Positions 1-64,000 of a stretch of DNA of 64,000 nucleotides are shown piece by piece. The position numbers were made by a program, and so were the translations under genes. The notes under the pieces were generated by a model. That model was not told the origin of the DNA, ran no database searches, and saw nothing but the letters and a program-made list of their open reading frames with translations. Positions within the stretch are counted from its first letter, which is position 1. The number at the start of each line of letters is the position of its first letter. Source of the stretch: Nitrosotalea devaniterrae (lineage in GTDB: Archaea; Thermoproteota; Nitrososphaeria; Nitrososphaerales; Nitrosopumilaceae). Location: positions 1,356,451-1,420,450 of the forward strand of contig LN890280.1 of NCBI GenBank assembly GCA_900065925.1. The letters run 5' to 3'.

Positions 1-1
1 C

Positions 2-127
2 GGTGGTGTAGACGCTCTTGAGACCATGTACTTTTCAATAGAGCACAGAATTAAAGGAGAGATTTCACAGGACGCAAAACCATATCGTTCACTTTGGAAT
101 AACATTTCAAGCGAGTGGAATTACTAG
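2..127 (+). CDS. C-terminal fragment of an unidentified protein
   Basis: The frame is open from the window edge to a TAG at 125-127, giving the last 41 residues (first residues GGVDALETMYFS, last SSEWNY). I do not recognise a family. The 5' part lies outside the window. Its stop shares the palindrome CTAG with the stop of the convergent small gene at 124-237, a compact tail-to-tail arrangement. Confidence 0.6.
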   Translation, partial: GGVDALETMYFSIEHRIKGEISQDAKPYRSLWNNISSEWNY

Positions 128-237
128 GCAACTGCAGCAAGCGGAATCTCTTTTTCTGGTGCTTGCATCTCTTTTCGTGCCCTGGCTAGAACCATTCTTA
201 GTTGTTCAACTTCAATTTCATCCATCATTTCGCACAT
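124..237 (-). CDS. Very small acidic protein, 37 aa, unknown function
   Basis: On the minus strand an ATG at 235-237 opens 37 codons ending in TAG at 124-126. The product starts MCEMMDEIEVEQLRMVLARA and ends IPLAAVA. It should form one amphipathic helix (residues 5-27) and has no membrane segment or signal peptide. It fills the gap between two other genes and its stop overlaps the stop of the upstream convergent gene by four bases. No family is recognised; conservation in related genomes would be the deciding evidence. Confidence 0.5.
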   Translation of the reverse strand: MCEMMDEIEVEQLRMVLARARKEMQAPEKEIPLAAVA

Positions 238-281
238 GATAATTTTATAAAAAATTGTGACATTTAAGGACTGTGTATCTT

Positions 282-929
282 TTATACAAATGATCTCTTG
301 GATTCAGGATTATTTACTGGTGTGAGATGTGTACAGTAATCAATCCATTGATGTGTAAATGTTATCTCGCTGTCACCATGCAAATAGCATCCAATCACAT
401 TTTTTCCGTTTACAATTAGTGGAAAGTCCACTACAAACTTTTCTTGTTCGTCAACTTTTCTAAAATATGTCGGTCGAAGACCCATTGCATATAGTTCAAT
501 CAAATATTCAAACGGATTTACTCCGCCAAGTTTTTCCTTGACTGCTTCAAACACTGCATATCTTGCAGCATATTTTGCAGCATCTCTTGCAGAATCTCTT
601 GCGGTTTCACCTAAGAGAAACTCACTTCCATACCATCCATAGTTATTACGAGCAGCTTGGCTTGCTTCCTTCCATGCAAAGTTCCATGCTGAATCCCATG
701 TGTTTGTCTTGTCAGAGTTTAACGCTGCAACTCGCGCTAGATCCCAAAGTGAGTCGGATGCATGTTGTAGAGTGTCATTATCTTTTTTCCAAGTCATCAA
801 GGCCTTGGTATATTTTTCTACAATCTCTGCCACTTTTGGCAAGAGAGAATTTGCCTCCACAATAGATCGTGCCGGAGTAAAATATTTGATAGAGTGTAAT
901 TTGGAAATTTGTGAATCAGTGTTAGACAT
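282..929 (-). CDS. Ala-rich helical protein of unknown function
   Basis: About 215 aa. I place the start at MSNTD (927-929), because a TATA-like TAATATAAAC lies about 28 bases upstream (near 952-962); an ATG three codons earlier would sit too close to it. The N-terminal stretch FTPARSIVEANSLLPKVAEI recalls the opening of DUF2203 proteins. Residues 60-130 carry Trp- and Ala-rich repeats (SLWDLARVAA, SAWNFAWKEA, SARDAAKYAARYAV) that should form helices. The C-terminal 60 residues look like a small mixed alpha/beta domain. There is no signal peptide, so it is probably cytoplasmic. No function can be assigned. Confidence 0.75.
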   Translation of the reverse strand: MSNTDSQISKLHSIKYFTPARSIVEANSLLPKVAEIVEKYTKALMTWKKDNDTLQHASDSLWDLARVAALNSDKTNTWDSAWNFAWKEASQAARNNYGWYGSEFLLGETARDSARDAAKYAARYAVFEAVKEKLGGVNPFEYLIELYAMGLRPTYFRKVDEQEKFVVDFPLIVNGKNVIGCYLHGDSEITFTHQWIDYCTHLTPVNNPESKRSFV

Positions 930-960
930 GTCTTGCATTCAAAAATTTCCGAGGTTTATA

Positions 961-1134
961 TTAATCTGTTTTTTTGCGTTCATAAAATTTTTCAGGTGGT
1001 TCTTGTCTGTCCTTTTTGCGCCCCGGCAAATACAATTTGGCTACAGCGCCCATCATAAATCCACCCACAACTATAATTGCAATTCCGCTTACGATTAATA
1101 CCAATACACGCCCAATTGATTTGAGTATTGACAT
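961..1134 (-). CDS. Small single-pass membrane protein, 57 aa
   Basis: An ATG at 1132-1134 opens 57 codons ending in TAA at 961-963. The product starts MSILKSIGRVLVLIVSG, has one hydrophobic helix (about residues 9-34) and a charged, lysine-rich tail ending FYERKKTD. A TATA-like CATATTTACC lies 25-30 bases upstream, consistent with a leaderless transcript. Positive charges follow the helix, so the tail is probably cytoplasmic. Function unknown. Confidence 0.6.
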   Translation of the reverse strand: MSILKSIGRVLVLIVSGIAIIVVGGFMMGAVAKLYLPGRKKDRQEPPEKFYERKKTD

Positions 1135-1172
1135 CCTACTCTAGTTAGTGCCCACCGGTAAATATGGATTGG

Positions 1173-1463
1173 TTACAAATTGTGGTCTTTGACCCTTTTT
1201 TCAAGGGAAATCTCTTCTCGAATTGCCACTAGTGCAAGTGCGCCTACTACTATCTCAACTGCAAATATTTCTACAAATGTCCAATAGATCTTCTCTCCAA
1301 GTTTTACACAATTTCCTTCCTGGCAAAACAATATGTGGTTGTCCTTTACTATGATATCATCTGGGTTTAGTAATGGTCCAACCTCAATGACAAACACCAA
1401 GACAGATGAAATCAGAAATATTATTACGCTCCAGTGAATAATTTCTAAAACTTTGCGTTTCAC
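1173..1463 (-). CDS. Small two-helix membrane protein, 96 aa
   Basis: The GTG start at 1463 is supported by a TATA-like CTCTTATTTG about 27 bases upstream. Two hydrophobic segments (about residues 10-30 and 62-82) flank a hydrophilic loop with two cysteines (LFCQEGNCVKL), which could form a disulfide on the outside or bind a metal. The C-terminal 15 residues are charged. This looks like a membrane hairpin protein. No family is recognised. Confidence 0.65.
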   Translation of the reverse strand: MKRKVLEIIHWSVIIFLISSVLVFVIEVGPLLNPDDIIVKDNHILFCQEGNCVKLGEKIYWTFVEIFAVEIVVGALALVAIREEISLEKRVKDHNL

Positions 1464-1550
1464 AGGACGTATCTTAGACTAGGACAAATAAGAGCTTTTC
1501 AGGAAAAACAATGAATTTTATCACAATATAGAATATGAGAAAATTTTCTT

Positions 1551-2027
1551 TTAATCCCTTATCTTTTTAGAGTCAGATACAGCATCCCCAAGATGTTCAG
1601 TGAGGTTTTCAGTTATTTTTTTGACCACTCCAAGTGCAGATTTTATCTCTTGGTCTGAGAGATCTTTTGTTGAAATTTTTCTAATTTGTCCAGCACACTC
1701 CATCATAGAATCCCACAAAGAATCAGTCTTGGGGGTAGTATAGATTCTTTTTATTCTTCTATCATTGGCATCAGGTTTTCTTTTGACATATCCATCTTCT
1801 TCTAGTTTGTCAATTATCGGTACAAGTGTTGGACTTTCAATACCAATTTTATCTGCAAGTTCTCGTTGAGTTGGACCAGACTGCATGTATAGTGCAAATA
1901 TTACCTTTGATTGTGCCAAGTTTATTCCTATTTTGTCTCTTAGTTCAAGATCAAATGCCTTTTGCATCATCTTTGATGCAGAATATACCACAAATCCAAT
2001 ACTGTTTTCATAATCAAACTTTTTCAT
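1551..2027 (-). CDS. MarR-family transcriptional regulator
   Basis: 158 aa from MKKFDYENS. The winged helix-turn-helix runs from about residue 35 to 100: the recognition region is TQRELADKIGIESPTLVPII and the wing contains DANDRRIKRIYTT, typical of MarR proteins. Long N- and C-terminal helices should form the dimer interface. Upstream in-frame ATGs exist at 2042 and 2081, but a TATA box at about 2051-2061 lies inside that extension, so the start at 2027 is preferred. A 17-base palindrome between TATA and start suggests autoregulation. The ligand is unknown. The gene is divergent from a second winged-helix gene. Confidence 0.88.
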   Translation of the reverse strand: MKKFDYENSIGFVVYSASKMMQKAFDLELRDKIGINLAQSKVIFALYMQSGPTQRELADKIGIESPTLVPIIDKLEEDGYVKRKPDANDRRIKRIYTTPKTDSLWDSMMECAGQIRKISTKDLSDQEIKSALGVVKKITENLTEHLGDAVSDSKKIRD

Positions 2028-2031
2028 TTGA

Positions 2032-2061
2032 TTCCTAATCATTAGGAAGCTAATGAATATA
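2032..2061 (-). promoter_or_regulatory. Promoter and palindromic operator of the MarR gene
   Basis: TTCCTAAT-C-ATTAGGAA at 2032-2048 is a perfect palindrome with 8-base arms. It lies between a TATA-like TCTATATATTC (about 2051-2061) and the start codon at 2027, where a bound dimer would block initiation. MarR proteins commonly bind such sites and repress their own gene; that this protein binds here is inference. Confidence 0.6.
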
Positions 2062-2087
2062 TAGACCTTGTTCTTATACAAGAGACA

Positions 2088-2102
2088 TGAAACAAAGTTT
2101 CA
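2088..2102 (+). promoter_or_regulatory. Inverted repeat upstream of the winged-helix gene
   Basis: TGAAAC-AAA-GTTTCA is a 6-base inverted repeat. It falls near the expected transcription start if the TATA-like CTTATAC near 2073-2079 is used by the plus-strand gene at 2133. It may be an operator distinct from the MarR palindrome 40 bases away. Confidence 0.35.
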
Positions 2103-2132
2103 CAAAACCGGTTGCAAGTGTGGTAGTCTAAA

Positions 2133-2429
2133 ATGGCAGTAAGCATGAAACAGCAATACAGATCAGAGGTAGGAATAGTCTCTGAGATACTACAGATTAC
2201 AATGGACTGTGGTATGCAAGGTACAATAATATCATCAATTGCACGAAGAGCCAATTTATCACACTATACCGCAATGGAAAAATGTCAAAAGCTAATAGAT
2301 TTTGGACTCATGGAATCAAGGACAGACAAGAAGAGTCGTAGTTTTGTCATCACAGAAAAAGGAATCAAGTTCCACCAAGAGATGGAAAAGTTCCTAGAGA
2401 TAGCCCAAGAGATAAAGATCAGATACTAG
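2133..2429 (+). CDS. Stand-alone winged-helix DNA-binding protein
   Basis: 98 aa, essentially one winged-helix domain. The segment ISSIARRANLSHYTAMEKCQ is the helix-turn-helix and SRTDKKSRSFVITEKGIKF is the wing. Single-domain proteins of this form are numerous in Thaumarchaeota and act as small transcription factors. An alternative start MKQQY lies four codons in. It is divergent from the MarR gene and shares its control region. Target genes are not evident. Confidence 0.8.
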   Translation: MAVSMKQQYRSEVGIVSEILQITMDCGMQGTIISSIARRANLSHYTAMEKCQKLIDFGLMESRTDKKSRSFVITEKGIKFHQEMEKFLEIAQEIKIRY

Positions 2430-2526
2430 TAGATCATTTTTCTTCTAATTTTTCTTTGGATATACAAACCAAGTTCTTACCAGGACATACACTTGCTTTA
2501 AATTAAGAATAAATCGCTTTCAAGGA

Positions 2527-3297
2527 ATGTCAGAAGATCTTGTTAGTACAATTGAAGAACTGATAAGATCCGAGAGATGTGATGTTGGAAGACTACAAAA
2601 TGTTCTTGATGCAATCAAAAATGGTGAGCCAGTCTCCTTTGAGGATCATCAATACATTGAAAGCCTTACACAGAGCAGACCCAAGTCAACACCAGAAGAT
2701 ACACCTGCAGAACCCAAGCCAGAAAACGTGTTTGATAACATAGTTCCAGATTCTAGTCCAGAGGCACCAACCCAGGAAACAGTAGAGCCTGCAAAGAGAT
2801 CTCCTGCAAAAAAATATGCCTCAATAGGAATCATAGTTGCAATAATTATAGTAGCATATGTAGGACTAGACGTATACGCAGTAAACAATTTACAATTTCG
2901 TCCTCATCACGGCCAGCAGATAGCAATTTCAGACACTGAGCTTAGCATACAGACAGATGCATGCAATCCATCGTATTTTCCTGCAACATTTACCAAGTAT
3001 GAAATTGACGCATTCTACAATTCCGATATAATAGAAAAAGCTACAGTGGGGGGTTCTACATTATCTCCAAAATCAGCTGCTATACTAGATGGAGTATTTG
3101 CGATAAACAAGGAAGCTGTCACCAGGATAGGACAGCAAAATTCCACATTTGACCCATCCAAGGCAACCATAACAACTTCGGTCAATGCCCCAATCTTTGG
3201 ATTTATCCCATATGCAGTAGCCAAGAAATATCCTGCAGAAGAGTTTCAGCAGATGATAAAAAATCCACCTCCTGGAACATTTGACTGCTATCCATAA
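2527..3297 (+). CDS. Membrane-anchored exported protein with shared N-terminal module
   Basis: 256 aa. Residues 1-50 form a short helical module that closely matches the N-terminus of the protein at 16240-16539 (both begin MSED and share a GEP-x6-Y-I-x-L pattern). A Pro/Glu-rich linker (51-95) and one transmembrane helix (about 98-117) follow. The C-terminal 135 residues are probably outside the cell. Their pattern (SIQTDACNPSYFPATFTKYE, then GGSTLSPKSAAILDGVF) recalls LEA14/WHy-type beta-sandwich domains; this is tentative. The protein may link a cytoplasmic partner to the envelope. Confidence 0.72.
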   Translation: MSEDLVSTIEELIRSERCDVGRLQNVLDAIKNGEPVSFEDHQYIESLTQSRPKSTPEDTPAEPKPENVFDNIVPDSSPEAPTQETVEPAKRSPAKKYASIGIIVAIIIVAYVGLDVYAVNNLQFRPHHGQQIAISDTELSIQTDACNPSYFPATFTKYEIDAFYNSDIIEKATVGGSTLSPKSAAILDGVFAINKEAVTRIGQQNSTFDPSKATITTSVNAPIFGFIPYAVAKKYPAEEFQQMIKNPPPGTFDCYP

Positions 3298-3334
3298 TTG
3301 TAAAAAGATACAATCATTCTCAGACTAGAAAAAT

Positions 3335-3700
3335 TTATCCAAAATCTTTGTTGATTATTTTTTCTATCTTGTCTGATATTTCCGCTACAGTTTTTCTGTC
3401 AGCTGTTCTATCACAGCTTATCATTACAATCCATTCTTTTACATAGAAAATTAACACATGAACTTGTTTTCTGACAAGATGTACAGAGGTGTTCTCACCA
3501 ATACTCTCATCGTAGAGCTTTAACAGTTTCCGGAGGATCTGCATATCCATAGCAAGCAAGGAGGCATGCTCAGATCGCAAAAGATACGATGTAGTGGTTA
3601 CCTTACTTTGGACTGGTTTTCCTTCCTCGTTTATTATCATTACAAAGCGTATCAGATTACTAGTCAAAATTATGTCATCAACTATTTTTTCAAAATTCAT
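3335..3700 (-). CDS. Conserved small protein, distant DUF6659/roadblock-like fold
   Basis: 121 aa, soluble, with no signal peptide. The order of segments (N-terminal helix, strands RFVMIINEEGKPV, a helix, then VLIFYVKEWIVMISCD and a C-terminal helix) resembles the small PAS/roadblock-like sensor fold of DUF6659 proteins, two clearer examples of which lie at 8958 and 21469. Such proteins are multiplied in Thaumarchaeota. The assignment is weak and no function is known. It is transcribed toward the exported-protein gene at 2527. Confidence 0.6.
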   Translation of the reverse strand: MNFEKIVDDIILTSNLIRFVMIINEEGKPVQSKVTTTSYLLRSEHASLLAMDMQILRKLLKLYDESIGENTSVHLVRKQVHVLIFYVKEWIVMISCDRTADRKTVAEISDKIEKIINKDFG

Positions 3701-3891
3701 GGCTTATCTCGTACCGTAGGAGAATTACATGCAATGTAAGTCATAGAAAAACAGGCATTTTGCACACCATACAGGTACCGTACATATCATTTATTCATTG
3801 TGCATTGATAAAACCACAAGAAAATTTTAAAGTTGAAAATTCCCACACTGTTCGTTCCAAACAAGCTTCAGACTAATAATTACAGATCCAA

Positions 3892-3901
3892 GAGATATCT
3901 C
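3892..3901. promoter_or_regulatory. Short palindrome before the histidine kinase gene
   Basis: GAGATATCTC is a perfect 10-base palindrome 24 bases before the kinase start. The gap 3701-3925 otherwise holds only AT-rich DNA, with the word TACCGTA occurring twice (near 3711 and 3776). No clear TATA box lies at the leaderless distance, so the kinase mRNA may have a longer leader. This is a weak candidate site. Confidence 0.25.
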
Positions 3902-3925
3902 AAGTAACCATTTGATGATAATATA

Positions 3926-5374
3926 ATGAAAATAAAGACAGGAGTCACATTGTGGCTAGTACTAGTGATTGGCATAGTAATATCAGTAGGGTTTACCATG
4001 TCATATGTCGTATCAGATTATTTCAAGCAGACAATACTCAAGCGAGATGTAGATGTCAATGCAAAGTTCATCAGTGTTCAGGCAAAACAGCATTTGACAC
4101 CTGAAGACTTTGTTGCAAACGACTTTGGCAAAAAAGATGTCACGTACTCTAAATTTTTCCAGGAAATAGACACAGACGAGATAGTCAGATTCAAGGTTTG
4201 GAGTACTGGTGAAACGGTGGTGTATTCTGATGAAAAAGACATTGTAGGTAAGACTTTTTCTGACAATGACGAATTGGAAAAGGCATTAGATGGAAATGTT
4301 GTCTCTGAAATTTCAGACCTCAAAAAGTCAGAGAGTACATCTGAGAAAAAATTTAATGAACTAATAGAAATTTACGTTCCAGTAAAATCAGACTCTGGTA
4401 AGGTGTTAGGCGTAATTGAGACATATGCCTCACTTGATTTGGCAAACCAGTATATCGAAAATGCAAACTATATCATATTTTTTGTTACTTCAGTTGGAGT
4501 AAGCATCACAGGTGCAGTGATTTTATTGACATTTAGTACATTTAGAAAAAATCTAATCAACCCAATCATAGAAATTCATAAGCAAACCAAGAGAATCCAG
4601 GAAGGAGACTTGGACATAAAATCAGAATCAATCGGATACGAGGAAGTCAGAAAACTAGGAAATGAAGTTGAGATAATGACATCCAAACTAAAAGAGCAAC
4701 AAGGACAGATAGCAAAGACAGAGAGATTATCTGCAATAGGAGAATTGGCTGCAAGGCTTGCACATGATTTGAGAAATCCTTTGAGTGTAATACGAAATTC
4801 TTTGCTTTTGATACGACACAAATATGGTTCAAACCCCGAAACTATCAAAGATTTTGATAGAATAGACAGATCAATTTTCAGAATGTCCCACCAGCTTGAA
4901 AATGTAATGGACTTTGTTACCACAAGAGAACTTCAAATGGATACAAAATCAGTAAGCAGTATTTTGAGAAATGCAATAGAGAAAGCAGGCATTCCAGAAT
5001 CCATCAAGATAAACTTGCCACCAAATGATGCCATAATAGATTGTGATTCTGAGAAACTTGAAGTGGTTTTTGAAAATATCTTGGTTAATGCAAAACATGC
5101 AATGAAAGATTCAGGAATAATCACTACAAGGATAAACGAGGATGAGGACTGGATAAGAATTGAGATTGAAGATTCAGGTTCAGGAATACCAAAAGACGTC
5201 CTGCCCAAAATCTTTGAGCCATTGTTTACCACAAAACAGGAAGGAACTGGTCTTGGGCTATCATCATGTAAAAACATCATAGAGCAGCACAAGGGAACAA
5301 TAGAGGTCAGAACAGATGTTGGAAAAGGCACCACATTTATCATAAAATTGCCAGTCAAGAAATTACAAAAATAA
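3926..5374 (+). CDS. Membrane sensor histidine kinase (orphan)
   Basis: 482 aa. A first transmembrane helix (about 8-29) and a second (about 182-204) flank an extracytoplasmic sensor domain of about 150 residues, probably a Cache-type fold. A HAMP linker (about 206-258) follows. The dimerisation/phosphoacceptor motif ERLSAIGELAARLAHDLRNP places the phosphorylated His at 280. The ATPase domain has its N-box (ENILVNAKHAM) and G-boxes (EDSGSGIP, GTGLGLSS). No response regulator gene is adjacent, so its partner must be encoded elsewhere. The ligand cannot be told from sequence. Confidence 0.92.
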   Translation: MKIKTGVTLWLVLVIGIVISVGFTMSYVVSDYFKQTILKRDVDVNAKFISVQAKQHLTPEDFVANDFGKKDVTYSKFFQEIDTDEIVRFKVWSTGETVVYSDEKDIVGKTFSDNDELEKALDGNVVSEISDLKKSESTSEKKFNELIEIYVPVKSDSGKVLGVIETYASLDLANQYIENANYIIFFVTSVGVSITGAVILLTFSTFRKNLINPIIEIHKQTKRIQEGDLDIKSESIGYEEVRKLGNEVEIMTSKLKEQQGQIAKTERLSAIGELAARLAHDLRNPLSVIRNSLLLIRHKYGSNPETIKDFDRIDRSIFRMSHQLENVMDFVTTRELQMDTKSVSSILRNAIEKAGIPESIKINLPPNDAIIDCDSEKLEVVFENILVNAKHAMKDSGIITTRINEDEDWIRIEIEDSGSGIPKDVLPKIFEPLFTTKQEGTGLGLSSCKNIIEQHKGTIEVRTDVGKGTTFIIKLPVKKLQK

Positions 5375-5390
5375 TATTTCTTTAAATTAA

Positions 5391-5432
5391 AAGGGGTCGG
5401 TCAGACCACCAATAGAAGATCTGAGTCCCCTT
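5391..5432 (+). other. Two-part stem-loop after the histidine kinase gene
   Basis: AAGGGG (5391-5396) pairs with CCCCTT (5427-5432) and, inside a small asymmetric internal loop, TCAGA (5401-5405) pairs with TCTGA (5420-5424). The hairpin starts 16 bases after the kinase stop codon. It could be a 3' UTR structure, a processing site or part of a small RNA. No T-run follows directly, so it is not a classical terminator. Confidence 0.35.
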
Positions 5433-5579
5433 CTAGTTGAATGAATATAATACAGAATAGTATGCCTTATGTCCATGTCTTTTCATTTTGAATAAGCTAC
5501 ACGCCATAGTCAAGAAATAGAATCTGTACTAGGTTAAAATTTTAGATTAATGAAAAAGAAAAAATTCACTGAAAAATCG

Positions 5580-5807
5580 CTAGTGGCATGGAAAACCAGA
5601 TGCGTGTCTCATGTCATGGGTATACTCGTGCATGTACCCAACACCATTCATCTGTGCATATGCTGACTGGCCTTCAAATATACTAAATATCTGTCCTTGG
5701 TCAAAGCCCACTACAAAGTAACCCAATCCAAATATTGCAAACAGAACTGCTGCGGCAATTATTGGAACGGCATGCTGACTCTTTGTGATTTGTGATGTGT
5801 TTACCAT
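5580..5807 (-). CDS. cbtB: CbtB-like putative cobalt transport subunit
   Basis: 75 aa. One transmembrane helix (about 14-34) is followed by a His-rich tail, HEYTHDMRHASGFPCH, that matches the C-terminal signature of CbtB (Pfam CbtB), a small protein found with CbtA in cobalamin-regulated cobalt uptake loci. The conserved His residues probably bind the metal. A partner cbtA is not recognised in this window. A TATA-like TTTAAATAAT lies about 28 bases before the ATG, and an inverted repeat sits just upstream of it. A cobalt role fits an organism that encodes B12-dependent methionine synthase. Confidence 0.8.
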   Translation of the reverse strand: MVNTSQITKSQHAVPIIAAAVLFAIFGLGYFVVGFDQGQIFSIFEGQSAYAQMNGVGYMHEYTHDMRHASGFPCH

Positions 5808-5842
5808 TTCTATTTTTGTGAAGTAAAATGATTATTTAAACA

Positions 5843-5861
5843 ATTGGATAGTTTATCCAAT
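5843..5861. promoter_or_regulatory. Inverted repeat in the cbtB / DUF4443 divergent promoter
   Basis: ATTGGATA-GTT-TATCCAAT has perfect 8-base arms. It lies just upstream of the cbtB TATA box (about 5830-5840) and about 20 bases before the plus-strand TATA-like CTTAAATTT (about 5879-5887) of the regulator gene at 5916. A site in this position could control both genes. The divergent HTH-DUF4443 protein is the obvious candidate to bind it. Confidence 0.5.
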
Positions 5862-5915
5862 CTAAGATCATACTAGACTTAAATTTGATAATACAATGCC
5901 AAGATTCACAGTACA

Positions 5916-6554
5916 ATGCACCAAGTAATACATCTGCTATCCAAAGTCGCACAAAGACATGCACCAAGTAGAATGCTAAGTTTTGATCTGGTCCATGTAT
6001 TCAAGACAATGCAGATGATGGCAGATGAAAAAAGAATAAGCAGATCGCTTATGATGGAACAGCTTGGACTAGGCGAGGGTACGATCAAAACATTGGTCAA
6101 ACATCTCAAAATGTATGGCCTAGTTGAAAACTCAAACGCAGGTATGTGGACGACAAGCAAGGGAGAAACCCTCTATTCCAAATTGCGCGTTTCAATTCCA
6201 AGAGAGATGGACATTGCCAAGTGCTCAGTTGCCCGTGGGAAATTCAATCATGCCGTACTGCTAAAGGGCATGGCTTGCAACATTAAAAGTGGAATTGAAC
6301 AACGTGATGCAGCAATAAAAGCAGGAGCCGTGGGTGCAACCACGTTGCTTTGCAAAAATGACAGGCTTGTCTTGCCAGGAACGGGCGAAGACTTGATGCG
6401 AAACGACCAAAAGATACATGTGCTCATAATGGAAAAATTATCTCCTGAACAAAATGATGTCATAATAATTGGAAGCTCACAGAGTAAAAAAGTTGCCGAG
6501 ATGGCTGCAAAAAGTGCAGCGTTATTTACAATAGAAGATCACGAAAAACACTAG
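5916..6554 (+). CDS. Winged-helix regulator with DUF4443 domain
   Basis: 212 aa. The N-terminal 85 residues form a winged helix (SRSLMMEQLGLGEGTIKTLV, then a wing ending WTTSKGETL). The C-terminal part (about 90-205) matches the archaeal DUF4443 family: it has a glycine-rich core, RDAAIKAGAVGATTLLCKND, then EDLMRNDQKIHVLIMEKLSP. The domain probably binds a small ligand. It is divergent from cbtB across a shared palindrome, which suggests that it controls cobalt uptake, but this is inference from position. A TATA-like box about 30 bases upstream fits a leaderless mRNA. Confidence 0.8.
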   Translation: MHQVIHLLSKVAQRHAPSRMLSFDLVHVFKTMQMMADEKRISRSLMMEQLGLGEGTIKTLVKHLKMYGLVENSNAGMWTTSKGETLYSKLRVSIPREMDIAKCSVARGKFNHAVLLKGMACNIKSGIEQRDAAIKAGAVGATTLLCKNDRLVLPGTGEDLMRNDQKIHVLIMEKLSPEQNDVIIIGSSQSKKVAEMAAKSAALFTIEDHEKH

Positions 6555-6561
6555 ACAGTTT

Positions 6562-7419
6562 TTACAAATTATTTAGTTTAATATTCATTCTTGTCTTTGA
6601 GAGTATAGTAAAGACTGTAACCAACCCAACTGCCAGTACAAGTATCAGACTTGAAATATTTTCAAACTCTGGAACTACCACAGTTCCAATGATTTCAACT
6701 CTAGAGTCCCCATTTGTAATAGGAATGTCCAAGTATCGATACCCATAGTCCGAAGTTCCCTCATGAAATGATGTTATTTCATTGTCATCTACAAAGACCA
6801 AAAATGATTCATCTGCATTACCTGGTTTTTTTGCATCAAGCAATAATCTTGGCACCTGAAGATGAAGCATGCCAGAATTTGTAGAATCAATCTGAACAAC
6901 AAGCGAAATATCAGAAGTATCAATTACCATGCTTTTGACCTGTCCCCCTGTGATGGTGTAGTTAAGATCAAAGTTTTGTCCACTGGATAGGTCCTTTACA
7001 TTAAATGAACTTGTTATTGATGTGGATGCTTGCTCAAATTGGAAATGTGCAATAGCAGAAACATGTTTGAATCCATATTGTACCACAAGAGTATAGTCAC
7101 CGGGCATACGCCACATCGGACCGTCAATTCGTATTGGCAAAGAAAATCTCCCATCTGCTGCAACTAGGATTTGCTCAATGTGAACCAGATTGTTGTCAGG
7201 GTCAAGTATCTGGAGTGTTAGCGGAATATTGCCAACAACGCTTTTGACTGCGCCTGAGACAATCATGATATCGCCCCGGTCATACCTACTCTTGTCAATT
7301 TTCATCGTAATCTGGGCATCTGTTGGAGGTGATAGTGATTCAGCTGCAACATATTGGACAGTAGACAAAAATGTAGACAGGACAAGTACCACTAGACAAC
7401 AAGATATTACAAGTTTCAT
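6562..7419 (-). CDS. Exported surface protein with PEF-type C-terminal sorting signal
   Basis: 285 aa from MKLVISCCLVVLVLS, a standard signal peptide; the longer frame to 7464 would bury it behind a hydrophilic extension. The mature part has Ig-like beta-sandwich segments (DIMIVSGAVKSVVGNIPLTL, a macroglobulin-like pattern). The C-terminus is VPEFENISSLILVLAVGLV plus a basic tail: a PEF motif, a hydrophobic helix and arginines, the plan of the PEFG-CTERM signal recognised by the thaumarchaeal archaeosortase. Here the residue after PEF is Glu, not Gly. Probably an anchored surface protein; function unknown. Confidence 0.8.
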   Translation of the reverse strand: MKLVISCCLVVLVLSTFLSTVQYVAAESLSPPTDAQITMKIDKSRYDRGDIMIVSGAVKSVVGNIPLTLQILDPDNNLVHIEQILVAADGRFSLPIRIDGPMWRMPGDYTLVVQYGFKHVSAIAHFQFEQASTSITSSFNVKDLSSGQNFDLNYTITGGQVKSMVIDTSDISLVVQIDSTNSGMLHLQVPRLLLDAKKPGNADESFLVFVDDNEITSFHEGTSDYGYRYLDIPITNGDSRVEIIGTVVVPEFENISSLILVLAVGLVTVFTILSKTRMNIKLNNL

Positions 7420-7627
7420 TTTTGAATTAACACTAGGTTGCCAAATGTCATAGCATAAAGTCATTTCTACTAATATCTACTATCCATCGTAATCATATAC
7501 ATCTTGCCAGCTCAGCTTTGTTTATGAAAATTAAGCTCTAGTCTTTAGCAAGTAACATATGCAATACCGAGAAGTAAATTTAGAAAACTAGTTGTAGTCT
7601 GTTTTTATGTCTACAATATTATTTTCT

Positions 7628-7660
7628 CAGAGGGAATCAGACATCCAGTCACGCCCTCTG
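7628..7660. other. Hairpin in the 7420-7685 intergenic region
   Basis: CAGAGGG (7628-7634) can pair with CCCTCTG (7654-7660) across a 19-base loop. On the plus strand it is followed by GTTTTATTATAATA. The remaining 7420-7685 stretch is AT-rich without an open reading frame I trust. The hairpin lies downstream of the thioesterase gene on the minus strand, so it may be a 3' UTR element; a small RNA is possible. Confidence 0.35.
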
Positions 7661-7685
7661 GTTTTATTATAATATGATAAAAAAT

Positions 7686-8162
7686 CTATTCGTGCTTTCG
7701 TTCTCTTTTTCTCTGCAACATTCTCTGCTCGCCTTGCGCAAACCTCTTCTTGTCATCTTCGGTTACAAGCAAAAGTGGAGGCACATCAGTTGGCTTGCCA
7801 GATTCGTCTAATGCTACAGAGGTAACATATGCAGTATTAGTCAGGGTACGTATCCCAGTAAGCAAGTTTTCTGCCTCTACTTTGATTTCAATCTCCATTG
7901 ATGATTTTGATACATAGTTTAGTTTGGCATTTAGTATGAGCGCATTTCCCACAAGGACCGGCTTTAGAAAGTTGACCCTGTCAATTGATGCAGTGACTGC
8001 ATTTTTCTTGGAGTGTCTCTGAGCAACAAGACCTGCTATCAAGTCAATTTGTTTTAGTATCTCTCCACCAAAGACGTTTCCCGCAGGATTTGCATCGGAT
8101 GGAAACATTCGTACAGTCATCTCTGCTTTTGACTCTTCAGCGCTCTTGGGTTTTAATGACAT
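7686..8162 (-). CDS. Acyl-CoA thioesterase, hotdog fold (YciA/BACH-like)
   Basis: 158 aa from MSLKPKSAEES, chosen because a TATA-like CATAAACC lies about 28 bases upstream. The motif NPAGNVFGGEILKQIDLIAG is the hotdog helix with the catalytic Asp region of acyl-CoA thioesterases. The strands SIDRVNFLKPVLVGNALI and VEAENLLTGIRTLTNTAYVT follow in family order. It should hydrolyse an acyl-CoA in the cytosol, releasing CoA; chain-length preference cannot be read. The C-terminal 20 residues are highly charged (RMLQRKRERKHE). Confidence 0.88.
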   Translation of the reverse strand: MSLKPKSAEESKAEMTVRMFPSDANPAGNVFGGEILKQIDLIAGLVAQRHSKKNAVTASIDRVNFLKPVLVGNALILNAKLNYVSKSSMEIEIKVEAENLLTGIRTLTNTAYVTSVALDESGKPTDVPPLLLVTEDDKKRFAQGEQRMLQRKRERKHE

Positions 8163-8255
8163 GATATTGCAATCAAGCAACTCATGGGTTTATGAGTTAT
8201 TCTTTTGAAACTTGGTGAAATATCGTTTAATTAACAGATATTTTGACACAAAACA

Positions 8256-8645
8256 TTGAATTCCGTAACTGAGACTTGTGTGGTAAGCGTACCTGCAGAT
8301 AACGTGTTTGAGTTTCTATCCAATGTTGAAAATATTCCAAAATGGGCTACCAAGTTTGTCAAAAGACTATCCCTAGTGGATGGCAAGTACAAGGCATTAA
8401 CACCAGTTGGCGAAGTATTCATCAGACTTGATTCAGATAAAAAATCAGGCCTCATTGAGATCTATGCAGGGTCCGTAGAAAAAGACATGACGCCTGCATA
8501 CATGAGAATAATTTCGCTTCCGGGCAATTTTACTGCAGTCATGTTTACTTTTTTCCAGTACGATTCCACCCCTGATGCAGTTTGGCAGATCTTTTGTGAG
8601 TGGATAAAGATCGAAGTAGAAAACATCAAGAGACATTTTTCCTAA
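8256..8645 (+). CDS. SRPBCC (START-like) domain protein
   Basis: 129 aa with a TTG start. The opening TCVVSVPADNVFEFLSNVEN and IPKWATKFVK are typical of polyketide cyclase/SRPBCC ligand-binding proteins: a strand, then a helix with the W-A/P-x-W-like turn. The C-terminal long helix (VWQIFCEWIKIEVENIKRHF) would close the hydrophobic pocket. Ligand and role are unknown. It stands alone between the divergent thioesterase gene and a small membrane protein gene. Confidence 0.72.
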   Translation: MNSVTETCVVSVPADNVFEFLSNVENIPKWATKFVKRLSLVDGKYKALTPVGEVFIRLDSDKKSGLIEIYAGSVEKDMTPAYMRIISLPGNFTAVMFTFFQYDSTPDAVWQIFCEWIKIEVENIKRHFS

Positions 8646-8694
8646 CATGCAGATAAAATCAATCTTATATTTTGGATAAATCAACAAAGACCAA

Positions 8695-8907
8695 ATGAAG
8701 TATTTCTGGTGGAGGCTGCTAGATTATGCAACAGGTGCCCTAGTTGGAGGTGCAATTGTATTTCTGGTAGACAAGTTTGCATGTAAACAATGCATTGGCC
8801 AGTACACATCGGTTTTGATGCTTGGGATATGGATTGGAATCATGTTGTTATGTAATTTCATATTTCAAAAGGCAAGGCCTGCTAGCGTAAAACAAGACAA
8901 CATGTGA
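8695..8907 (+). CDS. Small two-helix membrane protein, 70 aa
   Basis: Two hydrophobic helices (about 10-26 and 38-57) are joined by a short loop with two cysteines (FACKQCIGQY). The C-terminus is basic and polar. It follows the SRPBCC gene by 49 bases. No family is recognised; the C-x2-C pair could bind metal or form a disulfide. Confidence 0.6.
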   Translation: MKYFWWRLLDYATGALVGGAIVFLVDKFACKQCIGQYTSVLMLGIWIGIMLLCNFIFQKARPASVKQDNM

Positions 8908-8957
8908 AGAAAAATTTCCCAGAAAGCAAATATACCGTAACTGATACACCCTAGTCA

Positions 8958-9368
8958 ATGGCATTTTTCGAGGATTTCTGCAAAAGTGTAGTGGCACTAG
9001 ACAAGAAGATAAGATTTGCAGGCATTGCAGACGGTGACGGAACATTAGAGGGGGCATCAGAAAGAGAAGGCCTGGCTCCAATCATGAAGCCAGAAGAGAG
9101 GGCACAATATGCAATAACTGCAGCCACAAGACAGTACACCAGACTCAGATGGGAATATCTCCTTGGAAGAATTTCTTATGCAAGCTCACACTATAGTAAA
9201 ATAATCAGGGCTACAATACCAATCGCTGATGAAAACAGAAGACTTGCGCATGTGTTGCTGTTATCATTTGATCCTGATGCAGATGATTTCCATCAGATTA
9301 TCACAAAGAAGATAATTCCTCTTGTGAAGCAGAACATGGAAAGATTCATGCAAGAAGCACAAAAATAA
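8958..9368 (+). CDS. DUF6659-like protein, paralog 1
   Basis: 136 aa, soluble. It follows the DUF6659 pattern: an N-terminal helix, IRFAGIADGDGTLEGAS, the MKPEERAQYAITAAT helix, a mid segment LLGRISYASSHYSKIIRATI and the late strand HVLLLSFDPDADDF. The fold resembles small PAS/roadblock sensor modules. It shares this layout with the protein at 21469-21876. Proteins of this type are expanded in Thaumarchaeota; no function is established. Confidence 0.72.
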   Translation: MAFFEDFCKSVVALDKKIRFAGIADGDGTLEGASEREGLAPIMKPEERAQYAITAATRQYTRLRWEYLLGRISYASSHYSKIIRATIPIADENRRLAHVLLLSFDPDADDFHQIITKKIIPLVKQNMERFMQEAQK

Positions 9369-9372
9369 AAAA

Positions 9373-9729
9373 TTATCCGCCAGTGTTTATAGCTGGACGC
9401 TCAAGTCCCCTGTTGTCAACATACTCCCGCACTCGCACATCAGAGCATACAGAAATATTTTGATCCTTGTTATCAGCACAATATTTTTTTATTTGTAACA
9501 TCTCTTGGTCACAATCCGAAGTCGGGGTTGAGATGCACGAGTCAATATCACTTGCAAGTGTAGAGACCGAATCAGGACTTTGACTAATTGAAGGTACCAA
9601 GCCATCCTGATTTGAAGAAGAGATGAACGGTGATGCAAAAAAGTATGCAGTAAAGGCAAACGATATTGCAATTACAAAATATATTGGAATCTTTCGCTTG
9701 ATGCTCACACGTATAGTTTGGATTTCCAA
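9373..9729 (-). CDS. Membrane-anchored exported protein with four cysteines
   Basis: 118 aa. A basic N-terminus (SIKRKIP) and one hydrophobic helix (about 15-33) suggest an uncleaved anchor or signal. The outer part has four cysteines (SCISTPTSDCDQ, KKYCADN, SVCSDV) that could form two disulfides. The end is polar (PAINTGG). No family is recognised. It is convergent with the DUF6659-like gene, five bases away. Confidence 0.6.
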   Translation of the reverse strand: MEIQTIRVSIKRKIPIYFVIAISFAFTAYFFASPFISSSNQDGLVPSISQSPDSVSTLASDIDSCISTPTSDCDQEMLQIKKYCADNKDQNISVCSDVRVREYVDNRGLERPAINTGG

Positions 9730-9763
9730 ATTATAACTGATGCTAAACTAAGTTCCTGACAGT

Positions 9764-10159
9764 TTATGCCACCAGGATCTTCATTGTAAGTGGAGGAGAT
9801 AACGCATTAGGATTTCCCACACTCTCCCACACAAAGATCTGTGCAGTATATGTCCCAGGAGCAGTGGGTGTCCATGACTGGGACGGACTAAGTGACTGGC
9901 CTGCGTCAAGCGTTCCCGTAATCCACGATAAAGAATACACTACTCCGTCTTGGTTTTCTATCTGGACAAGGTATGCAAACGGCTGTGCCCTATCTTGTCC
10001 ATTGGTGACATCAGTTGTAACTTGGACTTGTTTTCCAACCGTAGTATGCCATACCCCATTTTCAAGGGTGGCACTTGACTTTTCAAGTTGAGAATATCCA
10101 GATGGAACCATCGAGACTGCAAGTATAGTAGCTAAAATCATTGTAACTGTAACATTCAT
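9764..10159 (-). CDS. Secreted single Ig-like domain protein
   Basis: 131 aa. A signal peptide (about 1-23, ending PSGYSQ) precedes one beta-sandwich domain with the CARDB/Ig-like pattern: VQVTTDVTNGQDRAQPFAYL, then LDAGQSLSPSQSWTPTAPGT and YTAQIFVWESVGNPNALSPP. Such domains are common in thaumarchaeal exported proteins. It has no C-terminal anchor, so it is either released or held by partners. Function unknown. Confidence 0.72.
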   Translation of the reverse strand: MNVTVTMILATILAVSMVPSGYSQLEKSSATLENGVWHTTVGKQVQVTTDVTNGQDRAQPFAYLVQIENQDGVVYSLSWITGTLDAGQSLSPSQSWTPTAPGTYTAQIFVWESVGNPNALSPPLTMKILVA

Positions 10160-10200
10160 AGGATAAATTAGATTTGCCTCATTTTTTAGGGTTTGGTAAA

Positions 10201-10422
10201 TTATGATATCACTTCGATTACCTTGTCTTGAGATTTTTCTCCAGAAACTATTCGTATGTGGGATTTTGGCACTCCAAGATGTTTTGCAATATTTTTTATT
10301 ATCTCTGCATTTGCCTTGCCTTTTACAGGTGGAACCATGACACCAATCTCTATAAGATCACCATTTATTTTCAGATAATCCTTGTGAAATGATACTGATA
10401 CTTTATAGAACATTTGATACAT
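10201..10422 (-). CDS. DUF167 (YggU-like) protein
   Basis: About 73 aa from MYQMFYKVSVSF; a TTG five codons earlier is less likely because TTTAATATT overlaps it as a TATA box. The motif VPPVKGKANAEIIKNIAKHL followed by IRIVSGEKSQDKVIEV is diagnostic for DUF167/YggU. The family has a small alpha/beta fold and no settled function. It is divergent from the small gene at 10466. Confidence 0.85.
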   Translation of the reverse strand: MYQMFYKVSVSFHKDYLKINGDLIEIGVMVPPVKGKANAEIIKNIAKHLGVPKSHIRIVSGEKSQDKVIEVIS

Positions 10423-10465
10423 TTTGGTGCAAGACAAATATTAAAGATAAGGCAATAGGCAAAAT

Positions 10466-10699
10466 GTGTCTGACGACAACTCTGACCTAGAAAGACTGCA
10501 ACTATTAGATATTGTATTTACAAGAGGAGTCAATGCGTTATCAAGACCAGAACTTGAACGTCTTCATGATTTGATAGAAAAAAAAGATTACAGTCATGAT
10601 AAAAAAGCACAAAAATCAAAAACAAAACTTCTCAAAAAAATAGGCAATGCAATTTATGATCATGACGTAAAATCCGGCAATTCATTTAAAATGAGCTAA
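10466..10699 (+). CDS. Small lysine-rich soluble protein, 77 aa
   Basis: GTG start. The first half (LERLQLLDIVFTRGVNALSR, then PELERLHDLI) should form helices and resembles a small helical interaction module. The second half is very basic (KKDYSHDKKAQKSKTKLLKK) and could contact nucleic acid. No family is recognised. It lies 15 bases upstream of the DedA-like gene and may be co-transcribed with it. Confidence 0.6.
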   Translation: MSDDNSDLERLQLLDIVFTRGVNALSRPELERLHDLIEKKDYSHDKKAQKSKTKLLKKIGNAIYDHDVKSGNSFKMS

Positions 10700-10714
10700 A
10701 ATGAAGTTCAGGCA

Positions 10715-11212
10715 ATGCTAGGCGAGATCATAAATGCTCTAGTGCATGATACGCTATTCATAAAATATGGTTTGCTTGGACTTTTTTTCAATGGAATGTT
10801 TTCAAGTTTCATTCCAATTCCCACGGAAATTACCATCTCTGCTTTACTGCTAAGCGGCACAAATCCACTTGATGTGTTTTTAATTCTAACAATAGGCTCC
10901 ATAATTGGAGGCTATATCGCATATTATCTTGGATACAATGGAAGACTGTTAAAAAAAATCAGAAAGGCTCCAAAGGAAAAGTACGAACAAAAAAGCATCA
11001 ACATAATGACAAAGTATGGCTGGTTTACAATAATTTTCTTGTCCCCGTGGATTCCAATAATTGGAGATGTTGTATCAATAATAGCTGGCACAAAAAAGTA
11101 CAATATCATAAAATATTCTATTGCAATGACAACAGGCAAGACAGTCAAGGCAGTTGCCATAGTATTCTTTGGAGTGCATTTCATACATTGGCTTGTCCAC
11201 GTTTTACACTAG
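10715..11212 (+). CDS. DedA/VTT-family membrane protein
   Basis: 165 aa with about four hydrophobic segments. The motif SSFIPIPTEITISALLLSG and the later FLSPWIPIIGDVVSIIAGT are characteristic of VTT/DedA proteins, which include re-entrant loops and are linked in bacteria to lipid-carrier flipping and membrane homeostasis. The exact substrate in archaea is unknown. The IGSIIGGYIAYYLGY segment is also typical. Confidence 0.85.
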   Translation: MLGEIINALVHDTLFIKYGLLGLFFNGMFSSFIPIPTEITISALLLSGTNPLDVFLILTIGSIIGGYIAYYLGYNGRLLKKIRKAPKEKYEQKSINIMTKYGWFTIIFLSPWIPIIGDVVSIIAGTKKYNIIKYSIAMTTGKTVKAVAIVFFGVHFIHWLVHVLH

Positions 11213-11247
11213 AAAGTATATTATGTGTATATTAGAACAAAAATTCT

Positions 11248-13734
11248 GTGAAAAGTGTATCCCCAGTAAATTATGAACTAACGTTTGAGCCAGACTTTAA
11301 AAAATTCACATTTAGAGGACAAGAAAAAATATCAATCAAAATATCAAGACCTACAAATAGTATAACACTGCACGCAGCAGAACTTGCAATAAACCAATGC
11401 AGTGCATGGTACAACGGAAAGAAAATAATACCAAAAATTAAACTCGATGAAAAAGCAGAGGAGCTCACACTTGTCTTTTCTCAAAAAATATCAGGCAAGG
11501 CAACACTTGAGATTGATTTTACAGGACAACTAAATGACAAGCTTGTAGGGTTTTACAGAAGCAAGTATGAATACAAAGGAAAAGAAAAACACCTTGCAAC
11601 CACCCAGTTTGAGGCAGCAGATGCAAGAAGAGCATTTCCTTGCTGGGACGAGCCAGAAGCCAAGGCAACATTTGATGTCTCACTTTTAGTTGACAGTAAC
11701 CATACTGCAATCTCAAACATGCCAGTAATATCAAAGAAAAATTTAGGTCACAAGACACTGTACAAGTTTAATACAACTCCAATCATGTCTACATATTTGC
11801 TCTATCTTGCAGTTGGAGAATTTGAATACATATCAAGCAAGTCAGGCAAGACGCTTATTCGAGTAATCACTACACATGGAAAGAAACACCAAGGAAAACT
11901 TTCACTAGAGTTTACAAAACAATTCTTATCATACTTTGAAAAATATTTCAAGATTTCATATCCATTACCCAAGCTTGACATGATTGCAATACCTGACTTT
12001 GCATCAGGTGCAATGGAAAACTGGGGTGCAATCACATTTAGAGAAACCATATTGCTTTATGACCCAAAGACATCATCTACTGAAACAAAACAACACATTG
12101 CCGAAGTAATTGCACATGAAATAGCACACCAGTGGTTTGGAAATCTGGTCACAATGAAGTGGTGGAATGACCTGTGGCTCAATGAAAGTTTTGCAACATT
12201 CATGGCAACAAAGGCAGTAGATGCACTATATCCAGAGTGGGACTTTTGGGACCAATTCCTCATTTCAGAAATGATAGGAGGTCTAAGTCTTGATTCTTTG
12301 AAATCATCGCATCCAATTGATGTTCCAGTAAAGAGCCCATCAGATGTACGACAAATATTTGATGAAATAAGCTACAACAAGGGAGGGTGTGTATTGATGA
12401 TGCTTGAGAACTTTATCGGAGATGAAAACTTTAGAAAAGGATTACACAGTTACTTGGAAAAACACGAGTATGCAAATGCCACAACAGAGGATCTCTGGAA
12501 TTCACTTGGATCAATATCAAGACAGCCAGTAAGGCAGATGATGAATACATGGGTAAGACAAGTTGGATATCCAGTAATTGAGGCCAAGGTAAAAAATTCA
12601 AGATTACAATTATCTCAGAGTAGATTCCTATTAGAAAACAATACAAAAACAAAACAGAGAAACTGGATAATTCCGCTCTCTGTGAGAATGCAAGACAAGA
12701 CAGTCACCAAACTAATGAAGGGACCTGTAACAATTCCCTACAAATCAGACTGGTTCAAGGTAAATGACGGTCAGAAGGGATTCTACCGAGTAAAGTATGA
12801 CAAGGACGCAAGAGATGCACTAGGAGAACAAATTGAAGAAAAGGCAATATCAAACGTAGACAGATGGAGTATCCACCACGACCTCTTTGCATTGTGTGTG
12901 TCAGGCCAGATATCATTTAGGGATTATCTTGACTTTGTAAAACACTACCAAGATGAAGATGACTATATTGTACTATCAGACATCATAGCAAGCCTGAACT
13001 TTTTCTACATTATATTATCAAAGGAGGAGTTTTGGAATGAAATTAAAGAATTCAACCATGACTTTTTCAATAAAGTATTTTCAAGACTTGGATGGGATCA
13101 AGTCAAGGGAGAAAAATCAACAACTGCACTTCTTCGTGGACAAGTAATTAGCTCACTTGGAAGACTAGAAGATGAGGAAATAGTCGCAGAAGCAAAATCA
13201 AGATTTGCCAATTTATTAAAAACAGGTCAGCTGCACCCAGACCTCAGAGGACCAGTATATTCTGTAATAGCATGGACTGGAGATTCTTCAACATACCAAA
13301 AAATGCTTGGCTTGTACCGCAAGGCACCAACACAAGAAGAAATGGTAAGACTGCTCAGTTCACTTGCAAACTTTCAGGACAAGAAATTATTATCAAAGAC
13401 ACTCTTGTTTACACTCTCAAAAGAAGTCAGGACACAAAATCTATTCCAACCAATTGCAAGAATGGTGATAAACCCACAAGGAAAGGAACTTGTCTGGCCA
13501 TGGATAAAACAAAACTGGAAAGGAATTGTATCAAGATTCGGAGTAGGAAATCCACTTCTTAACAGAATAATTGGCAGTGTCTCAATTGAAGCTGATTTTG
13601 AAAAAGAAAAAGAAATAAAAAAATTCTTTACAAAACATCATGTCCCAGGAACTGAGATGAAGCTTGCACAGACTTTGGAGAGGATAAGAATCCATGCAAG
13701 ATTTTCCCAGAATACAAGAAAAGAATTCAACTAG
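11248..13734 (+). CDS. M1-family zinc aminopeptidase (tricorn factor F2/F3-like)
   Basis: 828 aa, GTG start. It releases N-terminal amino acids from peptides, in archaea typically downstream of the proteasome or tricorn. The N-terminal beta domain (1-200) has TTQFEAADARRAFPCWDEPE. The exopeptidase motif GAMEN is at 254-258. The zinc site HEIAHQWFGN starts at His290, with His294 and Glu313 (in NESFATF) completing it. The long helical C-terminal domain (about 520-828) matches the ERAP1-C-like region of tricorn-interacting factors. There is no signal peptide, so it acts in the cytosol. Length is normal for the family. Confidence 0.95.
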   Translation: MKSVSPVNYELTFEPDFKKFTFRGQEKISIKISRPTNSITLHAAELAINQCSAWYNGKKIIPKIKLDEKAEELTLVFSQKISGKATLEIDFTGQLNDKLVGFYRSKYEYKGKEKHLATTQFEAADARRAFPCWDEPEAKATFDVSLLVDSNHTAISNMPVISKKNLGHKTLYKFNTTPIMSTYLLYLAVGEFEYISSKSGKTLIRVITTHGKKHQGKLSLEFTKQFLSYFEKYFKISYPLPKLDMIAIPDFASGAMENWGAITFRETILLYDPKTSSTETKQHIAEVIAHEIAHQWFGNLVTMKWWNDLWLNESFATFMATKAVDALYPEWDFWDQFLISEMIGGLSLDSLKSSHPIDVPVKSPSDVRQIFDEISYNKGGCVLMMLENFIGDENFRKGLHSYLEKHEYANATTEDLWNSLGSISRQPVRQMMNTWVRQVGYPVIEAKVKNSRLQLSQSRFLLENNTKTKQRNWIIPLSVRMQDKTVTKLMKGPVTIPYKSDWFKVNDGQKGFYRVKYDKDARDALGEQIEEKAISNVDRWSIHHDLFALCVSGQISFRDYLDFVKHYQDEDDYIVLSDIIASLNFFYIILSKEEFWNEIKEFNHDFFNKVFSRLGWDQVKGEKSTTALLRGQVISSLGRLEDEEIVAEAKSRFANLLKTGQLHPDLRGPVYSVIAWTGDSSTYQKMLGLYRKAPTQEEMVRLLSSLANFQDKKLLSKTLLFTLSKEVRTQNLFQPIARMVINPQGKELVWPWIKQNWKGIVSRFGVGNPLLNRIIGSVSIEADFEKEKEIKKFFTKHHVPGTEMKLAQTLERIRIHARFSQNTRKEFN

Positions 13735-13803
13735 AATTCTATTTTCTTAGAATACAGTACAATTCTCTGAATGTTTAATAGTGTCATAAAATCAAAACCG
13801 CTA

Positions 13804-14010
13804 ATGAATAATCCATCCCGTCGCAGACAAGTAATCATTACTGTAATGTTCTTTATCGCAGGAGTTTGGGGCTTGTTCATGGGACTAGTCGTATTTACCC
13901 AGCCAAATTTCATCTTGACTGCACTTGGCATGGTAAACATTTCACTTGGAATTTTTCTTGGATTTAGAATTCTAAGAAAAGATCGACAAGAGCTAAACCG
14001 AAGAAAATAA
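13804..14010 (+). CDS. Small two-helix membrane protein
   Basis: 68 aa from MNNPSRRRQ; an ATG at 13771 would add 11 residues, but a TATA-like GTTTAATA near 13773-13780 fits the downstream start. Two hydrophobic helices (ITVMFFIAGVWGLFMGLVVF and LTALGMVNISLGIFLGFRIL) are separated by a short loop and followed by a basic tail (RKDRQELNRRK). No function is recognised. Confidence 0.6.
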   Translation: MNNPSRRRQVIITVMFFIAGVWGLFMGLVVFTQPNFILTALGMVNISLGIFLGFRILRKDRQELNRRK

Positions 14011-14067
14011 TCAAAATCATACCAAATTTGGGAACGATTTTTATAATTTGACAGTAATAGTCTAAAG

Positions 14068-15351
14068 ATGCCTGAATTAAGTTTGGCTCACCTGTTATCA
14101 AACGAATATGTTATTCCAGTTTTCCTTTTGACAATATTTCTTGCATCACTTGTTGCAACAAGGGTGAAGGTTCCATATACAATGATTCTAGTGGCAATTG
14201 GAATTTCAATATCAGTGATGGATTTTACAGGACATGGAATCCAAAACATTGCAGGATTCAAGGTAGATCCAAAACTTATCTTATACTTTGTAATTCCACC
14301 ACTGATTTTTGAGGCAATGATGAAAATTGATCGTGAGCAATTCAAGACAATCAGGATATCTGCACTTGCATTAGCTACAGTTGGAGTGGGACTTGCCACA
14401 ATAGTTGGTGGACTGCTATTGTCATATCTAGCAGGACTTCCAACAATAGTGGCATTTGCCTTTGCTGCACTAATTGCCCCCACAGATGCTGCAATTGTAA
14501 TAGAGGTCTTCAAGAGAGTAAAGATTCCAAAGACACTTGCAACATTGATGGAGTCAGAGGCAAGCTTCAATGACGCCACAGGTGTAATCATATTTTCTTC
14601 AATCATGGCAATTGCAGCAACACAAGGATCATCACTTTCTACAGACAACATATCAGGGATCAATGTCAACATTTTAGAAACACTGGGACATTTTGCATGG
14701 GTATTTTTTGGCGGCATTGCAATAGGAGTTGGCCTTGGAGTAGGCTCACAATATCTTCACAGATTAATTGAAGAGCCATTTTCTGAGACTGCACTGTCAG
14801 TTGCAACATTGTTTGGTTCTGTCGTGATTTCAAATGCACTTGGTTTTTCAGGACTTGTTGCAGCGGCCGCTGCAGGATTATGGTTTGGCGTAATAATGAG
14901 AAAGCCCAACATCATGGGCGAGAAGGTAAGAGCATACGCATCAAACTTTTGGGAGATGATTGCATTTTTTGCAAACTCTGTTGCATTTTTGTATCTAGGA
15001 TTAAACATGGACATGGCAAGAATAGGACAAAACCTACCTCTAATTGCACTTGCAATCATTGCAGTCTTGGCTGCAAGGGCTGTATCAACATATCCAATAC
15101 TTGCAGCAACACATCGTTTTACAAAGGAAAAGACAACAGGGGCATGGAGACATGTCATCATGATTGGAGGCATGAGGGGGGCACTTTCTGTTGCACTTGT
15201 TGCAACTTTGCCTGAAAGTGAGATGAAAGAGATACTAAAGACAATCACTTTCGGAGTGGTCTTGTCTTCTCTGATAATCCAGTATCCAGTTCTTTCAAGG
15301 TATATCAAAAAGGCATTTCCTGAAGCAACGCAAGAGCCAAAGAATAGCTAA
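14068..15351 (+). CDS. Na+(K+)/H+ antiporter, CPA1/NhaP type
   Basis: 427 aa with about 12 hydrophobic helices. The ion-binding region has ALIAPTDAAIVIEVFKRVK and ESEASFNDATGVIIFSS, in which the conserved Asn-Asp pair is characteristic of electroneutral CPA1 antiporters. A late GGMRGALSVALVATLP motif is also typical of NhaP. It should exchange cytoplasmic Na+ (or K+) for protons across the cell membrane and help pH and salt homeostasis. No cytoplasmic TrkA domain is attached. Confidence 0.92.
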   Translation: MPELSLAHLLSNEYVIPVFLLTIFLASLVATRVKVPYTMILVAIGISISVMDFTGHGIQNIAGFKVDPKLILYFVIPPLIFEAMMKIDREQFKTIRISALALATVGVGLATIVGGLLLSYLAGLPTIVAFAFAALIAPTDAAIVIEVFKRVKIPKTLATLMESEASFNDATGVIIFSSIMAIAATQGSSLSTDNISGINVNILETLGHFAWVFFGGIAIGVGLGVGSQYLHRLIEEPFSETALSVATLFGSVVISNALGFSGLVAAAAAGLWFGVIMRKPNIMGEKVRAYASNFWEMIAFFANSVAFLYLGLNMDMARIGQNLPLIALAIIAVLAARAVSTYPILAATHRFTKEKTTGAWRHVIMIGGMRGALSVALVATLPESEMKEILKTITFGVVLSSLIIQYPVLSRYIKKAFPEATQEPKNS

Positions 15352-15428
15352 TCACAAATTTATTGATTTCTCACAAGTTGCATCAAAAAGCATTAAACAA
15401 GACTTGGAAAATATTCTAGTATATCAAA

Positions 15429-16238
15429 ATGAGTCAAAAAGATCAGGCTGAAAAAACAATTTTAGAGGGAATAAGCTATGCTAAGCTTGAAAAGCACAAG
15501 GATGCAATATCATTTTTTGACACGGCACTAAAACAAGACCCAGAAAATGTAGATGCACTATACAACAAGGGAATGTCTCTTTTGAAGATGAAAAAAACCA
15601 AGGAAGCAATATCATGCTTTGAGAAAATAATTAGTCATGATCCCAATCACGTTGACGCACTAAATAATCTAGGAAACCATTATGCCGAATTGCAACAATT
15701 CCAAAAAGCACTAACATACTATGACAAGGCGCTGTCAAATGATCCCTGGTACATCCCCGCACTGTACAACAAGGGAATTGCAACAATTCGACTTGAAAGA
15801 TATGATGATGCACTAGACTGTTTGAATAAAGTTCTTGATAAGGAACCAGAAAACATGCAGACAGCATACTACAAAGGATTAGTCCTGGGCAAGCAAAAAA
15901 AACACGATGAGGCACTGCTATATCTTGACAAAATATTGGAAAAAGAGCCAGACAACAACGAGGCAGTATTTTACAAGGCAACTGAATTGTCAGAGCTTGG
16001 AAGGCATGAGGAAGCAATTGCAATTTTTGATAAAATATTAAAAGAGTTTCCAAAAAATGGCACAATAATTTATGCAAAGGCAAGAAGTAAGGCACTTCTT
16101 GGACAAAACGATGATGCTCTCATTCTTCTTGCGCAAGCAATATCTCATTATGGTAGAACCATAAAGAATTGGGCAGTCAAGGATTCTTCATTCGATAAGA
16201 TAAAAGGGGATCCAAGATTTAGAACAATAGTGAAGTAA
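15429..16238 (+). CDS. Tetratricopeptide-repeat protein
   Basis: 269 aa made of about seven consecutive TPR units from residue 8 to 240. Examples are ALYNKGMSLLKMKKTKEAIS, ALNNLGNHYAELQQFQKALT, ALYNKGIATIRLERYDDALD and AVFYKATELSELGRHEEAIA, each with the W/L-G-Y-A-P spacing. There is no signal peptide or catalytic domain; it is a protein-protein interaction scaffold. It is followed after one base by the small gene at 16240, and the tubulin-like gene comes next, so it may belong to the same functional group. Confidence 0.9.
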   Translation: MSQKDQAEKTILEGISYAKLEKHKDAISFFDTALKQDPENVDALYNKGMSLLKMKKTKEAISCFEKIISHDPNHVDALNNLGNHYAELQQFQKALTYYDKALSNDPWYIPALYNKGIATIRLERYDDALDCLNKVLDKEPENMQTAYYKGLVLGKQKKHDEALLYLDKILEKEPDNNEAVFYKATELSELGRHEEAIAIFDKILKEFPKNGTIIYAKARSKALLGQNDDALILLAQAISHYGRTIKNWAVKDSSFDKIKGDPRFRTIVK

Positions 16239-16239
16239 A

Positions 16240-16539
16240 ATGTCAGAAGATATGATAAAGACGGTCAGGGGATTGCTATCAGCTGGTAGAGGAAACGCAA
16301 AGAGATTACGAGAAATAATTGAGACTGTAAAAAGTGGCGAACCAATTGTTATGTCAGATTACAGATACATCCAGAATTTACTAGAATCTCCTAATGCAAC
16401 AGATGTAGAACAGGCCCAGTCAATCCCACAGCCCAAAAGAGATACATCACTTGAAGTTCTCAGGGTAAGACTTGCAGAGGGACAGATTTCAATTGAAGAG
16501 TTCAGAGTACTCAAAAAAGCTCTGACAAATGAAGAATAA
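16240..16539 (+). CDS. Small protein with shared N-terminal module and SHOCT-like tail
   Basis: 99 aa. Residues 1-50 (GNAKRLREIIETVKSGEPIV, then YRYIQNLLES) match the N-terminus of the membrane-anchored protein at 2527 position by position. After a short linker, residues 68-98 (SLEVLRVRLAEGQISIEEFR, then VLKKAL) form a SHOCT-like helical hairpin, a motif often involved in oligomer contacts. It is soluble and probably translated together with the TPR gene, whose stop is two bases before. Function unknown. Confidence 0.72.
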   Translation: MSEDMIKTVRGLLSAGRGNAKRLREIIETVKSGEPIVMSDYRYIQNLLESPNATDVEQAQSIPQPKRDTSLEVLRVRLAEGQISIEEFRVLKKALTNEE

Positions 16540-16568
16540 ATCATTCTAAAATCTTAAATTCAAAAAGA

Positions 16569-16584
16569 CCTGTAAAAGCACAGG
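16569..16584 (+). other. Short hairpin ahead of the tubulin-like gene
   Basis: CCTGT-AAAAGC-ACAGG can form a 5-base stem. It lies in the 147-base gap between the SHOCT-like gene and the tubulin-like gene. The gap also has a TATA-like CTATACAG near 16641-16648 and a purine-rich GAGAGTGA at 16673-16680, six bases before the TTG start, which looks like a ribosome-binding site. Confidence 0.3.
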
Positions 16585-16686
16585 ATTGAAACCAGAATAT
16601 CATGTCTACAACAATCAAGTACAGGATGGAAAATCTTGGACTATACAGTTAAAGAGACAAGTTCAGGTTTTAGAGAGTGATTAGCA

Positions 16687-18075
16687 TTGTCAAAGTTTGC
16701 TCCATTACCACCAGCGCCAGTTATCATGACATGTTTTGGTCATTGCGGAATTGGTCTTGGTGCTGAAACATATCGAAGATTATTGCTTGATGTTGGAGCA
16801 GATCCACTAAAGCCAACATTAAAGGGAGAAAAAGACGAGTCCCGTATACTAAAACGATATGGAAGTACCATCTTGCGTTTTCCAAATGCTTATGGTGGAA
16901 ACGAGATTCCACTTATTCCAAGAGCACTCTTAATTGATCTTGATCCAAGAGCTGCCAATTTAATATTACAATCATATCCAGACTTGTTTGCACTAAGAGA
17001 CAAGCATGTCATTTCAGGTGCTGGAGGTGCCGCAAGAAACTGGGCAGAGGGACGTACAAGATTCATCAAAGAAGTCAGTACAAAGTATGACATGCAAAAA
17101 CAACTTGCAAGTCTATCCCCAGAACCAGTAAGAGGTTTCACAATTCCATTTGCAATGGGTGGAGGTACAGGTGCTTCTTTTGCAAGTGCGTTTATGCAGT
17201 ATATCAAAAAAGATACTAAAGAACATGCAACAATTGCATCATTTGGATTATTGCCAGAGTTTGGATGGGATCCAGTAATTTTAGAAGCATCTGCAATTAA
17301 TATTGTAATGAATCTTGAACACCAGATAAAATACAGTGACTGTTCAATTTTATTTTCAAATAAAAGACTAAGAGAGCTTGCACAAAGACATGAAAAGAGA
17401 CTAGACAAAATGTCTTCAATTATCGATGACCTTCCAAAAGAACACGAAGTAGGATGGAAGGATTACAGAGGAATGAATCTAATTGCGGCAAATGCAATGT
17501 CCATGTTTACTGCATCATTTGCAAGAGAAACAGAATGGGATATGTCAAACTATAGAACGTGGCTTGCAACAAAGAGACCAAGATTTGCAGTTCCATGGGT
17601 TATTCCAATTGTTCCAGAAGAAAGACAGTGGAGTTCTGACTTGATGACAAGTACAAAGCACAATACAATGGAAGGAATCGTAGAGCACATCAACAAGAAA
17701 GAAGACGGTATATTGTTTGATATTGATGAAAATGACATACGAGACAAGGGCGGTCCAAAAGATTCATGCTGTGCGCTAGTCAAAGTAAAAGGAGATTTCG
17801 AAGCAAAAGAAAGAGACATTCTAAAGAACATGATTAAGGACAGATTCCACATCGAGGACGCAAGAATGATCTTCATCAAGATTCCAATATTAGAGACAGA
17901 GCAAGCAAACGTTACAGTGCTTGTCAACACCAAAGCAATTGGACCAAAGATCTTGGAGATTGCAAGCGAAGCAGAAGCTTCATGGGATGCATTCAAAGAC
18001 GAATATGGCAAGTGGGGATTGTCCACTGAAGAATTCAAGGCAAGCCTTATGGACGTAGTCCATGAGTTTAGCTAG
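16687..18075 (+). CDS. Tubulin-superfamily GTPase resembling eukaryotic tubulin
   Basis: 462 aa (tubulins are about 450), TTG start. Tubulin loops appear in order: GHCGIGLGAETYRRL (18-32; tubulin GQCGNQIG), IPRALLIDLDP (77-87; PRAVLVDLEP), GAGGAARNWAEG (111-122; AGNNWAKG), the signature GGGTGAS (158-164; GGGTGSG), and a T5/nucleotide region with Asn225. The P-R-A-x-L-x-D-L-D/E-P and N-W-A-x-G motifs are shared with tubulin rather than FtsZ. In the T7 region Asp285 is kept but the position of the catalytic Glu of alpha-tubulin seems to be Asn288. Thaumarchaeal artubulins are known, and this may be one or a sister family. It is expected to polymerise with GTP. It is coupled to the coiled-coil gene at 18078. 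Confidence 0.85.
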   Translation: MSKFAPLPPAPVIMTCFGHCGIGLGAETYRRLLLDVGADPLKPTLKGEKDESRILKRYGSTILRFPNAYGGNEIPLIPRALLIDLDPRAANLILQSYPDLFALRDKHVISGAGGAARNWAEGRTRFIKEVSTKYDMQKQLASLSPEPVRGFTIPFAMGGGTGASFASAFMQYIKKDTKEHATIASFGLLPEFGWDPVILEASAINIVMNLEHQIKYSDCSILFSNKRLRELAQRHEKRLDKMSSIIDDLPKEHEVGWKDYRGMNLIAANAMSMFTASFARETEWDMSNYRTWLATKRPRFAVPWVIPIVPEERQWSSDLMTSTKHNTMEGIVEHINKKEDGILFDIDENDIRDKGGPKDSCCALVKVKGDFEAKERDILKNMIKDRFHIEDARMIFIKIPILETEQANVTVLVNTKAIGPKILEIASEAEASWDAFKDEYGKWGLSTEEFKASLMDVVHEFS

Positions 18076-18077
18076 AA

Positions 18078-18623
18078 ATGTCTGACTTTGCCTTTCTAGA
18101 GCAGGTTGCAACCCGTATTAGAGAAAACAGGACGCAGTTAAAAGATACAGAAGATGAGCTTGCAACAGTAAATTTTAGAATTCATGAAATTCCGCTCAAG
18201 AGTCCAACAGAATCAACATTTGCAAAAATGATTGGTCAGGATTATTACGATGCATCAGTGGACCTTGAAAAAGCAAGAGAGAAACTTGTTGCACTAAAAG
18301 AAGAACTCACCGTAAAAGTAAAAGAAGACATTGCGTTATTTATAACAGAATTTACATCACATGAACTTGTCATTCCGCTAGAACCAAACCCAAAGGTTGC
18401 AGAAGGCAATACCATTTTCCACTACAAAAATAATACAACTTTTAACAACATACTTGCAATACTAGGTGAGCTTTTAGGACTCTCCCCTCCAATACTTGTC
18501 AAGGATGTAATGTTTTCTGCATCAGAGATAGTCATCAAGGTAACAGACGAGTATGAAGCCAAACAAAAATTCCTAAGCAGTATAAACGAAGTTCAAAAGA
18601 CTCTATCAATCAAGAGAAAGTAA
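18078..18623 (+). CDS. Coiled-coil protein coupled to the tubulin-like gene
   Basis: 181 aa; its ATG is two bases after the tubulin-like stop, so the two are surely co-transcribed. Residues 5-40 and 60-105 have strong heptad character (TRIRENRTQLKDTEDELATV, then DLEKAREKLVALKEELTVKV). Residues 110-181 form a small alpha/beta domain (FNNILAILGELLGLSPPILV, then VMFSASEIVIKVTDEYEAKQ). There is no membrane segment. No family is recognised. Position and form suggest a filament-associated or regulatory partner of the GTPase; that is inference. Confidence 0.75.
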   Translation: MSDFAFLEQVATRIRENRTQLKDTEDELATVNFRIHEIPLKSPTESTFAKMIGQDYYDASVDLEKAREKLVALKEELTVKVKEDIALFITEFTSHELVIPLEPNPKVAEGNTIFHYKNNTTFNNILAILGELLGLSPPILVKDVMFSASEIVIKVTDEYEAKQKFLSSINEVQKTLSIKRK

Positions 18624-18693
18624 TCCAAGAGTAATTCCTTGTGTATGAGTTTTACGTATAAAGATATAACAAGGTAAAAACAGCCAAGATTTT

Positions 18694-20244
18694 GTGAACA
18701 AGAATACCAAGAAGATTCTTGCATTAGCATTTATGGCAATTTTCATCGTTTCTACAGTAAGTGTTGCGTTTTTGGGAGGAGGACGTGTTGCAACCCAGAC
18801 CCAGAAACCTACAGATACAACAATTACTGGAACACCTGCTGATAACTACCCAGATGCCAAGAGAGCAACGTTTTGTGAAACAGGTCCTGCCCAATCAACC
18901 AAGTACATAACAGAGTTCAAGATTCCAACCGCTTGTACCCAGCCACTTGCAATCATGGCAGACTCGACAGGAGCAGTCTGGTTTACAGAGTCAAACACCG
19001 GAAACTTGGGCAAGTTTGACTTGACTACAAAATCATTCCAAGAATTTACAAATGCACAGTGGCAGAAAGGAGAAAAATCTATGATGTGGGGTCTTGGTAC
19101 TGCACAAGATGGAAATATTTGGATTACAGATTCTCAGCATAATCTAGTTTGGAAGTTCAATCCAGTGGACAAGAGCTATCAAAGATTTGCATTCCCCAAG
19201 AGTGACACATCAGAGGGCTCTTTCCCACAGATGCTTCTAATTGACGGCAAGAATGCATACATCAACGACTTTACTGGAAGAAAGATTGGAGTCTTTACTA
19301 CAGATCACATAGGTCCAGACCTTGGTATGACAAGCATTCCATCTCCTGGCAATTACAACTTTACAAGTTCAATGGTTACAGACTCTGCAGGAAAAATATG
19401 GTATACAATTTGGATATACCAACAGGGAGGAAGTCTTGTAAGCTATGACCAAAAAACTGGCAACTTTACCCAGTATTCTTTACCTCAAGATATTCAAGCA
19501 CCAAACGGAATAACAATTGATACATCAGGAAAGTTGTGGATAATGGATACTGCCAGTAGTTACTTTTTCGATTTTGATCCTGCAAGTAAGAAATTTACCA
19601 AGCACACAACATCTCCACCACCCATATCCTCATACGGTAATGCATCAGGATTAATCAAGACACCAATATCAAGACCATACTGGAATCACTTCGATGACAA
19701 GGGAAGATTATGGTTCAACGAACAAGTTGCAAATAGTTTAGGAGTGTATGACCCAGCTTCACAATCTCTTGTAGAGTATGTGATTCCATCCAAGAATCCA
19801 AACTGGTCAGATTGTGGAGTAGGACAAGATTGTGGAGTTGCTCAGTTACTAGACTTTACAGTTGACCACAATAAAGTATGGTTTACAGAATGGGTTGAAA
19901 ACAACATCGGAGTTTTGGATTCTAGTGTTGCATTACCAATCAGCGTAACATCATCTGATGATTCAATCATAGTGCACCATGGACAAAATGTAACAGTTTC
20001 ACTAGACATCAGTCCACAAGAGCAGCTTAGTGAGCCAGTATCAATAATTACATCAAACATAGTAGGACCGCAGACACTTACAATCAAACCACAACAGACT
20101 CTGGTTACAGTTGGCACACCACAAACTGTCAAGGTAACAATATCTGTAGACAACTTTGCCATGCCAGGAACTTATCAGGTATTGGCAGGCGCAAGATACC
20201 AGGATGTAACCGTATCAAAATACATCAATGTGACAATAGAGTAA
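18694..20244 (+). CDS. Exported Vgb-like beta-propeller protein
   Basis: 516 aa, GTG start. An N-terminal hydrophobic helix (about 8-28) is a signal peptide or anchor. Residues 75-410 carry repeated blades such as ADSTGAVWFTESNTGNLGKF, AQDGNIWITDSQHNLVWKF and DDKGRLWFNEQVANSLGVYD, the streptogramin-lyase (Vgb)/SMP-30-like propeller. The C-terminal 100 residues (HHGQNVTVSLDISPQEQLSE and onward) form an Ig-like domain. Antibiotic lyase activity is unlikely to be its role; such propellers are common in archaeal surface proteins. The next gene starts three bases after the stop. Confidence 0.82.
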   Translation: MNKNTKKILALAFMAIFIVSTVSVAFLGGGRVATQTQKPTDTTITGTPADNYPDAKRATFCETGPAQSTKYITEFKIPTACTQPLAIMADSTGAVWFTESNTGNLGKFDLTTKSFQEFTNAQWQKGEKSMMWGLGTAQDGNIWITDSQHNLVWKFNPVDKSYQRFAFPKSDTSEGSFPQMLLIDGKNAYINDFTGRKIGVFTTDHIGPDLGMTSIPSPGNYNFTSSMVTDSAGKIWYTIWIYQQGGSLVSYDQKTGNFTQYSLPQDIQAPNGITIDTSGKLWIMDTASSYFFDFDPASKKFTKHTTSPPPISSYGNASGLIKTPISRPYWNHFDDKGRLWFNEQVANSLGVYDPASQSLVEYVIPSKNPNWSDCGVGQDCGVAQLLDFTVDHNKVWFTEWVENNIGVLDSSVALPISVTSSDDSIIVHHGQNVTVSLDISPQEQLSEPVSIITSNIVGPQTLTIKPQQTLVTVGTPQTVKVTISVDNFAMPGTYQVLAGARYQDVTVSKYINVTIE

Positions 20245-20247
20245 GAA

Positions 20248-21447
20248 GTGGTTCCTAACCTAGACAAACTGATTGGAATCTCCACTTATTGTACCAAGAC
20301 AGAAGGTACTGGAGGCAAGATAAAATCAACACCTGATCAATTTTTTGTCTCAGAGATACTAAGAGAAAAGTCACTTGGTAAAATTTCATCTTCTGGAAGT
20401 TATACCGTATACAAGCTAAAAAAACAAGGCATTGACACAAACCATGCACTGTCAGACATTTTTACAAAATATGGCCTTAGGCTCAAGGCACTTGGCCTAA
20501 AGGACGCAAATGCCACAACAGAACAATACGTCTGCGACATGACAACTGGAAGGTCTACTGATACACTAGTTACAAACAGGTATACACTTGAAAAAATTGG
20601 ACTAGTTCAAAAGCCTTTGACAAAAAAAGACATGGTAGGAAACCATTTCAAGATAAAAATAGAGGATGCAAATTTTTCAAAGGTCATACAGTTTGCAGAT
20701 CATGAAAAGATCCTAAATTTTTTCGGATATCAAAGATTTGGAAGTAAGCGACCTGTGTCACATTTGATAGGAAAGGCCATCTTGCAGAGAAACTTTGATC
20801 ATGCTGTTGAGACCCTGCTTTCTTTTACTTCAGAGTATGATTTGCCACACAACAACAAGATACGCAATATGCTCAAAGACAAGTCAAACTATTCCAAAGT
20901 CTTTGACCAAGTTCCCCCACAGATGGACATTGAAAAAATTGTACTAGATGAAATGATAAACCACGGCGATGCGCTCAAGGCCTTGCGTGCAATACCAATA
21001 CAGTTACGCAGATTTTTTGTTGAAGCATTCCAGTCATTTGTGTACAACCAGACAGTATCAAAGGCATATGAATTTGGAGAAGACATGATGCAACCACAAC
21101 AAGGAGATGTATGTTTTGACAAAGATGACAATCTCGGAAGATACCAAAATGATCCCATGCAGAGACTAGCAATACCGCTTGTGGGTTATTCATATTCAAA
21201 AAAAAATAGATTTGACAATTTCATATCCCAGATACTAACAGAGCAGCAGATAACTCCCAAAGAGTTTTTCATAAAAGAGATGCAAGAGGCAAGCGAAGAA
21301 GGAGGATTTAGGCAGGCAGTGATATCTTGCCATGATTTTGTAATCAAAGAACCATACGTGGATTTTACACTCTCAAGAGGCTCGTATGCAACAATATTGC
21401 TACGAGAGATAATCAAGCCTTCAGACCCAGTAGCTGCCGGATTTTAA
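20248..21447 (+). CDS. truD: tRNA pseudouridine(13) synthase TruD
   Basis: 399 aa, GTG start just after the previous stop. It converts U13 (and in archaea sometimes U35) of tRNA to pseudouridine. The catalytic motif is LKALGLKDANATTEQYV, with Asp as nucleophile. The family motifs FFGYQRFGSKRPVSHLIGKA and FFVEAFQSFVYN follow, and the TRUD insertion domain lies between them (about 165-330). The C-terminal ending SRGSYATILLREIIKP is also typical. Length is normal for archaeal TruD. Confidence 0.95.
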   Translation: MVPNLDKLIGISTYCTKTEGTGGKIKSTPDQFFVSEILREKSLGKISSSGSYTVYKLKKQGIDTNHALSDIFTKYGLRLKALGLKDANATTEQYVCDMTTGRSTDTLVTNRYTLEKIGLVQKPLTKKDMVGNHFKIKIEDANFSKVIQFADHEKILNFFGYQRFGSKRPVSHLIGKAILQRNFDHAVETLLSFTSEYDLPHNNKIRNMLKDKSNYSKVFDQVPPQMDIEKIVLDEMINHGDALKALRAIPIQLRRFFVEAFQSFVYNQTVSKAYEFGEDMMQPQQGDVCFDKDDNLGRYQNDPMQRLAIPLVGYSYSKKNRFDNFISQILTEQQITPKEFFIKEMQEASEEGGFRQAVISCHDFVIKEPYVDFTLSRGSYATILLREIIKPSDPVAAGF

Positions 21448-21468
21448 TTAAAACATACCAGAAAGTTT

Positions 21469-21876
21469 ATGCATAAAGAAGCACTAGACTATACCACGAA
21501 TTACAAACCAATGTTTGATAAAATCATGGCCATCGACCCCAAGATTCGCTTTGCTACAATATTTGACATGAAAGGACAGGTGTTATTTAGTGCCCATCGA
21601 GACGGAGTAGCAAACCTACTTTCTCCAGAGGAGAGTCAGAAATCACTTCAACTTGCAATCAATGCATGGAAATCAAGAAACGAAGTTTCAGATAAGATAG
21701 GAAAAGGCAAGTATGCCCTTGTAGAATATGAAAAACTCAAACGAATCACCATGCCACTTGATTCTGATCATATACTATACATCACAACTGATGTAGAGGC
21801 CGATCATGGACCAATAATTTACAGAGCGCTGAGACTAAGACAAGATGCACTACACTCTCCAGAAGGAATGCCATAA
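21469..21876 (+). CDS. DUF6659-family protein, paralog 2
   Basis: 135 aa. It has the full DUF6659 pattern: KIRFATIFDMKGQVLFSAHR, LSPEESQKSLQLAINAW, IGKGKYALVEYEKLKRITMP and HILYITTDVEADHGPII. The fold should be a small PAS/roadblock-like sensor module. It starts 21 bases after truD and may be in the same transcript. The family is thaumarchaeal and its function is unknown. Confidence 0.8.
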   Translation: MHKEALDYTTNYKPMFDKIMAIDPKIRFATIFDMKGQVLFSAHRDGVANLLSPEESQKSLQLAINAWKSRNEVSDKIGKGKYALVEYEKLKRITMPLDSDHILYITTDVEADHGPIIYRALRLRQDALHSPEGMP

Positions 21877-21969
21877 AATATTTTTTGATATAATATATCT
21901 TATACAGTAGATCTTACTGACAAATTACACCCAAGTCTTATTAATTATCAATTTTAGTTTTTGTCATAA

Positions 21970-23055
21970 TTGAAAAACATACTTTTACTAGCAATAGGAT
22001 TTGGTATGATCACATCATTATACGGTACAGCATGGGCAACTACAGACCTTGGAACACTTGGCAGTCCAAGTGTGACAATATCACCAGCTTCTGGACCTCC
22101 CGGAACCAAGATAACAATCACAGTGTCCAACATCCCAGATATTTCAAAGACAAGTTACCCATATCCTGATCTTTACATTTATCTCCCGTTTTCGCAACCC
22201 TTTGGTACTACACTGACAAGCCACTGTGGCGGACAAGACTGTTTTCCAATCTACACACATGACGAAGCCCTAAACCATGACGTAGCAAACAGGATTATCA
22301 CATTTTCATTGCCCAGCACAAACAATTCAAAACCTGTCTTTCTCAACGGTTATGAGAATTCCGTATGTGATGTTATTGTAAACGGTAAGATACTAGAGAG
22401 ATTTTCCACCCTGTGTAACACAAAAGACGAGCCGCAGGGTCTGTATCAAATCAAGCTTGCATGGGTACTTGAGAGCGACTCGGAGCAGAGTTTTACCACA
22501 AAGACTGTTCCATTTTTTGTCACACCAGCAATGCCCCCATCTGAGGGACCGGTTGCTGACAATGGAGATACCATCCTAAAGCAATATCAGAACGGAACAA
22601 TCAGCGAGGCAGAATTTTATGCAAAACTCAAGGCACGCGGTTGGACTGAGGAACAGGTAAGACAGGCATTAGCAGTGATTGGAAAACTGCCGCATCAGAT
22701 GGGTGTATCAGGTCCTGACTACAAATTACCGCCATACCAGACAAACTCTTCAACCAATTTTGTTAATGCCACATCACAGACAAATACAACAAAACTAGAG
22801 GTGCCACAGCCTGAGATCAAACATGATATCAATTCAACCCAAGTCAATGTAACCAAGATCAAAACAGAGCAAGACAATGCAACATTGCCAATCAAACAAA
22901 ATTCTTCTACAGTAAAACCAATACAGACCAATCCTACAGTCCAGCCTCCACAAAGTGATTCCATGTGGAATGGCATCATAATTGGACTATCAGTAGCAGC
23001 TGCTGCAATAATGGCAGGAGTTACAATCTTTGTAAAAACACATAGGAGTAAATAA
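21970..23055 (+). CDS. Surface protein with SHOCT-like hairpin and C-terminal anchor
   Basis: 361 aa, TTG start. A signal peptide (about 1-23, ending GTAWA) precedes a beta-sandwich region (SVTISPASGPPGTKITITVS). Residues 200-240 hold a short helical hairpin (ILKQYQNGTISEAEFYAKLK, then RGWTEEQVRQAL). An Asn/Thr-rich linker with several N-glycosylation sequons leads to a C-terminal transmembrane helix (about 336-355) and a basic tail. It is probably a glycosylated, membrane-anchored surface protein. It is coupled to the zinc-ribbon gene at 23057, one base downstream. Confidence 0.75.
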   Translation: MKNILLLAIGFGMITSLYGTAWATTDLGTLGSPSVTISPASGPPGTKITITVSNIPDISKTSYPYPDLYIYLPFSQPFGTTLTSHCGGQDCFPIYTHDEALNHDVANRIITFSLPSTNNSKPVFLNGYENSVCDVIVNGKILERFSTLCNTKDEPQGLYQIKLAWVLESDSEQSFTTKTVPFFVTPAMPPSEGPVADNGDTILKQYQNGTISEAEFYAKLKARGWTEEQVRQALAVIGKLPHQMGVSGPDYKLPPYQTNSSTNFVNATSQTNTTKLEVPQPEIKHDINSTQVNVTKIKTEQDNATLPIKQNSSTVKPIQTNPTVQPPQSDSMWNGIIIGLSVAAAAIMAGVTIFVKTHRSK

Positions 23056-23056
23056 A

Positions 23057-23740
23057 ATGCCAGATAAACTATGTCGAACTTGTGGAGGAGATCTCATAAA
23101 ATGGTCTACATGTTCAGAGTGCAGAAAAGTTGTACAAAAAATATGCACTACATGTAGTGTCAAGACAATAGAAGAGTTTCATTTTCACCACATACATCTT
23201 GAACCATACCAAATAGTAAATACAAAGAGTACTGTTGCCACAGTTCAGAGTTATCAGGATCTTCCCAGTCCCAAGGTTTCAAAGAAAAAGAAAAGTCACA
23301 GAAATAACATGCTGGTCATTTCAAGCATAATTGTAACAATTATAATTCTAGGAGTATTGAATACGACTCATCCCGAATCTTCAATTCCCAATCCATCTAA
23401 GATTAAGGAAATTACACCATCAGAGAGTCCAAGTGTGACAGAAAATACCAATCAAGCGCCTCATGCAGAGACACCAAACATCGTTGCAAGCAGCAATGTA
23501 GATACCAAGTATACATACGATAATTGCCTTGGTGTTTCAGATGGCATGTATATGACAGTAACTTGTCCCACAACATATGGAAATGTCTACAAGGCAGTGG
23601 TACAGATACCAACAGAACTAGTATCTCAATTTGAAAACAACATATTCAATCTAAGGGGTATCTCAGTGATAGAACACATGGATTCAATATCAATCCAGTA
23701 TGCAAAAAAAATGTATGAAGCCAAGTTTGTCAACGGCTAA
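23057..23740 (+). CDS. Zinc-ribbon membrane protein
   Basis: 227 aa. The N-terminus holds eight or so cysteines in C-x2-C pairs (CRTCGGDLIKWSTCSECRKV, then CTTC), a cytoplasmic zinc ribbon. A basic stretch (KVSKKKKSHRNN) and one transmembrane helix (about 90-108) follow. The outer domain (150-227) includes NCLGVSDGMYMTVTCPTTYG and a final region of strands. It is translated right after the surface protein at 21970, so the two may form an envelope complex. No family is recognised. Confidence 0.72.
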   Translation: MPDKLCRTCGGDLIKWSTCSECRKVVQKICTTCSVKTIEEFHFHHIHLEPYQIVNTKSTVATVQSYQDLPSPKVSKKKKSHRNNMLVISSIIVTIIILGVLNTTHPESSIPNPSKIKEITPSESPSVTENTNQAPHAETPNIVASSNVDTKYTYDNCLGVSDGMYMTVTCPTTYGNVYKAVVQIPTELVSQFENNIFNLRGISVIEHMDSISIQYAKKMYEAKFVNG

Positions 23741-23807
23741 ACATTAGATTTTCTTAAAAAATTCCACACAAGATATAGATAAAATGGTTTTATTTTATAT
23801 GATAAAG

Positions 23808-24098
23808 TTACAGATTATCTCCAAAGGTCCTTGTGTGTGCATCCACTTCATCCTGCGGTGAAGGAGATTTGTTTTCATGTTTGTGTTCACTTTTGTGTAT
23901 ACGTCCTTCCATTTTTTTCTGATGTTCTTCTCTTGCGTGATGTAGTCTATCTGTTTCATGGACAAACTCTTTTCCACATATGTCACATTTTACAATGTCA
24001 TGATGGTGATCATGACGAGCATGCTTTATCAGATCATCGTAAACTGTAAATTTTGTTTCACATTGTTCACATTTGAATTTCTTTTTAAAAATATCCAC
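23808..24098 (-). CDS. Tandem C2H2 zinc-finger protein
   Basis: 96 aa with two fingers of identical spacing: Cys10-x2-Cys13-x12-His26-x4-His31 and Cys38-x2-Cys41-x12-His54-x4-His59. The linker between them is DHHHDIVK. The C-terminal third is polar and His/Lys-rich (KSEHKHENKSPSP). C2H2 fingers bind DNA, RNA or protein; single and tandem fingers of this kind occur in Thaumarchaeota. Target unknown. Confidence 0.8.
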   Translation of the reverse strand: MDIFKKKFKCEQCETKFTVYDDLIKHARHDHHHDIVKCDICGKEFVHETDRLHHAREEHQKKMEGRIHKSEHKHENKSPSPQDEVDAHTRTFGDNL

Positions 24099-24292
24099 GC
24101 CATTAAAGATACTAGTGGGATAATAAGACTGTCGCAGAATATCATTTTTGAGTATTCACATTCTATGTCTTTTTGATTTTCTGGTACATATTCAGATTTC
24201 AGTTTTTTACACTAGACTATAATCCAACAATTCATACCATACATAATTACAATTGAAGAGCTATTAAATAATCAAAATTCCAAATCAATAAC

Positions 24293-25783
24293 ATGTTTGA
24301 TAACATATTTTCCAAGGTTACCAAGGCATCAGAGTTTCCGCCAGATTTTGACTGGATAAATACAAAGGAACCACTTTCACTTGAAAAACTCAAAGGGCAT
24401 GTAATAGTCCTAGACTTTTGGACATATTGCTGCATAAATTGTATGCATACACTACCAGTACTTGCAGAGCTTGAAAAAAAATACGAGGATAAGCCAGTTG
24501 TTTTTATCGGCGTACATTCTGCAAAGTTCTTCAACGAGCAAGACAGGAAAAATATCGAGCAAGCAGTAGCAAGATACGAGATATCACATTCTGTACTTGT
24601 TGATAAAAAAATGACAGTCTGGAACAAGTTTGGTGTGACAGGCTGGCCTACAATTGCAATAATTGATCCCAATGGAACATTAGTGTATAGACAGTCAGGA
24701 GAAGGCCAAAAAGAGATGATTGAGGATACAATTGATGTTCTTTTAGAAAAGCACGAAAAATCTCACACATTGGCAAGAGAGCCAATCAAGATTGTAAAAA
24801 CCATACAGAAAACTAATGCTATTCTATCATTTCCAGGCAAGATATCAATATCAAATAGTAAAATTGCAATATCAGATTCAAATCATAACAGAATCATTGT
24901 AACTGATCTTGTAGGCAAGATACTGTATACCATTGGAAGCGGTAAGATAGGATTGCAAGATGGTAATTTTTCAGAGGCTACATTTTTCAGACCACAAGGA
25001 GTAGCATGGAAAGATGATACCATTTTTGTTGCAGATACTGAAAATCATGCGTTACGAAAAATAAATCTCCAAGATGGTATAGTGACCACACTTGTTGGAA
25101 CAGGCAAGCAAGGTCCATGGAGATCACAGGGTGGTATTGGAAAAGAGACTGCAATTTCTTCTCCATGGGATGTTGCAGTAAAAGACAACTTGGTTTTTGT
25201 TGCAATGGCTGGAAATCACCAGATATGGACATATGATACCAATACAGATGTGGTAAGACCTTTTGCAGGAAATGGTCAAGAAGACATTATAGATGCAAAC
25301 AGAATGCAAGCACAACTTGCACAACCAAGTGGAATTTTTGTCTACAATGATGTTGTGTATTTTACAGACAGTGAGACATCATCTGTTAGAGAGATAGATC
25401 TCAAGACAGAATATGTAAGGACTATCGTAGGTCACGGATTATTTGCATTCGGACACAAGGACGGTAAGACAGGAGAATCATTGTTACAGCATCCACTAGG
25501 ATTATGTGCAACTGGAAACAAGATATTTGTTGCAGACACTTACAACTCTGCCATCAGAGAAATTGATTCTGAAAATGATTCTGTTGCCACAGTAATTGGA
25601 AAGCAAGGTATAGGTACAATGTGCAAATTAGATGACCCAAGCTGTGACACATTAGGACTGTACGAGCCAAGCGATGTGGAATGGTACCAAGACAAGTTAT
25701 ACATTGCAGATACCAATAATCACCTCATACGAGTGTATGATCTAAAAACAAATGTACTAAATACACTAGAGATACAAATTTAG
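24293..25783 (+). CDS. Thioredoxin-like / NHL beta-propeller fusion (NHLRC2-like)
   Basis: 496 aa. Residues 1-150 are a thioredoxin/TlpA-like domain with LDFWTYCCINCMHTLPVLAE; the redox pair is Cys47 and Cys50, preceded by an extra Cys46. GVTGWPTIAIIDPNG contains the cis-Pro. Residues 170-496 form a six-bladed NHL propeller (PQGVAWKDDTIFVADTENHA, HPLGLCATGNKIFVADTYNS). The order equals that of NHLRC2. There is no signal peptide, so it is cytoplasmic. A TATA-like ATTAAATAAT about 27 bases before the ATG supports a leaderless mRNA. Confidence 0.9.
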   Translation: MFDNIFSKVTKASEFPPDFDWINTKEPLSLEKLKGHVIVLDFWTYCCINCMHTLPVLAELEKKYEDKPVVFIGVHSAKFFNEQDRKNIEQAVARYEISHSVLVDKKMTVWNKFGVTGWPTIAIIDPNGTLVYRQSGEGQKEMIEDTIDVLLEKHEKSHTLAREPIKIVKTIQKTNAILSFPGKISISNSKIAISDSNHNRIIVTDLVGKILYTIGSGKIGLQDGNFSEATFFRPQGVAWKDDTIFVADTENHALRKINLQDGIVTTLVGTGKQGPWRSQGGIGKETAISSPWDVAVKDNLVFVAMAGNHQIWTYDTNTDVVRPFAGNGQEDIIDANRMQAQLAQPSGIFVYNDVVYFTDSETSSVREIDLKTEYVRTIVGHGLFAFGHKDGKTGESLLQHPLGLCATGNKIFVADTYNSAIREIDSENDSVATVIGKQGIGTMCKLDDPSCDTLGLYEPSDVEWYQDKLYIADTNNHLIRVYDLKTNVLNTLEIQI

Positions 25784-25784
25784 A

Positions 25785-26072
25785 TTATTCAAAAAAGCTT
25801 TCTGCAACAACATGATTCTTTATTGCAAACTCTTTTAGCTGTAAGAATTGTATTTTTCCCTTGTGATACTGGTCCCAGATAAAATCAAGCACCTCAATGC
25901 TTGAGAGGTGTTCTTGGTCTATTGCAGGCTTTACCCCAAGGGTTTGAGCGCAAAATGTTTCCAAGTCGGCAAACTGAAAGTTGTCAAGCAATACCCTCAT
26001 TTGTTCAATGGTATCGTCTTTTGGTTTTGACCTTCCAAACAATCCCATGGGATACATCTTCATGACCGCCAT
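25785..26072 (-). CDS. Unknown soluble protein, about 90 aa
   Basis: The frame starts MAVMKMYPMGLFGRSKP; starts at MKM (26063) or MGLFGRSK (26048) are also possible, and a TATA-like GATAAATACC around 26088-26097 favours one of these. The body is acidic and helical (EQMRVLLDNFQFADLETFCA, then VLDFIWDQYHKGKIQFLQLK). No motif or family is recognised. It is convergent with the thioredoxin-NHL gene, one base away. Confidence 0.6.
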   Translation of the reverse strand: MAVMKMYPMGLFGRSKPKDDTIEQMRVLLDNFQFADLETFCAQTLGVKPAIDQEHLSSIEVLDFIWDQYHKGKIQFLQLKEFAIKNHVVAESFFE

Positions 26073-26191
26073 TTAATTCCATGGCCGGTATTTATCATGA
26101 AAAATTTACAAAGGAAAAATCATGATATTATATTATAACTAGTCAAATTCATGGAATAAGGATTTAAGCTTGTGTTGTAATTTGATATATC

Positions 26192-26422
26192 ATGGAAAAG
26201 GCATACGTTTTGATCGGTTGTGAGCTTGGTGCCGAAAATGAAATTGTCGGAAAACTAAAGAAAATAGACAAGGTAAAGGATGCCAGAGTCGTATACGGAG
26301 ACTATGACATTGTAGTAGAAGCTGAAGCCGATACGGAATCTCAGATGGATAATCTGATTACAAAAAAGATTCGCCAACTATCCAAGGTCAGGTCCACTAT
26401 GACTTTGGGCGTCGTAAGCTGA
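26192..26422 (+). CDS. Stand-alone Lrp/AsnC ligand-binding (RAM) domain protein
   Basis: 76 aa, just the RAM domain with no helix-turn-helix: AYVLIGCELGAENEIVGKLK, VKDARVVYGDYDIVVEAEAD and KVRSTMTLGVV. The family forms alpha/beta sandwich dimers and octamers that bind amino acids. Stand-alone forms may modulate full-length Lrp proteins. A paralog is at 63565-63792. A TATA-like GATTTAAGCT about 27 bases upstream indicates a leaderless mRNA. Its 3' end overlaps the convergent gene at 26397. Confidence 0.85.
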   Translation: MEKAYVLIGCELGAENEIVGKLKKIDKVKDARVVYGDYDIVVEAEADTESQMDNLITKKIRQLSKVRSTMTLGVVS

Positions 26423-26609
26423 TTCCAAGACCTGCAACTAAGATCAATACACCGCTGACGGCAATCCATTGTCCGTTTACAATCCATTTCGGATTTGAAT
26501 ACATAAACGATGAAGTAGGCCCAACTATAGAATTTCCCTGCAGGTAAAAAATTATCCCAAACACAAAGACTAGAACCCCAATTGATATGATTACAATTGC
26601 GGCTTTCAT
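26397..26609 (-). CDS. Small two-helix membrane protein, 70 aa
   Basis: Two hydrophobic segments (IVIISIGVLVFVFGIIFYLQ and WIAVSGVLILVAGLGISL) flank a short outer loop (GPTSSFMYSNPKWIVNG). The tail is basic (RRPKS). It overlaps the 3' end of the RAM-domain gene by 26 bases, tail to tail. Function unknown. Confidence 0.6.
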   Translation of the reverse strand: MKAAIVIISIGVLVFVFGIIFYLQGNSIVGPTSSFMYSNPKWIVNGQWIAVSGVLILVAGLGISLRRPKS

Positions 26610-26716
26610 GGTATAACGTACGCGGTCCCTAAATAAAAGGCAAAATGAGTTGATAAGAAAGGCAAAATCCTTTTGATTTCCTTCTTTAATCCATTATTTT
26701 ACACAATAACATCAGA

Positions 26717-27406
26717 TTGGACGAGTGGGGAACAGACCTATTTGAAATCAGGAAGAATCGAAGCTCAATAGATATTGCAATATTTGTCGGAGCTGCAGTA
26801 CTTGCACTTGTAGTTTATCTCATATTTGGACCAGACATTGACAAGATGACAAAGCAGAGTCCATTGATAATAGACCTGATGTTTGCACCATCTTTTGGAA
26901 TTGGTTTTCTATATGGCCTGAAAATGACTGACAGAGTGATGCAGCCTTCAGAGTCACGCAGTCCGCTAAAACGCTCCTTCTTCAAGGGATTTTTGTTTTT
27001 GTTCATGATGGGTGCAATATTTACTTCAGTCTCTTTTGCACTCCACGGAGGTGCACATCCACCACACAAGTCAATTTTTACAGATGGACTAATCCCATGG
27101 GCAACCGAATTTGTCCAGGCAAATGGCGGTTTGACATTTTTAATAGTATCAAGTATAACGATAATGGCAGCTGCAACAAAAAGAATAGTCGGAATGGAAG
27201 GAGTATTTAGTAAATTATTCACGTTTGTTGGAACGTACATCTTTTTTTCCATGCTTGCACTAACATTTACCCACTCAGACCCATCACACTCACAGGTTTA
27301 CTTGTATGCATTCTACCAAGCAGGAATTGTTGGTGGAATATTTTACCAGATGAACAAGCTTACCACAAGGGCAAACATGTGGGAAGACTATAACAATGGA
27401 TTTTAG
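26717..27406 (+). CDS. Multi-pass membrane protein of unknown function
   Basis: 229 aa, TTG start, with about six hydrophobic helices. Loops include His-rich SFALHGGAHPPHKSIF and ALTFTHSDPSHSQVY, which suggests metal or quinone contacts. GFLYGLKMTDRVMQPSESRS is a cytoplasmic loop. I considered CbtA because cbtB is in the window, but the characteristic CbtA motifs are not seen. Its stop overlaps the stop of the convergent gene at 27403 by four bases. Confidence 0.65.
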   Translation: MDEWGTDLFEIRKNRSSIDIAIFVGAAVLALVVYLIFGPDIDKMTKQSPLIIDLMFAPSFGIGFLYGLKMTDRVMQPSESRSPLKRSFFKGFLFLFMMGAIFTSVSFALHGGAHPPHKSIFTDGLIPWATEFVQANGGLTFLIVSSITIMAAATKRIVGMEGVFSKLFTFVGTYIFFSMLALTFTHSDPSHSQVYLYAFYQAGIVGGIFYQMNKLTTRANMWEDYNNGF

Positions 27407-27903
27407 AATTTTCCTAGTCGCGGTATAACTAGCACCATTGTAACAGACAAGACCATTACAAGTAAGGCAACACTTGAAAACTCTGGAAGATAAGTTGTTC
27501 CAAATACACTGGTATCAGTTGTACCGGTTTGATTGAATTTTAGCATTATAGTAGAACTGCTAGTGCCCGGAATTACTATGGCAGAGACTGGCTTGCCGTC
27601 CTGGACTACAGTAAGATTTCCACCTATCAGATTGGTAGGTATCTCAATTTCAGCAATGTTTCCATCATGTGTACTATTTCCAGTGAATACAAGTTCCTTG
27701 TTTATTTGATTAAATGTCACATTTTTCATGTCATAGTTTGATACGGTAGATACATCAAAAGTATAATTTTCTGCTTTTATCTTCCAATCCCACTTTATGC
27801 CAGGATGATCAAGATTTTTTGGAGCAGTAACTTGTTGTGCAAAGGCAGGTACTGCTAACAGACCTAATAAAATAACACATGATAATAAAATCTGGGTTCT
27901 CAA
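27403..27903 (-). CDS. Small exported protein with PEF-type C-terminal sorting signal
   Basis: 166 aa. A signal peptide (about 1-22, ending AVPAFA) precedes a beta-rich domain (YDMKNVTFNQINKELVFTGN, with N-glycosylation sequons). The end is LPEFSSVALLVMVLSVTMVL then VIPRLGKF: PEF, hydrophobic helix and basic tail, the plan of PEFG-CTERM proteins, here with Ser after PEF. It should be cut and anchored by the thaumarchaeal archaeosortase. Its ATG overlaps the stop of the L15e gene by four bases, so the two are translationally coupled. Confidence 0.78.
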   Translation of the reverse strand: MRTQILLSCVILLGLLAVPAFAQQVTAPKNLDHPGIKWDWKIKAENYTFDVSTVSNYDMKNVTFNQINKELVFTGNSTHDGNIAEIEIPTNLIGGNLTVVQDGKPVSAIVIPGTSSSTIMLKFNQTGTTDTSVFGTTYLPEFSSVALLVMVLSVTMVLVIPRLGKF

Positions 27904-28367
27904 TTTTTCAGAGTAGATAGTTTGCCTCTAATCTCTTTGTCTTTTATGATTCTTGGATGTGAGACATCTGCAAGTATTACTTCATACCAAAGATACAAAC
28001 CGTCTTGATGAACATAATATGAGCCAAGAAGATCCATGTTTGGAAATCTTTCCAATACTCTGCGTTCTGCAACTCTTTGCATGCTAAGTGCAGGCTTGAT
28101 TCGCAATACACCGAGGTGTTTTGGCCTTCTTCCAGCCACTGGTCTTTTCTTGCGCATGTTACCCTTTCCTACACGCATTCTTACTACAACGATTCCTTGT
28201 TTTGCCTTGTATCCTAGCCTTCTTGCACGCTGGATTCTGCTTGGTCTTTCCACACGCATTAGAGCATTTTCTTTTCTCCACTGTATGGCCTTGGCTCTAA
28301 GCTCTGGGGAATTTTCTTTCCACATCTTAATCCAGATCTGATCCTGTCGGCTAGGCATACTCGGCAC
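27900..28367 (-). CDS. rpl15e: Ribosomal protein L15e
   Basis: 155 aa. L15e is a large-subunit protein of archaea and eukaryotes. Recognisable segments are RVERPSRIQRARRLGYKAKQ, GIVVVRMRVGKGNMRKKRPV and GRRPKHLGVLRIKPALSMQR, then NMDLLGSYYVHQDGLYLWYE and SHPRIIKDKEI. The order and basic character fit L15e throughout, although the protein is shorter than many archaeal L15e at its N-terminus. The downstream exported-protein gene overlaps its stop by four bases, an unusual operon partner. Confidence 0.93.
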   Translation of the reverse strand: MPSMPSRQDQIWIKMWKENSPELRAKAIQWRKENALMRVERPSRIQRARRLGYKAKQGIVVVRMRVGKGNMRKKRPVAGRRPKHLGVLRIKPALSMQRVAERRVLERFPNMDLLGSYYVHQDGLYLWYEVILADVSHPRIIKDKEIRGKLSTLKN

Positions 28368-28475
28368 TACAGATTTACCCTTTATATTCTGTTAGAAAAT
28401 TAGGCAGGGTTTTACTTGCAAAATAAATCAAATATCAAGGAAGCCTATTTATGAAATTAATTTTTCTTAATTTCC

Positions 28476-29102
28476 ATGAGCTGGCAAAGACAAACTTTGA
28501 TGCTTGTTGGTGTAATATCCCTAGTTCTTGGAGTACAATACAGCTTTGCAACGCCTTCTCTTGAGATCTCAACTAGCAAGCATGTTTACGAATATGGTGA
28601 CTTCCTTTCGATCAACTTTCTAGTCTCAGAGATAACAAGTCATGACATAGTCATACATATCACAGACAGTTCAAACAAGACAAGCGCACCAATCAATCTT
28701 CCAATAGATAATCTAAACAGTACAATAACTTCACCATTTCCATTCTACAAGACAACTTTTAGTCCTGGAACATATAGAATTGATGCAAATTATTCTAATG
28801 CCACTGCCAGTGCATCTTTTGATCTTGTAGATTCTGGAAAAATTGCCATACCTACAGAGTTCAAGTCACTTGTAAAGACAGTACAGCAAGGATCTCCTAC
28901 TGACAAGTCTTATGCAGGAATAATTCGAGAGTTGATAAATGACAACATAATCAACATTCCAGGATACAACCAGACAGGTCAAGTGCACGTACCACAGTGG
29001 TTCATAAAAAATGTCCAATGGTGGTCAGATGATTCTATTTCAGACAATGATTTTGGCATGTCAATACAATATCTGATTCAGAAAGGAATTATCCAAGTTT
29101 AG
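28476..29102 (+). CDS. Exported protein with thaumarchaeal WxxxN-x-W-W C-terminal repeat motif
   Basis: 208 aa. A signal peptide (about 1-25) precedes an Ig-like domain with several N-glycosylation sites (SSNKTSAPINLPIDNLNSTI). The C-terminal 50 residues contain VPQWFIKNVQWWSDDSISDN and FGMSIQYLIQKGIIQV. This W-x-K-x2-x-W-W-x2-D/G-x-I-x-D-x-D-F plus IQYLI-x-KGII motif recurs at the ends of many thaumarchaeal exported proteins. It probably binds a common surface partner. Function unknown. Confidence 0.78.
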   Translation: MSWQRQTLMLVGVISLVLGVQYSFATPSLEISTSKHVYEYGDFLSINFLVSEITSHDIVIHITDSSNKTSAPINLPIDNLNSTITSPFPFYKTTFSPGTYRIDANYSNATASASFDLVDSGKIAIPTEFKSLVKTVQQGSPTDKSYAGIIRELINDNIINIPGYNQTGQVHVPQWFIKNVQWWSDDSISDNDFGMSIQYLIQKGIIQV

Positions 29103-29130
29103 GTTTGTACAGTTTGTTTTTGCAGGTACA

Positions 29131-30063
29131 CTAGATAACGCCGCGAAGAATCATTATTATTTTTTCACCAATTACATTTGCTGCAAGTGTCTGTGCCTCT
29201 TTTGTTTGAGCACCAATGTGTGGGGTGCATACAACATTTGCAAGTGTAGTAAGCTTGTTGCCAACAGCAGGCTCTTTTTCAAATACATCAAGTGCGGCGC
29301 CTGCAATCTTTCCTTCCTTGAGTGCATCATACAATGCATCTTCATCAATTATCTCACCCCGTGAAGTGTTGATGATATATGCAGTCTTTTTCATGGTAGA
29401 AAGCCTTTTTGCATTTACCAAATGGTGTGTAGTCTCAGTAAGCGGTACATGAAATGAAATGTAATCAGCGCTTGAAAGTAAGGTATCAATGTCTGCTTTT
29501 ATCAGCCCAACGTCACGTGCAAAATCATCTGCAATTGGCATTACATCAAAACCAATAATATTCATGTTAAGCCCTCTTGCAAGTTTTGCAAGTCTTTTTC
29601 CAATGTTGCCCAGTCCCACAATACCAAGATATTTTCCTGAAAGTTCGCTTCCCATGAGTTCTTTTTTGAGCCACTTGCCATTTCGTATCTCTCGGTCTGC
29701 CCTTGGAATCTCTCTTGCCATTGAAAGCATCAATCCCAGAACAAGTTCTGCAACGGCATTCATAGCACCTTCTACTGCATTGATTACCCGTATGCCTTTT
29801 GTCTTGGCTGCATCAACATCGATATTATCAAGGCCTACGCCCACACGTGCAATTATTTTACACTGTGTAGCATTGTCAATCATTTCTTTTGTAATTTTTG
29901 TTCTGCTTCGTACTACAACTATATCAAAATTAGAGATTTTTTCTTTTATCTGGTCTGGTGTAATTTCTGGTTCGTATGTTATCTTTAATCCGTTTTTTTG
30001 CAATATCTCATTTAGAATTGGAGCAACTTGATCACAAATCAAGACAGATTTATCCATCGACAT
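29131..30063 (-). CDS. serA: D-3-phosphoglycerate dehydrogenase (short form)
   Basis: 310 aa. It oxidises 3-phosphoglycerate with NAD to 3-phosphohydroxypyruvate, the first step of serine synthesis. The NAD-binding motif is LGIVGLGNIGKRLAKLARG. The catalytic residues lie in NTSRGEIIDEDALYDALKEG and the His in VCTPHIGAQTKEAQ. No C-terminal ACT or intervening domain is present, so serine feedback of the bacterial kind is not expected. A related 2-hydroxyacid dehydrogenase activity cannot be excluded, but the motif set favours SerA. Confidence 0.9.
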   Translation of the reverse strand: MSMDKSVLICDQVAPILNEILQKNGLKITYEPEITPDQIKEKISNFDIVVVRSRTKITKEMIDNATQCKIIARVGVGLDNIDVDAAKTKGIRVINAVEGAMNAVAELVLGLMLSMAREIPRADREIRNGKWLKKELMGSELSGKYLGIVGLGNIGKRLAKLARGLNMNIIGFDVMPIADDFARDVGLIKADIDTLLSSADYISFHVPLTETTHHLVNAKRLSTMKKTAYIINTSRGEIIDEDALYDALKEGKIAGAALDVFEKEPAVGNKLTTLANVVCTPHIGAQTKEAQTLAANVIGEKIIMILRGVI

Positions 30064-30138
30064 AAAAGAAGGCCATCAGGTACAGAATATAATCATTGCC
30101 AAGATCATTTTTTGCAACATAATAAAATAATGAAATTG

Positions 30139-30624
30139 TTATTTGGATTGTCTTGAAGATAGCATCTTGCTCAAAACGGTATACAAACCAATGAATGCAA
30201 TTTGGAACATTTCTATCGGTGGCACCATTATTCCACCAATTTCAAGTCCCAATCCTCTTGGCGCAGAACCCTTTGGAAATTCACCACCAGTAAAGTTGCC
30301 TCTTGGTTCGTGTGGCTGCATGTGACCTGAAGGTCCACCACCCTCCGGAAGAAGATGAAGTCTATCTGAAAGCCACAATGTAAAAAAGATAATTGTTCCA
30401 ACAATTCCAATAATTTGCCATACTTTTCCCCATCGTTTTATTACTGGAACTGCCCAAAAGACTTGCAGCATTCCACCAACCAGGAAAAGTATACCTTCTC
30501 CCAAATTGTGTGACAATGACCCTGGAGCCATTTGCAAGTGATAAATTCCGGCAATTACAGTTGTAGCAGCAGTTACAAAAGATAATATCAAAATTTTCTT
30601 ATCTTTCCACAAGGTTTGACTCAT
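30139..30624 (-). CDS. Four-helix membrane protein near nirK
   Basis: 161 aa from the ATG of MSQTLWKDKK. Four hydrophobic helices (about 10-30, 40-62, 70-88 and 130-152) enclose a long Gly/Pro/His-rich loop (EGGGPSGHMQPHEPRGNF). No family is recognised. It lies 137 bases downstream of nirK in the same direction, but a T-rich tract separates the two, so it may have its own promoter. Confidence 0.68.
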   Translation of the reverse strand: MSQTLWKDKKILILSFVTAATTVIAGIYHLQMAPGSLSHNLGEGILFLVGGMLQVFWAVPVIKRWGKVWQIIGIVGTIIFFTLWLSDRLHLLPEGGGPSGHMQPHEPRGNFTGGEFPKGSAPRGLGLEIGGIMVPPIEMFQIAFIGLYTVLSKMLSSRQSK

Positions 30625-30699
30625 ATGCAATAAACGGTTTTGATTTAGAGATTATATGTATTCGCTAACTTTGTTAGTGATACAAAATTTCTAAATCAA

Positions 30700-30757
30700 G
30701 ACATGATCAAGCAAAATGGCAAAAAATTATTCAAAAACAAAAAGAGAAAGGTTTGGG
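30700..30757 (-). terminator. T-rich terminator tract after nirK
   Basis: On the minus strand the nirK stop TAA is followed by CCCCCAAACCTTTCTCTTTT and then further T-runs (TGTTTTTG, AATTTTTTG). Pyrimidine-rich T-tracts without a hairpin are the usual archaeal terminators, so transcription of nirK probably ends here. Confidence 0.6.
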
Positions 30758-30760
30758 GGT

Positions 30761-32098
30761 TTACCCGCTCATCGATTTCGCAATTGCAGCTGCTTGATCG
30801 TCAGTACATAGACAGTGAACTACTTCCTTTTGTGGAATTGAGTTCATACCTGTTGGTGGTACTGCGTCAGATGGGTTTGGCATATCGCCTGCATGGTATC
30901 CCAAGTTGAATGGGTCACCTGCGACAAATACTGTGGCCGCACCTGTAAAGATTGCTGCATAGTCATGATTGACTGCTACATATGCACCTGGACTGTCAAA
31001 GACAACATCAACAATTGCATCCTGTGAGCCACCGATTAACCAAGTCTGAGTTCCTTGAGCTTGGACATGGTTTCCTTGTGACACACGATCCATGATTTCA
31101 CCAACAATGTGGAAGAAAACTGGCATGTTTCCTTGATTTACTACAAAGATTCTGTAGTGTGTGTCAAGGTCGACAAATAATGGATGTCCTTGATATTGTT
31201 TGAGTGCTGGGTCATTCCAAGGTTGCACTGGGAAGACATTCTTTGTTGGATCACCTTTTATCAGCTTGTTAATGTCTGCGTTAGGTGTGTAACCAAATGC
31301 CATTCCGTTTACAACAGTTTGTGTTGTATTGTGAAGGAACATTGCTCTCTGGTCATAGCTACCATCTGCGTTCAAGTACAATTGATTGTACTCTAAGACA
31401 AATTCTTTTGCAGCAGCTTCATATCTATGATGTACGACTACGACTTTACCACCTTGGGTATCAGTCTTGTCTACTATCAATGGATTGTAACCATTCAATG
31501 GATCAACGATTGTTACTCCGTACATGCCGGACATTACATGTTGGTCCATGGATGCGAGGTTGACTCCTTCACAGTGGTACTTGAATGCACCAGGTGTCTC
31601 AGCTATGTATGCATAGGTTGCTGATTGACCAACCTTAACAGCTCCAAAGTTTGTTGCACTAAGTTGACTTGCGTGCATGTCTACGGAGTGTGGTGTTGAT
31701 TCAGTTGATGGAACAGTGAGAGTTACTCTGACGATATCGCCTTGTGTAACTCTTACAGTTGGTCCTGGGACTTGACCGTTAAAGGTCAATGCGTAGTATG
31801 TACCGCCGCCCATAATAGGTAAGCTAGCACTTGTTGCTGTTAGCTGTACATCTACTACATGGCGTCCTTGTGCAACCAAACCATCAATTTGATCTGCTGG
31901 TATCTGTGCAAATGCATCTGGCATTTGTAACTGGATACCGCCCATGTCATTGACTGCCTTTGTAGAGGCCTGTGCTGATGCACTAGGGATGCTCTGACTA
32001 GATGCAGTCATCTGAGTCTGTGAATATGTACTTGCGAACAATAATCCTGCTACTGCCACTACTGCGGCAATAGACATCATACTGTATCGTCTGTTCAT
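30761..32098 (-). CDS. nirK: Copper-containing nitrite reductase
   Basis: 445 aa. Two cupredoxin domains follow a signal peptide (about 1-24), so the enzyme acts outside the membrane. It reduces nitrite to NO; in ammonia oxidisers NO is linked to ammonia oxidation. By comparison with known NirK, type 1 copper ligands are His137 (TPHSVD), Cys176, His187 and Met192. Type 2 ligands are His142, His175 and His378 (VNHDYA). The catalytic Asp140 and His330 (FFHIVG) are also present. A C-terminal extension of about 40 residues carries HCLC (428-431), beyond the usual fold. A strong TATA box lies about 27 bases upstream. Confidence 0.94.
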   Translation of the reverse strand: MNRRYSMMSIAAVVAVAGLLFASTYSQTQMTASSQSIPSASAQASTKAVNDMGGIQLQMPDAFAQIPADQIDGLVAQGRHVVDVQLTATSASLPIMGGGTYYALTFNGQVPGPTVRVTQGDIVRVTLTVPSTESTPHSVDMHASQLSATNFGAVKVGQSATYAYIAETPGAFKYHCEGVNLASMDQHVMSGMYGVTIVDPLNGYNPLIVDKTDTQGGKVVVVHHRYEAAAKEFVLEYNQLYLNADGSYDQRAMFLHNTTQTVVNGMAFGYTPNADINKLIKGDPTKNVFPVQPWNDPALKQYQGHPLFVDLDTHYRIFVVNQGNMPVFFHIVGEIMDRVSQGNHVQAQGTQTWLIGGSQDAIVDVVFDSPGAYVAVNHDYAAIFTGAATVFVAGDPFNLGYHAGDMPNPSDAVPPTGMNSIPQKEVVHCLCTDDQAAAIAKSMSG

Positions 32099-32117
32099 CG
32101 TTTCGGATGTTTGAATC

Positions 32118-32130
32118 TAAATATATTAAC
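32118..32130 (-). promoter_or_regulatory. nirK promoter TATA box
   Basis: On the minus strand GTTAATATATTTA is centred about 27 bases before the nirK ATG. This spacing places the transcription start at or beside the start codon, a leaderless mRNA. The strong match suits a highly expressed gene. Confidence 0.65.
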
Positions 32131-32235
32131 TTATTGGGGATTTTCTTGAGATTTTCACAGATTCTTGCGATTCCACGCCACCCTTAATTTTAAAAAATGC
32201 GAATGCATATTAGGAAAATTAATTTTAGTTTTGGC

Positions 32236-33597
32236 GTGAAGTTTAGAACTGACTCAGATTCTCTAGGAAAAGTTGAGATTCCAGCAGAAGCATACTATGG
32301 CGCATTTACAGCAAGAGCAATAAAACAATATCATGTAACAGGGCAGAGATCCCATCCATATCTTATCATGGCATTTGTAATGATCAAAAGATCAGCTGCA
32401 GTTGCAAACATGAAAGTAAAAGCACTTGATACAAAAAGAGGAAATGCAATCATAAAGGCTTGTGATAAAATTTTATCTGGAAAACATCTGGATCAGTTTT
32501 TGGTAGAGGCAATAAACTCTGGTGCGGGAACAGCATTTAACATGAATACTAATGAAGTAATTGCAAATGTAGCGCTAGAAATAATTGGAAATAAAAAAGG
32601 CAACTATGAAGTTATTCATCCAAATGATCATGTAAACATGTCACAGTCAAGTAATGACACATTTCCAACTGCAATGCATGTTGCAATTTTATTTGATGTA
32701 AACCAAGTCATACCCGCAATTGATGAACTAGTAAAGACGTTAATCAAAAAAGCAAAAGAGTTTTCAAGTTATCAAAAAATTGGAAGAACCCATTTGATGG
32801 ATGCACTTCCTGTAACTCTTGGCAGTGAGTTTGCAGCATATGCTACTGCACTTGCAAGAGCTCGCGATGCAATATTTGAATCAAAAAAAGAACTAGAGCG
32901 AGTTGCACTTGGTGGAACAGCAGTTGGTTCTGGTGCAAACACTCCAAAAGGGTATAGAACACTTGCAATTGCAGAGCTTGGCAAGATATCAAAACTTGCA
33001 CTCAAGCCAGAACCAGACATGCAATTTGGACTTGAGAGTAGATTTGCAGTTGCTAGAGTTTCATCTTCTCTTAGAAATCTAGCACTAGAACTTGGAAGAA
33101 TCTCAAATGATATCAGACTAATGGCGTCAGGACCTGTTGCAGGTCTTTCTGAGATTGGAATTCCAGCAGTTCATGCAGGCTCATCTATCATGCCAGGCAA
33201 GGTAAACCCATCACTTGCAGAATGTATGAACATGATATGCTTTGACATAATTGGAAAGGATTCTACAGTGGCACTTGCTGCACAGGCAGGCCAGTTTGAA
33301 CTCAATGTGATGCTTCCAGTAATGGTAAAGTCAGTTCTTGATTCAATGGATATGCTGCGAAATTTTGTTCCAATATTTTCAAGAAATCTGGTTGACGGAC
33401 TTAGTGCAAACAAGACAAAGCTTAGCCAGTATATAGAAAATAGCCCAGTCATAGTAACGCTCCTTACTCCAAAGATTGGATACCAAGTATCTGCCGATTT
33501 ATTCAAAGAATCACTCAAGACTGGAAAGACAATCAGACAACTAGTAATCTCAAAAGGATTGTTGACTGAAAAAGAAGTAAAGGCATTACTTGGATAA
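32236..33597 (+). CDS. fumC: Class II fumarate hydratase (FumC type)
   Basis: 453 aa from the GTG start of MKFRTDSDSLG. An in-frame ATG at 32197 lies too close to a TATA-like TTAATTTTAA (32183-32192), and homologs begin near the GTG. It interconverts fumarate and malate, needed in the reductive conversions that feed the carbon-fixation cycle. The superfamily signature GSSIMPGKVNP is present, as are GSGAGTAFNMNTNEV-like and THLMDALPVTLG segments. Aspartase is the main alternative within the same superfamily; context does not decide, but an HP/HB-cycle organism needs fumarase. Confidence 0.88.
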   Translation: MKFRTDSDSLGKVEIPAEAYYGAFTARAIKQYHVTGQRSHPYLIMAFVMIKRSAAVANMKVKALDTKRGNAIIKACDKILSGKHLDQFLVEAINSGAGTAFNMNTNEVIANVALEIIGNKKGNYEVIHPNDHVNMSQSSNDTFPTAMHVAILFDVNQVIPAIDELVKTLIKKAKEFSSYQKIGRTHLMDALPVTLGSEFAAYATALARARDAIFESKKELERVALGGTAVGSGANTPKGYRTLAIAELGKISKLALKPEPDMQFGLESRFAVARVSSSLRNLALELGRISNDIRLMASGPVAGLSEIGIPAVHAGSSIMPGKVNPSLAECMNMICFDIIGKDSTVALAAQAGQFELNVMLPVMVKSVLDSMDMLRNFVPIFSRNLVDGLSANKTKLSQYIENSPVIVTLLTPKIGYQVSADLFKESLKTGKTIRQLVISKGLLTEKEVKALLG

Positions 33598-33600
33598 GCA

Positions 33601-34869
33601 ATGGCAAAGATCTGGGTAGAGGCATATGGTTGCTCTGCAAGTTTTGCAGACTCGGAAATGATATCAGGTCTTATTGTAAACGGAGGGCATAGTCTTGCAG
33701 AAAATGAGAAAGACTCTGATCTTAGTGTGATAGTTACTTGTTCTGTCAAAGATGTAACCGCGCACAAGATGGTTCATAGGATAAAAAAATTAAAATCAAA
33801 TCCACTTGTTGTTGCAGGTTGTCTTCCTAAAGCAGAACAGGCAACTGTGGAAAAATTTAGTCCAAATGCAAGTTTGCTTGGACCAAATTCACTTGGAAAA
33901 ACTTTGGAGGTCATACGTTCCACACTAGATGGAGTAAGAAAAATAGAACTTGCAGATACAGATGTAAGCAAAATTGGACTGCCAAAAGTCAGACTAAATC
34001 CAGCAGTAGGAATTGTTGAGATTGCAAGCGGTTGTATGAGCGAGTGTACGTTTTGCCAGACAAAGATAGTCAAGGGGGATTTGCAGAGCTATCGAGTTGG
34101 AGATATCGTAAGACAAGTACGTCATGAGATTGAAGATGGTTGTGCAGAGGTGTGGCTCACATCAACTGACAATGGCTGCTACGGTTTTGACATTGGTTCT
34201 AGCCTTCCTGAACTAGTACATGCGGTATCAGAGATAGAGCAGAATTTCATGATGCGTGTAGGAATGATGAATCCCATGTACCTCCCACGCATCAAGGGCA
34301 AACTTTTAGAGAGTTTTGGAAACGACAAAGTCTTCAAGTTTCTCCACATTCCAGTCCAGAGCGGTAGCGATAAGGTCCTAAAAGACATGAAAAGAATGCA
34401 CACTTCAAAGATATTCTATGACGTAAACTCTGAATTTAGGAAGAGATTTGATAGATTTACCATTGCAACTGACATCATAGTAGGTTTTCCTACAGAGACT
34501 GAAGAGGACTTTGTCAAGACTATAGATTTGATAAATGAGACAAGACCAGATGTTGTGAATCTTTCAAGATATAGTGCTAGGTCTGGCACCAAGGCTTCCC
34601 AGATGGATCAGATCGATGTTGATACAGTCAAGCAGAGAAGCAAGCTAGTCTTTGATCTTGCAAAAAAGATCTCCCAGCAAAGAAATGAAGAGTGGATAGG
34701 CTGGAAAGGAGAGGTCTTGTTTGATGAAGTATCAGATGGCATAACAAAGGGAAGAAACTTTGCATACAAACAAGTAGTCATAGATGATAATGTTAATCTT
34801 GGACAAAAAGTCAATATCAAGATCGATGGTGCCGCACCGAATGGTCTGTATGGTAGCATAGTGAGCTAA
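33601..34869 (+). CDS. tRNA t6A37 methylthiotransferase (MtaB/CDKAL1 type)
   Basis: 422 aa. It adds a methylthio group to t6A37 of tRNA, giving ms2t6A. The N-terminal UPF0004 domain has Cys11, Cys47 and Cys74 for one Fe-S cluster. The radical-SAM cluster motif is SGCMSECTFCQTK (Cys145, Cys149, Cys152). The later segments KFLHIPVQSGSDKVLKDMKR and TDIIVGFPTETEEDF are family-typical. A TRAM domain closes the protein (about 355-422). The gene begins three bases after fumC and is probably co-transcribed with it. Confidence 0.93.
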   Translation: MAKIWVEAYGCSASFADSEMISGLIVNGGHSLAENEKDSDLSVIVTCSVKDVTAHKMVHRIKKLKSNPLVVAGCLPKAEQATVEKFSPNASLLGPNSLGKTLEVIRSTLDGVRKIELADTDVSKIGLPKVRLNPAVGIVEIASGCMSECTFCQTKIVKGDLQSYRVGDIVRQVRHEIEDGCAEVWLTSTDNGCYGFDIGSSLPELVHAVSEIEQNFMMRVGMMNPMYLPRIKGKLLESFGNDKVFKFLHIPVQSGSDKVLKDMKRMHTSKIFYDVNSEFRKRFDRFTIATDIIVGFPTETEEDFVKTIDLINETRPDVVNLSRYSARSGTKASQMDQIDVDTVKQRSKLVFDLAKKISQQRNEEWIGWKGEVLFDEVSDGITKGRNFAYKQVVIDDNVNLGQKVNIKIDGAAPNGLYGSIVS

Positions 34870-34943
34870 ATATTTTAGATCCGATCTTGGATCAAAACTA
34901 AGCAACAAAGTTTTTTAATCAATTTTGTAAGCAAAAGGGAGTC

Positions 34944-35897
34944 ATGGAATTTCAGATGAAAGATCCAGTTTTAATTATCGGTTTAGGCGGTGCAGGATGC
35001 AAACTTGCCATTAACATCAAGGAGAAACTAGGCTATGACTGTCTCCTAGTAAGCCATGATGCAAGAGATCTCAATCATGAGACCTCAAAGATTTTGATAA
35101 ATACAAGTCCTGTCTTGAATCCCTCTGCATATCTCATAAGAGGTGTCTCATTTGGTGCAAGAGACTCCATTGAAGAGAAGATGAACGGATATTCCACTAT
35201 AATGGTTATTGCCAATCTGGCAGGAAAGTCAGGTGCTGCTCTTGCTCCAGTTGTGTCTCAAATAGGTAAAGAATCAGGAAAAAGTGTACTCTCCTTTGGA
35301 ATCATGCCATTCAAGTTTGAAAAAGACAGAATATTCTTCTCAGGAGTATCCTTGAAGAGACTAAAGACAAATTCAGATTGTACTGTAATAATAGACAATG
35401 ATGCATTGCTTGAGAGCAATCCAGACCTTACTCCAGATGCATGCAATGTCATAACAAACTCGGCCTTGCTACACGTGATATCTACTCTCAAGAACTCCAC
35501 ATTGCCACTTGAAACCAGCATACTTTCAACCAGCAAGGATATTTCAGATGTAGAGACCTCCCTTAGAGATTCAATCAAGATGTTATACGAAGATGCAGCA
35601 CCAAGCAGTATCAAGAGTGCATTGATGTACGTAGTAGGCGGAAACAAGGTCCCAGTAGGAGTTTTGAATTCAATGGTAAATACAATAAGTGGAATTTTCG
35701 GAGATGATAGTACACGAGTCAGCATGTCAGTTACAGCCGGTGACAACTCCAAAGTTGTATTGCTTACTTCAGTTGAAGGAGAGACACGTTTTGACAGATA
35801 TGACCCACTTGGTTTCATACCAAAGGAAAATGTGCTTGACTGGGATGAGCCAGATGCAAGTGTAAAGATTGATCTGAATTTAGATCAGATAGAATAA
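34944..35897 (+). CDS. Divergent FtsZ-family protein with degenerate GTP loop
   Basis: 317 aa. The opening PVLIIGLGGAGCKLAINIKE matches the first FtsZ nucleotide loop. MPFKFEKDRIFFSGVSLKRL and DCTVIIDNDALLESNP match the FtsZ core (PFxFEG-x-R..., NDxLL). However, the tubulin/FtsZ signature loop GGGTGTG is replaced by NLAGKSGAAL (91-100), and the T7 catalytic N-x-D loop is not recognisable. Thaumarchaeal FtsZ proteins are known to be altered in this way while cell division uses Cdv/ESCRT proteins. It may bind partners without hydrolysing GTP. No C-terminal FtsA-binding peptide is seen. Confidence 0.85.
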   Translation: MEFQMKDPVLIIGLGGAGCKLAINIKEKLGYDCLLVSHDARDLNHETSKILINTSPVLNPSAYLIRGVSFGARDSIEEKMNGYSTIMVIANLAGKSGAALAPVVSQIGKESGKSVLSFGIMPFKFEKDRIFFSGVSLKRLKTNSDCTVIIDNDALLESNPDLTPDACNVITNSALLHVISTLKNSTLPLETSILSTSKDISDVETSLRDSIKMLYEDAAPSSIKSALMYVVGGNKVPVGVLNSMVNTISGIFGDDSTRVSMSVTAGDNSKVVLLTSVEGETRFDRYDPLGFIPKENVLDWDEPDASVKIDLNLDQIE

Positions 35898-35952
35898 AAC
35901 TCGAACAAGAAAAATAATTTTCAATCAGATATAGTAAATTAAAATTTAGAGC

Positions 35953-36465
35953 CTATTCTTTCTTTGGCTTTTTCTCTGGCTTTGATTCAGTTTTCTTTTC
36001 TGCCTTTTTTGGTTTCTCTTCAGCCTTGACTTCTTCCTTTGGTTTTTCTTCTGTCTTTTTCTCTGCTGGTTTTGGTGTCTCTTCAGTCTTCTTGTCTTCT
36101 ACTTTCTTTTCTTCTTTCTTTGGCTTGTCAGCAGATTTCTTGTCTCCTTTCTTTTTGCTGTCAGATTTTTTGTCTGATTTCTTTGTGGTTTCATCTGCAA
36201 CTTTTTCTTCTTGGTATTTTGAGACAATAACGTTACCATCATCTTTTGTAATCTTGACTCTAATCTTTCGTGGAGGATGTCTTATGCCTCGTGCCCAAAC
36301 TAAATGACTAATCTCTTCTTCAATCTTGACATTTTCAGACTTCATATGTTTTGTAGCAAATTCTCGTATCATGTTGATTGCTCTTTTTGCTCTCTGGTTG
36401 TTTGGTGACAAGAGTACTTTTCCAAGGTTAATAGTGTAAATTCTCTCTATTGATTCAGTAGACAT
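35953..36465 (-). CDS. rpl31e: Ribosomal protein L31e with long charged tail
   Basis: 170 aa. Residues 1-85 are L31e: ERIYTINLGKVLLSPNNQRA, EISHLVWARGIRHPPRKIRV and KDDGNVIV. Residues 88-170 are a low-complexity Lys/Glu/Pro tail (KKSDKKSDSKKKGDKKSADK and similar). Archaeal L31e is normally 80-100 residues, so the tail doubles the protein. It starts one base after the L39e stop, in the usual L39e-L31e pair; the aIF6 gene that often follows elsewhere is absent here. Confidence 0.93.
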   Translation of the reverse strand: MSTESIERIYTINLGKVLLSPNNQRAKRAINMIREFATKHMKSENVKIEEEISHLVWARGIRHPPRKIRVKITKDDGNVIVSKYQEEKVADETTKKSDKKSDSKKKGDKKSADKPKKEEKKVEDKKTEETPKPAEKKTEEKPKEEVKAEEKPKKAEKKTESKPEKKPKKE

Positions 36466-36466
36466 T

Positions 36467-36625
36467 TTATCCTACGCTCACATCTGTTCTGCGCCACTGT
36501 CTCTTCTTAGGATTAGTTCTCACTCTTCGCTTTGTCCTAACAATTATCCAAGCTGGTACAGATGAATTCTGTTTTATTTTTTTCATCAACCTGTTCTTTC
36601 TGGGAGTTGACTTGCGGGCAGCCAT
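36467..36625 (-). CDS. rpl39e: Ribosomal protein L39e
   Basis: 52 aa: MAARKSTPRKNRLMKKIKQN, then VPAWIIVRTKRRVRTNPKKR and QWRRTDVSVG. This is a full-length L39e, a small basic protein lining the ribosomal exit tunnel. ATG at 36623-36625, TAA at 36467-36469. A TATA-like ATTTAAAAAG at 36647-36656 is about 27 bases upstream, so the L39e-L31e transcript is probably leaderless. Confidence 0.95.
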   Translation of the reverse strand: MAARKSTPRKNRLMKKIKQNSSVPAWIIVRTKRRVRTNPKKRQWRRTDVSVG

Positions 36626-36646
36626 AAAAATTTGACATTTTAGCCT

Positions 36647-36656
36647 CTTTTTAAAT
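36647..36656 (-). promoter_or_regulatory. TATA box of the L39e-L31e operon
   Basis: On the minus strand ATTTAAAAAG is centred about 27 bases before the L39e ATG, the spacing expected for a leaderless archaeal transcript. Confidence 0.55.
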
Positions 36657-36680
36657 GAATCTCAGAAAGACAGATGTAAT

Positions 36681-37229
36681 CTAGGACAAGATCTTGTCAT
36701 GGATTTGTTTTAGCATTCTTGCTGATGCTCCCCAGATCAAGTGATTTTCAAACTTGAAAGTATACATCTCAAGGATTGAGTGGTGTAGAGGATCCTTGTC
36801 ATCTTCAATTGTTTGAAGAAGTGAATTCAACGGTATTCTAAGGACCGAGGCAATTTCAGAATTGGGTACAATATCAGGTAAAGTATCAAGTATAGTAACA
36901 AATGGAGTTATCTTAAATCCAGAATTTAGAGTTGTTACAGGTTTTAGCTGACCAATTACCATCTCCTTTGAAATTTCCAACCCTAATTCTTCTTGTGTTT
37001 CCCTAATTGCAGTGCCAAGTAAGTTCACATCTTTTTCCTCCCAGGTTCCTCCAGGAAAAGAGATTTCACCGGCATGATGGTTCATTGTTGCAGGTCGCTC
37101 TGTCATCAATACCATAGGCTCACTGCCAAAGACAATTATCATTACGGCTGCAAGCTTGTTTTTAGAATCGTCTTGGGGTTCGGCCATTATACCACTAGAC
37201 AAGATTTTCTTCAGGTTTACAACATCCAA
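36681..37229 (-). CDS. NUDIX CoA pyrophosphatase (NudL-like)
   Basis: 182 aa. The Nudix box reads GGTWEEKDVNLLGTAIRETQ followed by EELGLE; REtqEE supplies the metal-binding glutamates. The preceding VLMTERPATMNHHAGEISFP is the UPF0035 motif of enzymes that split CoA into phosphopantetheine and 3',5'-ADP. It probably clears oxidised or excess CoA in the cytosol. The start region offers an alternative at MAEPQDDS, residue 15. Confidence 0.9.
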   Translation of the reverse strand: MDVVNLKKILSSGIMAEPQDDSKNKLAAVMIIVFGSEPMVLMTERPATMNHHAGEISFPGGTWEEKDVNLLGTAIRETQEELGLEISKEMVIGQLKPVTTLNSGFKITPFVTILDTLPDIVPNSEIASVLRIPLNSLLQTIEDDKDPLHHSILEMYTFKFENHLIWGASARMLKQIHDKILS

Positions 37230-37285
37230 TGTTTTATCAACTCAGAATTCATTATTGTCTTTTATCATTTTATTACATCATACCA

Positions 37286-39796
37286 CTAGAGAGTAAAGTA
37301 TTCTGCCTCGGGATGATGAACAACTATGGCTGCAGTTGACTGTTCAGGAATTATCTGACCTGCCTCTGTTAGAGTCATACCAGATTTTTGTGGCTCCAAG
37401 AGTTTCCATACTATACGATGTTGTGATACATCAGGACAGCTTGGATATCCCCAACTATATCGTAGACCTCGTTTTTCACCTATACCAAGCTCTGTTCTGA
37501 TTTTGTTGTTTATCCATTCTGCCATTGCTTCTGCTGTTTCCACCGCAATGCCGTGAAGATAGTATGCGTCGGTGTATCGGTCTTCTTTATTCCACTTGTC
37601 TATCAGATCTGATACTTTGGTTCCCACGGTAACTGCTTGGAATGCAACCAGATCATTTTTTCCAAAATAGTCTGTAAGGCAGAGATGTTTGGATTTAGAA
37701 GAACGTGGAAAATCAAATGAGAGTTTTTCTCCGTTTGGATGGTCTACTATCAATTTTCCATCTTCATTGTGACACGCAAAATAACCATAGACTATACTTG
37801 GCTCAAACAGTTTTTCATCAAGTATCCTTTGTTTCCATTCTTGGAACAATACCTCATGCTCTTGTTCAGAGTCCTTGGCAGACTGTCCCCTGACTCCCCA
37901 TGACAAGACAAACAACGATTTTTTGTTAAGATATTTCCAGACTTCGTCAAGGTCGATATCTTTTGGTCCCAATCGTATTACATCATTTAGTTTTGTGCAA
38001 ACAGGCGGTGTGACAGGAACAATTCCACTATGGGCAAATTCTTGCACTTCGACTTTTTCAAAAACTGGTTCTTTCCACTTTTCAATTTTTTCTTTCCACT
38101 CTTGGACAAATTGTTGTTTTTCAGGTGAGACCAGTTTGTCCATCATTTTTAATCCGTCAAACATTGTCTTGCAGTAAAATACACCCGGAGTATAGATCCC
38201 ACCTTCTTTTGCAACTCTGTTTATGTAATTGGTGTTTATTGCAGCACCTCCACAAAGAACAGGAATTTTCATGTCAGTTTTTCTTGCGTGCTCTACAAAG
38301 TATTGCATTTGTTTTGATGTTGATACCAACAATGCAGAAAGTCCTATGGCATCAGCATGTACCTCTTCAATTTTTTCAATAAATTTTTGCATTGGCACCT
38401 GTTTTCCAAGGTCATATACTGTATACCCATTATTTTCAAAAATTGTTTTTACTAGATTCTTTCCAATGTCATGAACATCACCGTAAACTGTTCCAAGTAC
38501 AAGTCTTCCCTTGCTTGATCCCTCTTCTTTTAGGAGATATTTTTCAAGCTCTGCAACAGATGCCTTCATGCATTCTGCAGACTTTAGCACAAACGGAAGA
38601 ATTAGTTCGCCAGAGCCAAACTTGTCACCTACTTCCTTCATTGCAGGTAAGAGATCTTCATTTAGTGTCAAGATAGCAGCCTGGTGGGTCATGTCTTTTG
38701 TGGCATCAATCTCAAACCTACCATCTTTTTGAACAAGATTAAACTTGGTAGTGATTTTCTCTGCAATTGCATTAACCACGTCATTTTCTATCCCATCACG
38801 AAGCCTGTTTACTATCCTAAAGTTTGCCCTCTTTCCCGCAGGCCAGGTTGGGTCCACATCAACTTTTTTTGCAGATGTCTGTGCGGTGCCTTTTGAGTTT
38901 TCAAAATATGTAATAAAATCTGCCAAGGAGTTTGGATGTTTGTTAAATATCAGATCTTCTGCAAGTTTTTTTTCCTTGTCTCCAATCTCAGTATAAGGTA
39001 TGACATCTTTTGGATTTATGATAACAGTGTCAAGACCGTATTTTACTGCATGATACAAAAATATTGCATTAAGAATTTTTCTTGCATGAGGGGCAAGGCC
39101 AAAACTCACATTGCTCAGTCCAAGAGTTGTAAAGGAGTTTGGAAATTTTTCTTTGACAAGACGAATTCCCTCAAGTGTATTTTTTCCCGCATCCAAGAAT
39201 TCTGCTTCTCCAGTAGCAAGAGTAAACGTAAGTACATCAAAAATAAAATGCTCTTCTGTCAGTCCATATTTTTTTCCAGTCTCAACTAGTAGTTCTGCAG
39301 TCTCTAGTTTTTCCTGTGGAGTCTTTGCCATTCCTTTTGGCCCAATGCACATGGCAACTGCTGGAACACCATATTTTACCATCAGAGGAGCAAGCAAGTG
39401 AAATCTGCTCCCATCACCTTCTAGATTTATGGAGTTTATGATTGGTTTTCCAGGAATTTGCTCCAATGCAGCCGCAATTACTTTTGGTTCTGTAGAATCA
39501 ATTACCAGGGGTGCATCAATTTCAAGACTCAATAGTTTTACAAGTTTTTTCATAAACTCCAACTCATCTGAGCGCTCAGTTGTTGCAACACAAACATCAA
39601 GACAGTGTGCTCCATCTTCTACCTGGTCTCTTGCAAGTTTTACTAGTTCCTCAAAATTGTCATTTAGTACGCATTCCTTTGCCTTTTTAGATCCTTGGGC
39701 ATTTAGTCTCTCTCCAATTATCAAAGGAGCTGGATTCTGTAACAAGTCAACTGCTTTTAGTGCAGAACTTACTCTTGGAGTCTTCAACAACATCAT
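37286..39796 (-). CDS. metH: B12-dependent methionine synthase, pterin/B12/activation part
   Basis: 836 aa. It carries the last three MetH modules: pterin-binding domain (about 20-290; LIIGERLNAQGSKKAKECVL), cobalamin cap and binding domain (about 370-550; DVHDIGKN at 440-447, with His442 as lower cobalt ligand) and the AdoMet activation domain (about 590-836; GLRYSWGYPSCPD). The homocysteine-binding module is a separate gene, 39827-40783, 30 bases upstream in the same direction. Together they should make methionine from homocysteine and methyl-tetrahydropterin. The substrate pterin is probably tetrahydrofolate or an archaeal analogue. Confidence 0.94.
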   Translation of the reverse strand: MMLLKTPRVSSALKAVDLLQNPAPLIIGERLNAQGSKKAKECVLNDNFEELVKLARDQVEDGAHCLDVCVATTERSDELEFMKKLVKLLSLEIDAPLVIDSTEPKVIAAALEQIPGKPIINSINLEGDGSRFHLLAPLMVKYGVPAVAMCIGPKGMAKTPQEKLETAELLVETGKKYGLTEEHFIFDVLTFTLATGEAEFLDAGKNTLEGIRLVKEKFPNSFTTLGLSNVSFGLAPHARKILNAIFLYHAVKYGLDTVIINPKDVIPYTEIGDKEKKLAEDLIFNKHPNSLADFITYFENSKGTAQTSAKKVDVDPTWPAGKRANFRIVNRLRDGIENDVVNAIAEKITTKFNLVQKDGRFEIDATKDMTHQAAILTLNEDLLPAMKEVGDKFGSGELILPFVLKSAECMKASVAELEKYLLKEEGSSKGRLVLGTVYGDVHDIGKNLVKTIFENNGYTVYDLGKQVPMQKFIEKIEEVHADAIGLSALLVSTSKQMQYFVEHARKTDMKIPVLCGGAAINTNYINRVAKEGGIYTPGVFYCKTMFDGLKMMDKLVSPEKQQFVQEWKEKIEKWKEPVFEKVEVQEFAHSGIVPVTPPVCTKLNDVIRLGPKDIDLDEVWKYLNKKSLFVLSWGVRGQSAKDSEQEHEVLFQEWKQRILDEKLFEPSIVYGYFACHNEDGKLIVDHPNGEKLSFDFPRSSKSKHLCLTDYFGKNDLVAFQAVTVGTKVSDLIDKWNKEDRYTDAYYLHGIAVETAEAMAEWINNKIRTELGIGEKRGLRYSWGYPSCPDVSQHRIVWKLLEPQKSGMTLTEAGQIIPEQSTAAIVVHHPEAEYFTL

Positions 39797-39826
39797 TCTC
39801 TAGCGCTTTTTCTAAATACCTAGCGG

Positions 39827-40783
39827 TTATTTCCTGGTGGACTTGTCGTCAATTACTTTGCGTAGAAACGATATATGATCAACATTTGTGCCACAGCATC
39901 CTCCAATTATCCTCACATTTGGATACTGGTTTAAAAAATCAGCCATCACGTTTGCCATCTCTTTTGGCTCCATCTTGTAAACTGCTCTACCCCCCTGATT
40001 TTCAGGCATTCCAGCATTTGGCACAACAAGTAATGGTAATGCGTTTTGCTCGTTTAACCATTGTACACTAGAAATCATTTCGGTTGGACCAGTAGAACAA
40101 TTCAGTCCAAATGCATCAATTCCCATTTCTGATACCGTTGTGTATGCAGCCTGGATGTTTGTACCAAGAAGCATCTTGCCATACTTGTCCAGTGTAACAT
40201 TTGCAATTATTGGAATTTTTTTGCCAGTTTTTTTAAATGCATTATGACATGCCTCAATTGCAAGTTTTACCTCCAAGATATCTTGGCTTGTCTCAATCAA
40301 TAATGCATCAACTCCCCCAAGTATGAGACCTTCTGCTTGAATCTCAAATGCTTGCCTGATTTCATCGAGTTTTATTTGTCCGAGTGAAGGATCATTTGAG
40401 CTTGGAAGAAAACCAGTTGGACCCATTGATCCAATGACATATCTTGGCTTGTCTGCAAATTCACGGGTTACATCAACTGCGAGTTGTGCTATTTTTTTGT
40501 TAAATTCCAATGTTTGATCCCCATAACCATACTCTTCTAGCTTTAGTTTGTTTGAACCAAATGTATTTGTCTCAACACAATCTGCCCCAGCCTGAAGATA
40601 TGAACGATGGATTTGTTTTATCCAATCTGGTCGTGTAAATGAAAGTCCATCATTGAATCCTTCTTTCCCATCTGGAAAGTCTTCAGGTTTTGGATTTAGT
40701 TTTTGAATTTCAGTACCCATTGCACCATCAAAGAGTACAATCTGATGTTTCATCAAAATATCTAGTGGAGTTTTTTCAGTCAA
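39827..40783 (-). CDS. metH: Methionine synthase homocysteine-binding subunit
   Basis: 318 aa, TTG start. This is the homocysteine S-methyltransferase barrel: FDGAMGTEIQKLNPKPEDFP, ADCVETNTFGSNKLKLEEYG and IGSMGPTGFLPS. Zinc ligands are Cys229 (GLNCSTGP) and Cys296/Cys297 (GGCCGTN). In bacterial MetH this is the N-terminal module of one long chain; here it is a separate polypeptide just upstream of the remaining modules. A TATA-like AATTAAATTG lies about 29 bases upstream. It is divergent from the MTHFR gene at 40884. Confidence 0.93.
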   Translation of the reverse strand: MTEKTPLDILMKHQIVLFDGAMGTEIQKLNPKPEDFPDGKEGFNDGLSFTRPDWIKQIHRSYLQAGADCVETNTFGSNKLKLEEYGYGDQTLEFNKKIAQLAVDVTREFADKPRYVIGSMGPTGFLPSSNDPSLGQIKLDEIRQAFEIQAEGLILGGVDALLIETSQDILEVKLAIEACHNAFKKTGKKIPIIANVTLDKYGKMLLGTNIQAAYTTVSEMGIDAFGLNCSTGPTEMISSVQWLNEQNALPLLVVPNAGMPENQGGRAVYKMEPKEMANVMADFLNQYPNVRIIGGCCGTNVDHISFLRKVIDDKSTRK

Positions 40784-40805
40784 GTATAACTCATTGAGGT
40801 TATCA

Positions 40806-40862
40806 TCAATTTAATTCTGTTTTGTTTTGGCATGATGTAATTACACTTCAAAGGTTATAATC
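40806..40862. promoter_or_regulatory. Divergent promoter of the metH and MTHFR genes
   Basis: The 100-base gap between the two start codons holds a minus-strand TATA-like AATTAAATTG (about 40807-40816) and a plus-strand GGTTATAAT (about 40853-40861), each 27-30 bases from its start. This pairs two adjacent steps of methyl transfer in one control region. No palindrome was seen. Confidence 0.5.
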
Positions 40863-40883
40863 AAGTAGTCAGGAAAGTCAATT

Positions 40884-41639
40884 ATGACCATAATTTATGA
40901 GATTAATCCTCCAAAGGTTATTCAGGATACCATACTATCTCATGACCAGCTCGCAGAATCGGTAGAGAAACTAAAGGAGAGAGCCATCAAGATTGGTCAG
41001 GTAAGCGATGGAATCCATCTCACGGACTCAGTTTTGGGAATTCCAAGGGTTTCTCCCATTACAGCCGGATTTTTCATACGAAACTCTAACAACAAGATAA
41101 GAATCACTGCAAGCATACGAGTACGAGACAGAAACCTTACTTCAATTACCCAGACAATATGTGACGCAATTTTATTAAATCTGAACGGAGTTCTCGTTCT
41201 CAAGGGAGATGCTCCTCCATCGGGTCCAAAAGATTCTGGATTGATTCCAAGTGATGTAATAAAACAGTTCAACGAACAAGGTTTTGGGAAAAGAATTGAC
41301 ATGTATCTCTCAATCTCAAATAATCCAGATTTTGAAAAGATGCATAAAAAAATAGAAGCCCAGCCAAGAGGATTTGTAACTCAAGTCGTAAATTCTATTG
41401 ATCAGGTAACTAGAATAGTTGACAAGCTAAAACCACAAGGATTTAAGATAATTCCTTGTGTATTGTTATCATCTGAGAAAAACAAAAAATCTGCCCAGAT
41501 GTTAAATCTGGACTGGTCAGAATATAGCAAAGACTTGGTCAGATTTGTAAAGCAGATTGACAACATTGCAGGAAATGTACTGATAAGCTCTCCAAATGAC
41601 TTTGCAGGTGCATTAGACCTTCTACATAAGATAAAGTAG
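40884..41639 (+). CDS. Methylenetetrahydrofolate reductase-family protein
   Basis: 251 aa, a TIM-barrel of the MetF family without the N-terminal extension of bacterial forms. Segments include IIYEINPPKV at the start (the E of the family's F-E-x-x-P motif), LNGVLVLKGDAPPSGPKDSG (nucleotide and pterin region) and FKIIPCVLLSS. It should reduce the methylene to the methyl pterin that supplies the split MetH, which is transcribed divergently. Electron donor (NAD(P)H or reduced flavoprotein) is not evident. Confidence 0.85.
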   Translation: MTIIYEINPPKVIQDTILSHDQLAESVEKLKERAIKIGQVSDGIHLTDSVLGIPRVSPITAGFFIRNSNNKIRITASIRVRDRNLTSITQTICDAILLNLNGVLVLKGDAPPSGPKDSGLIPSDVIKQFNEQGFGKRIDMYLSISNNPDFEKMHKKIEAQPRGFVTQVVNSIDQVTRIVDKLKPQGFKIIPCVLLSSEKNKKSAQMLNLDWSEYSKDLVRFVKQIDNIAGNVLISSPNDFAGALDLLHKIK

Positions 41640-41731
41640 ATCAGGTCAGCTTGAGCATTTCCAGAGAAACGGACATGGAAATTACCATCTAGATTAAAAT
41701 TAAAGATCGGTTACAAGATGAGCGTCATAAG

Positions 41732-42784
41732 ATGCGATTGCTTGTTCCAGTTTCAATAGTTACAGTGATGATTGTGCTTGGCATCTTTGCATCTCACTCC
41801 GCATATGCCAATGTGTGGATTCCAGATGATGAGTTTAGTGGATTTTACAGTACAAATGGTACCTATACAGTCATTGGCGCAGTGAAAAATACCGAAGCCA
41901 GTGCAATAATTCCAACAATTACAATAAATGTAAAAGACAACGACAAGACAATATCAGAAAAATATATTCTGTCAACTACAAATTCTCAAAAAGACATTCC
42001 ATTTAACATCAAGATGCCTCAAGTTGAAGGAAAAAATGCAACACTTGAAAAACCTCAGGTTAGTTTTGTCGTAACAAGTCACAATTCCACAGATATTGAG
42101 ATAATCTATGATAAGACATTGAAAAAACATGCTGACGGTCATGAGACGGGTTTTATCATAAACAATGATACATCCACTGCTCTTGGAGTAAGGGTTTATG
42201 CTGCAATATACGGAAAAGATGGCAAGTTCTTGGATGTTGGAAAAAGTATAGAAACAATTGAAAAAATGGAGCCAGGGGAAAAGATTGCATTTTCCATGTA
42301 TCCAGATTCTCAACATGCCTCAATGGTAAGTTACTATAGCTGCTTTGTAGTAGGAGATGATCCTACCATGCCAGCGTCTGTTCTCAAAGATGGCAAGCCA
42401 TACAATTTCACATACTTGACTTCAGCTTCTGTTACTGATACTAAATTTGATGATTCTACACACAGTATCAAAACAACGGTCAGATATCCATTTCCAGATA
42501 CAGGGTTTGTGAATTTTATGTTTCCAGAAGAATCAGGTGGAGAAAAATTTTCCGTATTGTCAAATGGCAAACCAGTAGAATTTGTGCAAAGTAAGGATTC
42601 TGATGGATACTGGCATGTGGCATTATCATTGCCCCCAAAATCTACATCATATTTAGCAATTTCAGGATTTGACCAACCTGGATTATCGCCATCTACAGAC
42701 AATTTTAGAAACTATATTCTAGTGACAATACCAATTGCAGCTGCTGCAATCAGCATAATAATTTGGAAGAAGAAAAAAGACTAG
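41732..42784 (+). CDS. Membrane-anchored exported protein with Ig-like domains
   Basis: 350 aa. A signal peptide (about 1-27, ending HSAYA) and a C-terminal transmembrane helix (about 327-345) with a KKKKD tail suggest a surface protein anchored at its end. The outer region has an FxLYD-like pattern (YTVIGAVKNTEASAIIPTIT) and a second one (HETGFIINNDTSTALGVRVY). Several N-glycosylation sequons are present. There is no PEF motif. Its stop overlaps that of the convergent ABC binding-protein gene by four bases. Function unknown. Confidence 0.75.
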   Translation: MRLLVPVSIVTVMIVLGIFASHSAYANVWIPDDEFSGFYSTNGTYTVIGAVKNTEASAIIPTITINVKDNDKTISEKYILSTTNSQKDIPFNIKMPQVEGKNATLEKPQVSFVVTSHNSTDIEIIYDKTLKKHADGHETGFIINNDTSTALGVRVYAAIYGKDGKFLDVGKSIETIEKMEPGEKIAFSMYPDSQHASMVSYYSCFVVGDDPTMPASVLKDGKPYNFTYLTSASVTDTKFDDSTHSIKTTVRYPFPDTGFVNFMFPEESGGEKFSVLSNGKPVEFVQSKDSDGYWHVALSLPPKSTSYLAISGFDQPGLSPSTDNFRNYILVTIPIAAAAISIIIWKKKKD

Positions 42785-43848
42785 GATGCAATAGGTAGAT
42801 TTTGTTCTTGTAGTATTTTGTTCAAGATACTCAGATCAAATATGTTTGAAAGATCTGGTTTTTTATTTCCCAAGAATCCCAGATTAAAAGCATCATCAGC
42901 AGACTTGGAAACAGATAATTTTATAGGATCATATGTTATTTCCATTCTGGAAAAGGCCTCAGAGATTACATCATTTGGGATTGTTTTTCCAGTCAATTTT
43001 TGTAATTGAATATTGAAATCTTTGATTGATTCATCTTTGTTATTGTTTATCCAGATTGTTTCTTTGACATGAGCCTCCAATAGTTTTTGTATGACATCTG
43101 GATGGCTCTGCAGATAATCAGTTCTTGCAACTATTAGTGCTGTTGTAAATTTGCCGTTTGGCCACAAGTCTCTCTCATCAAGGAAGACTTTGCCATTTGC
43201 TTGTTTGGTAAGTATTGTTCCCCATGGTTCTGGCACCCATGCACCATCAATGTCTTTTTTTGACATCATTGTAACTATATCAGCAGTTGCTGCCGGAAGT
43301 ATGGTGACATTTCCTCCATTCTCCGAAGTCTTGTAACCATTTTTTAGTAGATAAGATCGTAATGCAACATCTTGTGTATTACCAAGTTGTGGTGAGGCAA
43401 ATTTCTTGCCTACAAAGTCAGTTACTGTTGTTATTCCAGAGTCATTTCTTGTTACAAAGACTGCACCGCCACTTGATGCACCTGCAATTATTTTGAGCCC
43501 TTGGCCATCACTTTTGAGATACCCGTTAATTGCAGGATTGGGACCCACGTATGCAACATCAATTCTATTTGCAAACAGTGCTTCTATTGCAGCAGGTCCG
43601 GCATTGAATACTTGTGACTCCAACTTGACATTCCCAAGTGCATTTTGAAAGTCACCATTGCCCACCCCTATCACTGCCTGTGCGTGATTTATGTTTGGAA
43701 AATATCCGATCCGTAAAACATCATTTTTAGTTTCAGACAAAGGTTGAGTCGGAGTAGTAAAGGAAGTAGATGTAAGACTGAGCACAATCACAATACCAAT
43801 TATTACACTTGCAATTCCAAATTTTATTCCAGTTTTATTGTATACCAT
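42781..43848 (-). CDS. ABC importer substrate-binding protein (SsuA/NMT1 type)
   Basis: 355 aa. An N-terminal hydrophobic helix (about 9-30) anchors or exports it. The body follows the SsuA/NrtA/THI5 plan: LRIGYFPNINHAQAVIGVGN, RIDVAYVGPNPAINGYLKSD and GAVFVTRNDSGITTVTDFVG. The family imports sulfonates, nitrate, bicarbonate, thiamine precursors or similar anions, and the sequence alone does not settle which. It is the last gene of a three-gene operon with a permease and an ATPase. Confidence 0.88.
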   Translation of the reverse strand: MVYNKTGIKFGIASVIIGIVIVLSLTSTSFTTPTQPLSETKNDVLRIGYFPNINHAQAVIGVGNGDFQNALGNVKLESQVFNAGPAAIEALFANRIDVAYVGPNPAINGYLKSDGQGLKIIAGASSGGAVFVTRNDSGITTVTDFVGKKFASPQLGNTQDVALRSYLLKNGYKTSENGGNVTILPAATADIVTMMSKKDIDGAWVPEPWGTILTKQANGKVFLDERDLWPNGKFTTALIVARTDYLQSHPDVIQKLLEAHVKETIWINNNKDESIKDFNIQLQKLTGKTIPNDVISEAFSRMEITYDPIKLSVSKSADDAFNLGFLGNKKPDLSNIFDLSILNKILQEQNLPIAS

Positions 43849-43853
43849 AAAAC

Positions 43854-44651
43854 TTACCTATGATTATCCAAGCCCCATTTTTTTCTAATCTTATCTTCTA
43901 GTTTATTTAAAATAAATCGGTCCACTAGTAAACCAATTGTAAATATGGTTATCATGCTTGCAATGACCTGACTCATATCAAGAAATTCACGTCCAACAGA
44001 TAGAATATGTCCTAGCCCTACAATAGACATCAAAATTTCTGCACCGATTATAGCATGCCATGCAAATGACCATGCTTGTCGTAGACCAATTATCAAAGAA
44101 GGCGTGGCAGCAGGAATTGTAACATGTCTAAATAGTGAAATTCCATGTGCGCCCATATTTCTTGCAGCATCTACATAGATTGGAGGTATATTTCGAATGC
44201 TACTGTATGTTGAAATCATAATTGAGAAAATTGAGCTCATTACAACAACAAACATTATCCCAAATTCATCAAATCCAATCAATAGTATAGAAAATGGTAC
44301 CCATGCAATGCTGGGAAATGATAATAATCCTGCAGAAAATGAATTCAGTGTTTTTCCAAAACCCTTGAATTTTATCATTGTAAATCCAATCAACGTTCCA
44401 AGAGTAATTGAGATTGCAAAGGCACCAAGTAGTCTTGCCAGTGTTATGCCAATACTTTGCTCCAAGGAACCATTCAATATGATTTTTGCAAATGTTTCTG
44501 CAACCATTGCAGGCGAAGGCAAGGATATTTTAGGCCAAACTCCAAGCATGAATACAATCTGCCAAACTCCAATGAATGCAGCTATCAACAATGCAGCATT
44601 TGCGGCATCTTCCATATTGCCTTGAGACTTTTTTACATGAATATCAGTCAT
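43854..44651 (-). CDS. ABC importer permease (SsuC/TauC type)
   Basis: 265 aa with about six hydrophobic helices. The coupling loop is DAARNMGAHGISLFRHVTIP, matching the E-A-A-x3-G motif of binding-protein-dependent permeases. It overlaps the ATPase gene by four bases and is followed after five bases by the binding-protein gene. Substrate unknown, as for its partners. Confidence 0.9.
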   Translation of the reverse strand: MTDIHVKKSQGNMEDAANAALLIAAFIGVWQIVFMLGVWPKISLPSPAMVAETFAKIILNGSLEQSIGITLARLLGAFAISITLGTLIGFTMIKFKGFGKTLNSFSAGLLSFPSIAWVPFSILLIGFDEFGIMFVVVMSSIFSIMISTYSSIRNIPPIYVDAARNMGAHGISLFRHVTIPAATPSLIIGLRQAWSFAWHAIIGAEILMSIVGLGHILSVGREFLDMSQVIASMITIFTIGLLVDRFILNKLEDKIRKKWGLDNHR

Positions 44652-45424
44652 GAAGTCTCATCCTTTGATCTTGCAATGACTTCGCTTTTTAATTCGTCAA
44701 GAATTTGATGATAATATTTTTGAAGATTCTCATCTTCTGCAAGTCGCGGTCTCCTATAATCAATTATAATTTCTTTTTTAATTTTGGACGGTCTATTCTT
44801 GAATACTTCTACTTTATTTCCCAGTATTACAGATTCTGAAATATTATGGGTGACAAATATGATTGTCTTTTTTGTTCTTTCCCAGATTAACTGTAATTCT
44901 ACAAGTAACAAGTCCCTTGTTTGAGAATCGAGTGCTGCGAAGGGTTCATCCATCAAAAGAATTTCAGGATCCATTGCAAGTGCTCTAGCTATTGCAACTC
45001 GTTGTTTCATACCGGTGGATAATTGATATGTATACGAATCTGCAAATTTTGTGAGTTGCATCATGTCAAGATATCTCTGAGATATCTCCCTACGTTCATC
45101 TTTTGGAATTCCTGCCATCTTTAGTCCAAACTCTACGTTATCAATCACTTTGAGCCATGGAAAGAGCGCACCTTCTTGGAAGACCATTGTCCTATCAGGA
45201 CCAGGTTCAGAGATAGGATTTCCATTTAGTAAAATCTCTCCCGAGTCTGGTTTTTCAAGACCTGCCACGATATTCAAGAAAGTGGATTTTCCACACCCAG
45301 ATGGGCCTACTATGCAAATGAAATCACCTTCTTCTACATTTAGATTTACACCATCCAGTGCAACTACAGAATTCCCGTTATGATCAAAATGTTTTACAAT
45401 ATTTTTGGCTTGGAGTTTTGTCAT
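44648..45424 (-). CDS. ABC importer ATPase (SsuB/TauB type)
   Basis: 258 aa. Walker A GPSGCGKST, Q-loop MVFQEGALFPWL, signature LSTGMKQRVAIARALA, Walker B EILLMDEPFAALD and the switch His in VTHNISES are all intact. It energises the importer encoded downstream. It is the first gene of the operon; a palindrome about 70 bases upstream may regulate it. Confidence 0.93.
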   Translation of the reverse strand: MTKLQAKNIVKHFDHNGNSVVALDGVNLNVEEGDFICIVGPSGCGKSTFLNIVAGLEKPDSGEILLNGNPISEPGPDRTMVFQEGALFPWLKVIDNVEFGLKMAGIPKDERREISQRYLDMMQLTKFADSYTYQLSTGMKQRVAIARALAMDPEILLMDEPFAALDSQTRDLLLVELQLIWERTKKTIIFVTHNISESVILGNKVEVFKNRPSKIKKEIIIDYRRPRLAEDENLQKYYHQILDELKSEVIARSKDETS

Positions 45425-45494
45425 GATTCCAAATCTTCCCCACTAATTCCTGAAACAGTTGAAACTAATATTGCAATACCAGGCGTGATTTTCA

Positions 45495-45509
45495 TATAAC
45501 GTCGTTATA
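45495..45509. promoter_or_regulatory. Palindrome upstream of the ABC importer operon
   Basis: TATAACG-T-CGTTATA is a perfect 15-base palindrome about 70 bases before the ATPase start. Its outer TTATA/TATAA could itself be the minus-strand TATA box, which would give a leader of about 40 bases. A repressor bound here would block the promoter. Confidence 0.45.
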
Positions 45510-45619
45510 ATATTTATCTTAAATAGTGATCGAATTTTAGCTTGGACTAACTTGTTTTATCTCATACAAGAAAAAACCAATTTTGTTATTTTTCCAAAAC
45601 AAAAAACTAGATCGAGTAC

Positions 45620-45652
45620 TGATCATAAAAGATAAATGCTAATTTATGATCA
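45620..45652 (+). promoter_or_regulatory. argG promoter framed by a 10-base inverted repeat
   Basis: TGATCATAAA (45620-45629) and TTTATGATCA (45643-45652) are exact reverse complements separated by 13 bases. The spacer holds GATAAATGCT, a TATA box about 27-30 bases before the argG start. A regulator bound to both arms would cover the TATA box. The Lrp-family gene of the same cluster (50978) is a candidate. Confidence 0.55.
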
Positions 45653-45664
45653 CAGAAAATCTCG

Positions 45665-46855
45665 ATGATGAAAGGAAAAGCAGTTCTAGCTTTCTCTGGG
45701 GGACTTGATACTTCGGTTGTAATAAAATATCTACAAGACAAACATAAGCTTGATGTCATTACAGTTACAGTAGATGTAGGCCAAGAAGACAACCTCAAAA
45801 AGATTTCAACCAAGGCAAAGAGTCTTGGAGTTTTAAAGCATTACAACATTGATGCACGACAGGAGTTTGTAGATAGTTTCATCTTTCCAGCAATTAGGGC
45901 AAATGCATTATACCAAAAGAAATATTGCCTTGCAACAGCACTTGCACGACCACTGATTGCACAAAAAGTGGTAGAGGTTGCGAAAAAAGAAAACGCGTCA
46001 GCACTTGCACACGGATGTACAGGAAAAGGAAACGATCAAGTGAGATTTGATGTTACATATCGTTCAGGTTCTAATCTTCCAATCATTGCACCAATACGTG
46101 ATCTCAATCTTACACGGGATGTTGAATTAAAATATGCACAAAAACACAATATTCCAATTGATAATACTGCAAAAAAATTCAGTATTGATCAAAACTTGTG
46201 GGGAAGAGCAATTGAAGGTGGAGACATGGAAGATGCATTCTCAGAGCCGCCAGATGATGCATTCATTTGGGTCAAGACAAAAAACTTGCCAGAAAAACCA
46301 CAATACATTGAAATAAAATTTGAAAACGGTATACCCGTTGCAGTAGATGGAAAACGCATGAGGTCAATTGAGCTAATCAAGTACATTAACAAAAAGGCAG
46401 GTGCAAGCGGAGTTGGAATTGTGGATCACATTGAAGACAGAGTTGTAGGCATAAAATCACGAGAAGTCTATGAGACACCAGGTGCAACATGCATAATTGA
46501 AGCACACACTGATCTTGAAAAAATGGTTTTGACAAAACACGAATTAAAGTTCAAGGCAACGGTTGATGCAGAGTGGTCATGGCTTGCATATTCTGGACTG
46601 TGGCAAGATCCACTGAGATCAGATTTAGATATGTTTATCAATACTACTCAGAAGAGGGTTAGCGGAACTGTCAAGCTCAAAATGTTCAAAGGAAGTCTCA
46701 GAGTTGTTGGAAGAAAATCGGAATATTCATTGTACAGCCATGATCTGGCAACATATGGCGCCGGTTCTACTTTTGATCAGACTCTTGGAAAAGGATTCGT
46801 TGAGCTATGGGGGCTTCAATCAACAGAAGCTAATAAATTACTAAAAAAGAGGTGA
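45665..46855 (+). CDS. argG: Argininosuccinate synthase
   Basis: 396 aa. It joins citrulline and aspartate with ATP, the penultimate step of arginine synthesis. The PP-loop ATP motif is LAFSGGLDTSVVIKYL. Typical segments are ALAHGCTGKGNDQVRFDVTY and PIRDLNLTRDVELKYAQKHN. Length is normal. A second ATG one codon in is equally possible. It is the first gene of the arginine/lysine cluster, and its last bases GAGGTGA double as the ribosome-binding site for lysW. Confidence 0.96.
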   Translation: MMKGKAVLAFSGGLDTSVVIKYLQDKHKLDVITVTVDVGQEDNLKKISTKAKSLGVLKHYNIDARQEFVDSFIFPAIRANALYQKKYCLATALARPLIAQKVVEVAKKENASALAHGCTGKGNDQVRFDVTYRSGSNLPIIAPIRDLNLTRDVELKYAQKHNIPIDNTAKKFSIDQNLWGRAIEGGDMEDAFSEPPDDAFIWVKTKNLPEKPQYIEIKFENGIPVAVDGKRMRSIELIKYINKKAGASGVGIVDHIEDRVVGIKSREVYETPGATCIIEAHTDLEKMVLTKHELKFKATVDAEWSWLAYSGLWQDPLRSDLDMFINTTQKRVSGTVKLKMFKGSLRVVGRKSEYSLYSHDLATYGAGSTFDQTLGKGFVELWGLQSTEANKLLKKR

Positions 46856-46866
46856 ATGATCAAAGA

Positions 46867-47034
46867 ATGAATTGCCCAGAATGTGATGCAACAATAAAAA
46901 TTCCAGACGACGCAAGTGTTGGAGAGATAGTCTCATGTCCTGATTGTGGGGCAGATTTTGAGATTGCTTCTAAGAATGGCGCCGCATGTGAATTAAAGCA
47001 TGCTGAGAAAGTTGGCGAAGATTGGGGAGAGTAA
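46867..47034 (+). CDS. lysW: Amino-group carrier protein LysW, first copy
   Basis: 55 aa from ATG 46867; a GTG at 46852 would add five residues, but GAGGTGA at 46849-46855 is a good ribosome-binding site for the ATG, and the length then equals that of the second copy. A zinc-ribbon (CPECDATI, SCPDCGADFEI) supports an acidic body. The C-terminus is VGEDWGE: the gamma-carboxyl of the last Glu is the attachment point for glutamate or alpha-aminoadipate in LysW pathways. The position between argG and the ArgX-like ligase suggests a role in arginine synthesis. Confidence 0.93.
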   Translation: MNCPECDATIKIPDDASVGEIVSCPDCGADFEIASKNGAACELKHAEKVGEDWGE

Positions 47035-47892
47035 ATGCCCAAAGTTCGAATCGTGTTCGATAGAGTAAGACTGGAAGAAAAGATGCTCGAACAAAAAGCA
47101 ATCGAGCTTGGACACGATACGAAAATGATCGATGCCAAAACTACCCAATTTACCACTGAAAGTAAAAAAAACGATTACGATTTCGGAGATGTCGTTTTAG
47201 AAAGATGTGTCAGTTACTTTCGTGGTCTTCATTTTACAGCAGCCCTTGAATTTTTAGATATTCCAGTAATCAACAGAACTGAAGTTGCAAACAATTGTGG
47301 AAACAAGATGTTAACCTCATTATTGCTAAAAAAACATAATGTACCTACTCCAAAAACATACTTTACATTTTCATCAGAGGCAGCAGTTGAGACACTGGAA
47401 AAAGATGGTTATCCACTAGTGATAAAGCCAATCATAGGAAGTTGGGGGAGAGGCGTTGTACCTCTAAGAGACAGGGAAACAGCAGATGCAATAATTGAAG
47501 TCAGAGAGCTAAATGACGGACCATTGGACAGGATTTACTACTTGCAAGAAGTCGTCACACGTCCACCAAGAGACATACGAGCCATATCCGTGGGAGATCA
47601 GTTGATCGCTGCAATGTATAGAACATCTACTGGCGGCTTTAAGACAAATATTGCTCTAGGAGCAGAGCCAATCGCATGTGAGATCACAAAGGAGTTGGAA
47701 GACATTTGCATGAAGGCATCAAAGGCAGTAGGAGGCGGAATCTTGGGAATTGATGTCATGGAAGACGAAAAACGCGGATTTGTGGTACATGAAGTAAACA
47801 ATACAGTAGAATTCAAGGGATTAGCAAAAGTTGCCAAAAGAGACATCCCAAAAGAAATGATCGACTATGCAATAAGTTATGCCAAGCGATAG
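47035..47892 (+). CDS. argX: LysW-glutamate ligase, ArgX-like (ATP-grasp)
   Basis: 285 aa; its ATG directly follows the lysW stop. It is an RimK/LysX-type ATP-grasp ligase that couples an amino acid to the C-terminal Glu of LysW. Motifs: YPLVIKPIIGSWGRGVVPLR (ATP), VVTRPPRDIRAISVGDQLIA and GFVVHEVNNTVEFKGLAKVA. The last region differs from the paralog at 52868 (NNTTEYKNTVRVTG), whose form resembles LysX; this copy resembles ArgX. Together with argG next door this favours glutamate as substrate. Assignment of the substrate is inference. Confidence 0.88.
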   Translation: MPKVRIVFDRVRLEEKMLEQKAIELGHDTKMIDAKTTQFTTESKKNDYDFGDVVLERCVSYFRGLHFTAALEFLDIPVINRTEVANNCGNKMLTSLLLKKHNVPTPKTYFTFSSEAAVETLEKDGYPLVIKPIIGSWGRGVVPLRDRETADAIIEVRELNDGPLDRIYYLQEVVTRPPRDIRAISVGDQLIAAMYRTSTGGFKTNIALGAEPIACEITKELEDICMKASKAVGGGILGIDVMEDEKRGFVVHEVNNTVEFKGLAKVAKRDIPKEMIDYAISYAKR

Positions 47893-47955
47893 ATTCCAAA
47901 AGTTGAAAAAAATTTTAGAGTTTAAATTATACTATATTATGGTAGGAGAGTATCA

Positions 47956-49008
47956 ATGAAAGTCGGTGTAGTCGGAGCATCAGGGTATGTCGGTGGAGAA
48001 ATTCTTAGATTACTTGTAAGTCACCCACATGCAGAAATTTCCATGGTAACTTCAAGACAATATGTTGGAGAATACATCTCTAGAATACAGCCAAGCTTGA
48101 AAGGATTTACAGATATGACATTTTCAGAACTTGATTACGATAAACTAACAGACAAGTGCGATTTGGTATTTACAGCAGTACCACATGGAACCGCAGTAGA
48201 CATTGTAAAGGCGCTCTATGATAGAGGAATGAAAGTAATTGATCTTAGTGCAGACTATAGATTACACAATCCAGCAGATTATGACAAATGGTATGGTTGG
48301 CAACATCCACATCCAGAGCTACTAGAAAAATCAGTCTTTGGAGTTCCAGAACTCCACAGAGAAGAGATAAAAAAATCTCAAATTGTATCATGTCCTGGAT
48401 GCATGGCAGTAACATCAATTCTAGGATTATACCCATTGATCAAAAAGAAAATTATCGATACAGAACATATCATAGTTGATTCAAAGATTGGCTCTTCAGG
48501 TGCAGGTGCAGGAACTGTTTCAGGTACACACCATGCAATGAGATCAGGTGTCATCAGACCATACAAGCCAGCAAAGCACAGACATACTGGAGAAATAGAA
48601 CAAGAACTAAGCATTGCAAACGGTGGAAAAATCAAGGTATCAATGAGTCCACACGCAGTAGACATTGTAAGAGGAATTCTTTGTACAAATCATGTCTTTC
48701 TTAATCAACCAGTAAGTGAGATGGATTTGTGGAAGATATATCGTGAACAATACCAAAATGAAAAATTCATCAGACTTATTCGTGACAAGAAAGGATTTTA
48801 CAAATTCCCAGATCCAAAGTTTGTGGTAGGCTCTAACTTTTGTGATGTAGGATTTGACATTGATGAAGACAATAACAGAATTGTAGTTCTCTCAGCATCA
48901 GACAACCTCATGAAAGGCGCAGCAGGATCTGCCATTCAAAACATGAATGTCATGGCAGGATTCAATGAGATGGAAGGAATAGCATATTCTCCGTTAACTC
49001 CTGTGTAA
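47956..49008 (+). CDS. lysY: LysW-bound gamma-glutamyl/aminoadipyl-phosphate reductase
   Basis: 350 aa, ArgC/LysY family. It reduces the LysW-linked acyl phosphate to the semialdehyde with NADPH. The NADP-binding start is VGVVGASGYVGGEILRLL and the catalytic Cys149 lies in SCPGCMAVTSILG. As only one copy is present for two carrier/ligase pairs, it is likely bifunctional for arginine and lysine synthesis, as in Sulfolobus. A purine-rich AGGAGAG eight bases upstream is a probable ribosome-binding site. Confidence 0.92.
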   Translation: MKVGVVGASGYVGGEILRLLVSHPHAEISMVTSRQYVGEYISRIQPSLKGFTDMTFSELDYDKLTDKCDLVFTAVPHGTAVDIVKALYDRGMKVIDLSADYRLHNPADYDKWYGWQHPHPELLEKSVFGVPELHREEIKKSQIVSCPGCMAVTSILGLYPLIKKKIIDTEHIIVDSKIGSSGAGAGTVSGTHHAMRSGVIRPYKPAKHRHTGEIEQELSIANGGKIKVSMSPHAVDIVRGILCTNHVFLNQPVSEMDLWKIYREQYQNEKFIRLIRDKKGFYKFPDPKFVVGSNFCDVGFDIDEDNNRIVVLSASDNLMKGAAGSAIQNMNVMAGFNEMEGIAYSPLTPV

Positions 49009-49012
49009 AAAA

Positions 49013-49813
49013 ATGATTACAATAAAAATAGGAGGAAGTGTGGTAGATGGTCTTCATCCCACTACAATATCAGATTTAAAAAAAGTCTCAGAAAATGAAA
49101 AACTCATCATAGTACACGGCGGAGGAAAAGAAGTAACAAAAATTTCAGAGGCCTTGGGAAAGGAACAAAAATTCATCGTCTCCCCAGGAGGAATCAAGAG
49201 TAGATTTACAGACAAGGAGACTGCAGAGATATTTACAATGGTCATGTCTGGAAAAATAAACAAGATGATAGTTGGCATGCTCCAAAAGCATGGAATCAAT
49301 GCAGTTGGCCTTTCAGGGGTGGATGGCAAGATAATACAGGCTGAACGAAAAAAGAAACTAATCGTAATGAACGAAAAAGGTCGTAAGATGGTAATCGATG
49401 GAGGCTATACAGGAAAAATACAAGATGTCAATGCAGGACTGATTCACTCCATTTTAGACCAAGGATATGTTCCAGTCATATCTCCAATTGCAATAAGCGA
49501 AGAATGTGATTTTCTCAACGTTGACGGGGACAGGGCTGCAGCATACGTTGCAGGCAAGATGAAGTCTGACAAGATATTATTCCTGACAAATGTAGATGGT
49601 TTACTCATGGAAGAAAAACTAGTAAAAAAATTATCCTTGGCAGAAGCAAAGGAAATTTTACCAAAGATTGGATTTGGGATGGAAAAGAAGATACTTGCGG
49701 CAACAGAAGCCTTGGAGATGGGAGTCAAGGAAGCATTGGTTGCAAATGGCAAAAAGGAAAACCCAATATCTGCGGCAATTGCTCACGATAACTGTACGGT
49801 GATATCAAAATGA
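49013..49813 (+). CDS. lysZ: LysW-bound glutamate/aminoadipate kinase
   Basis: 266 aa, ArgB/LysZ amino-acid kinase family. It phosphorylates the side-chain carboxylate of the LysW-linked amino acid. Motifs: ITIKIGGSVVDG (phosphate loop), IVHGGGKEVTKISEALG and VDGDRAAAYVAGKM. It begins four bases after lysY and overlaps lysJ by four bases (ATGA type), so translation is coupled. The single copy implies action in both pathways. Confidence 0.93.
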   Translation: MITIKIGGSVVDGLHPTTISDLKKVSENEKLIIVHGGGKEVTKISEALGKEQKFIVSPGGIKSRFTDKETAEIFTMVMSGKINKMIVGMLQKHGINAVGLSGVDGKIIQAERKKKLIVMNEKGRKMVIDGGYTGKIQDVNAGLIHSILDQGYVPVISPIAISEECDFLNVDGDRAAAYVAGKMKSDKILFLTNVDGLLMEEKLVKKLSLAEAKEILPKIGFGMEKKILAATEALEMGVKEALVANGKKENPISAAIAHDNCTVISK

Positions 49814-50985
49814 CAGAAGACCAATTCATGGGAAATATCTACCAGAGATTTCCAGTAACAATAGAACGTGGACTTGGAGCCCGTGTATGGGATACAAGTG
49901 GAAAAGAGTACATCGACTGCATGGGAGGATATGGAGTGGCGCTAGTAGGTCACTGCAATCCTCGAGTAGTAAAAGAGATCAAGTCACAGCTTGACAAGAT
50001 CATTACAGTACATAGTTCATTATACAACAAAACAAGAGAAGAATTCCTTGAAAAATTAATCAAGATTTCACCAAAGAGTCTCAGCCAGGTATACTTAAAC
50101 AACAGTGGAACAGAAGCAGTAGAAGCTGCAATCAAATTTGCACGCAAATTTACAGGAAAGAAAAAAATGGTTGCAATGAATGGTTCATACCATGGAAAAT
50201 CACTTGGTGCACTATCAGTCACATTCAATCAAAAATATCGCAAGGCATTTGAGCCTCTTGTTGATACTGTGAGCTTTTCATCATTTGGAGATATTGAAGC
50301 ATTACGAAATGCAGTAGATTCTGACACTGCAATGATAATAATGGAACCAATTCAGGGAGAAAGTGGAATCAATGTTGCACCAGACGGATTTTTACAACAA
50401 GTCAGAAAGTTATGCGATGAGAAGGGAATCGTTCTAGTGTTCGATGAGATTCAGGCAGGTCTTGGAAGAACAGGAAAAATGTGGGCAAGTCAACATTGGG
50501 ATACAGTACCGGACATCATGTGTCTTGCAAAAGGTATTGCAGGCGGCGTACCAATGGGTGCTACACTAGTAAGGCCAGACATATTGGCGTCAATTAACAA
50601 AGGAGAACAATCATCAACATTTGGAGGTAATCCATTATCATGTGCAGCAGGGATTGGAGCAATTGATGCACTAGTAGAAGACAAGTTAGTTGAGAATGCA
50701 GAGAAAAATGGAAAACTATTCAGAGACGGATTAGAGAGATTAAAAGAAAAGCACAAGATAATTCGAGAAGTAAGAGGCAAGGGACTCATGATTGGAGTAG
50801 AGATGAAGTTTGAAGTAAAAGACATATTGTTTGATGGAATTGCAAATAACCTATTGTTGCTTTATTCTGGCAAGAATATACTGCGATTGTTACCCCCCCT
50901 AGTAATATCAGAGACGGACATAAACAAAGCTTTAGAAACTCTAGATGTGATAATAACAAAAGAGGAACAGAGAAGAAATGTCTAG
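49810..50985 (+). CDS. lysJ: LysW-bound semialdehyde aminotransferase
   Basis: 391 aa, class III PLP aminotransferase (ArgD/LysJ). It transfers an amino group from glutamate to the LysW-linked semialdehyde. Motifs: NNSGTEAVEAAIKFARKFTG, VLVFDEIQAGLGRTGKMW (Asp for the PLP nitrogen), LAKGIAGGVPMGA with the PLP lysine at about Lys241, and STFGGNPLSCAAG. It overlaps the preceding kinase gene and the following Lrp gene. Confidence 0.94.
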   Translation: MTEDQFMGNIYQRFPVTIERGLGARVWDTSGKEYIDCMGGYGVALVGHCNPRVVKEIKSQLDKIITVHSSLYNKTREEFLEKLIKISPKSLSQVYLNNSGTEAVEAAIKFARKFTGKKKMVAMNGSYHGKSLGALSVTFNQKYRKAFEPLVDTVSFSSFGDIEALRNAVDSDTAMIIMEPIQGESGINVAPDGFLQQVRKLCDEKGIVLVFDEIQAGLGRTGKMWASQHWDTVPDIMCLAKGIAGGVPMGATLVRPDILASINKGEQSSTFGGNPLSCAAGIGAIDALVEDKLVENAEKNGKLFRDGLERLKEKHKIIREVRGKGLMIGVEMKFEVKDILFDGIANNLLLLYSGKNILRLLPPLVISETDINKALETLDVIITKEEQRRNV

Positions 50986-51397
50986 AGACAAGACAGATGA
51001 GACAATAATTGAAATGCTTAAAAAAGATTCAAGGCAATCTTTTGTAGAAATTGGCGAAAAATTAGGATTATCAGAATCTGCAGTAAGACGAAGAGTAAAA
51101 AATCTTACAGATGGTGGCACAATAAAGAAATTTACAATTGAAACAGGTGATGCAAATTCTACCAGTGCAATAATTTTGATCTCAGTTGACTCATCAACTG
51201 ATACATCAAAGGTATCTGCAAGACTTTCTAAACTGCGTGGAGTACATACAGTATTTGAGATAACAGGTCAGTATGATATTGCAACAATAATCAAAGCACC
51301 AACAATTACTGACATCAATGTGTGCATAGATGAATTGAGAAAAGTTTCAGGCGTATTTGACACAAATACTGTCATAATATTGCGTACAGTCACATAA
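50978..51397 (+). CDS. Lrp/AsnC-family regulator, probably LysM-like
   Basis: 139 aa. The N-terminal helix-turn-helix reads QSFVEIGEKLGLSESAVRRR. The C-terminal RAM ligand domain has SARLSKLRGVHTVFEITGQY and the expected DIATIIKAP strand. It overlaps lysJ by eight bases and lies immediately before the homocitrate synthase promoter. In Sulfolobus, LysM of the same family controls the lysine genes in response to lysine; by context this protein likely has the same role at the inverted repeats at 51433-51489. Confidence 0.92.
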   Translation: MSRDKTDETIIEMLKKDSRQSFVEIGEKLGLSESAVRRRVKNLTDGGTIKKFTIETGDANSTSAIILISVDSSTDTSKVSARLSKLRGVHTVFEITGQYDIATIIKAPTITDINVCIDELRKVSGVFDTNTVIILRTVT

Positions 51398-51432
51398 AAC
51401 GAATATCGTCATATAATTCTGAAATCCACCTA

Positions 51433-51466
51433 AAATCGTTCTAAAAACAGCAAAACTAGACGATTT
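51433..51466. promoter_or_regulatory. Imperfect inverted repeat upstream of homocitrate synthase
   Basis: AAATCGTTCTA (51433-51443) and TAGACGATTT (51457-51466) are near-perfect reverse complements, differing by one extra T. They lie just upstream of the TATA-overlapping repeat at 51472. A direct copy of ACGAATAT also occurs at both about 51399 and 51471. The cluster of repeated words points to a cooperative regulator such as an Lrp octamer. Confidence 0.45.
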
Positions 51467-51471
51467 CTGTA

Positions 51472-51489
51472 CGAATATGTTTATATTCG
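51472..51489 (+). promoter_or_regulatory. Operator overlapping the homocitrate synthase TATA box
   Basis: CGAATAT-GTTT-ATATTCG has perfect 7-base arms. Its core TTTATATT is the TATA box, centred about 30 bases before the start codon at 51515, so the mRNA is close to leaderless. Binding here would exclude TBP. The upstream Lrp/LysM-like gene ends only 75 bases away. Confidence 0.6.
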
Positions 51490-51514
51490 CAAAACTCAGA
51501 TAAAAAATTTAGAA

Positions 51515-52705
51515 ATGGACGATGCAAACTATTACGCATATCAATATAACGAGATGGGCGTCAAGCCAAAGAAAATCAAAATACTTGACAGTACACTTAG
51601 GGAAGGAGAGCAACATCCAGGTGTTACTTTTTCAAACAAACAGAGAATCCAGATTGCATGGATGCTGGATTATTTTGGAGTTGATCAAATTGAGATATCC
51701 CCTGTTGTATCCCCTGATCATAAGGAAGCAACAAAAACTATCATCAAACAAGGATTAAAAGCAGATATTGTAGCACATGTTCGCGCATTAAAAGAAGATG
51801 TGGATGTTGCAATTGATTGTGATGCAACATGGATGGCAACTTATCTTGGAATTTCTGAAATTCACATGAAGGACAAGTTAAGAATTACAAGAGAAGAAGC
51901 ATTACGAAGATCAGTTGAAACAGTAGAATATGCAAAAGCACATGGACTGAAGATGAGATTTACAGTGGAGGATGGTAGTAGAGCAGATCCAGAATTTCTC
52001 ATGCAGGTATGCAAGGCAATCTCTGATGCAGGTGTTGACAGGATTAGCTTACCAGATACTGTTGGAATAATGAGACCAAACGGAATGTATAATTTTGTAA
52101 AATCAATTCGAGAAGAGATAAAAACTCCACTTGATGTGCACTGCCACAACGATATTGGACTTGCCCTTGCAAATGCATTAGCAGGATGTGACGGCGGCGC
52201 AGATCAAATTCACACTACAATTGATGGAATAGGTGAAAGAACTGGAATACCAGCACTTGCAGAAACAGCAGTTGCTCTAACATACCTATACAAGTCACCA
52301 AATAATTTCAGACTAGACATGCTCATGGACCTATCAAGGCTAATTGAGCAATATACAACAATTGTGCCCTATGACTCAAAGCCAATTGTAGGACCTACGG
52401 CTTACAAGCACAAAGCTGGAACGCACTTGGCAGCAATTTTAAGAAACCCAGCAGCATACGAGCCAATTGAACCAAAGATAGTAGGAAATAGAAGAAGAAT
52501 CGTATTTGGAGAACTTGCTGGAAAGAACGGTGCGGCATATTTGATGTCTTTGCTAGGCCTCGAACAAAACGAAGAACATGCAAAGTCAGTGGCAGCTGGA
52601 CTGAAGAATCTAAGAATGGGAGATTTGCTTGAGATACCACTTGATGATAGACTTGAACGAAAGATAATTAATGACACCGAAGTGAAGGTAAAAGCAGGAA
52701 AATAA
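51515..52705 (+). CDS. Homocitrate synthase
   Basis: 396 aa, alpha-isopropylmalate/homocitrate synthase family. It condenses 2-oxoglutarate and acetyl-CoA, the entry to the aminoadipate route to lysine. Motifs: LDSTLREGEQHPGVTFSNKQ and the metal-site VHCHNDIGLALANALAG. No C-terminal LeuA regulatory domain is present, in line with homocitrate synthases. It leads the half-cluster with lysW2, the LysX-like ligase and lysK. 2-Isopropylmalate or citramalate synthase are the alternatives, but the context strongly favours homocitrate. Confidence 0.9.
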   Translation: MDDANYYAYQYNEMGVKPKKIKILDSTLREGEQHPGVTFSNKQRIQIAWMLDYFGVDQIEISPVVSPDHKEATKTIIKQGLKADIVAHVRALKEDVDVAIDCDATWMATYLGISEIHMKDKLRITREEALRRSVETVEYAKAHGLKMRFTVEDGSRADPEFLMQVCKAISDAGVDRISLPDTVGIMRPNGMYNFVKSIREEIKTPLDVHCHNDIGLALANALAGCDGGADQIHTTIDGIGERTGIPALAETAVALTYLYKSPNNFRLDMLMDLSRLIEQYTTIVPYDSKPIVGPTAYKHKAGTHLAAILRNPAAYEPIEPKIVGNRRRIVFGELAGKNGAAYLMSLLGLEQNEEHAKSVAAGLKNLRMGDLLEIPLDDRLERKIINDTEVKVKAGK

Positions 52706-52706
52706 T

Positions 52707-52871
52707 ATGAAATGCTTAGAATGTGATGCAAACATCAACCCTCCAAAGGACTCGATGGAAGGAGAGATAGTAACCTGTCCTGATTGCGGCGCAAGTTTTG
52801 AACTTGTTAAAGGATCCTCCGGCTTTGAGTTAAAACCAGCACAATCTGTTGGTGAGGACTGGGGCCAGTGA
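52707..52871 (+). CDS. lysW: Amino-group carrier protein LysW, second copy, ending in Gln
   Basis: 54 aa, ATG at 52707, TGA at 52869-52871. It matches the first copy throughout: KCLECDANI, EIVTCPDCGASFEL and the acidic end SVGEDWGQ. The terminal residue is Gln (CAG), where the canonical LysW has Glu as acceptor. The codon just precedes TGA, and the GTG start of the LysX-like ligase overlaps it (GTGA). A single G-to-C change from GAG would give it, so either a sequence error, a processed C-terminus or a changed chemistry must be considered. It should carry alpha-aminoadipate. Confidence 0.92.
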   Translation: MKCLECDANINPPKDSMEGEIVTCPDCGASFELVKGSSGFELKPAQSVGEDWGQ

Positions 52872-53716
52872 GCTCCGGTTTATCGATTCTCTACGATACC
52901 ATCAGGTGGGAAGAAAAAGCACTCTTTGATGCAGCAAAGGAAAAAGGCATCGATGCAAAGATGGTTGACTGTAAGAATCTGTCCATTAATCTAGATAAAA
53001 GCAAAGAAGAGTATGGAACTGTAATACAAAGATGTGTCAGTTATTATCGTAGCCTTCACTCTACTGCAGCACTGGAAGGAAAAGGAGTTAACATAATCAA
53101 TTCACTGAATACTAGCATTTTTGCCGGAAACAAATTATTTACTCACATGCTTTTGCTAAAAAAAGGAATACCCACACCATTTAGTGCAGTCGCATTTTCA
53201 CAAGAATCAGCACTTGATCTTCTTGACAAAAAAGGATACCCAATGGTGATAAAACCAACTGTTGGTAGTTGGGGAAGGATGATTGCAATGCTAAAAGACA
53301 AGGAATCTGCAGAGGCAATAATTGAAAGCAGAGAAAGCATGTATCCAATTTATCAAGTGTATTATCTAGAAGAATTTGTCAATAGACCACCACGTGATAT
53401 CAGGGCAATCGTAATAGGAGACAGAGTTGTTGCTGCAATTTACCGCTATTCTGGAGAAGACCAGTGGAAAACAAACATGGCACTTGGAGGTAGAGCAGAG
53501 GAACTCAAAGTCACAAAAGAATTAGAAGATATTTGCATCAAGGCAACAGAAGCAGTTCAGGGACAGATAGTCGGAGTTGATCTAATGGAAAGTAAAGAAA
53601 ACGGACTTGTTGTTCATGAAGTTAACAATACAACGGAATACAAAAATACTGTCAGAGTTACTGGCGTAAATATACCAGCAATGATGATCGATTACGCAAT
53701 GAGCCAAGGAAAATAA
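52868..53716 (+). CDS. lysX: LysW-aminoadipate ligase, LysX-like (ATP-grasp)
   Basis: 282 aa, GTG start overlapping the lysW2 stop. It is an ATP-grasp ligase paralogous to that at 47035: YPMVIKPTVGSWGRMIAMLK, FVNRPPRDIRAIVIGDRVVA and VVHEVNNTTEYKNTVRVTGV. The last motif resembles LysX (N-x-T-x-E-F-K-N, then TGV). Linkage to homocitrate synthase and lysW2 supports alpha-aminoadipate as substrate. The enzyme normally forms an isopeptide-type bond with the gamma-carboxyl of a C-terminal Glu; its own partner here ends in Gln. Confidence 0.88.
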   Translation: MSSGLSILYDTIRWEEKALFDAAKEKGIDAKMVDCKNLSINLDKSKEEYGTVIQRCVSYYRSLHSTAALEGKGVNIINSLNTSIFAGNKLFTHMLLLKKGIPTPFSAVAFSQESALDLLDKKGYPMVIKPTVGSWGRMIAMLKDKESAEAIIESRESMYPIYQVYYLEEFVNRPPRDIRAIVIGDRVVAAIYRYSGEDQWKTNMALGGRAEELKVTKELEDICIKATEAVQGQIVGVDLMESKENGLVVHEVNNTTEYKNTVRVTGVNIPAMMIDYAMSQGK

Positions 53717-53719
53717 GAA

Positions 53720-54862
53720 TTGGATTCGTCAGTAACTAGTACACCGAGGTATTCAGTAAAAGTTCTAGAGAAGGCTCTAAGGCTCTATACACCATCACTC
53801 TCAGAAAAGCCGCTTGCAGAGTTTTTGGCAGACAAGTGTGATGATTTTGGATTTGAAGACATTCGCATAGACGATGTAGGGAACCTTATCGCTACAAAAG
53901 GATCTGGATATCCAAGAATAATGCTATGTGGACACATGGATACAGTTCCAGGAAAGATAAAGGTGAGAAATGAAGATGGGTTCATTTATGGTCGAGGTGC
54001 ATCAGATGCCAAGGCACCCTTGATCTCAATGCTTCTTGCAGCAGCATCAGTCCAAGGCAACAACAATGGAACAATAACGTTTGCAGCAGTAGTAGATGAA
54101 GAAGGAAATGCAACAGGAATAAAGAGCCTTGTGAAACAAAAGCCTGAGATAGATTATGCAATATTTGGCGAGCCAAGCGGAATTAAAAATATCACAATTG
54201 CATACAAGGGAAGAATTGCAATAAACTTGAGAGTGAATGTAGGTGATAGTGCACATGCAAGTGCACCATGGCTTGCAAAAAATGCAATTGAGGAATCATA
54301 TGTATTTACAAGCGCGCTAAAAAAATCCCTAGAACAAAATCAAGAAGGTCTTGCAAAAAGCATGATGCTTACATCATCTTTAACTGAAATCAAGGGAGGC
54401 ACAAGCCATAATGTGACACCACTAGAATGTGATGCCATAATGGACATAAGAATTCCAGTAAATATGAACTGCAAAATTGTTGGAGAGAGAATTGCAACAA
54501 CAGTACAAGACATTGCAAAAAAACAAGGAGTAAATGCATTTTATTCAGTCATAGACGAGACTGAACCATTTGAGGCACCACATAGCTCTCCACTTGTTAG
54601 AGCACTAACACTTGGAATAATGGATGTAGAAAAGGCAAGACCGCAGCTAATTCGAAAGACAGGTACAGGAGATATGAACATAATAGGAAATTCACTAAAC
54701 ATTCCAGTCGTTACCTACGGTCCAGGAGATCCTCATGCATCACATACAATTGATGAAAGAGTGTCAACAGATGAGTTTCTAAGAAGCATTGAAGTTTTCA
54801 AGAGGATGTTATCTCATCTCAGAAGGTTACACGAATTCAAAAATCCTCCCGCCAAATCCTAA
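53720..54862 (+). CDS. lysK: LysW-lysine/ornithine hydrolase
   Basis: 380 aa, TTG start three bases after the ligase stop. It belongs to the M20 metallopeptidase family (ArgE/LysK) and releases lysine or ornithine from LysW. Motifs: IMLCGHMDTVPGKIKVRNED (first metal His and Asp), GRGASDAKAPLISMLLAAAS and FAAVVDEEGNATGIKSLV (catalytic Glu pair). The later segment THNV-type region reads GGTSHNVTPLECDAIMDIRI. A single copy probably serves both carriers. Confidence 0.9.
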   Translation: MDSSVTSTPRYSVKVLEKALRLYTPSLSEKPLAEFLADKCDDFGFEDIRIDDVGNLIATKGSGYPRIMLCGHMDTVPGKIKVRNEDGFIYGRGASDAKAPLISMLLAAASVQGNNNGTITFAAVVDEEGNATGIKSLVKQKPEIDYAIFGEPSGIKNITIAYKGRIAINLRVNVGDSAHASAPWLAKNAIEESYVFTSALKKSLEQNQEGLAKSMMLTSSLTEIKGGTSHNVTPLECDAIMDIRIPVNMNCKIVGERIATTVQDIAKKQGVNAFYSVIDETEPFEAPHSSPLVRALTLGIMDVEKARPQLIRKTGTGDMNIIGNSLNIPVVTYGPGDPHASHTIDERVSTDEFLRSIEVFKRMLSHLRRLHEFKNPPAKS

Positions 54863-54901
54863 AACGAAGCTCAAAATATAGAGTAGTCAGAGTTTTTTAC
54901 A

Positions 54902-55948
54902 ATGTTATGGTTTGTCGGTCTTGGCATTTCAGGCCTGGAGGGAGCAAGTGCAAACGCCATTCAAGTTTTAAAAAAAGCAGATATGGTATATTTTGAAAAT
55001 TTTACCAGCCCCATAGGAAGAACAGAATTATCAAAAATAAAAAAACTAGTCAGAGGGAAAATGACCATTGCTCCAAGATGGATGGTAGAAGACGGTAAAG
55101 CAATATTACTACTTGCCAAAAAGAAAAATGTCGTACTTCTGGCTTATGGAGACCCTTATGTTGCAACAACTCACTTGGAATTACGCACAAGAGCTGAAAA
55201 GGACAAGATCAAGACAAAAACAATTCATGCCGCATCTGCAATTACATCATTGATTGGAGAATGTGGATTACACCATTACAAAATTGGAAGACCTGTAACA
55301 ATCATGAGAGAACTTCCATCTCTAAGTACCGTATATTATACAATTTATGAAAATATGGTAAAAGGAAATCATAGTTTGTTAATTTTGGAATTTGATAATA
55401 GTTCCAATTTCTTTTTGAACCCAAAGGATGCTCTTTCCAGTTTACTTGAGACAGAAAATGGACAGAGAAGAAACGTCATTGACCAGTCCACATTTGCAAT
55501 AGTGGCATCAAGAATTGGTTCAAAGAGTCAGAAAATAATCTCAGGGAAATTATCATCGCTTGTAAAGGTAGATTTTGGCAAACCTCCACATACCATCATC
55601 ATTCCAGGAAAACTACATTTTACAGAACATGATGCAATCAAGATATTTTCAAAGTGTTTTGATGAGCCATTTGACAATTCATCAAAGATTCAAAAAATAT
55701 CAGATCAGATGCTCTCAAAATACGTTCCAAAAGCAAGAAAGGCATTAGAGGAAGTTACAAAAATGCTCAAAGATGATCCAAGTCTAAAGCCAGTAATAGA
55801 AAATGCTCAGTTATACATAGATGATTCAGAAAAATTCCAAAGAGATGGACAAGAGGAACTTGCCGTACTCAGCATAGGATATGCAGAAGGACTCATGGAT
55901 GCATTACGCCTCTCAAAAGGAATTGACCCATGGGCACAGAGTTTATAG
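54902..55948 (+). CDS. dphB: Diphthine synthase fused to a DUF357 domain
   Basis: 348 aa. Residues 1-265 are the diphthine synthase (Dph5/DphB) methylase: MLWFVGLGISGLEGASANAI, VLLAYGDPYVATTHLELRTR and IHAASAITSLIGECGLHHYK. It uses AdoMet to methylate the elongation factor 2 histidine during diphthamide synthesis. Residues 275-348 form a DUF357 helical domain (YIDDSEKFQRDGQEELAVLS, then IGYAEGLMDALRLSKGI). DUF357 is a separate gene in many archaea, often near the FAD synthase gene that also follows here. Confidence 0.9.
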   Translation: MLWFVGLGISGLEGASANAIQVLKKADMVYFENFTSPIGRTELSKIKKLVRGKMTIAPRWMVEDGKAILLLAKKKNVVLLAYGDPYVATTHLELRTRAEKDKIKTKTIHAASAITSLIGECGLHHYKIGRPVTIMRELPSLSTVYYTIYENMVKGNHSLLILEFDNSSNFFLNPKDALSSLLETENGQRRNVIDQSTFAIVASRIGSKSQKIISGKLSSLVKVDFGKPPHTIIIPGKLHFTEHDAIKIFSKCFDEPFDNSSKIQKISDQMLSKYVPKARKALEEVTKMLKDDPSLKPVIENAQLYIDDSEKFQRDGQEELAVLSIGYAEGLMDALRLSKGIDPWAQSL

Positions 55949-55987
55949 ATAAATCAAATTGTAATAGTTTCGCTCTAGTGATAATAT

Positions 55988-56605
55988 TTGGATGCATTTG
56001 ATAAAGAAATAATCACAGCCTTTTTTGTGGCAGCACTTTCAGGCGATACTGCTATAGACATCATACGAAAGAAACTTGCACTCAGTCCAGAATACATTCA
56101 AGATAAAATAGATAATCTTGTCAAAAATGGTTTTATTGAAAATAACAAGAAGACCCTTACCGATCTAGGAAGAAATTCTATACGAATAGTACTAGCAGGA
56201 GGAGTTTTTGACATAATCCATCCAGGACACATTCATACTCTCAGAGCAGCAAAGGCTCTAGGTAATGTACTAGTTGTAGTAATTGCAACCGACAAGACCG
56301 CACAAAAAATGAAGAATCGTATTCCACTTCACAACATGGAGCTTCGCAAGGATTTGGTGAGATCACTTTCAATGGTAGACTATGCAGTAGTCGGGTATGA
56401 AGGAGACATATTCAAGTCAGTGGAGATTATCAAACCAAACATCATCGCACTAGGATACGACCAGGTTCATCAAGAGAAGTTCATAATAGATGGATGTAAG
56501 AAAATAGGAATTAATGTATCCATTGCAAGATTACAATCCCCAATACCAGACATCAAGAGTTCAAAGATTGAAAATGATTATGGCAAGTCAATTTATGGAA
56601 TTTAA
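55988..56605 (+). CDS. ribL: FAD synthase, archaeal RibL type, with N-terminal HTH
   Basis: 205 aa, TTG start. Residues 65-190 are a nucleotidyltransferase with VLAGGVFDIIHPGHIHTLRA (HxGH motif) and later ALGYDQVHQEKFIIDGCKKI. It should adenylate FMN to FAD. An N-terminal segment of about 60 residues resembles a helix-turn-helix (LALSPEYIQDKIDNLVKNGF), a possible flavin or DNA-linked regulatory part. Its stop overlaps the stop of the convergent riboflavin kinase gene by four bases, so both enzymes of flavin nucleotide synthesis are side by side. Confidence 0.88.
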   Translation: MDAFDKEIITAFFVAALSGDTAIDIIRKKLALSPEYIQDKIDNLVKNGFIENNKKTLTDLGRNSIRIVLAGGVFDIIHPGHIHTLRAAKALGNVLVVVIATDKTAQKMKNRIPLHNMELRKDLVRSLSMVDYAVVGYEGDIFKSVEIIKPNIIALGYDQVHQEKFIIDGCKKIGINVSIARLQSPIPDIKSSKIENDYGKSIYGI

Positions 56606-57297
56606 TTTTGCATGGCCTTTGTGCTTATTGGAACTCGTATTGTAACCTTTGAACCTGTGGAAAGTTTTGTTGCCTTTTTGATGTTTTCTTCGGAGATCAA
56701 TTCAATTATCGAATCATCATGATGAGTACGCTCAAGCAAGATTAATGCTGCATTTACATTGTTGATTTTTGCAGGGTAGCATTTTACCCAGCCATAAGTT
56801 CTCTTACCATCTGAGAAACCATCAACCAATATTGCAGGATATGCATCAAGTGAGCGTTTGGCTTCAATTGATTCTTTATCTTTTAATTTTACATTTAGTG
56901 TTCCAGGAAATGGAACATAGCCAAGCTTTGTCTTGAATTGTTTTGTGTATCCCTTCATTGACATATAATATGCACCTTCACCCATGCCAGAACTTATTGT
57001 TCCCTTGAATTCCAAATGTGCAGGAATTGAATCAAGGCTTGATTTTAACACAGACGATATCTTGATCATTTCAGAGTGACCTTTGGTTGTTATTCGAACA
57101 GAGACTTTTTGACCACTACGTAGCCTCTCAATATACCCATTAGATTCCAGCTCCATGAGATGTTTTGATGCAGCTTGCTGTGACTTGTTTATGCTTTTTC
57201 CAAGAGAGGATGTTGTTATTGGTACAAAATTATAGCGTGCACCTTTTGTAAAAAGTTCTGCAAGCGTTAGAATGTGTTGGATCTTTAGTTCAGGCAT
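56602..57297 (-). CDS. ribK: CTP-dependent riboflavin kinase with N-terminal winged helix
   Basis: 231 aa. Residues 95-225 are the archaeal RibK (DUF120) domain: GTISSGMGEGAYYMSMKGYT, LGYVPFPGTLNVKLKDKES and DGKRTYGWVKCYPAKIN. It phosphorylates riboflavin with CTP to FMN. Residues 1-85 form a winged helix (SQQAASKHLMELESNGYIER, RSGQKVSVRITTKG). Such fusions are known in archaea and are thought to sense flavin and control rib genes. Its gene is convergent with ribL, overlapping by four bases. Confidence 0.93.
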   Translation of the reverse strand: MPELKIQHILTLAELFTKGARYNFVPITTSSLGKSINKSQQAASKHLMELESNGYIERLRSGQKVSVRITTKGHSEMIKISSVLKSSLDSIPAHLEFKGTISSGMGEGAYYMSMKGYTKQFKTKLGYVPFPGTLNVKLKDKESIEAKRSLDAYPAILVDGFSDGKRTYGWVKCYPAKINNVNAALILLERTHHDDSIIELISEENIKKATKLSTGSKVTIRVPISTKAMQN

Positions 57298-57302
57298 TAA
57301 TT

Positions 57303-58448
57303 TTATGCAACACCAAGCTCTGTAAATGTTTTGAGCACTAATCCATCAGTAGATTTTAGATTAGCCATTCTATGACCAATTAGATACCCAATTCCAGCTT
57401 GTTTTGCAGAATCAACTAGTCTCTGTGTTATGATTCCATCAAGTATTAGAAACTTGATGCCAGAACCTGGAGCAAGTTTTCCTACAACTTCACTTACTGG
57501 CACCTTGAAGAGTTGGTTTGTGCCATCATCAAGAGCTATTGCTTCTAATGATTCATTGAGTTGTGGATACACTTTCTTTACAACATTAGCGATTGGTTCG
57601 TCCTTTACATCCTTGAGTACTGGTTTTGCTGTCTCCTTTTTCATGTCTTCAGCAGTATCTTTTAGAATATCAGCAATCTGAATTGGAGTAAGTTCTTCAA
57701 CCTCTACGCCGTCTGGTGCTCTGTGTACTACATCGACATTTACAAGAGACTTGAGCTCTTTTAGTATGAATCCTCCTGCTCTATCACCATCAAGGAATGC
57801 AACTACTTTAGATTTTGAATCACACAGAGATTTTATTGATTCATCAATTCGTGCACCCTCTATTGCAAGTGCATTATCAAAACCTGCACGTAGTAGATTT
57901 ATCACATCTGCTCTGCCTTCAACTAGAATTATCCATGGTGAATCAAACACTCCAGAGCCACATGCAAGTTTCTCTCGTCCAAATGCTGCAAGTTTACCAG
58001 CAGATCCTATATCAGATACATCCTTGAGCATCTCTTCACCTTCACTGATTGTTTTTGTAGACCACTTTTGGACAATGTCCTTGGCTCTATCTACAATCTC
58101 CTTTTTCTTGGCAGTTCGTACATCATCAATTGCATCTAATTTGAATTTGGCTTGGAATGGACCTACTTTATCGATACTTTCAATGGCAGCTGCAATAAGC
58201 GCTGCAGTGTTGATATCAGTACTCATTGGAATTAGTGCGTCACCCTTTGTTTGAGTAGACGAGGCCGTGGTATTGACTTCTATTCGTCCTACCTTCGACA
58301 CCTTCTGGAGTTCATTCAGGTTCATTTCTGGGCCAAGCAGACCTTCTGTCTGACCAAAAATTGCACCTATGATATCGGCTTTTTCAACGAGTCCATCGAC
58401 GTCGAAGCTGAGCTTAACGTGATACTTGACAATTCCTGTATATGGCAA
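57303..58448 (-). CDS. dnaG: Archaeal DnaG-like primase/exosome component
   Basis: 381 aa. The Toprim domain has PWIILVEGRADVINLLRAGF with Glu177 and VVAFLDGDRAGGFILKELKS with Asp220 and Asp222. The N-terminal region PYTGIVKYHVKLSFDVDGLV and the later KGDALIPMSTDINTAALIAA are typical of the archaeal form. In archaea the protein is linked to the RNA exosome and has primase activity. It is complete and of usual length. The ribK gene follows after five bases in the same direction. Confidence 0.94.
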   Translation of the reverse strand: MPYTGIVKYHVKLSFDVDGLVEKADIIGAIFGQTEGLLGPEMNLNELQKVSKVGRIEVNTTASSTQTKGDALIPMSTDINTAALIAAAIESIDKVGPFQAKFKLDAIDDVRTAKKKEIVDRAKDIVQKWSTKTISEGEEMLKDVSDIGSAGKLAAFGREKLACGSGVFDSPWIILVEGRADVINLLRAGFDNALAIEGARIDESIKSLCDSKSKVVAFLDGDRAGGFILKELKSLVNVDVVHRAPDGVEVEELTPIQIADILKDTAEDMKKETAKPVLKDVKDEPIANVVKKVYPQLNESLEAIALDDGTNQLFKVPVSEVVGKLAPGSGIKFLILDGIITQRLVDSAKQAGIGYLIGHRMANLKSTDGLVLKTFTELGVA

Positions 58449-58524
58449 ATCATTATCCTCTTAATTGTTGATCAATTATTTTTCCTAATGGTTCGATATA
58501 AGTGCTTATTCCTTTTCCCATACG

Positions 58525-58941
58525 TTAACCTTCAAATTCATACATGGCCAGATCCTCTACGTTCCGTATTCTTCCTTTTGTGATAATTGTGAGTTGTTTT
58601 CTATATGATAGATCTATTGACACTCTATGTTGAAGTTGAGAAATTATCCGCTTTGTAAGATATCGTCCCTTTCTGTCAGAGTCTAACAATAGTATGAGGT
58701 TTTTGTACTTGGGCATGCTATCAGCGAATTTTATCAAGCCCTTAAAACTGTGAAATTGACATATTTTTCCTGTAAAGCCTAATTTTTGCAGGGCTTGTTC
58801 ATCTCGTTTTCCTTCCACAACTATAATACTATGATGTTCAGAGTTGAGTGATTTTACAAAATCTCTCAAGTTGAGTACCTCATCTAATTCAAAATTCACA
58901 AACTTATTTACAAGACAGGCTATTAAGCAATTTTCAGACAC
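58525..58941 (-). CDS. Small Toprim-domain protein
   Basis: 138 aa with a GTG start at 58941; a TTG at 58869 (LNLRDFVKSLN) is an alternative. A single Toprim domain: HHSIIVVEGKRDEQALQKLG, then LILLLDSDRKGRYLTKRII, with the Glu and the D-x-D pair. It resembles ribonuclease M5-like and small primase-like Toprim proteins of archaea and probably acts on RNA or DNA. Its start abuts the start of the divergent amidotransferase gene with no base between. Confidence 0.85.
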   Translation of the reverse strand: MSENCLIACLVNKFVNFELDEVLNLRDFVKSLNSEHHSIIVVEGKRDEQALQKLGFTGKICQFHSFKGLIKFADSMPKYKNLILLLDSDRKGRYLTKRIISQLQHRVSIDLSYRKQLTIITKGRIRNVEDLAMYEFEG

Positions 58942-59631
58942 ATGATAGAATTTTTAGTTATTCAGAACACAAGAATAGAAGGAATTGGCACGTTAGGAGA
59001 GTTACTCAAAGCAGATGGATTTAACACAAAGACAATTCTTGCAAAAAATGAAAAAATTCCACAGACAAAGTATGACGCAATAATAATTCTTGGTGCGCCA
59101 GAGAGTGCAAATGATGATCTGCCATATTTGAAACAAGAGATATTGTTGATTCAGGACTCTGTAAAAAAAGAGATTCCAGTTTTAGGAATATGTCTTGGGT
59201 CACAGCTAATTGCCAAAGCATTTGGCGCTAGAGTGTACAAAGGGCCCAAAAAAGAGATCGGATTCTATGATGATGTTGAATTTGACAACGTGTCCCAGTC
59301 TAATCTCTTCAGGGGAATAAAGAGCCCATCTCTTGTTTTTCATTGGCATGGCGATACTTTTGATCTGCCAAAAAATGCAATAAGACTTGCACATTCAAGA
59401 GAGTATCAAAATCAGGCAATAAAGATAGGCAGTGCAGTAGGAATACAATTCCATCTTGAGATAGATGCACCAACCATAAAACTATGGTTAGAAAAATCAA
59501 GTGAGGAACTCAGTGATGTTCCATACATCAATCCAGATGTAATTGAAAAACAAATACCACAAAAAATTGATACTATTAGAAACAATCTTGAGATATTTTA
59601 TAAGAATTTCAAGTCAGAGTTTAATCTTTGA
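58942..59631 (+). CDS. Class I glutamine amidotransferase-like protein
   Basis: 229 aa. The GATase1 fold has VLGICLGSQLIAKAFGARVY with Cys84, and GIQFHLEID with His171 and Glu173; FHWHGDTFDLPKNAIRLAHS is typical. The catalytic triad is intact. It resembles the GMP synthase-like amidotransferase (yfeJ) group more than GuaA itself, because no synthetase domain is present. Its partner or acceptor is unknown. The ATG begins on the base after the divergent Toprim gene's GTG. Confidence 0.88.
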   Translation: MIEFLVIQNTRIEGIGTLGELLKADGFNTKTILAKNEKIPQTKYDAIIILGAPESANDDLPYLKQEILLIQDSVKKEIPVLGICLGSQLIAKAFGARVYKGPKKEIGFYDDVEFDNVSQSNLFRGIKSPSLVFHWHGDTFDLPKNAIRLAHSREYQNQAIKIGSAVGIQFHLEIDAPTIKLWLEKSSEELSDVPYINPDVIEKQIPQKIDTIRNNLEIFYKNFKSEFNL

Positions 59632-59659
59632 GAAAAGTATTTTCTAGAGTCATCAGGCA

Positions 59660-59971
59660 TTACTTGGTCTGGTTGGCATTTGTTCCATTAGCCATGGCCA
59701 ATTCAGACATGATATCCTCTCCGTGTTGTGCAACAGGGATTGGGCCAGTATTTGGACGTTGTAGACTCCATATTGCATGTGTCCACTTGACTTTTTCTCC
59801 TTTTGCGCAAATGTGGTCACCGCATATTTTACTATCACCAAAAGTTGCAGAAGTATGTCTGTTGTCAAAAACAGTTCTGACTTGTAATGCGCTAGCTTGC
59901 TGAGATGAAATGACCATCATGGATGTAACCAAAGCAAGCATAACCGCAAAAACCAAAACCTTTGTTTTCAA
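59660..59971 (-). CDS. Small secreted protein with two cysteines
   Basis: 103 aa. A signal peptide (about 1-28, ending SQQASALQ) precedes a short polar mature protein. It has two cysteines (SKICGDHICAKGEKVKWTHA), which may form a disulfide, and two N-glycosylation sequons near the end (NGTNANQT). It is convergent with the amidotransferase gene. I recognise no family. Confidence 0.68.
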   Translation of the reverse strand: MKTKVLVFAVMLALVTSMMVISSQQASALQVRTVFDNRHTSATFGDSKICGDHICAKGEKVKWTHAIWSLQRPNTGPIPVAQHGEDIMSELAMANGTNANQTK

Positions 59972-60086
59972 TTCTATGTAATTGAAAAATCATAAGATAA
60001 AAAGAATTCGCTAACATCTGTACGTAAAATGCCAGTTGCATATCCAACCAGAAATGAGATCAAGTATTGAGAACTGCTGACAAAAG

Positions 60087-60183
60087 TTTAATATAAAACA
60101 CTTAGACCTTCGGATCACGTCATGGTACACAAAAAAATACAGATCTCATTATTGCGATCTGCAAATAAAGAGGAGAGATCCTT
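60087..60183 (+). promoter_or_regulatory. Promoter and structured leader of 3-hydroxypropionyl-CoA synthetase
   Basis: TTTAATATAAAA (60087-60098) is a TATA box about 29 bases before an ATG at 60122. Transcription therefore probably starts at this ATG and leaves a leader of about 62 bases before the TTG start. AGGAG at 60171-60175 is eight bases before the TTG. CAGATC (60140-60145) pairs with GATCTG (60156-60161). Alternatively GATCTC (60142-60147) pairs with GAGATC (60175-60180), which covers part of the Shine-Dalgarno site. The two hairpins exclude each other, a switch-like design. Confidence 0.5.
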
Positions 60184-60187
60184 TTGA
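60122..60187 (+). CDS. Possible 21-residue leader peptide
   Basis: The ATG at 60122 opens [20 protein letters not shown] plus F, ending in TGA at 60185-60187, which overlaps the TTG start of the synthetase (TTGA). The ATG lies about 29 bases after a TATA box, where leaderless translation would begin. Ribosomes reading it would unfold the leader hairpins and pass over the Shine-Dalgarno site. Whether it is translated is unknown. Confidence 0.35.
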
Positions 60188-62307
60188 ATCCAGTAACAAA
60201 GATTTTTGAAGAAACGTTTGCAACAGATCATAAGGTAATCACCGAAGATCTATCAAAAGCCGTATTGAAGAAATATGGAATTAAAGTTCCAGGTTATGCA
60301 CTTGTAACCAATGCAAAAGATGCTGCAAAGGCTGCAAAGAAATTAGGTTTTCCATTAGTTATGAAAGTAGTTTCACCACAGATACTTCACAAAAGTGATG
60401 TTGGAGGAGTAAAAGTTGGACTGCAAAATGAGAAAGAAGTAAAGAAAGCTTTTCTTGAAATGTATCCAAGGCTCTCAAAGAAAAAAGGAGTTCACGTAAA
60501 AGGAATTCTACTTGAGAAGATGGTTCCACAAGGAGTCGAACTCATCATAGGACTTCAGAATGATCCGCAGTTTGGTCCTGTAATAATGGTAGGACTTGGC
60601 GGTGTATTAACTGAGATATTCAAAGATGTTGCATTCAGAATGCTACCAATCACCGTTGAGGATGCAAAATCCATGCTTACAGAATTGAAAGGTTCAAAAA
60701 TTCTTCAAGGATATAGAGGTACCAAGCCAATTGACTTGAACATGCTTGCAAAAACAATTGTCCAAATTGGCAAGGTTGGAGTAGATAATGCAAATTACTT
60801 TGACAGCATTGACTTTAACCCAATAGTAGTTTATCCAAAATCATACTATGTAGTTGATGCAAAAATAATTCTAAGAAAAGAGATCAAAAATGATGCAATC
60901 TCTACTGCAAAACCAAACATAGAATTCATGGAGACATTCTTTACGCCACAATCAGTTGCACTGGTCGGTGCATCATCAACTCCGGGTAAAGTAGGAAACT
61001 CAGTGCTTGACAGTATAGCAAAACATGATTACAAGGGCAAAGTATACCCAATCAATCCCAAAGCAGAAGAGATTTTGGGACTAAAATGCTATCCATCAAT
61101 TGAAGCAATTCCAGACAAAGTTGATCTAGTAGTAGTATGTGTTGACTTGTCAATTACCCCACCAGTTCTAGAAGAATGTGCCAAGAAGGGAATCCACAAT
61201 GTTGTCATAGTATCAGGCGGTGGAAAAGAACTTGGAGGAGAAAGAGCAGACTTTGAATCACAAATCAAGAGTCTCTCAGAAAAACACCAGATCAGAATTA
61301 TTGGTCCAAACTGTATCGGTATGTTCAATGCCGCAAATAGACTAGACTGTGCATTCCAAGGCCAAGAGAGAATGGTTCGAGCAAGACTTGGACCAGTCGC
61401 ATTGTTATCACAAAGTGGAACAATGGGAATTAGCTTCCTTGAGACTGCAGACTCGTTCGGATTATCAAAAATGGTAAGCTATGGCAACAGATCAGATGTT
61501 GACGAAGCAGACATGATCTGGTACTTGGCAAATGATCCTCAAACCAAAGTAATCGCATTATACGTAGAAGGTTTTGGTGATGGAAGAAAATTCATCGAGA
61601 CAGCAAAACGAGTAATGAAAGAAAAACACAAACCAGTTCTAATCTGGAAGAGTGGAAGAACCGCACTTGGTGCAAAACAGGCAGCATCACACACAGGCTC
61701 ACTAGGTGGCTCCAATGCAATCATCCAAGGGGCGTTCAAACAAGCTGGCATAGTTTCAGTAGAAAGTTACCAAGAACTTGCTGCAAATGCCAAGGCATTA
61801 GCATGGCAACCAGCAGCTAAAGGTCCAAGAGTTGGTCTAGTTAGCAATGGTGCAGGTCCAATGATTGGTGCAATAGACCAATTTGAAAAATATGGACTAG
61901 AACTAGGTAAAGTTACAGAAGCAACACTCAAAGAAATGAAAGCACACTATCCTCCAACATATGTAATTGGAAATGGCAACCCAGCAGATGTAACTGGCGG
62001 TGCAAATGCAGATGACTATAGATATACAATACAAAAATTCATGGACGATCCAAACATCGACATTGTAATGCCATGGTTTGTCTTCCAAGACGATCCACTT
62101 GAAGAGACAATCATAGATTATCTTGGAGAGTTCTCAAAGCAAGGCAAGAAACCATTACTTGTAGGTGGAAATGGTGGTCCTTACACAGCCAAAGTAGCTG
62201 GATTAATTGAAAAGCACAATGTTCCAGTTTATGATGACTTACGAGACTGGGTAGCAGCAGCATCTGCATTATACCAGTGGGGAAAGCACCTACCAAAGGA
62301 GTCTTGA
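60184..62307 (+). CDS. 3-Hydroxypropionyl-CoA synthetase (ADP-forming)
   Basis: 707 aa, TTG start. It activates 3-hydroxypropionate to its CoA ester with ATP, giving ADP, in the thaumarchaeal 3-hydroxypropionate/4-hydroxybutyrate cycle. Residues 1-235 are an ATP-grasp domain ([20 protein letters not shown], then [20 protein letters not shown]). Residues 255-700 are the CoA-binding and ligase part ([20 protein letters not shown]), with the phosphorylated His503 in ASHTGSLGG. The close 4-hydroxybutyryl-CoA synthetase has the same plan; adjacency to the crotonase gene, as in Nitrosopumilus maritimus, favours the 3-hydroxypropionate enzyme. Confidence 0.9.
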
Positions 62308-62308
62308 G

Positions 62309-63070
62309 ATGTCCCTAGTTCTAGTTTCAAAATCAGAAGGGATTTGTACAATCAAGATAAACAGACCTGACAAGCTCAACGCCATGAACATGGATGTTGC
62401 AAATGAAATCATCACAATATTCAAAGAAATTGAGAAAGATGATTCTACCAAGGTTGTTGTCATAACAGGAGAAGGAGACAAGGCATTTTCTGCAGGTGCA
62501 GATATTGCATACATGTCAACAATCACACCAATAGAATCTGAGACATATGCAAAACTTGGTCATCTTTTAACTTACACTGTAGAAAACTGTAGCAAGCCAA
62601 CCATCGCTGCAATCAATGGATTTGCATTAGGTGGCGGATGTGAACTTGCACTTGCATGTGATATCAGAGTAGCTGCAGACACAGCAAGAATGGGACAGCC
62701 AGAGGTAACAATCGGTGTATGCCCAGGTTGGGGTGGAACACAAAGATTGCAAAGAACAATTGGAATTTCTCAGGCAAAGGATTTGATCTTTACTGGAAGA
62801 ATGGTAAAATCAGATGAAGCAAAAGAAATGGGACTAGTAAACAAGGTTGTAGAACTTTCAAAATTAATGGAAGAGACTATGAATGTTGCAAAAATGATTG
62901 CTCAGAATTCATCAATGGCAGTAAGAATGTCAAAGATTGCAATAAACAAGGGAAGAAATTCAGACATTGATACAGGCCTTGCACTGGAACTATACACATG
63001 GGGTTTGTGCTTTACTCATCCAGACAGAGCAGAACGAATGACTGCTTTTGTAAACAAGTCAAAAAAGTAA
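62309..63070 (+). CDS. 3-Hydroxypropionyl-CoA dehydratase / crotonyl-CoA hydratase
   Basis: 253 aa, crotonase family; its ATG is one base after the synthetase stop. Active-site glutamates are Glu112 ([15 protein letters not shown]) and Glu132 ([15 protein letters not shown]); the oxyanion loops are [13 protein letters not shown] and ALGGGCE. In Nitrosopumilus maritimus the corresponding enzyme dehydrates 3-hydroxypropionyl-CoA and also hydrates crotonyl-CoA, serving both halves of the carbon-fixation cycle. The operon with the synthetase supports the same function. A plain enoyl-CoA hydratase is the alternative. Confidence 0.92.
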
Positions 63071-63138
63071 GCTCCACCTAATCTTCAATTCCTATTATGT
63101 CAGGTATGAAAAGATTATTATAATTTAAAGGACGAATT

Positions 63139-63495
63139 ATGGTCATGAGTAATACACAGACCACAAAATTGGTCACAATTACACCAAAAGCTGCAGAAAA
63201 AGTAATAGCTTTCATGGCAGAAGAAGCCGAAAAGCCACAATTTCTCAGAGTCTACGTACAAGGTGGAGGATGTTCAGGATTATCCTATGGAATGGGATTT
63301 GAAAAGACATCTGAAGAAGACGATCTTGTGCTAGAAGAAAATGGTGTAAAGATGGTAATTGACAGTTACAGTGTCGACTATCTCAAGGGTGCAAATATTG
63401 ACTACATCGAGAGCCTAATGGGCGCAGGATTTAAAATCAACAATCCAAACGTAACCAAATCTTGCTCTTGTGGAAGTTCATTTAGCACATCCTAA
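63139..63495 (+). CDS. Iron-sulfur cluster carrier, HesB/IscA/ErpA type
   Basis: 118 aa (MVMSNTQ; MSNTQ two codons later is an alternative). The three conserved cysteines are Cys45 (GGGCSGLSYGM) and Cys109 and Cys111 (KSCSCGSSF). FLRVYVQGGG and VIDSYSVDYLKGANIDYI are typical. It accepts and hands on [4Fe-4S] clusters in the cytosol. It stands in the same direction as the carbon-fixation genes but 68 bases away. Confidence 0.95.
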   Translation: MVMSNTQTTKLVTITPKAAEKVIAFMAEEAEKPQFLRVYVQGGGCSGLSYGMGFEKTSEEDDLVLEENGVKMVIDSYSVDYLKGANIDYIESLMGAGFKINNPNVTKSCSCGSSFSTS

Positions 63496-63564
63496 ATCAG
63501 AAATTTCTTTAATTTTTATTTTCCAATAAGTAGTGTAAACTCTAAGATTTTGCTATGCGGTATT

Positions 63565-63792
63565 TTAGATGACCATCAGGGTCATAGTAGTCAGTACATG
63601 TGAAATTTTTCGTACTTCTTTTGTTATAATTTTTTCAAGGGTTACAGAGTCTGGCGCTTCAACTTTTATTATTACATCATAGAGTCCTAGAGTTCCAGTA
63701 ACTTCGGACACACCTTTGATCTCCATAAGTTTTCTAATTACAGGACTTTCTTTTCCAGTCTCACAATGTATTGCTACAAAAGCCTTGCTCAT
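63565..63792 (-). CDS. Stand-alone Lrp/AsnC RAM domain protein, second copy
   Basis: 75 aa with no helix-turn-helix: AFVAIHCETGKESPVIRKLM, VTGTLGLYDVIIKVEAPD and LTTMTLMVI. It is a paralog of the protein at 26192. The family forms oligomers that bind amino acids or similar ligands. It lies between the Fe-S carrier gene and a glutamate dehydrogenase gene on the same strand as the latter, which fits a role in amino-acid sensing but proves nothing. Confidence 0.88.
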   Translation of the reverse strand: MSKAFVAIHCETGKESPVIRKLMEIKGVSEVTGTLGLYDVIIKVEAPDSVTLEKIITKEVRKISHVLTTMTLMVI

Positions 63793-63826
63793 ATGACATT
63801 ATCACGATATCAAGTATTAGGTATTT

Positions 63827-64000
63827 CTATGGCCAGAGGCCTCGAGCCTCAAATGCTTCCAACACTCTACCTACTGCAAGAACCATACTTGCTTTTCTCA
63901 TGTCGACATTGTGTTTCTTTGAGAGAGCGTACGTATCATGGAATCCACGTACTATGTGATGTTCCATTTTACCTGCCACTTCATCAAATGTCCAGTAATA
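63827..64000 (-). CDS. gdhA: Glutamate dehydrogenase, C-terminal fragment
   Basis: The last 57 residues are in the window and the gene runs off the right edge. WTFDEVAGKMEHHIVRGFHD, then HNVDMRKASMVLAVGRVLEA and the end FEARGLWP match the C-terminal helices of Glu/Leu/Phe/Val dehydrogenases, in particular glutamate dehydrogenase. It interconverts glutamate and 2-oxoglutarate plus ammonia and is the expected ammonia assimilation enzyme. The stop TAG is at 63827-63829. Confidence 0.85.
   Translation of the reverse strand, partial: YYWTFDEVAGKMEHHIVRGFHDTYALSKKHNVDMRKASMVLAVGRVLEAFEARGLWP

Follow-up and report, generated by a model that had tools for sequence, protein, structure and literature searches.

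The gene at 16687-18075 of the window, by which we mean the whole stretch of 64,000 nucleotides analyzed here, encodes an artubulin, a GTPase of the tubulin branch and not a CetZ or an FtsZ. It is probable that this artubulin and the coiled-coil protein encoded directly downstream form one functional module, in which a single filament protein dependent on GTP would be served by a binding factor of its own. The tubulin family concerned is a known one; what is new is the strict two-gene module, the decay of the partner gene after artubulin loss, the apparent swap within the catalytic T7 loop and a wider range of occurrence. Passages of four papers (PMC3349469, PMC3835317, PMC9871819, PMC13394414) and literature searches gave no mention of a strict two-gene module, of partner decay, of swapped T7 residues or of this wider range, and the literature found reports, as far as those passages go, no known artubulin function.

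The locus and its GTPase

The window is part of the single-contig 1.8 Mb genome of a soil ammonia-oxidizing archaeon. Families and genera are labeled below with f- and g-numbers, f1 being the window's own family, and the genomes compared are mostly draft assemblies. A sequence-only reading of this DNA had placed here two open reading frames of 462 and 181 amino acids, two bases apart, and had pointed out four motifs in the first of them; both frames are confirmed, as are the motifs PRALLIDLDP (residues 78-87), RNWAEG (117-122), GHCGIG (18-23) and GGGTGAS (158-164). The locus has the following features:

16687-18075, plus strand: artubulin, a tubulin-like GTPase of 462 amino acids with a TTG start (Pfam Tubulin and PDB matches, orthologues, tree)
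16735-16755, plus strand: nucleotide-binding T1 loop of artubulin, FGHCGIG, residues 17-23 (at least 90% conserved in the artubulin alignment)
16918-16947, plus strand: T3 region of artubulin, PRALLIDLDP, residues 78-87, tubulin-type (alignment with tubulins)
17158-17178, plus strand: T4 tubulin signature of artubulin, GGGTGAS, residues 158-164 (sequence and alignments)
17527-17562, plus strand: catalytic T7 loop of artubulin, ETEWDMSNYRTW, residues 281-292, with E283-x-D285-x-x-N288 (alignments of f1, f4, f5 and f9)
18046-18072, plus strand: conserved C-terminus of artubulin, LMDVVHEFS, residues 454-462 (family f1 alignment)
18078-18623, plus strand: partner protein of 181 amino acids with an ATG start (AlphaFold2 fold, co-occurrence with artubulin)

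Only two bases separate the artubulin stop from the partner start on the same strand, and purifying selection acts on each of them, with dN/dS values of 0.01-0.05 (artubulin) and 0.06-0.11 (partner). The T3 segment aligns with PRA-DLEP of alpha-, beta- and gamma-tubulin and differs in FtsZ and CetZ. The C-terminus LMDVVHEFS, which is near-invariant in f1 and diverged in f4 and f9, has no acidic tail.

Similarity searches of the GTPase returned a Pfam Tubulin match (E 2e-16) covering residues 13-232 only, with neither FtsZ_C nor Tubulin_C recognized by Pfam, and no NCBIfam match at E<=1, FtsZ models included. Among PDB sequences the best matches were the Asgard tubulins AtubA/AtubB (1e-16), followed by alpha-, gamma- and beta-tubulin. 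An artubulin HMM scored 55.5 bits against gamma-, 49.3 against beta- and 45.1 against alpha-tubulin, compared with 8.6 against CetZ1 and about zero against thaumarchaeal FtsZ. In a maximum likelihood tree of 22 rows with long branches, built without Asgard tubulin and TubZ, artubulins join alpha/beta/gamma-tubulin with a support of 100/99, and trees constrained to place them with CetZ or with FtsZ were rejected (p-AU 0.0013 and 0.0014, respectively). The human alpha-, beta- and gamma-tubulin sequences used were identical to PDB chains, Haloferax CetZ1 was the PDB version, CetZ2 was taken from a PDB alignment and E. coli FtsZ entered as an unverified sequence. The earlier proposal of a tubulin-like protein outside CetZ and FtsZ is thus upheld by the HMM scores, the tree and the p-AU values of about 0.001. 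Larger published trees put artubulin on a very long branch, at the base of or inside the eukaryotic tubulins, and leave its placement unresolved (PMC13394414, PMC9871819).

The artubulin family was published in 2012 (Yutin and Koonin, PMC3349469). Orthology of the present protein to the published Nitrosoarchaeum proteins follows from 75-77% identity to the genes of genus g11 and from the g11 neighborhood, in which a putative Snf7, a dCMP deaminase and a DNA polymerase (names assigned by inspection) reproduce the published Nitrosoarchaeum arrangement, g11 being equated with Nitrosoarchaeum by this synteny. Because the two neighborhoods match, the name artubulin, as those authors use it, applies to this GTPase. 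The window also holds a second gene of the tubulin superfamily, at 34944-35897, for a thaumarchaeal FtsZ-like protein of 317 amino acids in which a degenerate nucleotide signature, NLAGKSGAA, replaces GGGTGTG.

In tubulins and FtsZ, the T7 loop triggers hydrolysis of the neighbor's GTP. This loop reads N249-x-D251-x-x-E254 in alpha-tubulin and N207-x-D209-x-x-D212 in FtsZ, and E283-x-D285-x-x-N288 is invariant in all full-length artubulins aligned from f1, f4, f5 and f9. When the sequences, not the structures, are aligned on the shared Asp, Asn288 falls opposite alpha-tubulin Glu254 and FtsZ Asp212. Artubulin therefore has no acid at the E254 position, unlike the microtubule-forming tubulins, in which one subunit has it. 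The sequence-only reading was right that Asn288 occupies the position of the alpha-tubulin Glu, and the residue proves invariant; what has to be refined is the meaning of this change, since a Glu at position 283 accompanies Asn288, so that the acid may still be there at another position. Judged from the alignment, the combination suggests a swap of acid and amide rather than a simple loss.

Range, pairing and loss of the two genes

Of the 250 f1 genomes, 72 have an artubulin orthologue; they represent 9 of the 22 genera, and identity is 74-100% over near-full length. A profile search of 400 genomes of the class detected artubulins in three further families (20 genomes), with an identity to the window protein of 52-60% for f4 and f9 and of 77-78% for f5, and a phylum-wide sample of 398 genomes gave artubulin matches in f1 only. 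Within the samples searched, artubulins are limited to one order. The gene is chromosomal in the single-contig genomes G000, G002, G059, G060, G214, G216 and G222; no match was found in the 72,556 plasmid records scanned or in the viral contig scans. Two artubulins each were seen in G298 and in G071 (5% contamination), every copy with an adjoining partner, and the two pairs of G298, a member of f5, are diverged and lie on separate contigs (L129 and L130).

The downstream partner, intact or cut by a contig end, is present in the same 72 of the 250 f1 genomes as artubulin. Beyond these, a single-sequence search of f1 yielded one extra match only, a scar in G035, and a profile search added a second remnant in G062. 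Outside f1, all 20 artubulin genomes (f4, f5 and f9) have the partner directly downstream. The gap between the genes is 2-16 bases in the loci measured, and in three f1 genomes (G036, G193, G219) they are found on separate contigs, with artubulin reaching or nearing the contig end. The suggestion of a genuine partnership with the coiled-coil gene was accordingly substantiated, as the survey of relatives recovered this gene in every artubulin genome and encountered no artubulin without it. A mirror-tree correlation of artubulin and partner (r 0.97) was set aside, because shared descent alone predicts such a value.

Flanking genes vary across genera and families, and the pair alone is constant. 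Three neighbors were considered as further members of the module and discarded: a putative Snf7/CdvB gene, which lies upstream of artubulin in g11 only (no Snf7-type gene adjoins the window artubulin); the upstream TPR gene (15429-16238), which is kept in G035 after artubulin loss and is non-adjacent in most other genera; and a small SHOCT-like gene, which is not conserved. The last of these, at 16240-16539, immediately precedes artubulin in g1, g18, g19 and g10 only, and a gene with a similar start lies upstream in divergent orientation in g2 and g15.

In three lineages in which artubulin is deleted or missing, the partner is a pseudogene or a 40-codon scar. Comparison of G035 (99% complete) with locus L031 reveals a single deletion that begins where the TPR gene ends and stretches into the partner, of which the last 40 codons remain, with stops; the FtsZ-like gene is retained in this genome. 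In G062, a genome 97% complete, artubulin has been cut out between flanks that still align on either side, and what is left of the partner is fragments with a stop. The third case is a 4.3 kb contig of G330 with no artubulin in the 1.7 kb upstream and a partner carrying two adjacent stops and a frameshift. Across the artubulin-bearing families, every intact partner found had an artubulin, or some part of one, with it, except at contig ends, namely in G359 and in G418, where the artubulin C-terminus is visible.

In two genomes artubulin lacks the GTPase half alone. A 1.3 kb deletion in G190 removes artubulin residues 1-294 and leaves a short overlap at the joint (L097, 3820-3846), of a type typical of repeat-mediated deletion. 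Unrelated sequence lies upstream of about artubulin residue 229 in G185, where the truncation point is at about 10100-10125 of L096 (minus strand). Both retain the C-terminal part of artubulin and an intact partner, with dN/dS of 0.02-0.07. The truncations could be lesions of recent date or artefacts of assembly, or could mark a form that survives without its GTPase half.

AlphaFold2 models the partner alone with a pLDDT of 90.6, predicting a coiled-coil hairpin at residues 4-92 (helices 4-37 and 59-92) and a C-terminal domain (about 96-181) of beta-beta-alpha-beta-beta-beta-alpha order. Within f1, few partner segments are as well conserved as the tip of the hairpin, IPLK..TE.TFAKM.G. The partner had no match in Pfam, NCBIfam or PDB sequences, a fold search of PDB and viral libraries returned nothing below E 0.001, and no DNA-binding domain, nor any known domain at all, was recognized in it. 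A resemblance of the end domain to Pcc1, a KEOPS subunit, was dismissed at an hhalign probability of 2.5%; true Pcc1 genes, one or two, lie elsewhere in the genomes carrying the partner. The window genome has two Pcc1-family genes (G000:C1:353701-353919 and 1536864-1537055), as do most of its f1 relatives searched.

Partner homologs also occur where artubulin does not. Family f2 has a long form and family f3 a short form of about 130 amino acids without the hairpin, and the f2 and f3 genomes tested have, respectively, a distant FtsZ-like gene only, and other FtsZ-type genes or none. Several f3 genomes (L115-L123) have the short form between putative Rpp21 (RNase P) and Nep1 (rRNA methyltransferase) genes, named by inspection, a position which suggests a different role there. 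An f3 profile searched against the window genome matched the artubulin partner only (E 5e-20), and the Rpp21-Nep1 slot of that genome is empty. Since f2 and f3 retain the partner although they have no artubulin, its family is older or wider than artubulin, and the tie to artubulin is lineage-specific but strict where it exists.

What the pair may do

Established for the module are its tubulin affinity, the strict pairing within varied neighborhoods, partner decay after loss, the motif swap and purifying selection. On the interpretation that we favor, artubulin would bind GTP and form protofilaments of a single subunit, a composition assumed because a genome normally has, apart from its degenerate FtsZ-like gene, a single gene of tubulin type. 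The acid of T7 would have left the position of E254/D212 for that of N249/N207, with turnover altered and probably slow, and the partner, made from the same operon, would bind artubulin or its filament through the coiled-coil hairpin, the end domain or both and control filament stability, bundling or attachment. Because whole lineages have lost artubulin, the system appears to be a dispensable accessory, and a role in cell shape, intracellular organization or some conditional function seems likelier than that of an essential division machine, which in Nitrosopumilus maritimus is Cdv, as published. It can also be entertained, tentatively, that the pair constitutes a distinct tubulin cytoskeleton, with a single-subunit filament, a rearranged E-x-D-x-x-N motif and a co-inherited associated protein that would be an analogue of microtubule-associated proteins of independent origin.

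Several observations count against a single module. In f2 and f3 the partner occurs without artubulin, so it may bind some other protein and be tied to artubulin only secondarily, an intact partner stands beside GTPase-less artubulin in G185 and G190, and operon pairing can also be explained by shared regulation. A fused two-protein AlphaFold model (an in-frame stop read through in L086) is poor, with a pLDDT of 53 and a pTM of 0.34; it is unusable for the interface and gives contact no support. Shared regulation is the core of one competing account, in which the partner has an older role of its own and artubulin merely adjoins it, co-regulated without direct contact. Partner genes without artubulin in f2 and f3, with the f3 copy between Rpp21 and Nep1, would fit this account, which we nevertheless regard as unlikely, given that in f1 and f9 the loss of artubulin is followed by decay of the partner to a pseudogene and that no intact partner in f1 is without at least part of artubulin. 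The same decay, the directly coupled gene and the hairpin coiled coil would suit a chaperone that serves the folding or assembly of artubulin specifically, comparable to tubulin cofactors or prefoldin and not a filament component; this too is an unlikely alternative, as the partner matches no chaperone in sequence or fold and is retained in f2 and f3 without the client.

A link with ESCRT-III/Cdv division machinery, as put forward by Yutin and Koonin (2012), would reduce the coiled-coil gene to a lesser accessory. Its attraction is the putative Snf7 gene directly upstream of artubulin in g11, yet this neighbor is confined to that single genus, unrelated genes adjoin artubulin in the other genera and families, the N. 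uzonensis gene as described also has no Snf7 neighbor (PMC3835317), and the constant neighbor is the coiled-coil gene, so that we hold such a link to be improbable. Least credible is a role in segregating DNA or plasmids after the manner of TubZ/TubR/TubY, with an artubulin filament and an adaptor: the layout of a GTPase gene followed by a coiled-coil gene recalls it, but the chromosomal position in closed genomes, the negative plasmid and viral scans and the absence of a recognized DNA-binding domain in the partner make it very improbable.

Since 2012 the literature has named artubulins as possibly related to the ancestor of eukaryotic tubulin, and the constant partner offers a handle on them, as a bait, as a co-expression partner and through natural loss mutants. 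The f4 and f9 proteins, at 52-60% identity, could help to shorten the long branch behind the unresolved position in tubulin trees, and the swapped T7 motif provides a two-residue test of tubulin rewiring.

Comparison with known systems

The closest systems are the artubulins of Nitrosoarchaeum and Nitrosotenuis, which belong to the same family, with 75-80% identity to g11 and g16 over near-full length and tubulin-type T3 and T4 regions. The Nitrosoarchaeum gene differs from that of the window in having a Snf7 neighbor, a reported association that does not define artubulins, and a figure legend of the 2012 paper mentions an unnamed 'conserved hypothetical protein' that could be the partner (PMC3349469). 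Coiled-coil neighbors have been noted for archaeal tubulin-like genes in general, with Snf7 the only one named for artubulin in the text concerned, and OdinTubulin likewise has coiled-coil neighbors, reported to be without homologues elsewhere (PMC9871819).

TubZ/TubR/TubY systems place a tubulin-like GTPase beside a small coiled-coil regulator. They are borne on plasmids or phages, whereas artubulin did not occur among the plasmids and viruses scanned. CetZ and FtsZ share the superfamily and the GTP-binding fold with artubulin, and it is the grouping with them that is rejected.

The Prosthecobacter BtubA/BtubB genes, together with bacterial kinesin light chain, make up a prokaryotic tubulin operon that also encodes a repeat protein (PMC3349469); the TPR gene of the window, in contrast, is outside the artubulin module. 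Asgard AtubA/AtubB, the best PDB matches, are a two-gene pair, compared with the single subunit and coiled-coil partner of artubulin, and eukaryotic-like microtubules have been reported for Asgard tubulins (PMC13394414). The microtubule-forming tubulins (alpha/beta, AtubA/B, BtubA/B) all employ two subunits, whereas the window genome encodes one artubulin and one FtsZ-like protein.

Follow-up and report, generated by a model that had tools for sequence, protein, structure and literature searches.

A LysW carrier with an encoded C-terminal glutamine in the lysine branch of AOA, a candidate Pup-like pro-carrier

The lysW gene cluster

The window, i.e. the whole 64,000-nucleotide stretch of DNA that was analysed, derives from a genome (G000) that is a single contig of 1,805,304 bases, and one gene run in it carries two LysW carriers, LysW1 and LysW2 (Table 1). 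Around LysW2 the gene order is homocitrate synthase-like gene, lysW2, lysX and lysK, which relatives keep, and LysW1 is placed between argG and argX-lysY-lysZ-lysJ. The product of the window argG served as the ArgG reference in tblastn searches of relatives.

Table 1 Features of the lysW cluster in the window (AAA, alpha-aminoadipate)
Feature	Coordinates	Strand	Basis or remark
argG: argininosuccinate synthase, upstream of lysW1	45665..46855	+	named from sequence and neighbourhood
lysW1: arginine-branch carrier, EDWGE end	46852..47034	+	translation, family profiles
argX: ATP-grasp ligase, Glu-type motif EFKGL	47035..47892	+	TIGR02144 298.2 bits
lysY/argC: carrier-bound phosphate reductase, common to both branches	47956..49008	+	TIGR01850 424.4 bits; single copy in the genome above the cut-off
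lysZ: carrier-bound aminoadipate/glutamate kinase, common to both branches	49013..49813	+	NF010662 295.5 bits, cut-off 194; single copy in the genome above the cut-off
lysJ/argD: aminotransferase	49810..50985	+	TIGR00707 427.8 bits, cut-off 410
homocitrate synthase-like HMGL protein, lysine branch entry	51515..52705	+	PF00682, PF22617
lysW2: lysine-branch amino-group carrier LysW, 54 aa, EDWGQ end	52707..52871	+	translation, PF21344, NF041070
CAG codon for the C-terminal Gln of lysW2	52866..52868	+	third base = first base of ligase GTG
lysX: ATP-grasp ligase, AAA-type motif EYKNT, lysine branch	52868..53716	+	TIGR02144 340 bits, cut-off 275.6; PDB 3vpd, 1uc8
lysK: M20-family hydrolase freeing Lys (or Orn) from carrier	53720..54862	+	TIGR01902 255.7 bits, cut-off 163.1

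The homocitrate synthase-like protein scored 379.9 bits against TIGR02146, under the cut-off of 413.55, and its exact substrate is deduced from the gene context. LysK scored 253.6 against NF003367, the [LysW]-lysine hydrolase, under the cut-off of 363. The ligases SaLysX and SaArgX are set apart by an Asn-Thr/Gly-Phe pair (PMC10433800, in part). Judging by aligned PDB sequences, this pair appears to match the EYKNT/EFKGL site of the window ligases, and with the two sites equated the window LysX would be AAA-type and ArgX Glu-type.

The listed GTG start of lysW1 (46852) overlaps the argG stop, and the true start is likely the ATG at 46867, which fits the MNCPEC start of the relatives better. 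An Lrp/AsnC-type regulator at 50978-51397, between lysJ and the homocitrate synthase-like gene, is likely a local regulator of the lysW cluster. A class-I glutamine amidotransferase-like protein (PF00117; NF005458 166.7 bits, below the cut-off of 250) is encoded at 58942-59628, approximately 4 kb after lysK.

The lysW2 gene translates to MKCLECDANINPPKDSMEGEIVTCPDCGASFELVKGSSGFELKPAQSVGEDWGQ. Translation and codon reading confirmed the earlier note in that LysW2 ends EDWGQ and LysW1 EDWGE: the CAG of lysW2 is followed by the stop TGA (52869-52871), and the last codons of lysW1 are GAG TAA. The GTG start of the ligase (52868-52870) indeed shares the final G of the CAG codon. LysW2 was recognised as LysW by Pfam PF21344 (45.9 bits, cut-off 27) and was matched up to its last residue by NCBIfam NF041070 (83.4, cut-off 75), and its best PDB chains, 3vpb_E and 3wwl_A, are both LysW with an EDWGE end. 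The lysW equivalog TIGR01206 missed LysW2 (29.5, cut-off 53.2), and it missed LysW1 too (45.2). The zinc-ribbon domain, the LysW-pathway neighbours (LysX, LysK and homocitrate synthase) and the EDWG tail that characterise the carrier family are all found with LysW2, and the zinc cysteines are retained; the C-terminal Glu acceptor is not encoded, the encoded residue being Gln (the mature residue is not readable from DNA). Descent and context place LysW2 among the LysW/ArgW carriers, though as a variant and not a standard member.

Glutamine and glutamate ends among relatives

Ends were read for 134 LysW carriers, from relatives among the matches listed and a few added genomes (G342 included). 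One expression used to select carriers takes [ED]W[GA] and one residue of any kind before the stop and misses longer or shorter tails. Every one of the 134 ended in Glu or Gln, and other residues were found in none of them. The EDWG tail was present in all carriers read, but this tail belonged to the expression or pattern that selected them. Among the matches listed, the lysine-branch carriers of ammonia-oxidising archaea (AOA) ended in Gln in 63 of 63 cases (f1 55/55 with the window copy included, f2 4/4 and f8 4/4); G342, added later because the Gln pattern is absent there, has Glu. Arginine-branch carriers among the matches listed had Glu in 27/27 cases with clear neighbours in f1 and in 4/4 in f2, and f8 had one Glu and one Gln; three f1 carriers without recognised neighbours were two Glu and one Gln. 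The non-AOA carriers among the matches listed, from 13 other families, had Glu in 34 of 34. In the ligase grouping, f2 falls with a Nitrosocaldus record, and f8 with records that bear the names Nitrososphaera, Nitrosocosmicus or Nitrososphaerales. In genus g1 mostly LysW2 alone was read, the LysW2 of G007 and G024 was cut by a contig end, and there was no match in G008, G076 and G086. The earlier note had offered a rare natural variant as one explanation, and had allowed that the orthologues might all end in Glu. Rarity proved wrong, as nearly all AOA lysine carriers have the Gln end and it recurs elsewhere, and the orthologues share it, so that the window copy is not isolated.

The Gln codon is CAG or CAA, including where it does not overlap the ligase start. 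The idea that the overlapping ligase start constrains the nucleotides of this codon was considered and rejected: several f2 and f8 genomes have a TAA or TAG stop without overlap and keep Gln, and f3 and G342 have GAG with the same TGA stop.

The Gln-end pattern was found in 87 of the 398 genomes of the phylum, the reversed-pattern control giving three matches in all. These comprise 72 of the 73 genomes of f1, f2 and f8, G342 being the miss, and 15 genomes elsewhere. For 13 of the 15 non-AOA genomes the match was confirmed as LysW (families f25, f30, f48 and f51), that of G128 was a chance match, and for G144 the assignment relies on where PF21344 matched. Scanning of named genome contigs gave at least 120 matches, of which at least 105 were LysW (at least 103 directly, and at least two, L218 and L225, that look like LysW cut by a contig end) and at least 15 chance matches; all LysW among the matches listed were archaeal, and Jordarchaeia and Undinarchaeales were represented. 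Jordarchaeia are an Asgard group. In the phylum of the Jordarchaeia genome (119 genomes) Gln-ended LysW was found in six (G469, G470, G493, G508, G579 and G585), a count that leaves aside the chance match of G565 and the CAATAG match of G488. Glu-ended relatives are common in this phylum, and one of them, in G522, is a close sister of the Jordarchaeia carrier. Gln ends recur in the arginine carriers of Nitrososphaeraceae and Cenarchaeum, in other Thermoproteota families, in two Asgard groups and in Undinarchaeota. L239, L197 and L047 (G050:C161), which are Cenarchaeum-named records or relatives, have a Gln-ended arginine-type carrier, whose neighbourhood in L047 and L197 contained no recognised reference gene. 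In G037 (2,045,086 bases) argX, lysW1 and lysY-lysZ are widely separated, at approximately 980 kb, 1,468 kb and 1,229 kb, respectively.

In 21 genomes every LysW over the PF21344 cut-off is Gln-ended. They have one carrier in G067, G098 and G423 and two in G081, G050 and G457, and further include eight genomes of f25, four of f30, G228 and two of Undinarchaeota type (G471 and G472); six are single contigs (G067, G098, G423, G457, G115 and G228). In G067 and G098, argX comes directly after argG with no lysW between, and the sole lysW, Gln-ended, is found next to lysX approximately 5 kb further along this cluster, with ArgX and LysX both full-length matches. One Gln carrier appears to stand for both ArgX and LysX in these two genomes, and from their gene content the Gln-only organisms would make both lysine and arginine. 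As far as genes can tell, the Gln end is no dead end.

Ligases and shared enzymes

The catalytic and GSWGR residues are at least 98 % invariant across 232 Gln- and Glu-paired ligases. In the numbering of the window LysX this core includes D10, R13, R55, S58, K129, GSWGR 133-137, R176, D177, R179, R193, N203, D238, E251, N253 and E257. Columns that strongly separate Gln- from Glu-paired ligases are e.g. 277, 233, 231 and 93 in the lysine branch and 14, 56 and 213 in the arginine branch. When columns were ranked for Gln versus Glu in each branch, with kinship uncontrolled, no column had the same change in both branches, and where a column ranked high in both, its residues differed from group to group.

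In the first tree, of 232 ligases, there were eight switches between Glu and Gln compared to a shuffle mean of 62.6, with Gln over-represented outside AOA because the loci there had entered via the Gln pattern. In a tree of 150 ligases, thinned at 90 % identity and with 16 Asgard ligases added (11 Glu, 5 Gln), at least nine switches were found, compared to a minimum of 42 and a mean of 50.1 in 200 label shuffles; part of the Gln sampling bias remains in this tree, and several of its deep nodes are weak, with support down to 0.03. Ligases cut by a contig end or shorter than 255 aa were left out of the ligase count.

A tie between Gln and the lysine substrate was rejected, since Gln carriers pair with AAA-type (N-T/N-V) as well as Glu-type (G-A/G-M) ligases, the substrate motif being unscored ('none') in 4 of 14 arginine-branch ligases with Gln, 2 of 50 with Glu and 2 of 3 in the Asgard/DPANN group.

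LysZ and LysY had one copy each over the cut-off in all 16 genomes tested, and LysK had one in 15 of the 16, G219 having two. The Jordarchaeia operon with the Gln carrier consists of lysWXYZJK only and contains no extra amidase gene; these genomes carry a second LysW, which is Glu-ended. Among the open reading frames listed around eight non-AOA Gln carriers some are unassigned, and an amidase may lie nearby or elsewhere in the genome. The class-I glutamine amidotransferase-like protein of the window (58942-59628) was also considered in this connection.

Loading of a Gln-ended carrier

To our knowledge, all characterised LysW/ArgW carriers are Glu-ended. The LysW/ArgW amino-group carriers (AmCP) of Thermus, Sulfolobus, Thermococcus and haloarchaea resemble LysW2 in their zinc-ribbon, EDWG tail, GSWGR ATP-grasp ligase and LysZ/LysY/LysJ/LysK, but they have a Glu end with the gamma-carboxyl as acceptor, whereas LysW2 encodes Gln. 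The gamma-carboxyl of the C-terminal Glu is the acceptor in the known LysW systems, and a Glu54Ala ArgW carrier results in arginine auxotrophy of Natrinema gari (PMC10433800, in part). The Pup system works in a way similar to LysW2: a small protein is linked via the gamma-carboxyl of its C-terminal Glu, the residue is Gln (PupQ) in some species, and Dop both deamidates PupQ and cleaves the isopeptide bond in depupylation (PMC8599861, in part). Pup differs in that it tags proteins and uses the glutamine-synthetase-like PafA/Dop; no sequence relation to LysW is claimed, and the lysW cluster showed no PafA/Dop-like gene. The alternation of encoded Gln and Glu at the acceptor position among relatives, typical of Pup, was found also for LysW, as seen from the switches in the ligase tree.

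The Gln-ended LysW is most likely a Pup-like pro-carrier, in line with the deamidation before loading that the earlier note had listed among its options. With modest confidence, we consider it probable that LysW2 is a functional lysine-branch pro-carrier, its Gln being deamidated once to Glu before a normal gamma-linked cycle, with LysK as the probable deamidase. The side-chain amide of the C-terminal Gln would be hydrolysed, one time, to Glu, and LysX would join AAA to the Glu gamma-carboxyl with ATP; the carrier-bound AAA would then be processed by LysZ, LysY and LysJ, and LysK would free lysine, leaving a Glu-ended carrier for normal cycling. The Gln-only genomes, the invariant ligase core, the single LysZ and LysY and the restriction of the ends to Glu and Gln together favour conversion to Glu, and interchange of these two without other ends is what a Gln precursor of Glu would lead one to expect. 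The pro-carrier reading also draws on the conserved Gln of the AOA lysine carriers and on the minimal Jordarchaeia operon. The deamidation, its one-time nature and LysK as its agent are what we infer. LysK itself is probably the deamidase by chemical analogy, since release of lysine from LysW-gamma-Glu and release of ammonia from LysW-Gln cleave the same gamma-carbonyl C-N bond, and as LysK would leave Glu after one turn, slow deamidation could suffice. Its presence gives no specific support, since LysK serves Glu-ended carriers too; it presumably recognises the carboxylate of Lys or Orn, absent from ammonia, and we know of no deamidase activity for LysK or any LysW enzyme. Two observations count against a pro-carrier, namely that the Glu-ended LysW1 of many AOA might suffice for LysX as well as ArgX, and that Jordarchaeia have their second, Glu-ended LysW.

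It is conceivable, though doubtful, that a Gln-ended LysW is loaded without a free Glu form, via the amide or the main-chain carboxyl, which would be a second carrier chemistry for lysine and arginine. In the first case LysX/ArgX would activate the Gln amide with ATP, or transamidate without it, and the amino acid would displace ammonia to form the gamma-isopeptide with no free Glu carrier. We know of no ATP-grasp enzyme that activates a Gln amide this way, and no ligase column tracks the Gln/Glu state across independent switches, and we regard this route as unlikely. The invariant ligase core, the same for Gln and Glu partners, would fit it nevertheless, as would the minimal operon without an extra gene, and attack of the Gln amide oxygen on ATP has been proposed for Dop (PMC8599861, in part). 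In the second case, which the earlier note had also listed, AAA would be placed on the main-chain carboxyl of the C-terminal Gln in a RimK-type or PEARL-like manner, the side chain being unused. LysX scored 298.6 bits (cut-off 143.4) against the RimK alpha-L-glutamate ligase subfamily, as did the Glu-paired ArgX (268.3). In the pearlin/PEARL system an amino acid is likewise built on the C terminus of an encoded carrier and finally cut off, and the carrier peptides are loaded at the C-terminal carboxylate; unlike in LysW systems, the linkage is to the main chain and aminoacyl-tRNA is used (PMC9303977, in part). Main-chain ligation is nevertheless quite improbable, because a single LysZ and LysY must handle both the Glu- and the Gln-ended carriers of AOA, and because an idle side chain should allow other residues, whereas the end toggles between Glu and Gln only. 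With LysZ and LysY single, and LysK single in 15 of the 16 genomes, both carriers probably present the same gamma-linked form. This shared-enzyme argument counts only against main-chain ligation; it fits direct use of the amide too, the product being the same.

LysW2 might also be no acceptor but an aid or regulator of LysX, with the Glu-ended LysW1 carrying both substrates in the way that the one Sulfolobus carrier serves both ligases (PMC10433800, in part). Most AOA do keep a standard carrier, 34 arginine-type or unplaced carriers being Glu-ended among the matches listed, but the Gln-only genomes belong to several lineages, and the maintained EDWG tail and zinc cysteines of LysW2 also make this role highly improbable. 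Practically no credence is left for a sequence error or neutral one-base drift from GAG to CAG. A single substitution separates the two codons, and G342 has a natural GAG copy; yet Gln is found in many independent assemblies, those of cultured strains included, it is encoded by both CAG and CAA, and no residue but Gln or Glu takes the position in the 134 carriers read. The one-base error that the earlier note had allowed for is thereby refuted.

Neither a report of a Gln-ended LysW nor the string 'EDWGQ' was found in the literature searched, which was mostly open-access, with the original LysW papers outside its scope. The Gln-ended LysW is a real, conserved and recurrent variant of the LysW carrier, undescribed in that literature. 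AOA rank with the most abundant archaea of soils and the sea. The metabolic model of N. maritimus draws the lysine pathway according to the Sulfolobus scheme, and the parts consulted of the SCM1 model paper name only one LysW, Nmar_1287 (PMC6038301). The Glu acceptor of the Sulfolobus scheme is not encoded by the lysine-branch gene of AOA; the AOA lysine pathway as drawn either lacks a maturation step or has the carrier loaded by a different chemistry. In its alternation of Glu and Gln the carrier resembles Pup, which belongs to an independent system that shares the gamma-glutamyl linkage. For the pro-carrier this parallel predicts a single deamidation, perhaps carried out by the hydrolase that unloads it.

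The lysine-branch carrier of G342 (L330, G342:C47), which ends with GAG TGA, is the sole Glu-ended AOA lysine-branch LysW among those read. It is a natural switch from Gln to Glu, usable as a natural experiment, and comes from the same genus group as G189, in which the lysine carrier is Gln-ended and the arginine carrier Glu-ended. Compared to the nearest Gln ligases, the G342 ligase differs in 11 listed columns, all of them outside the invariant core.
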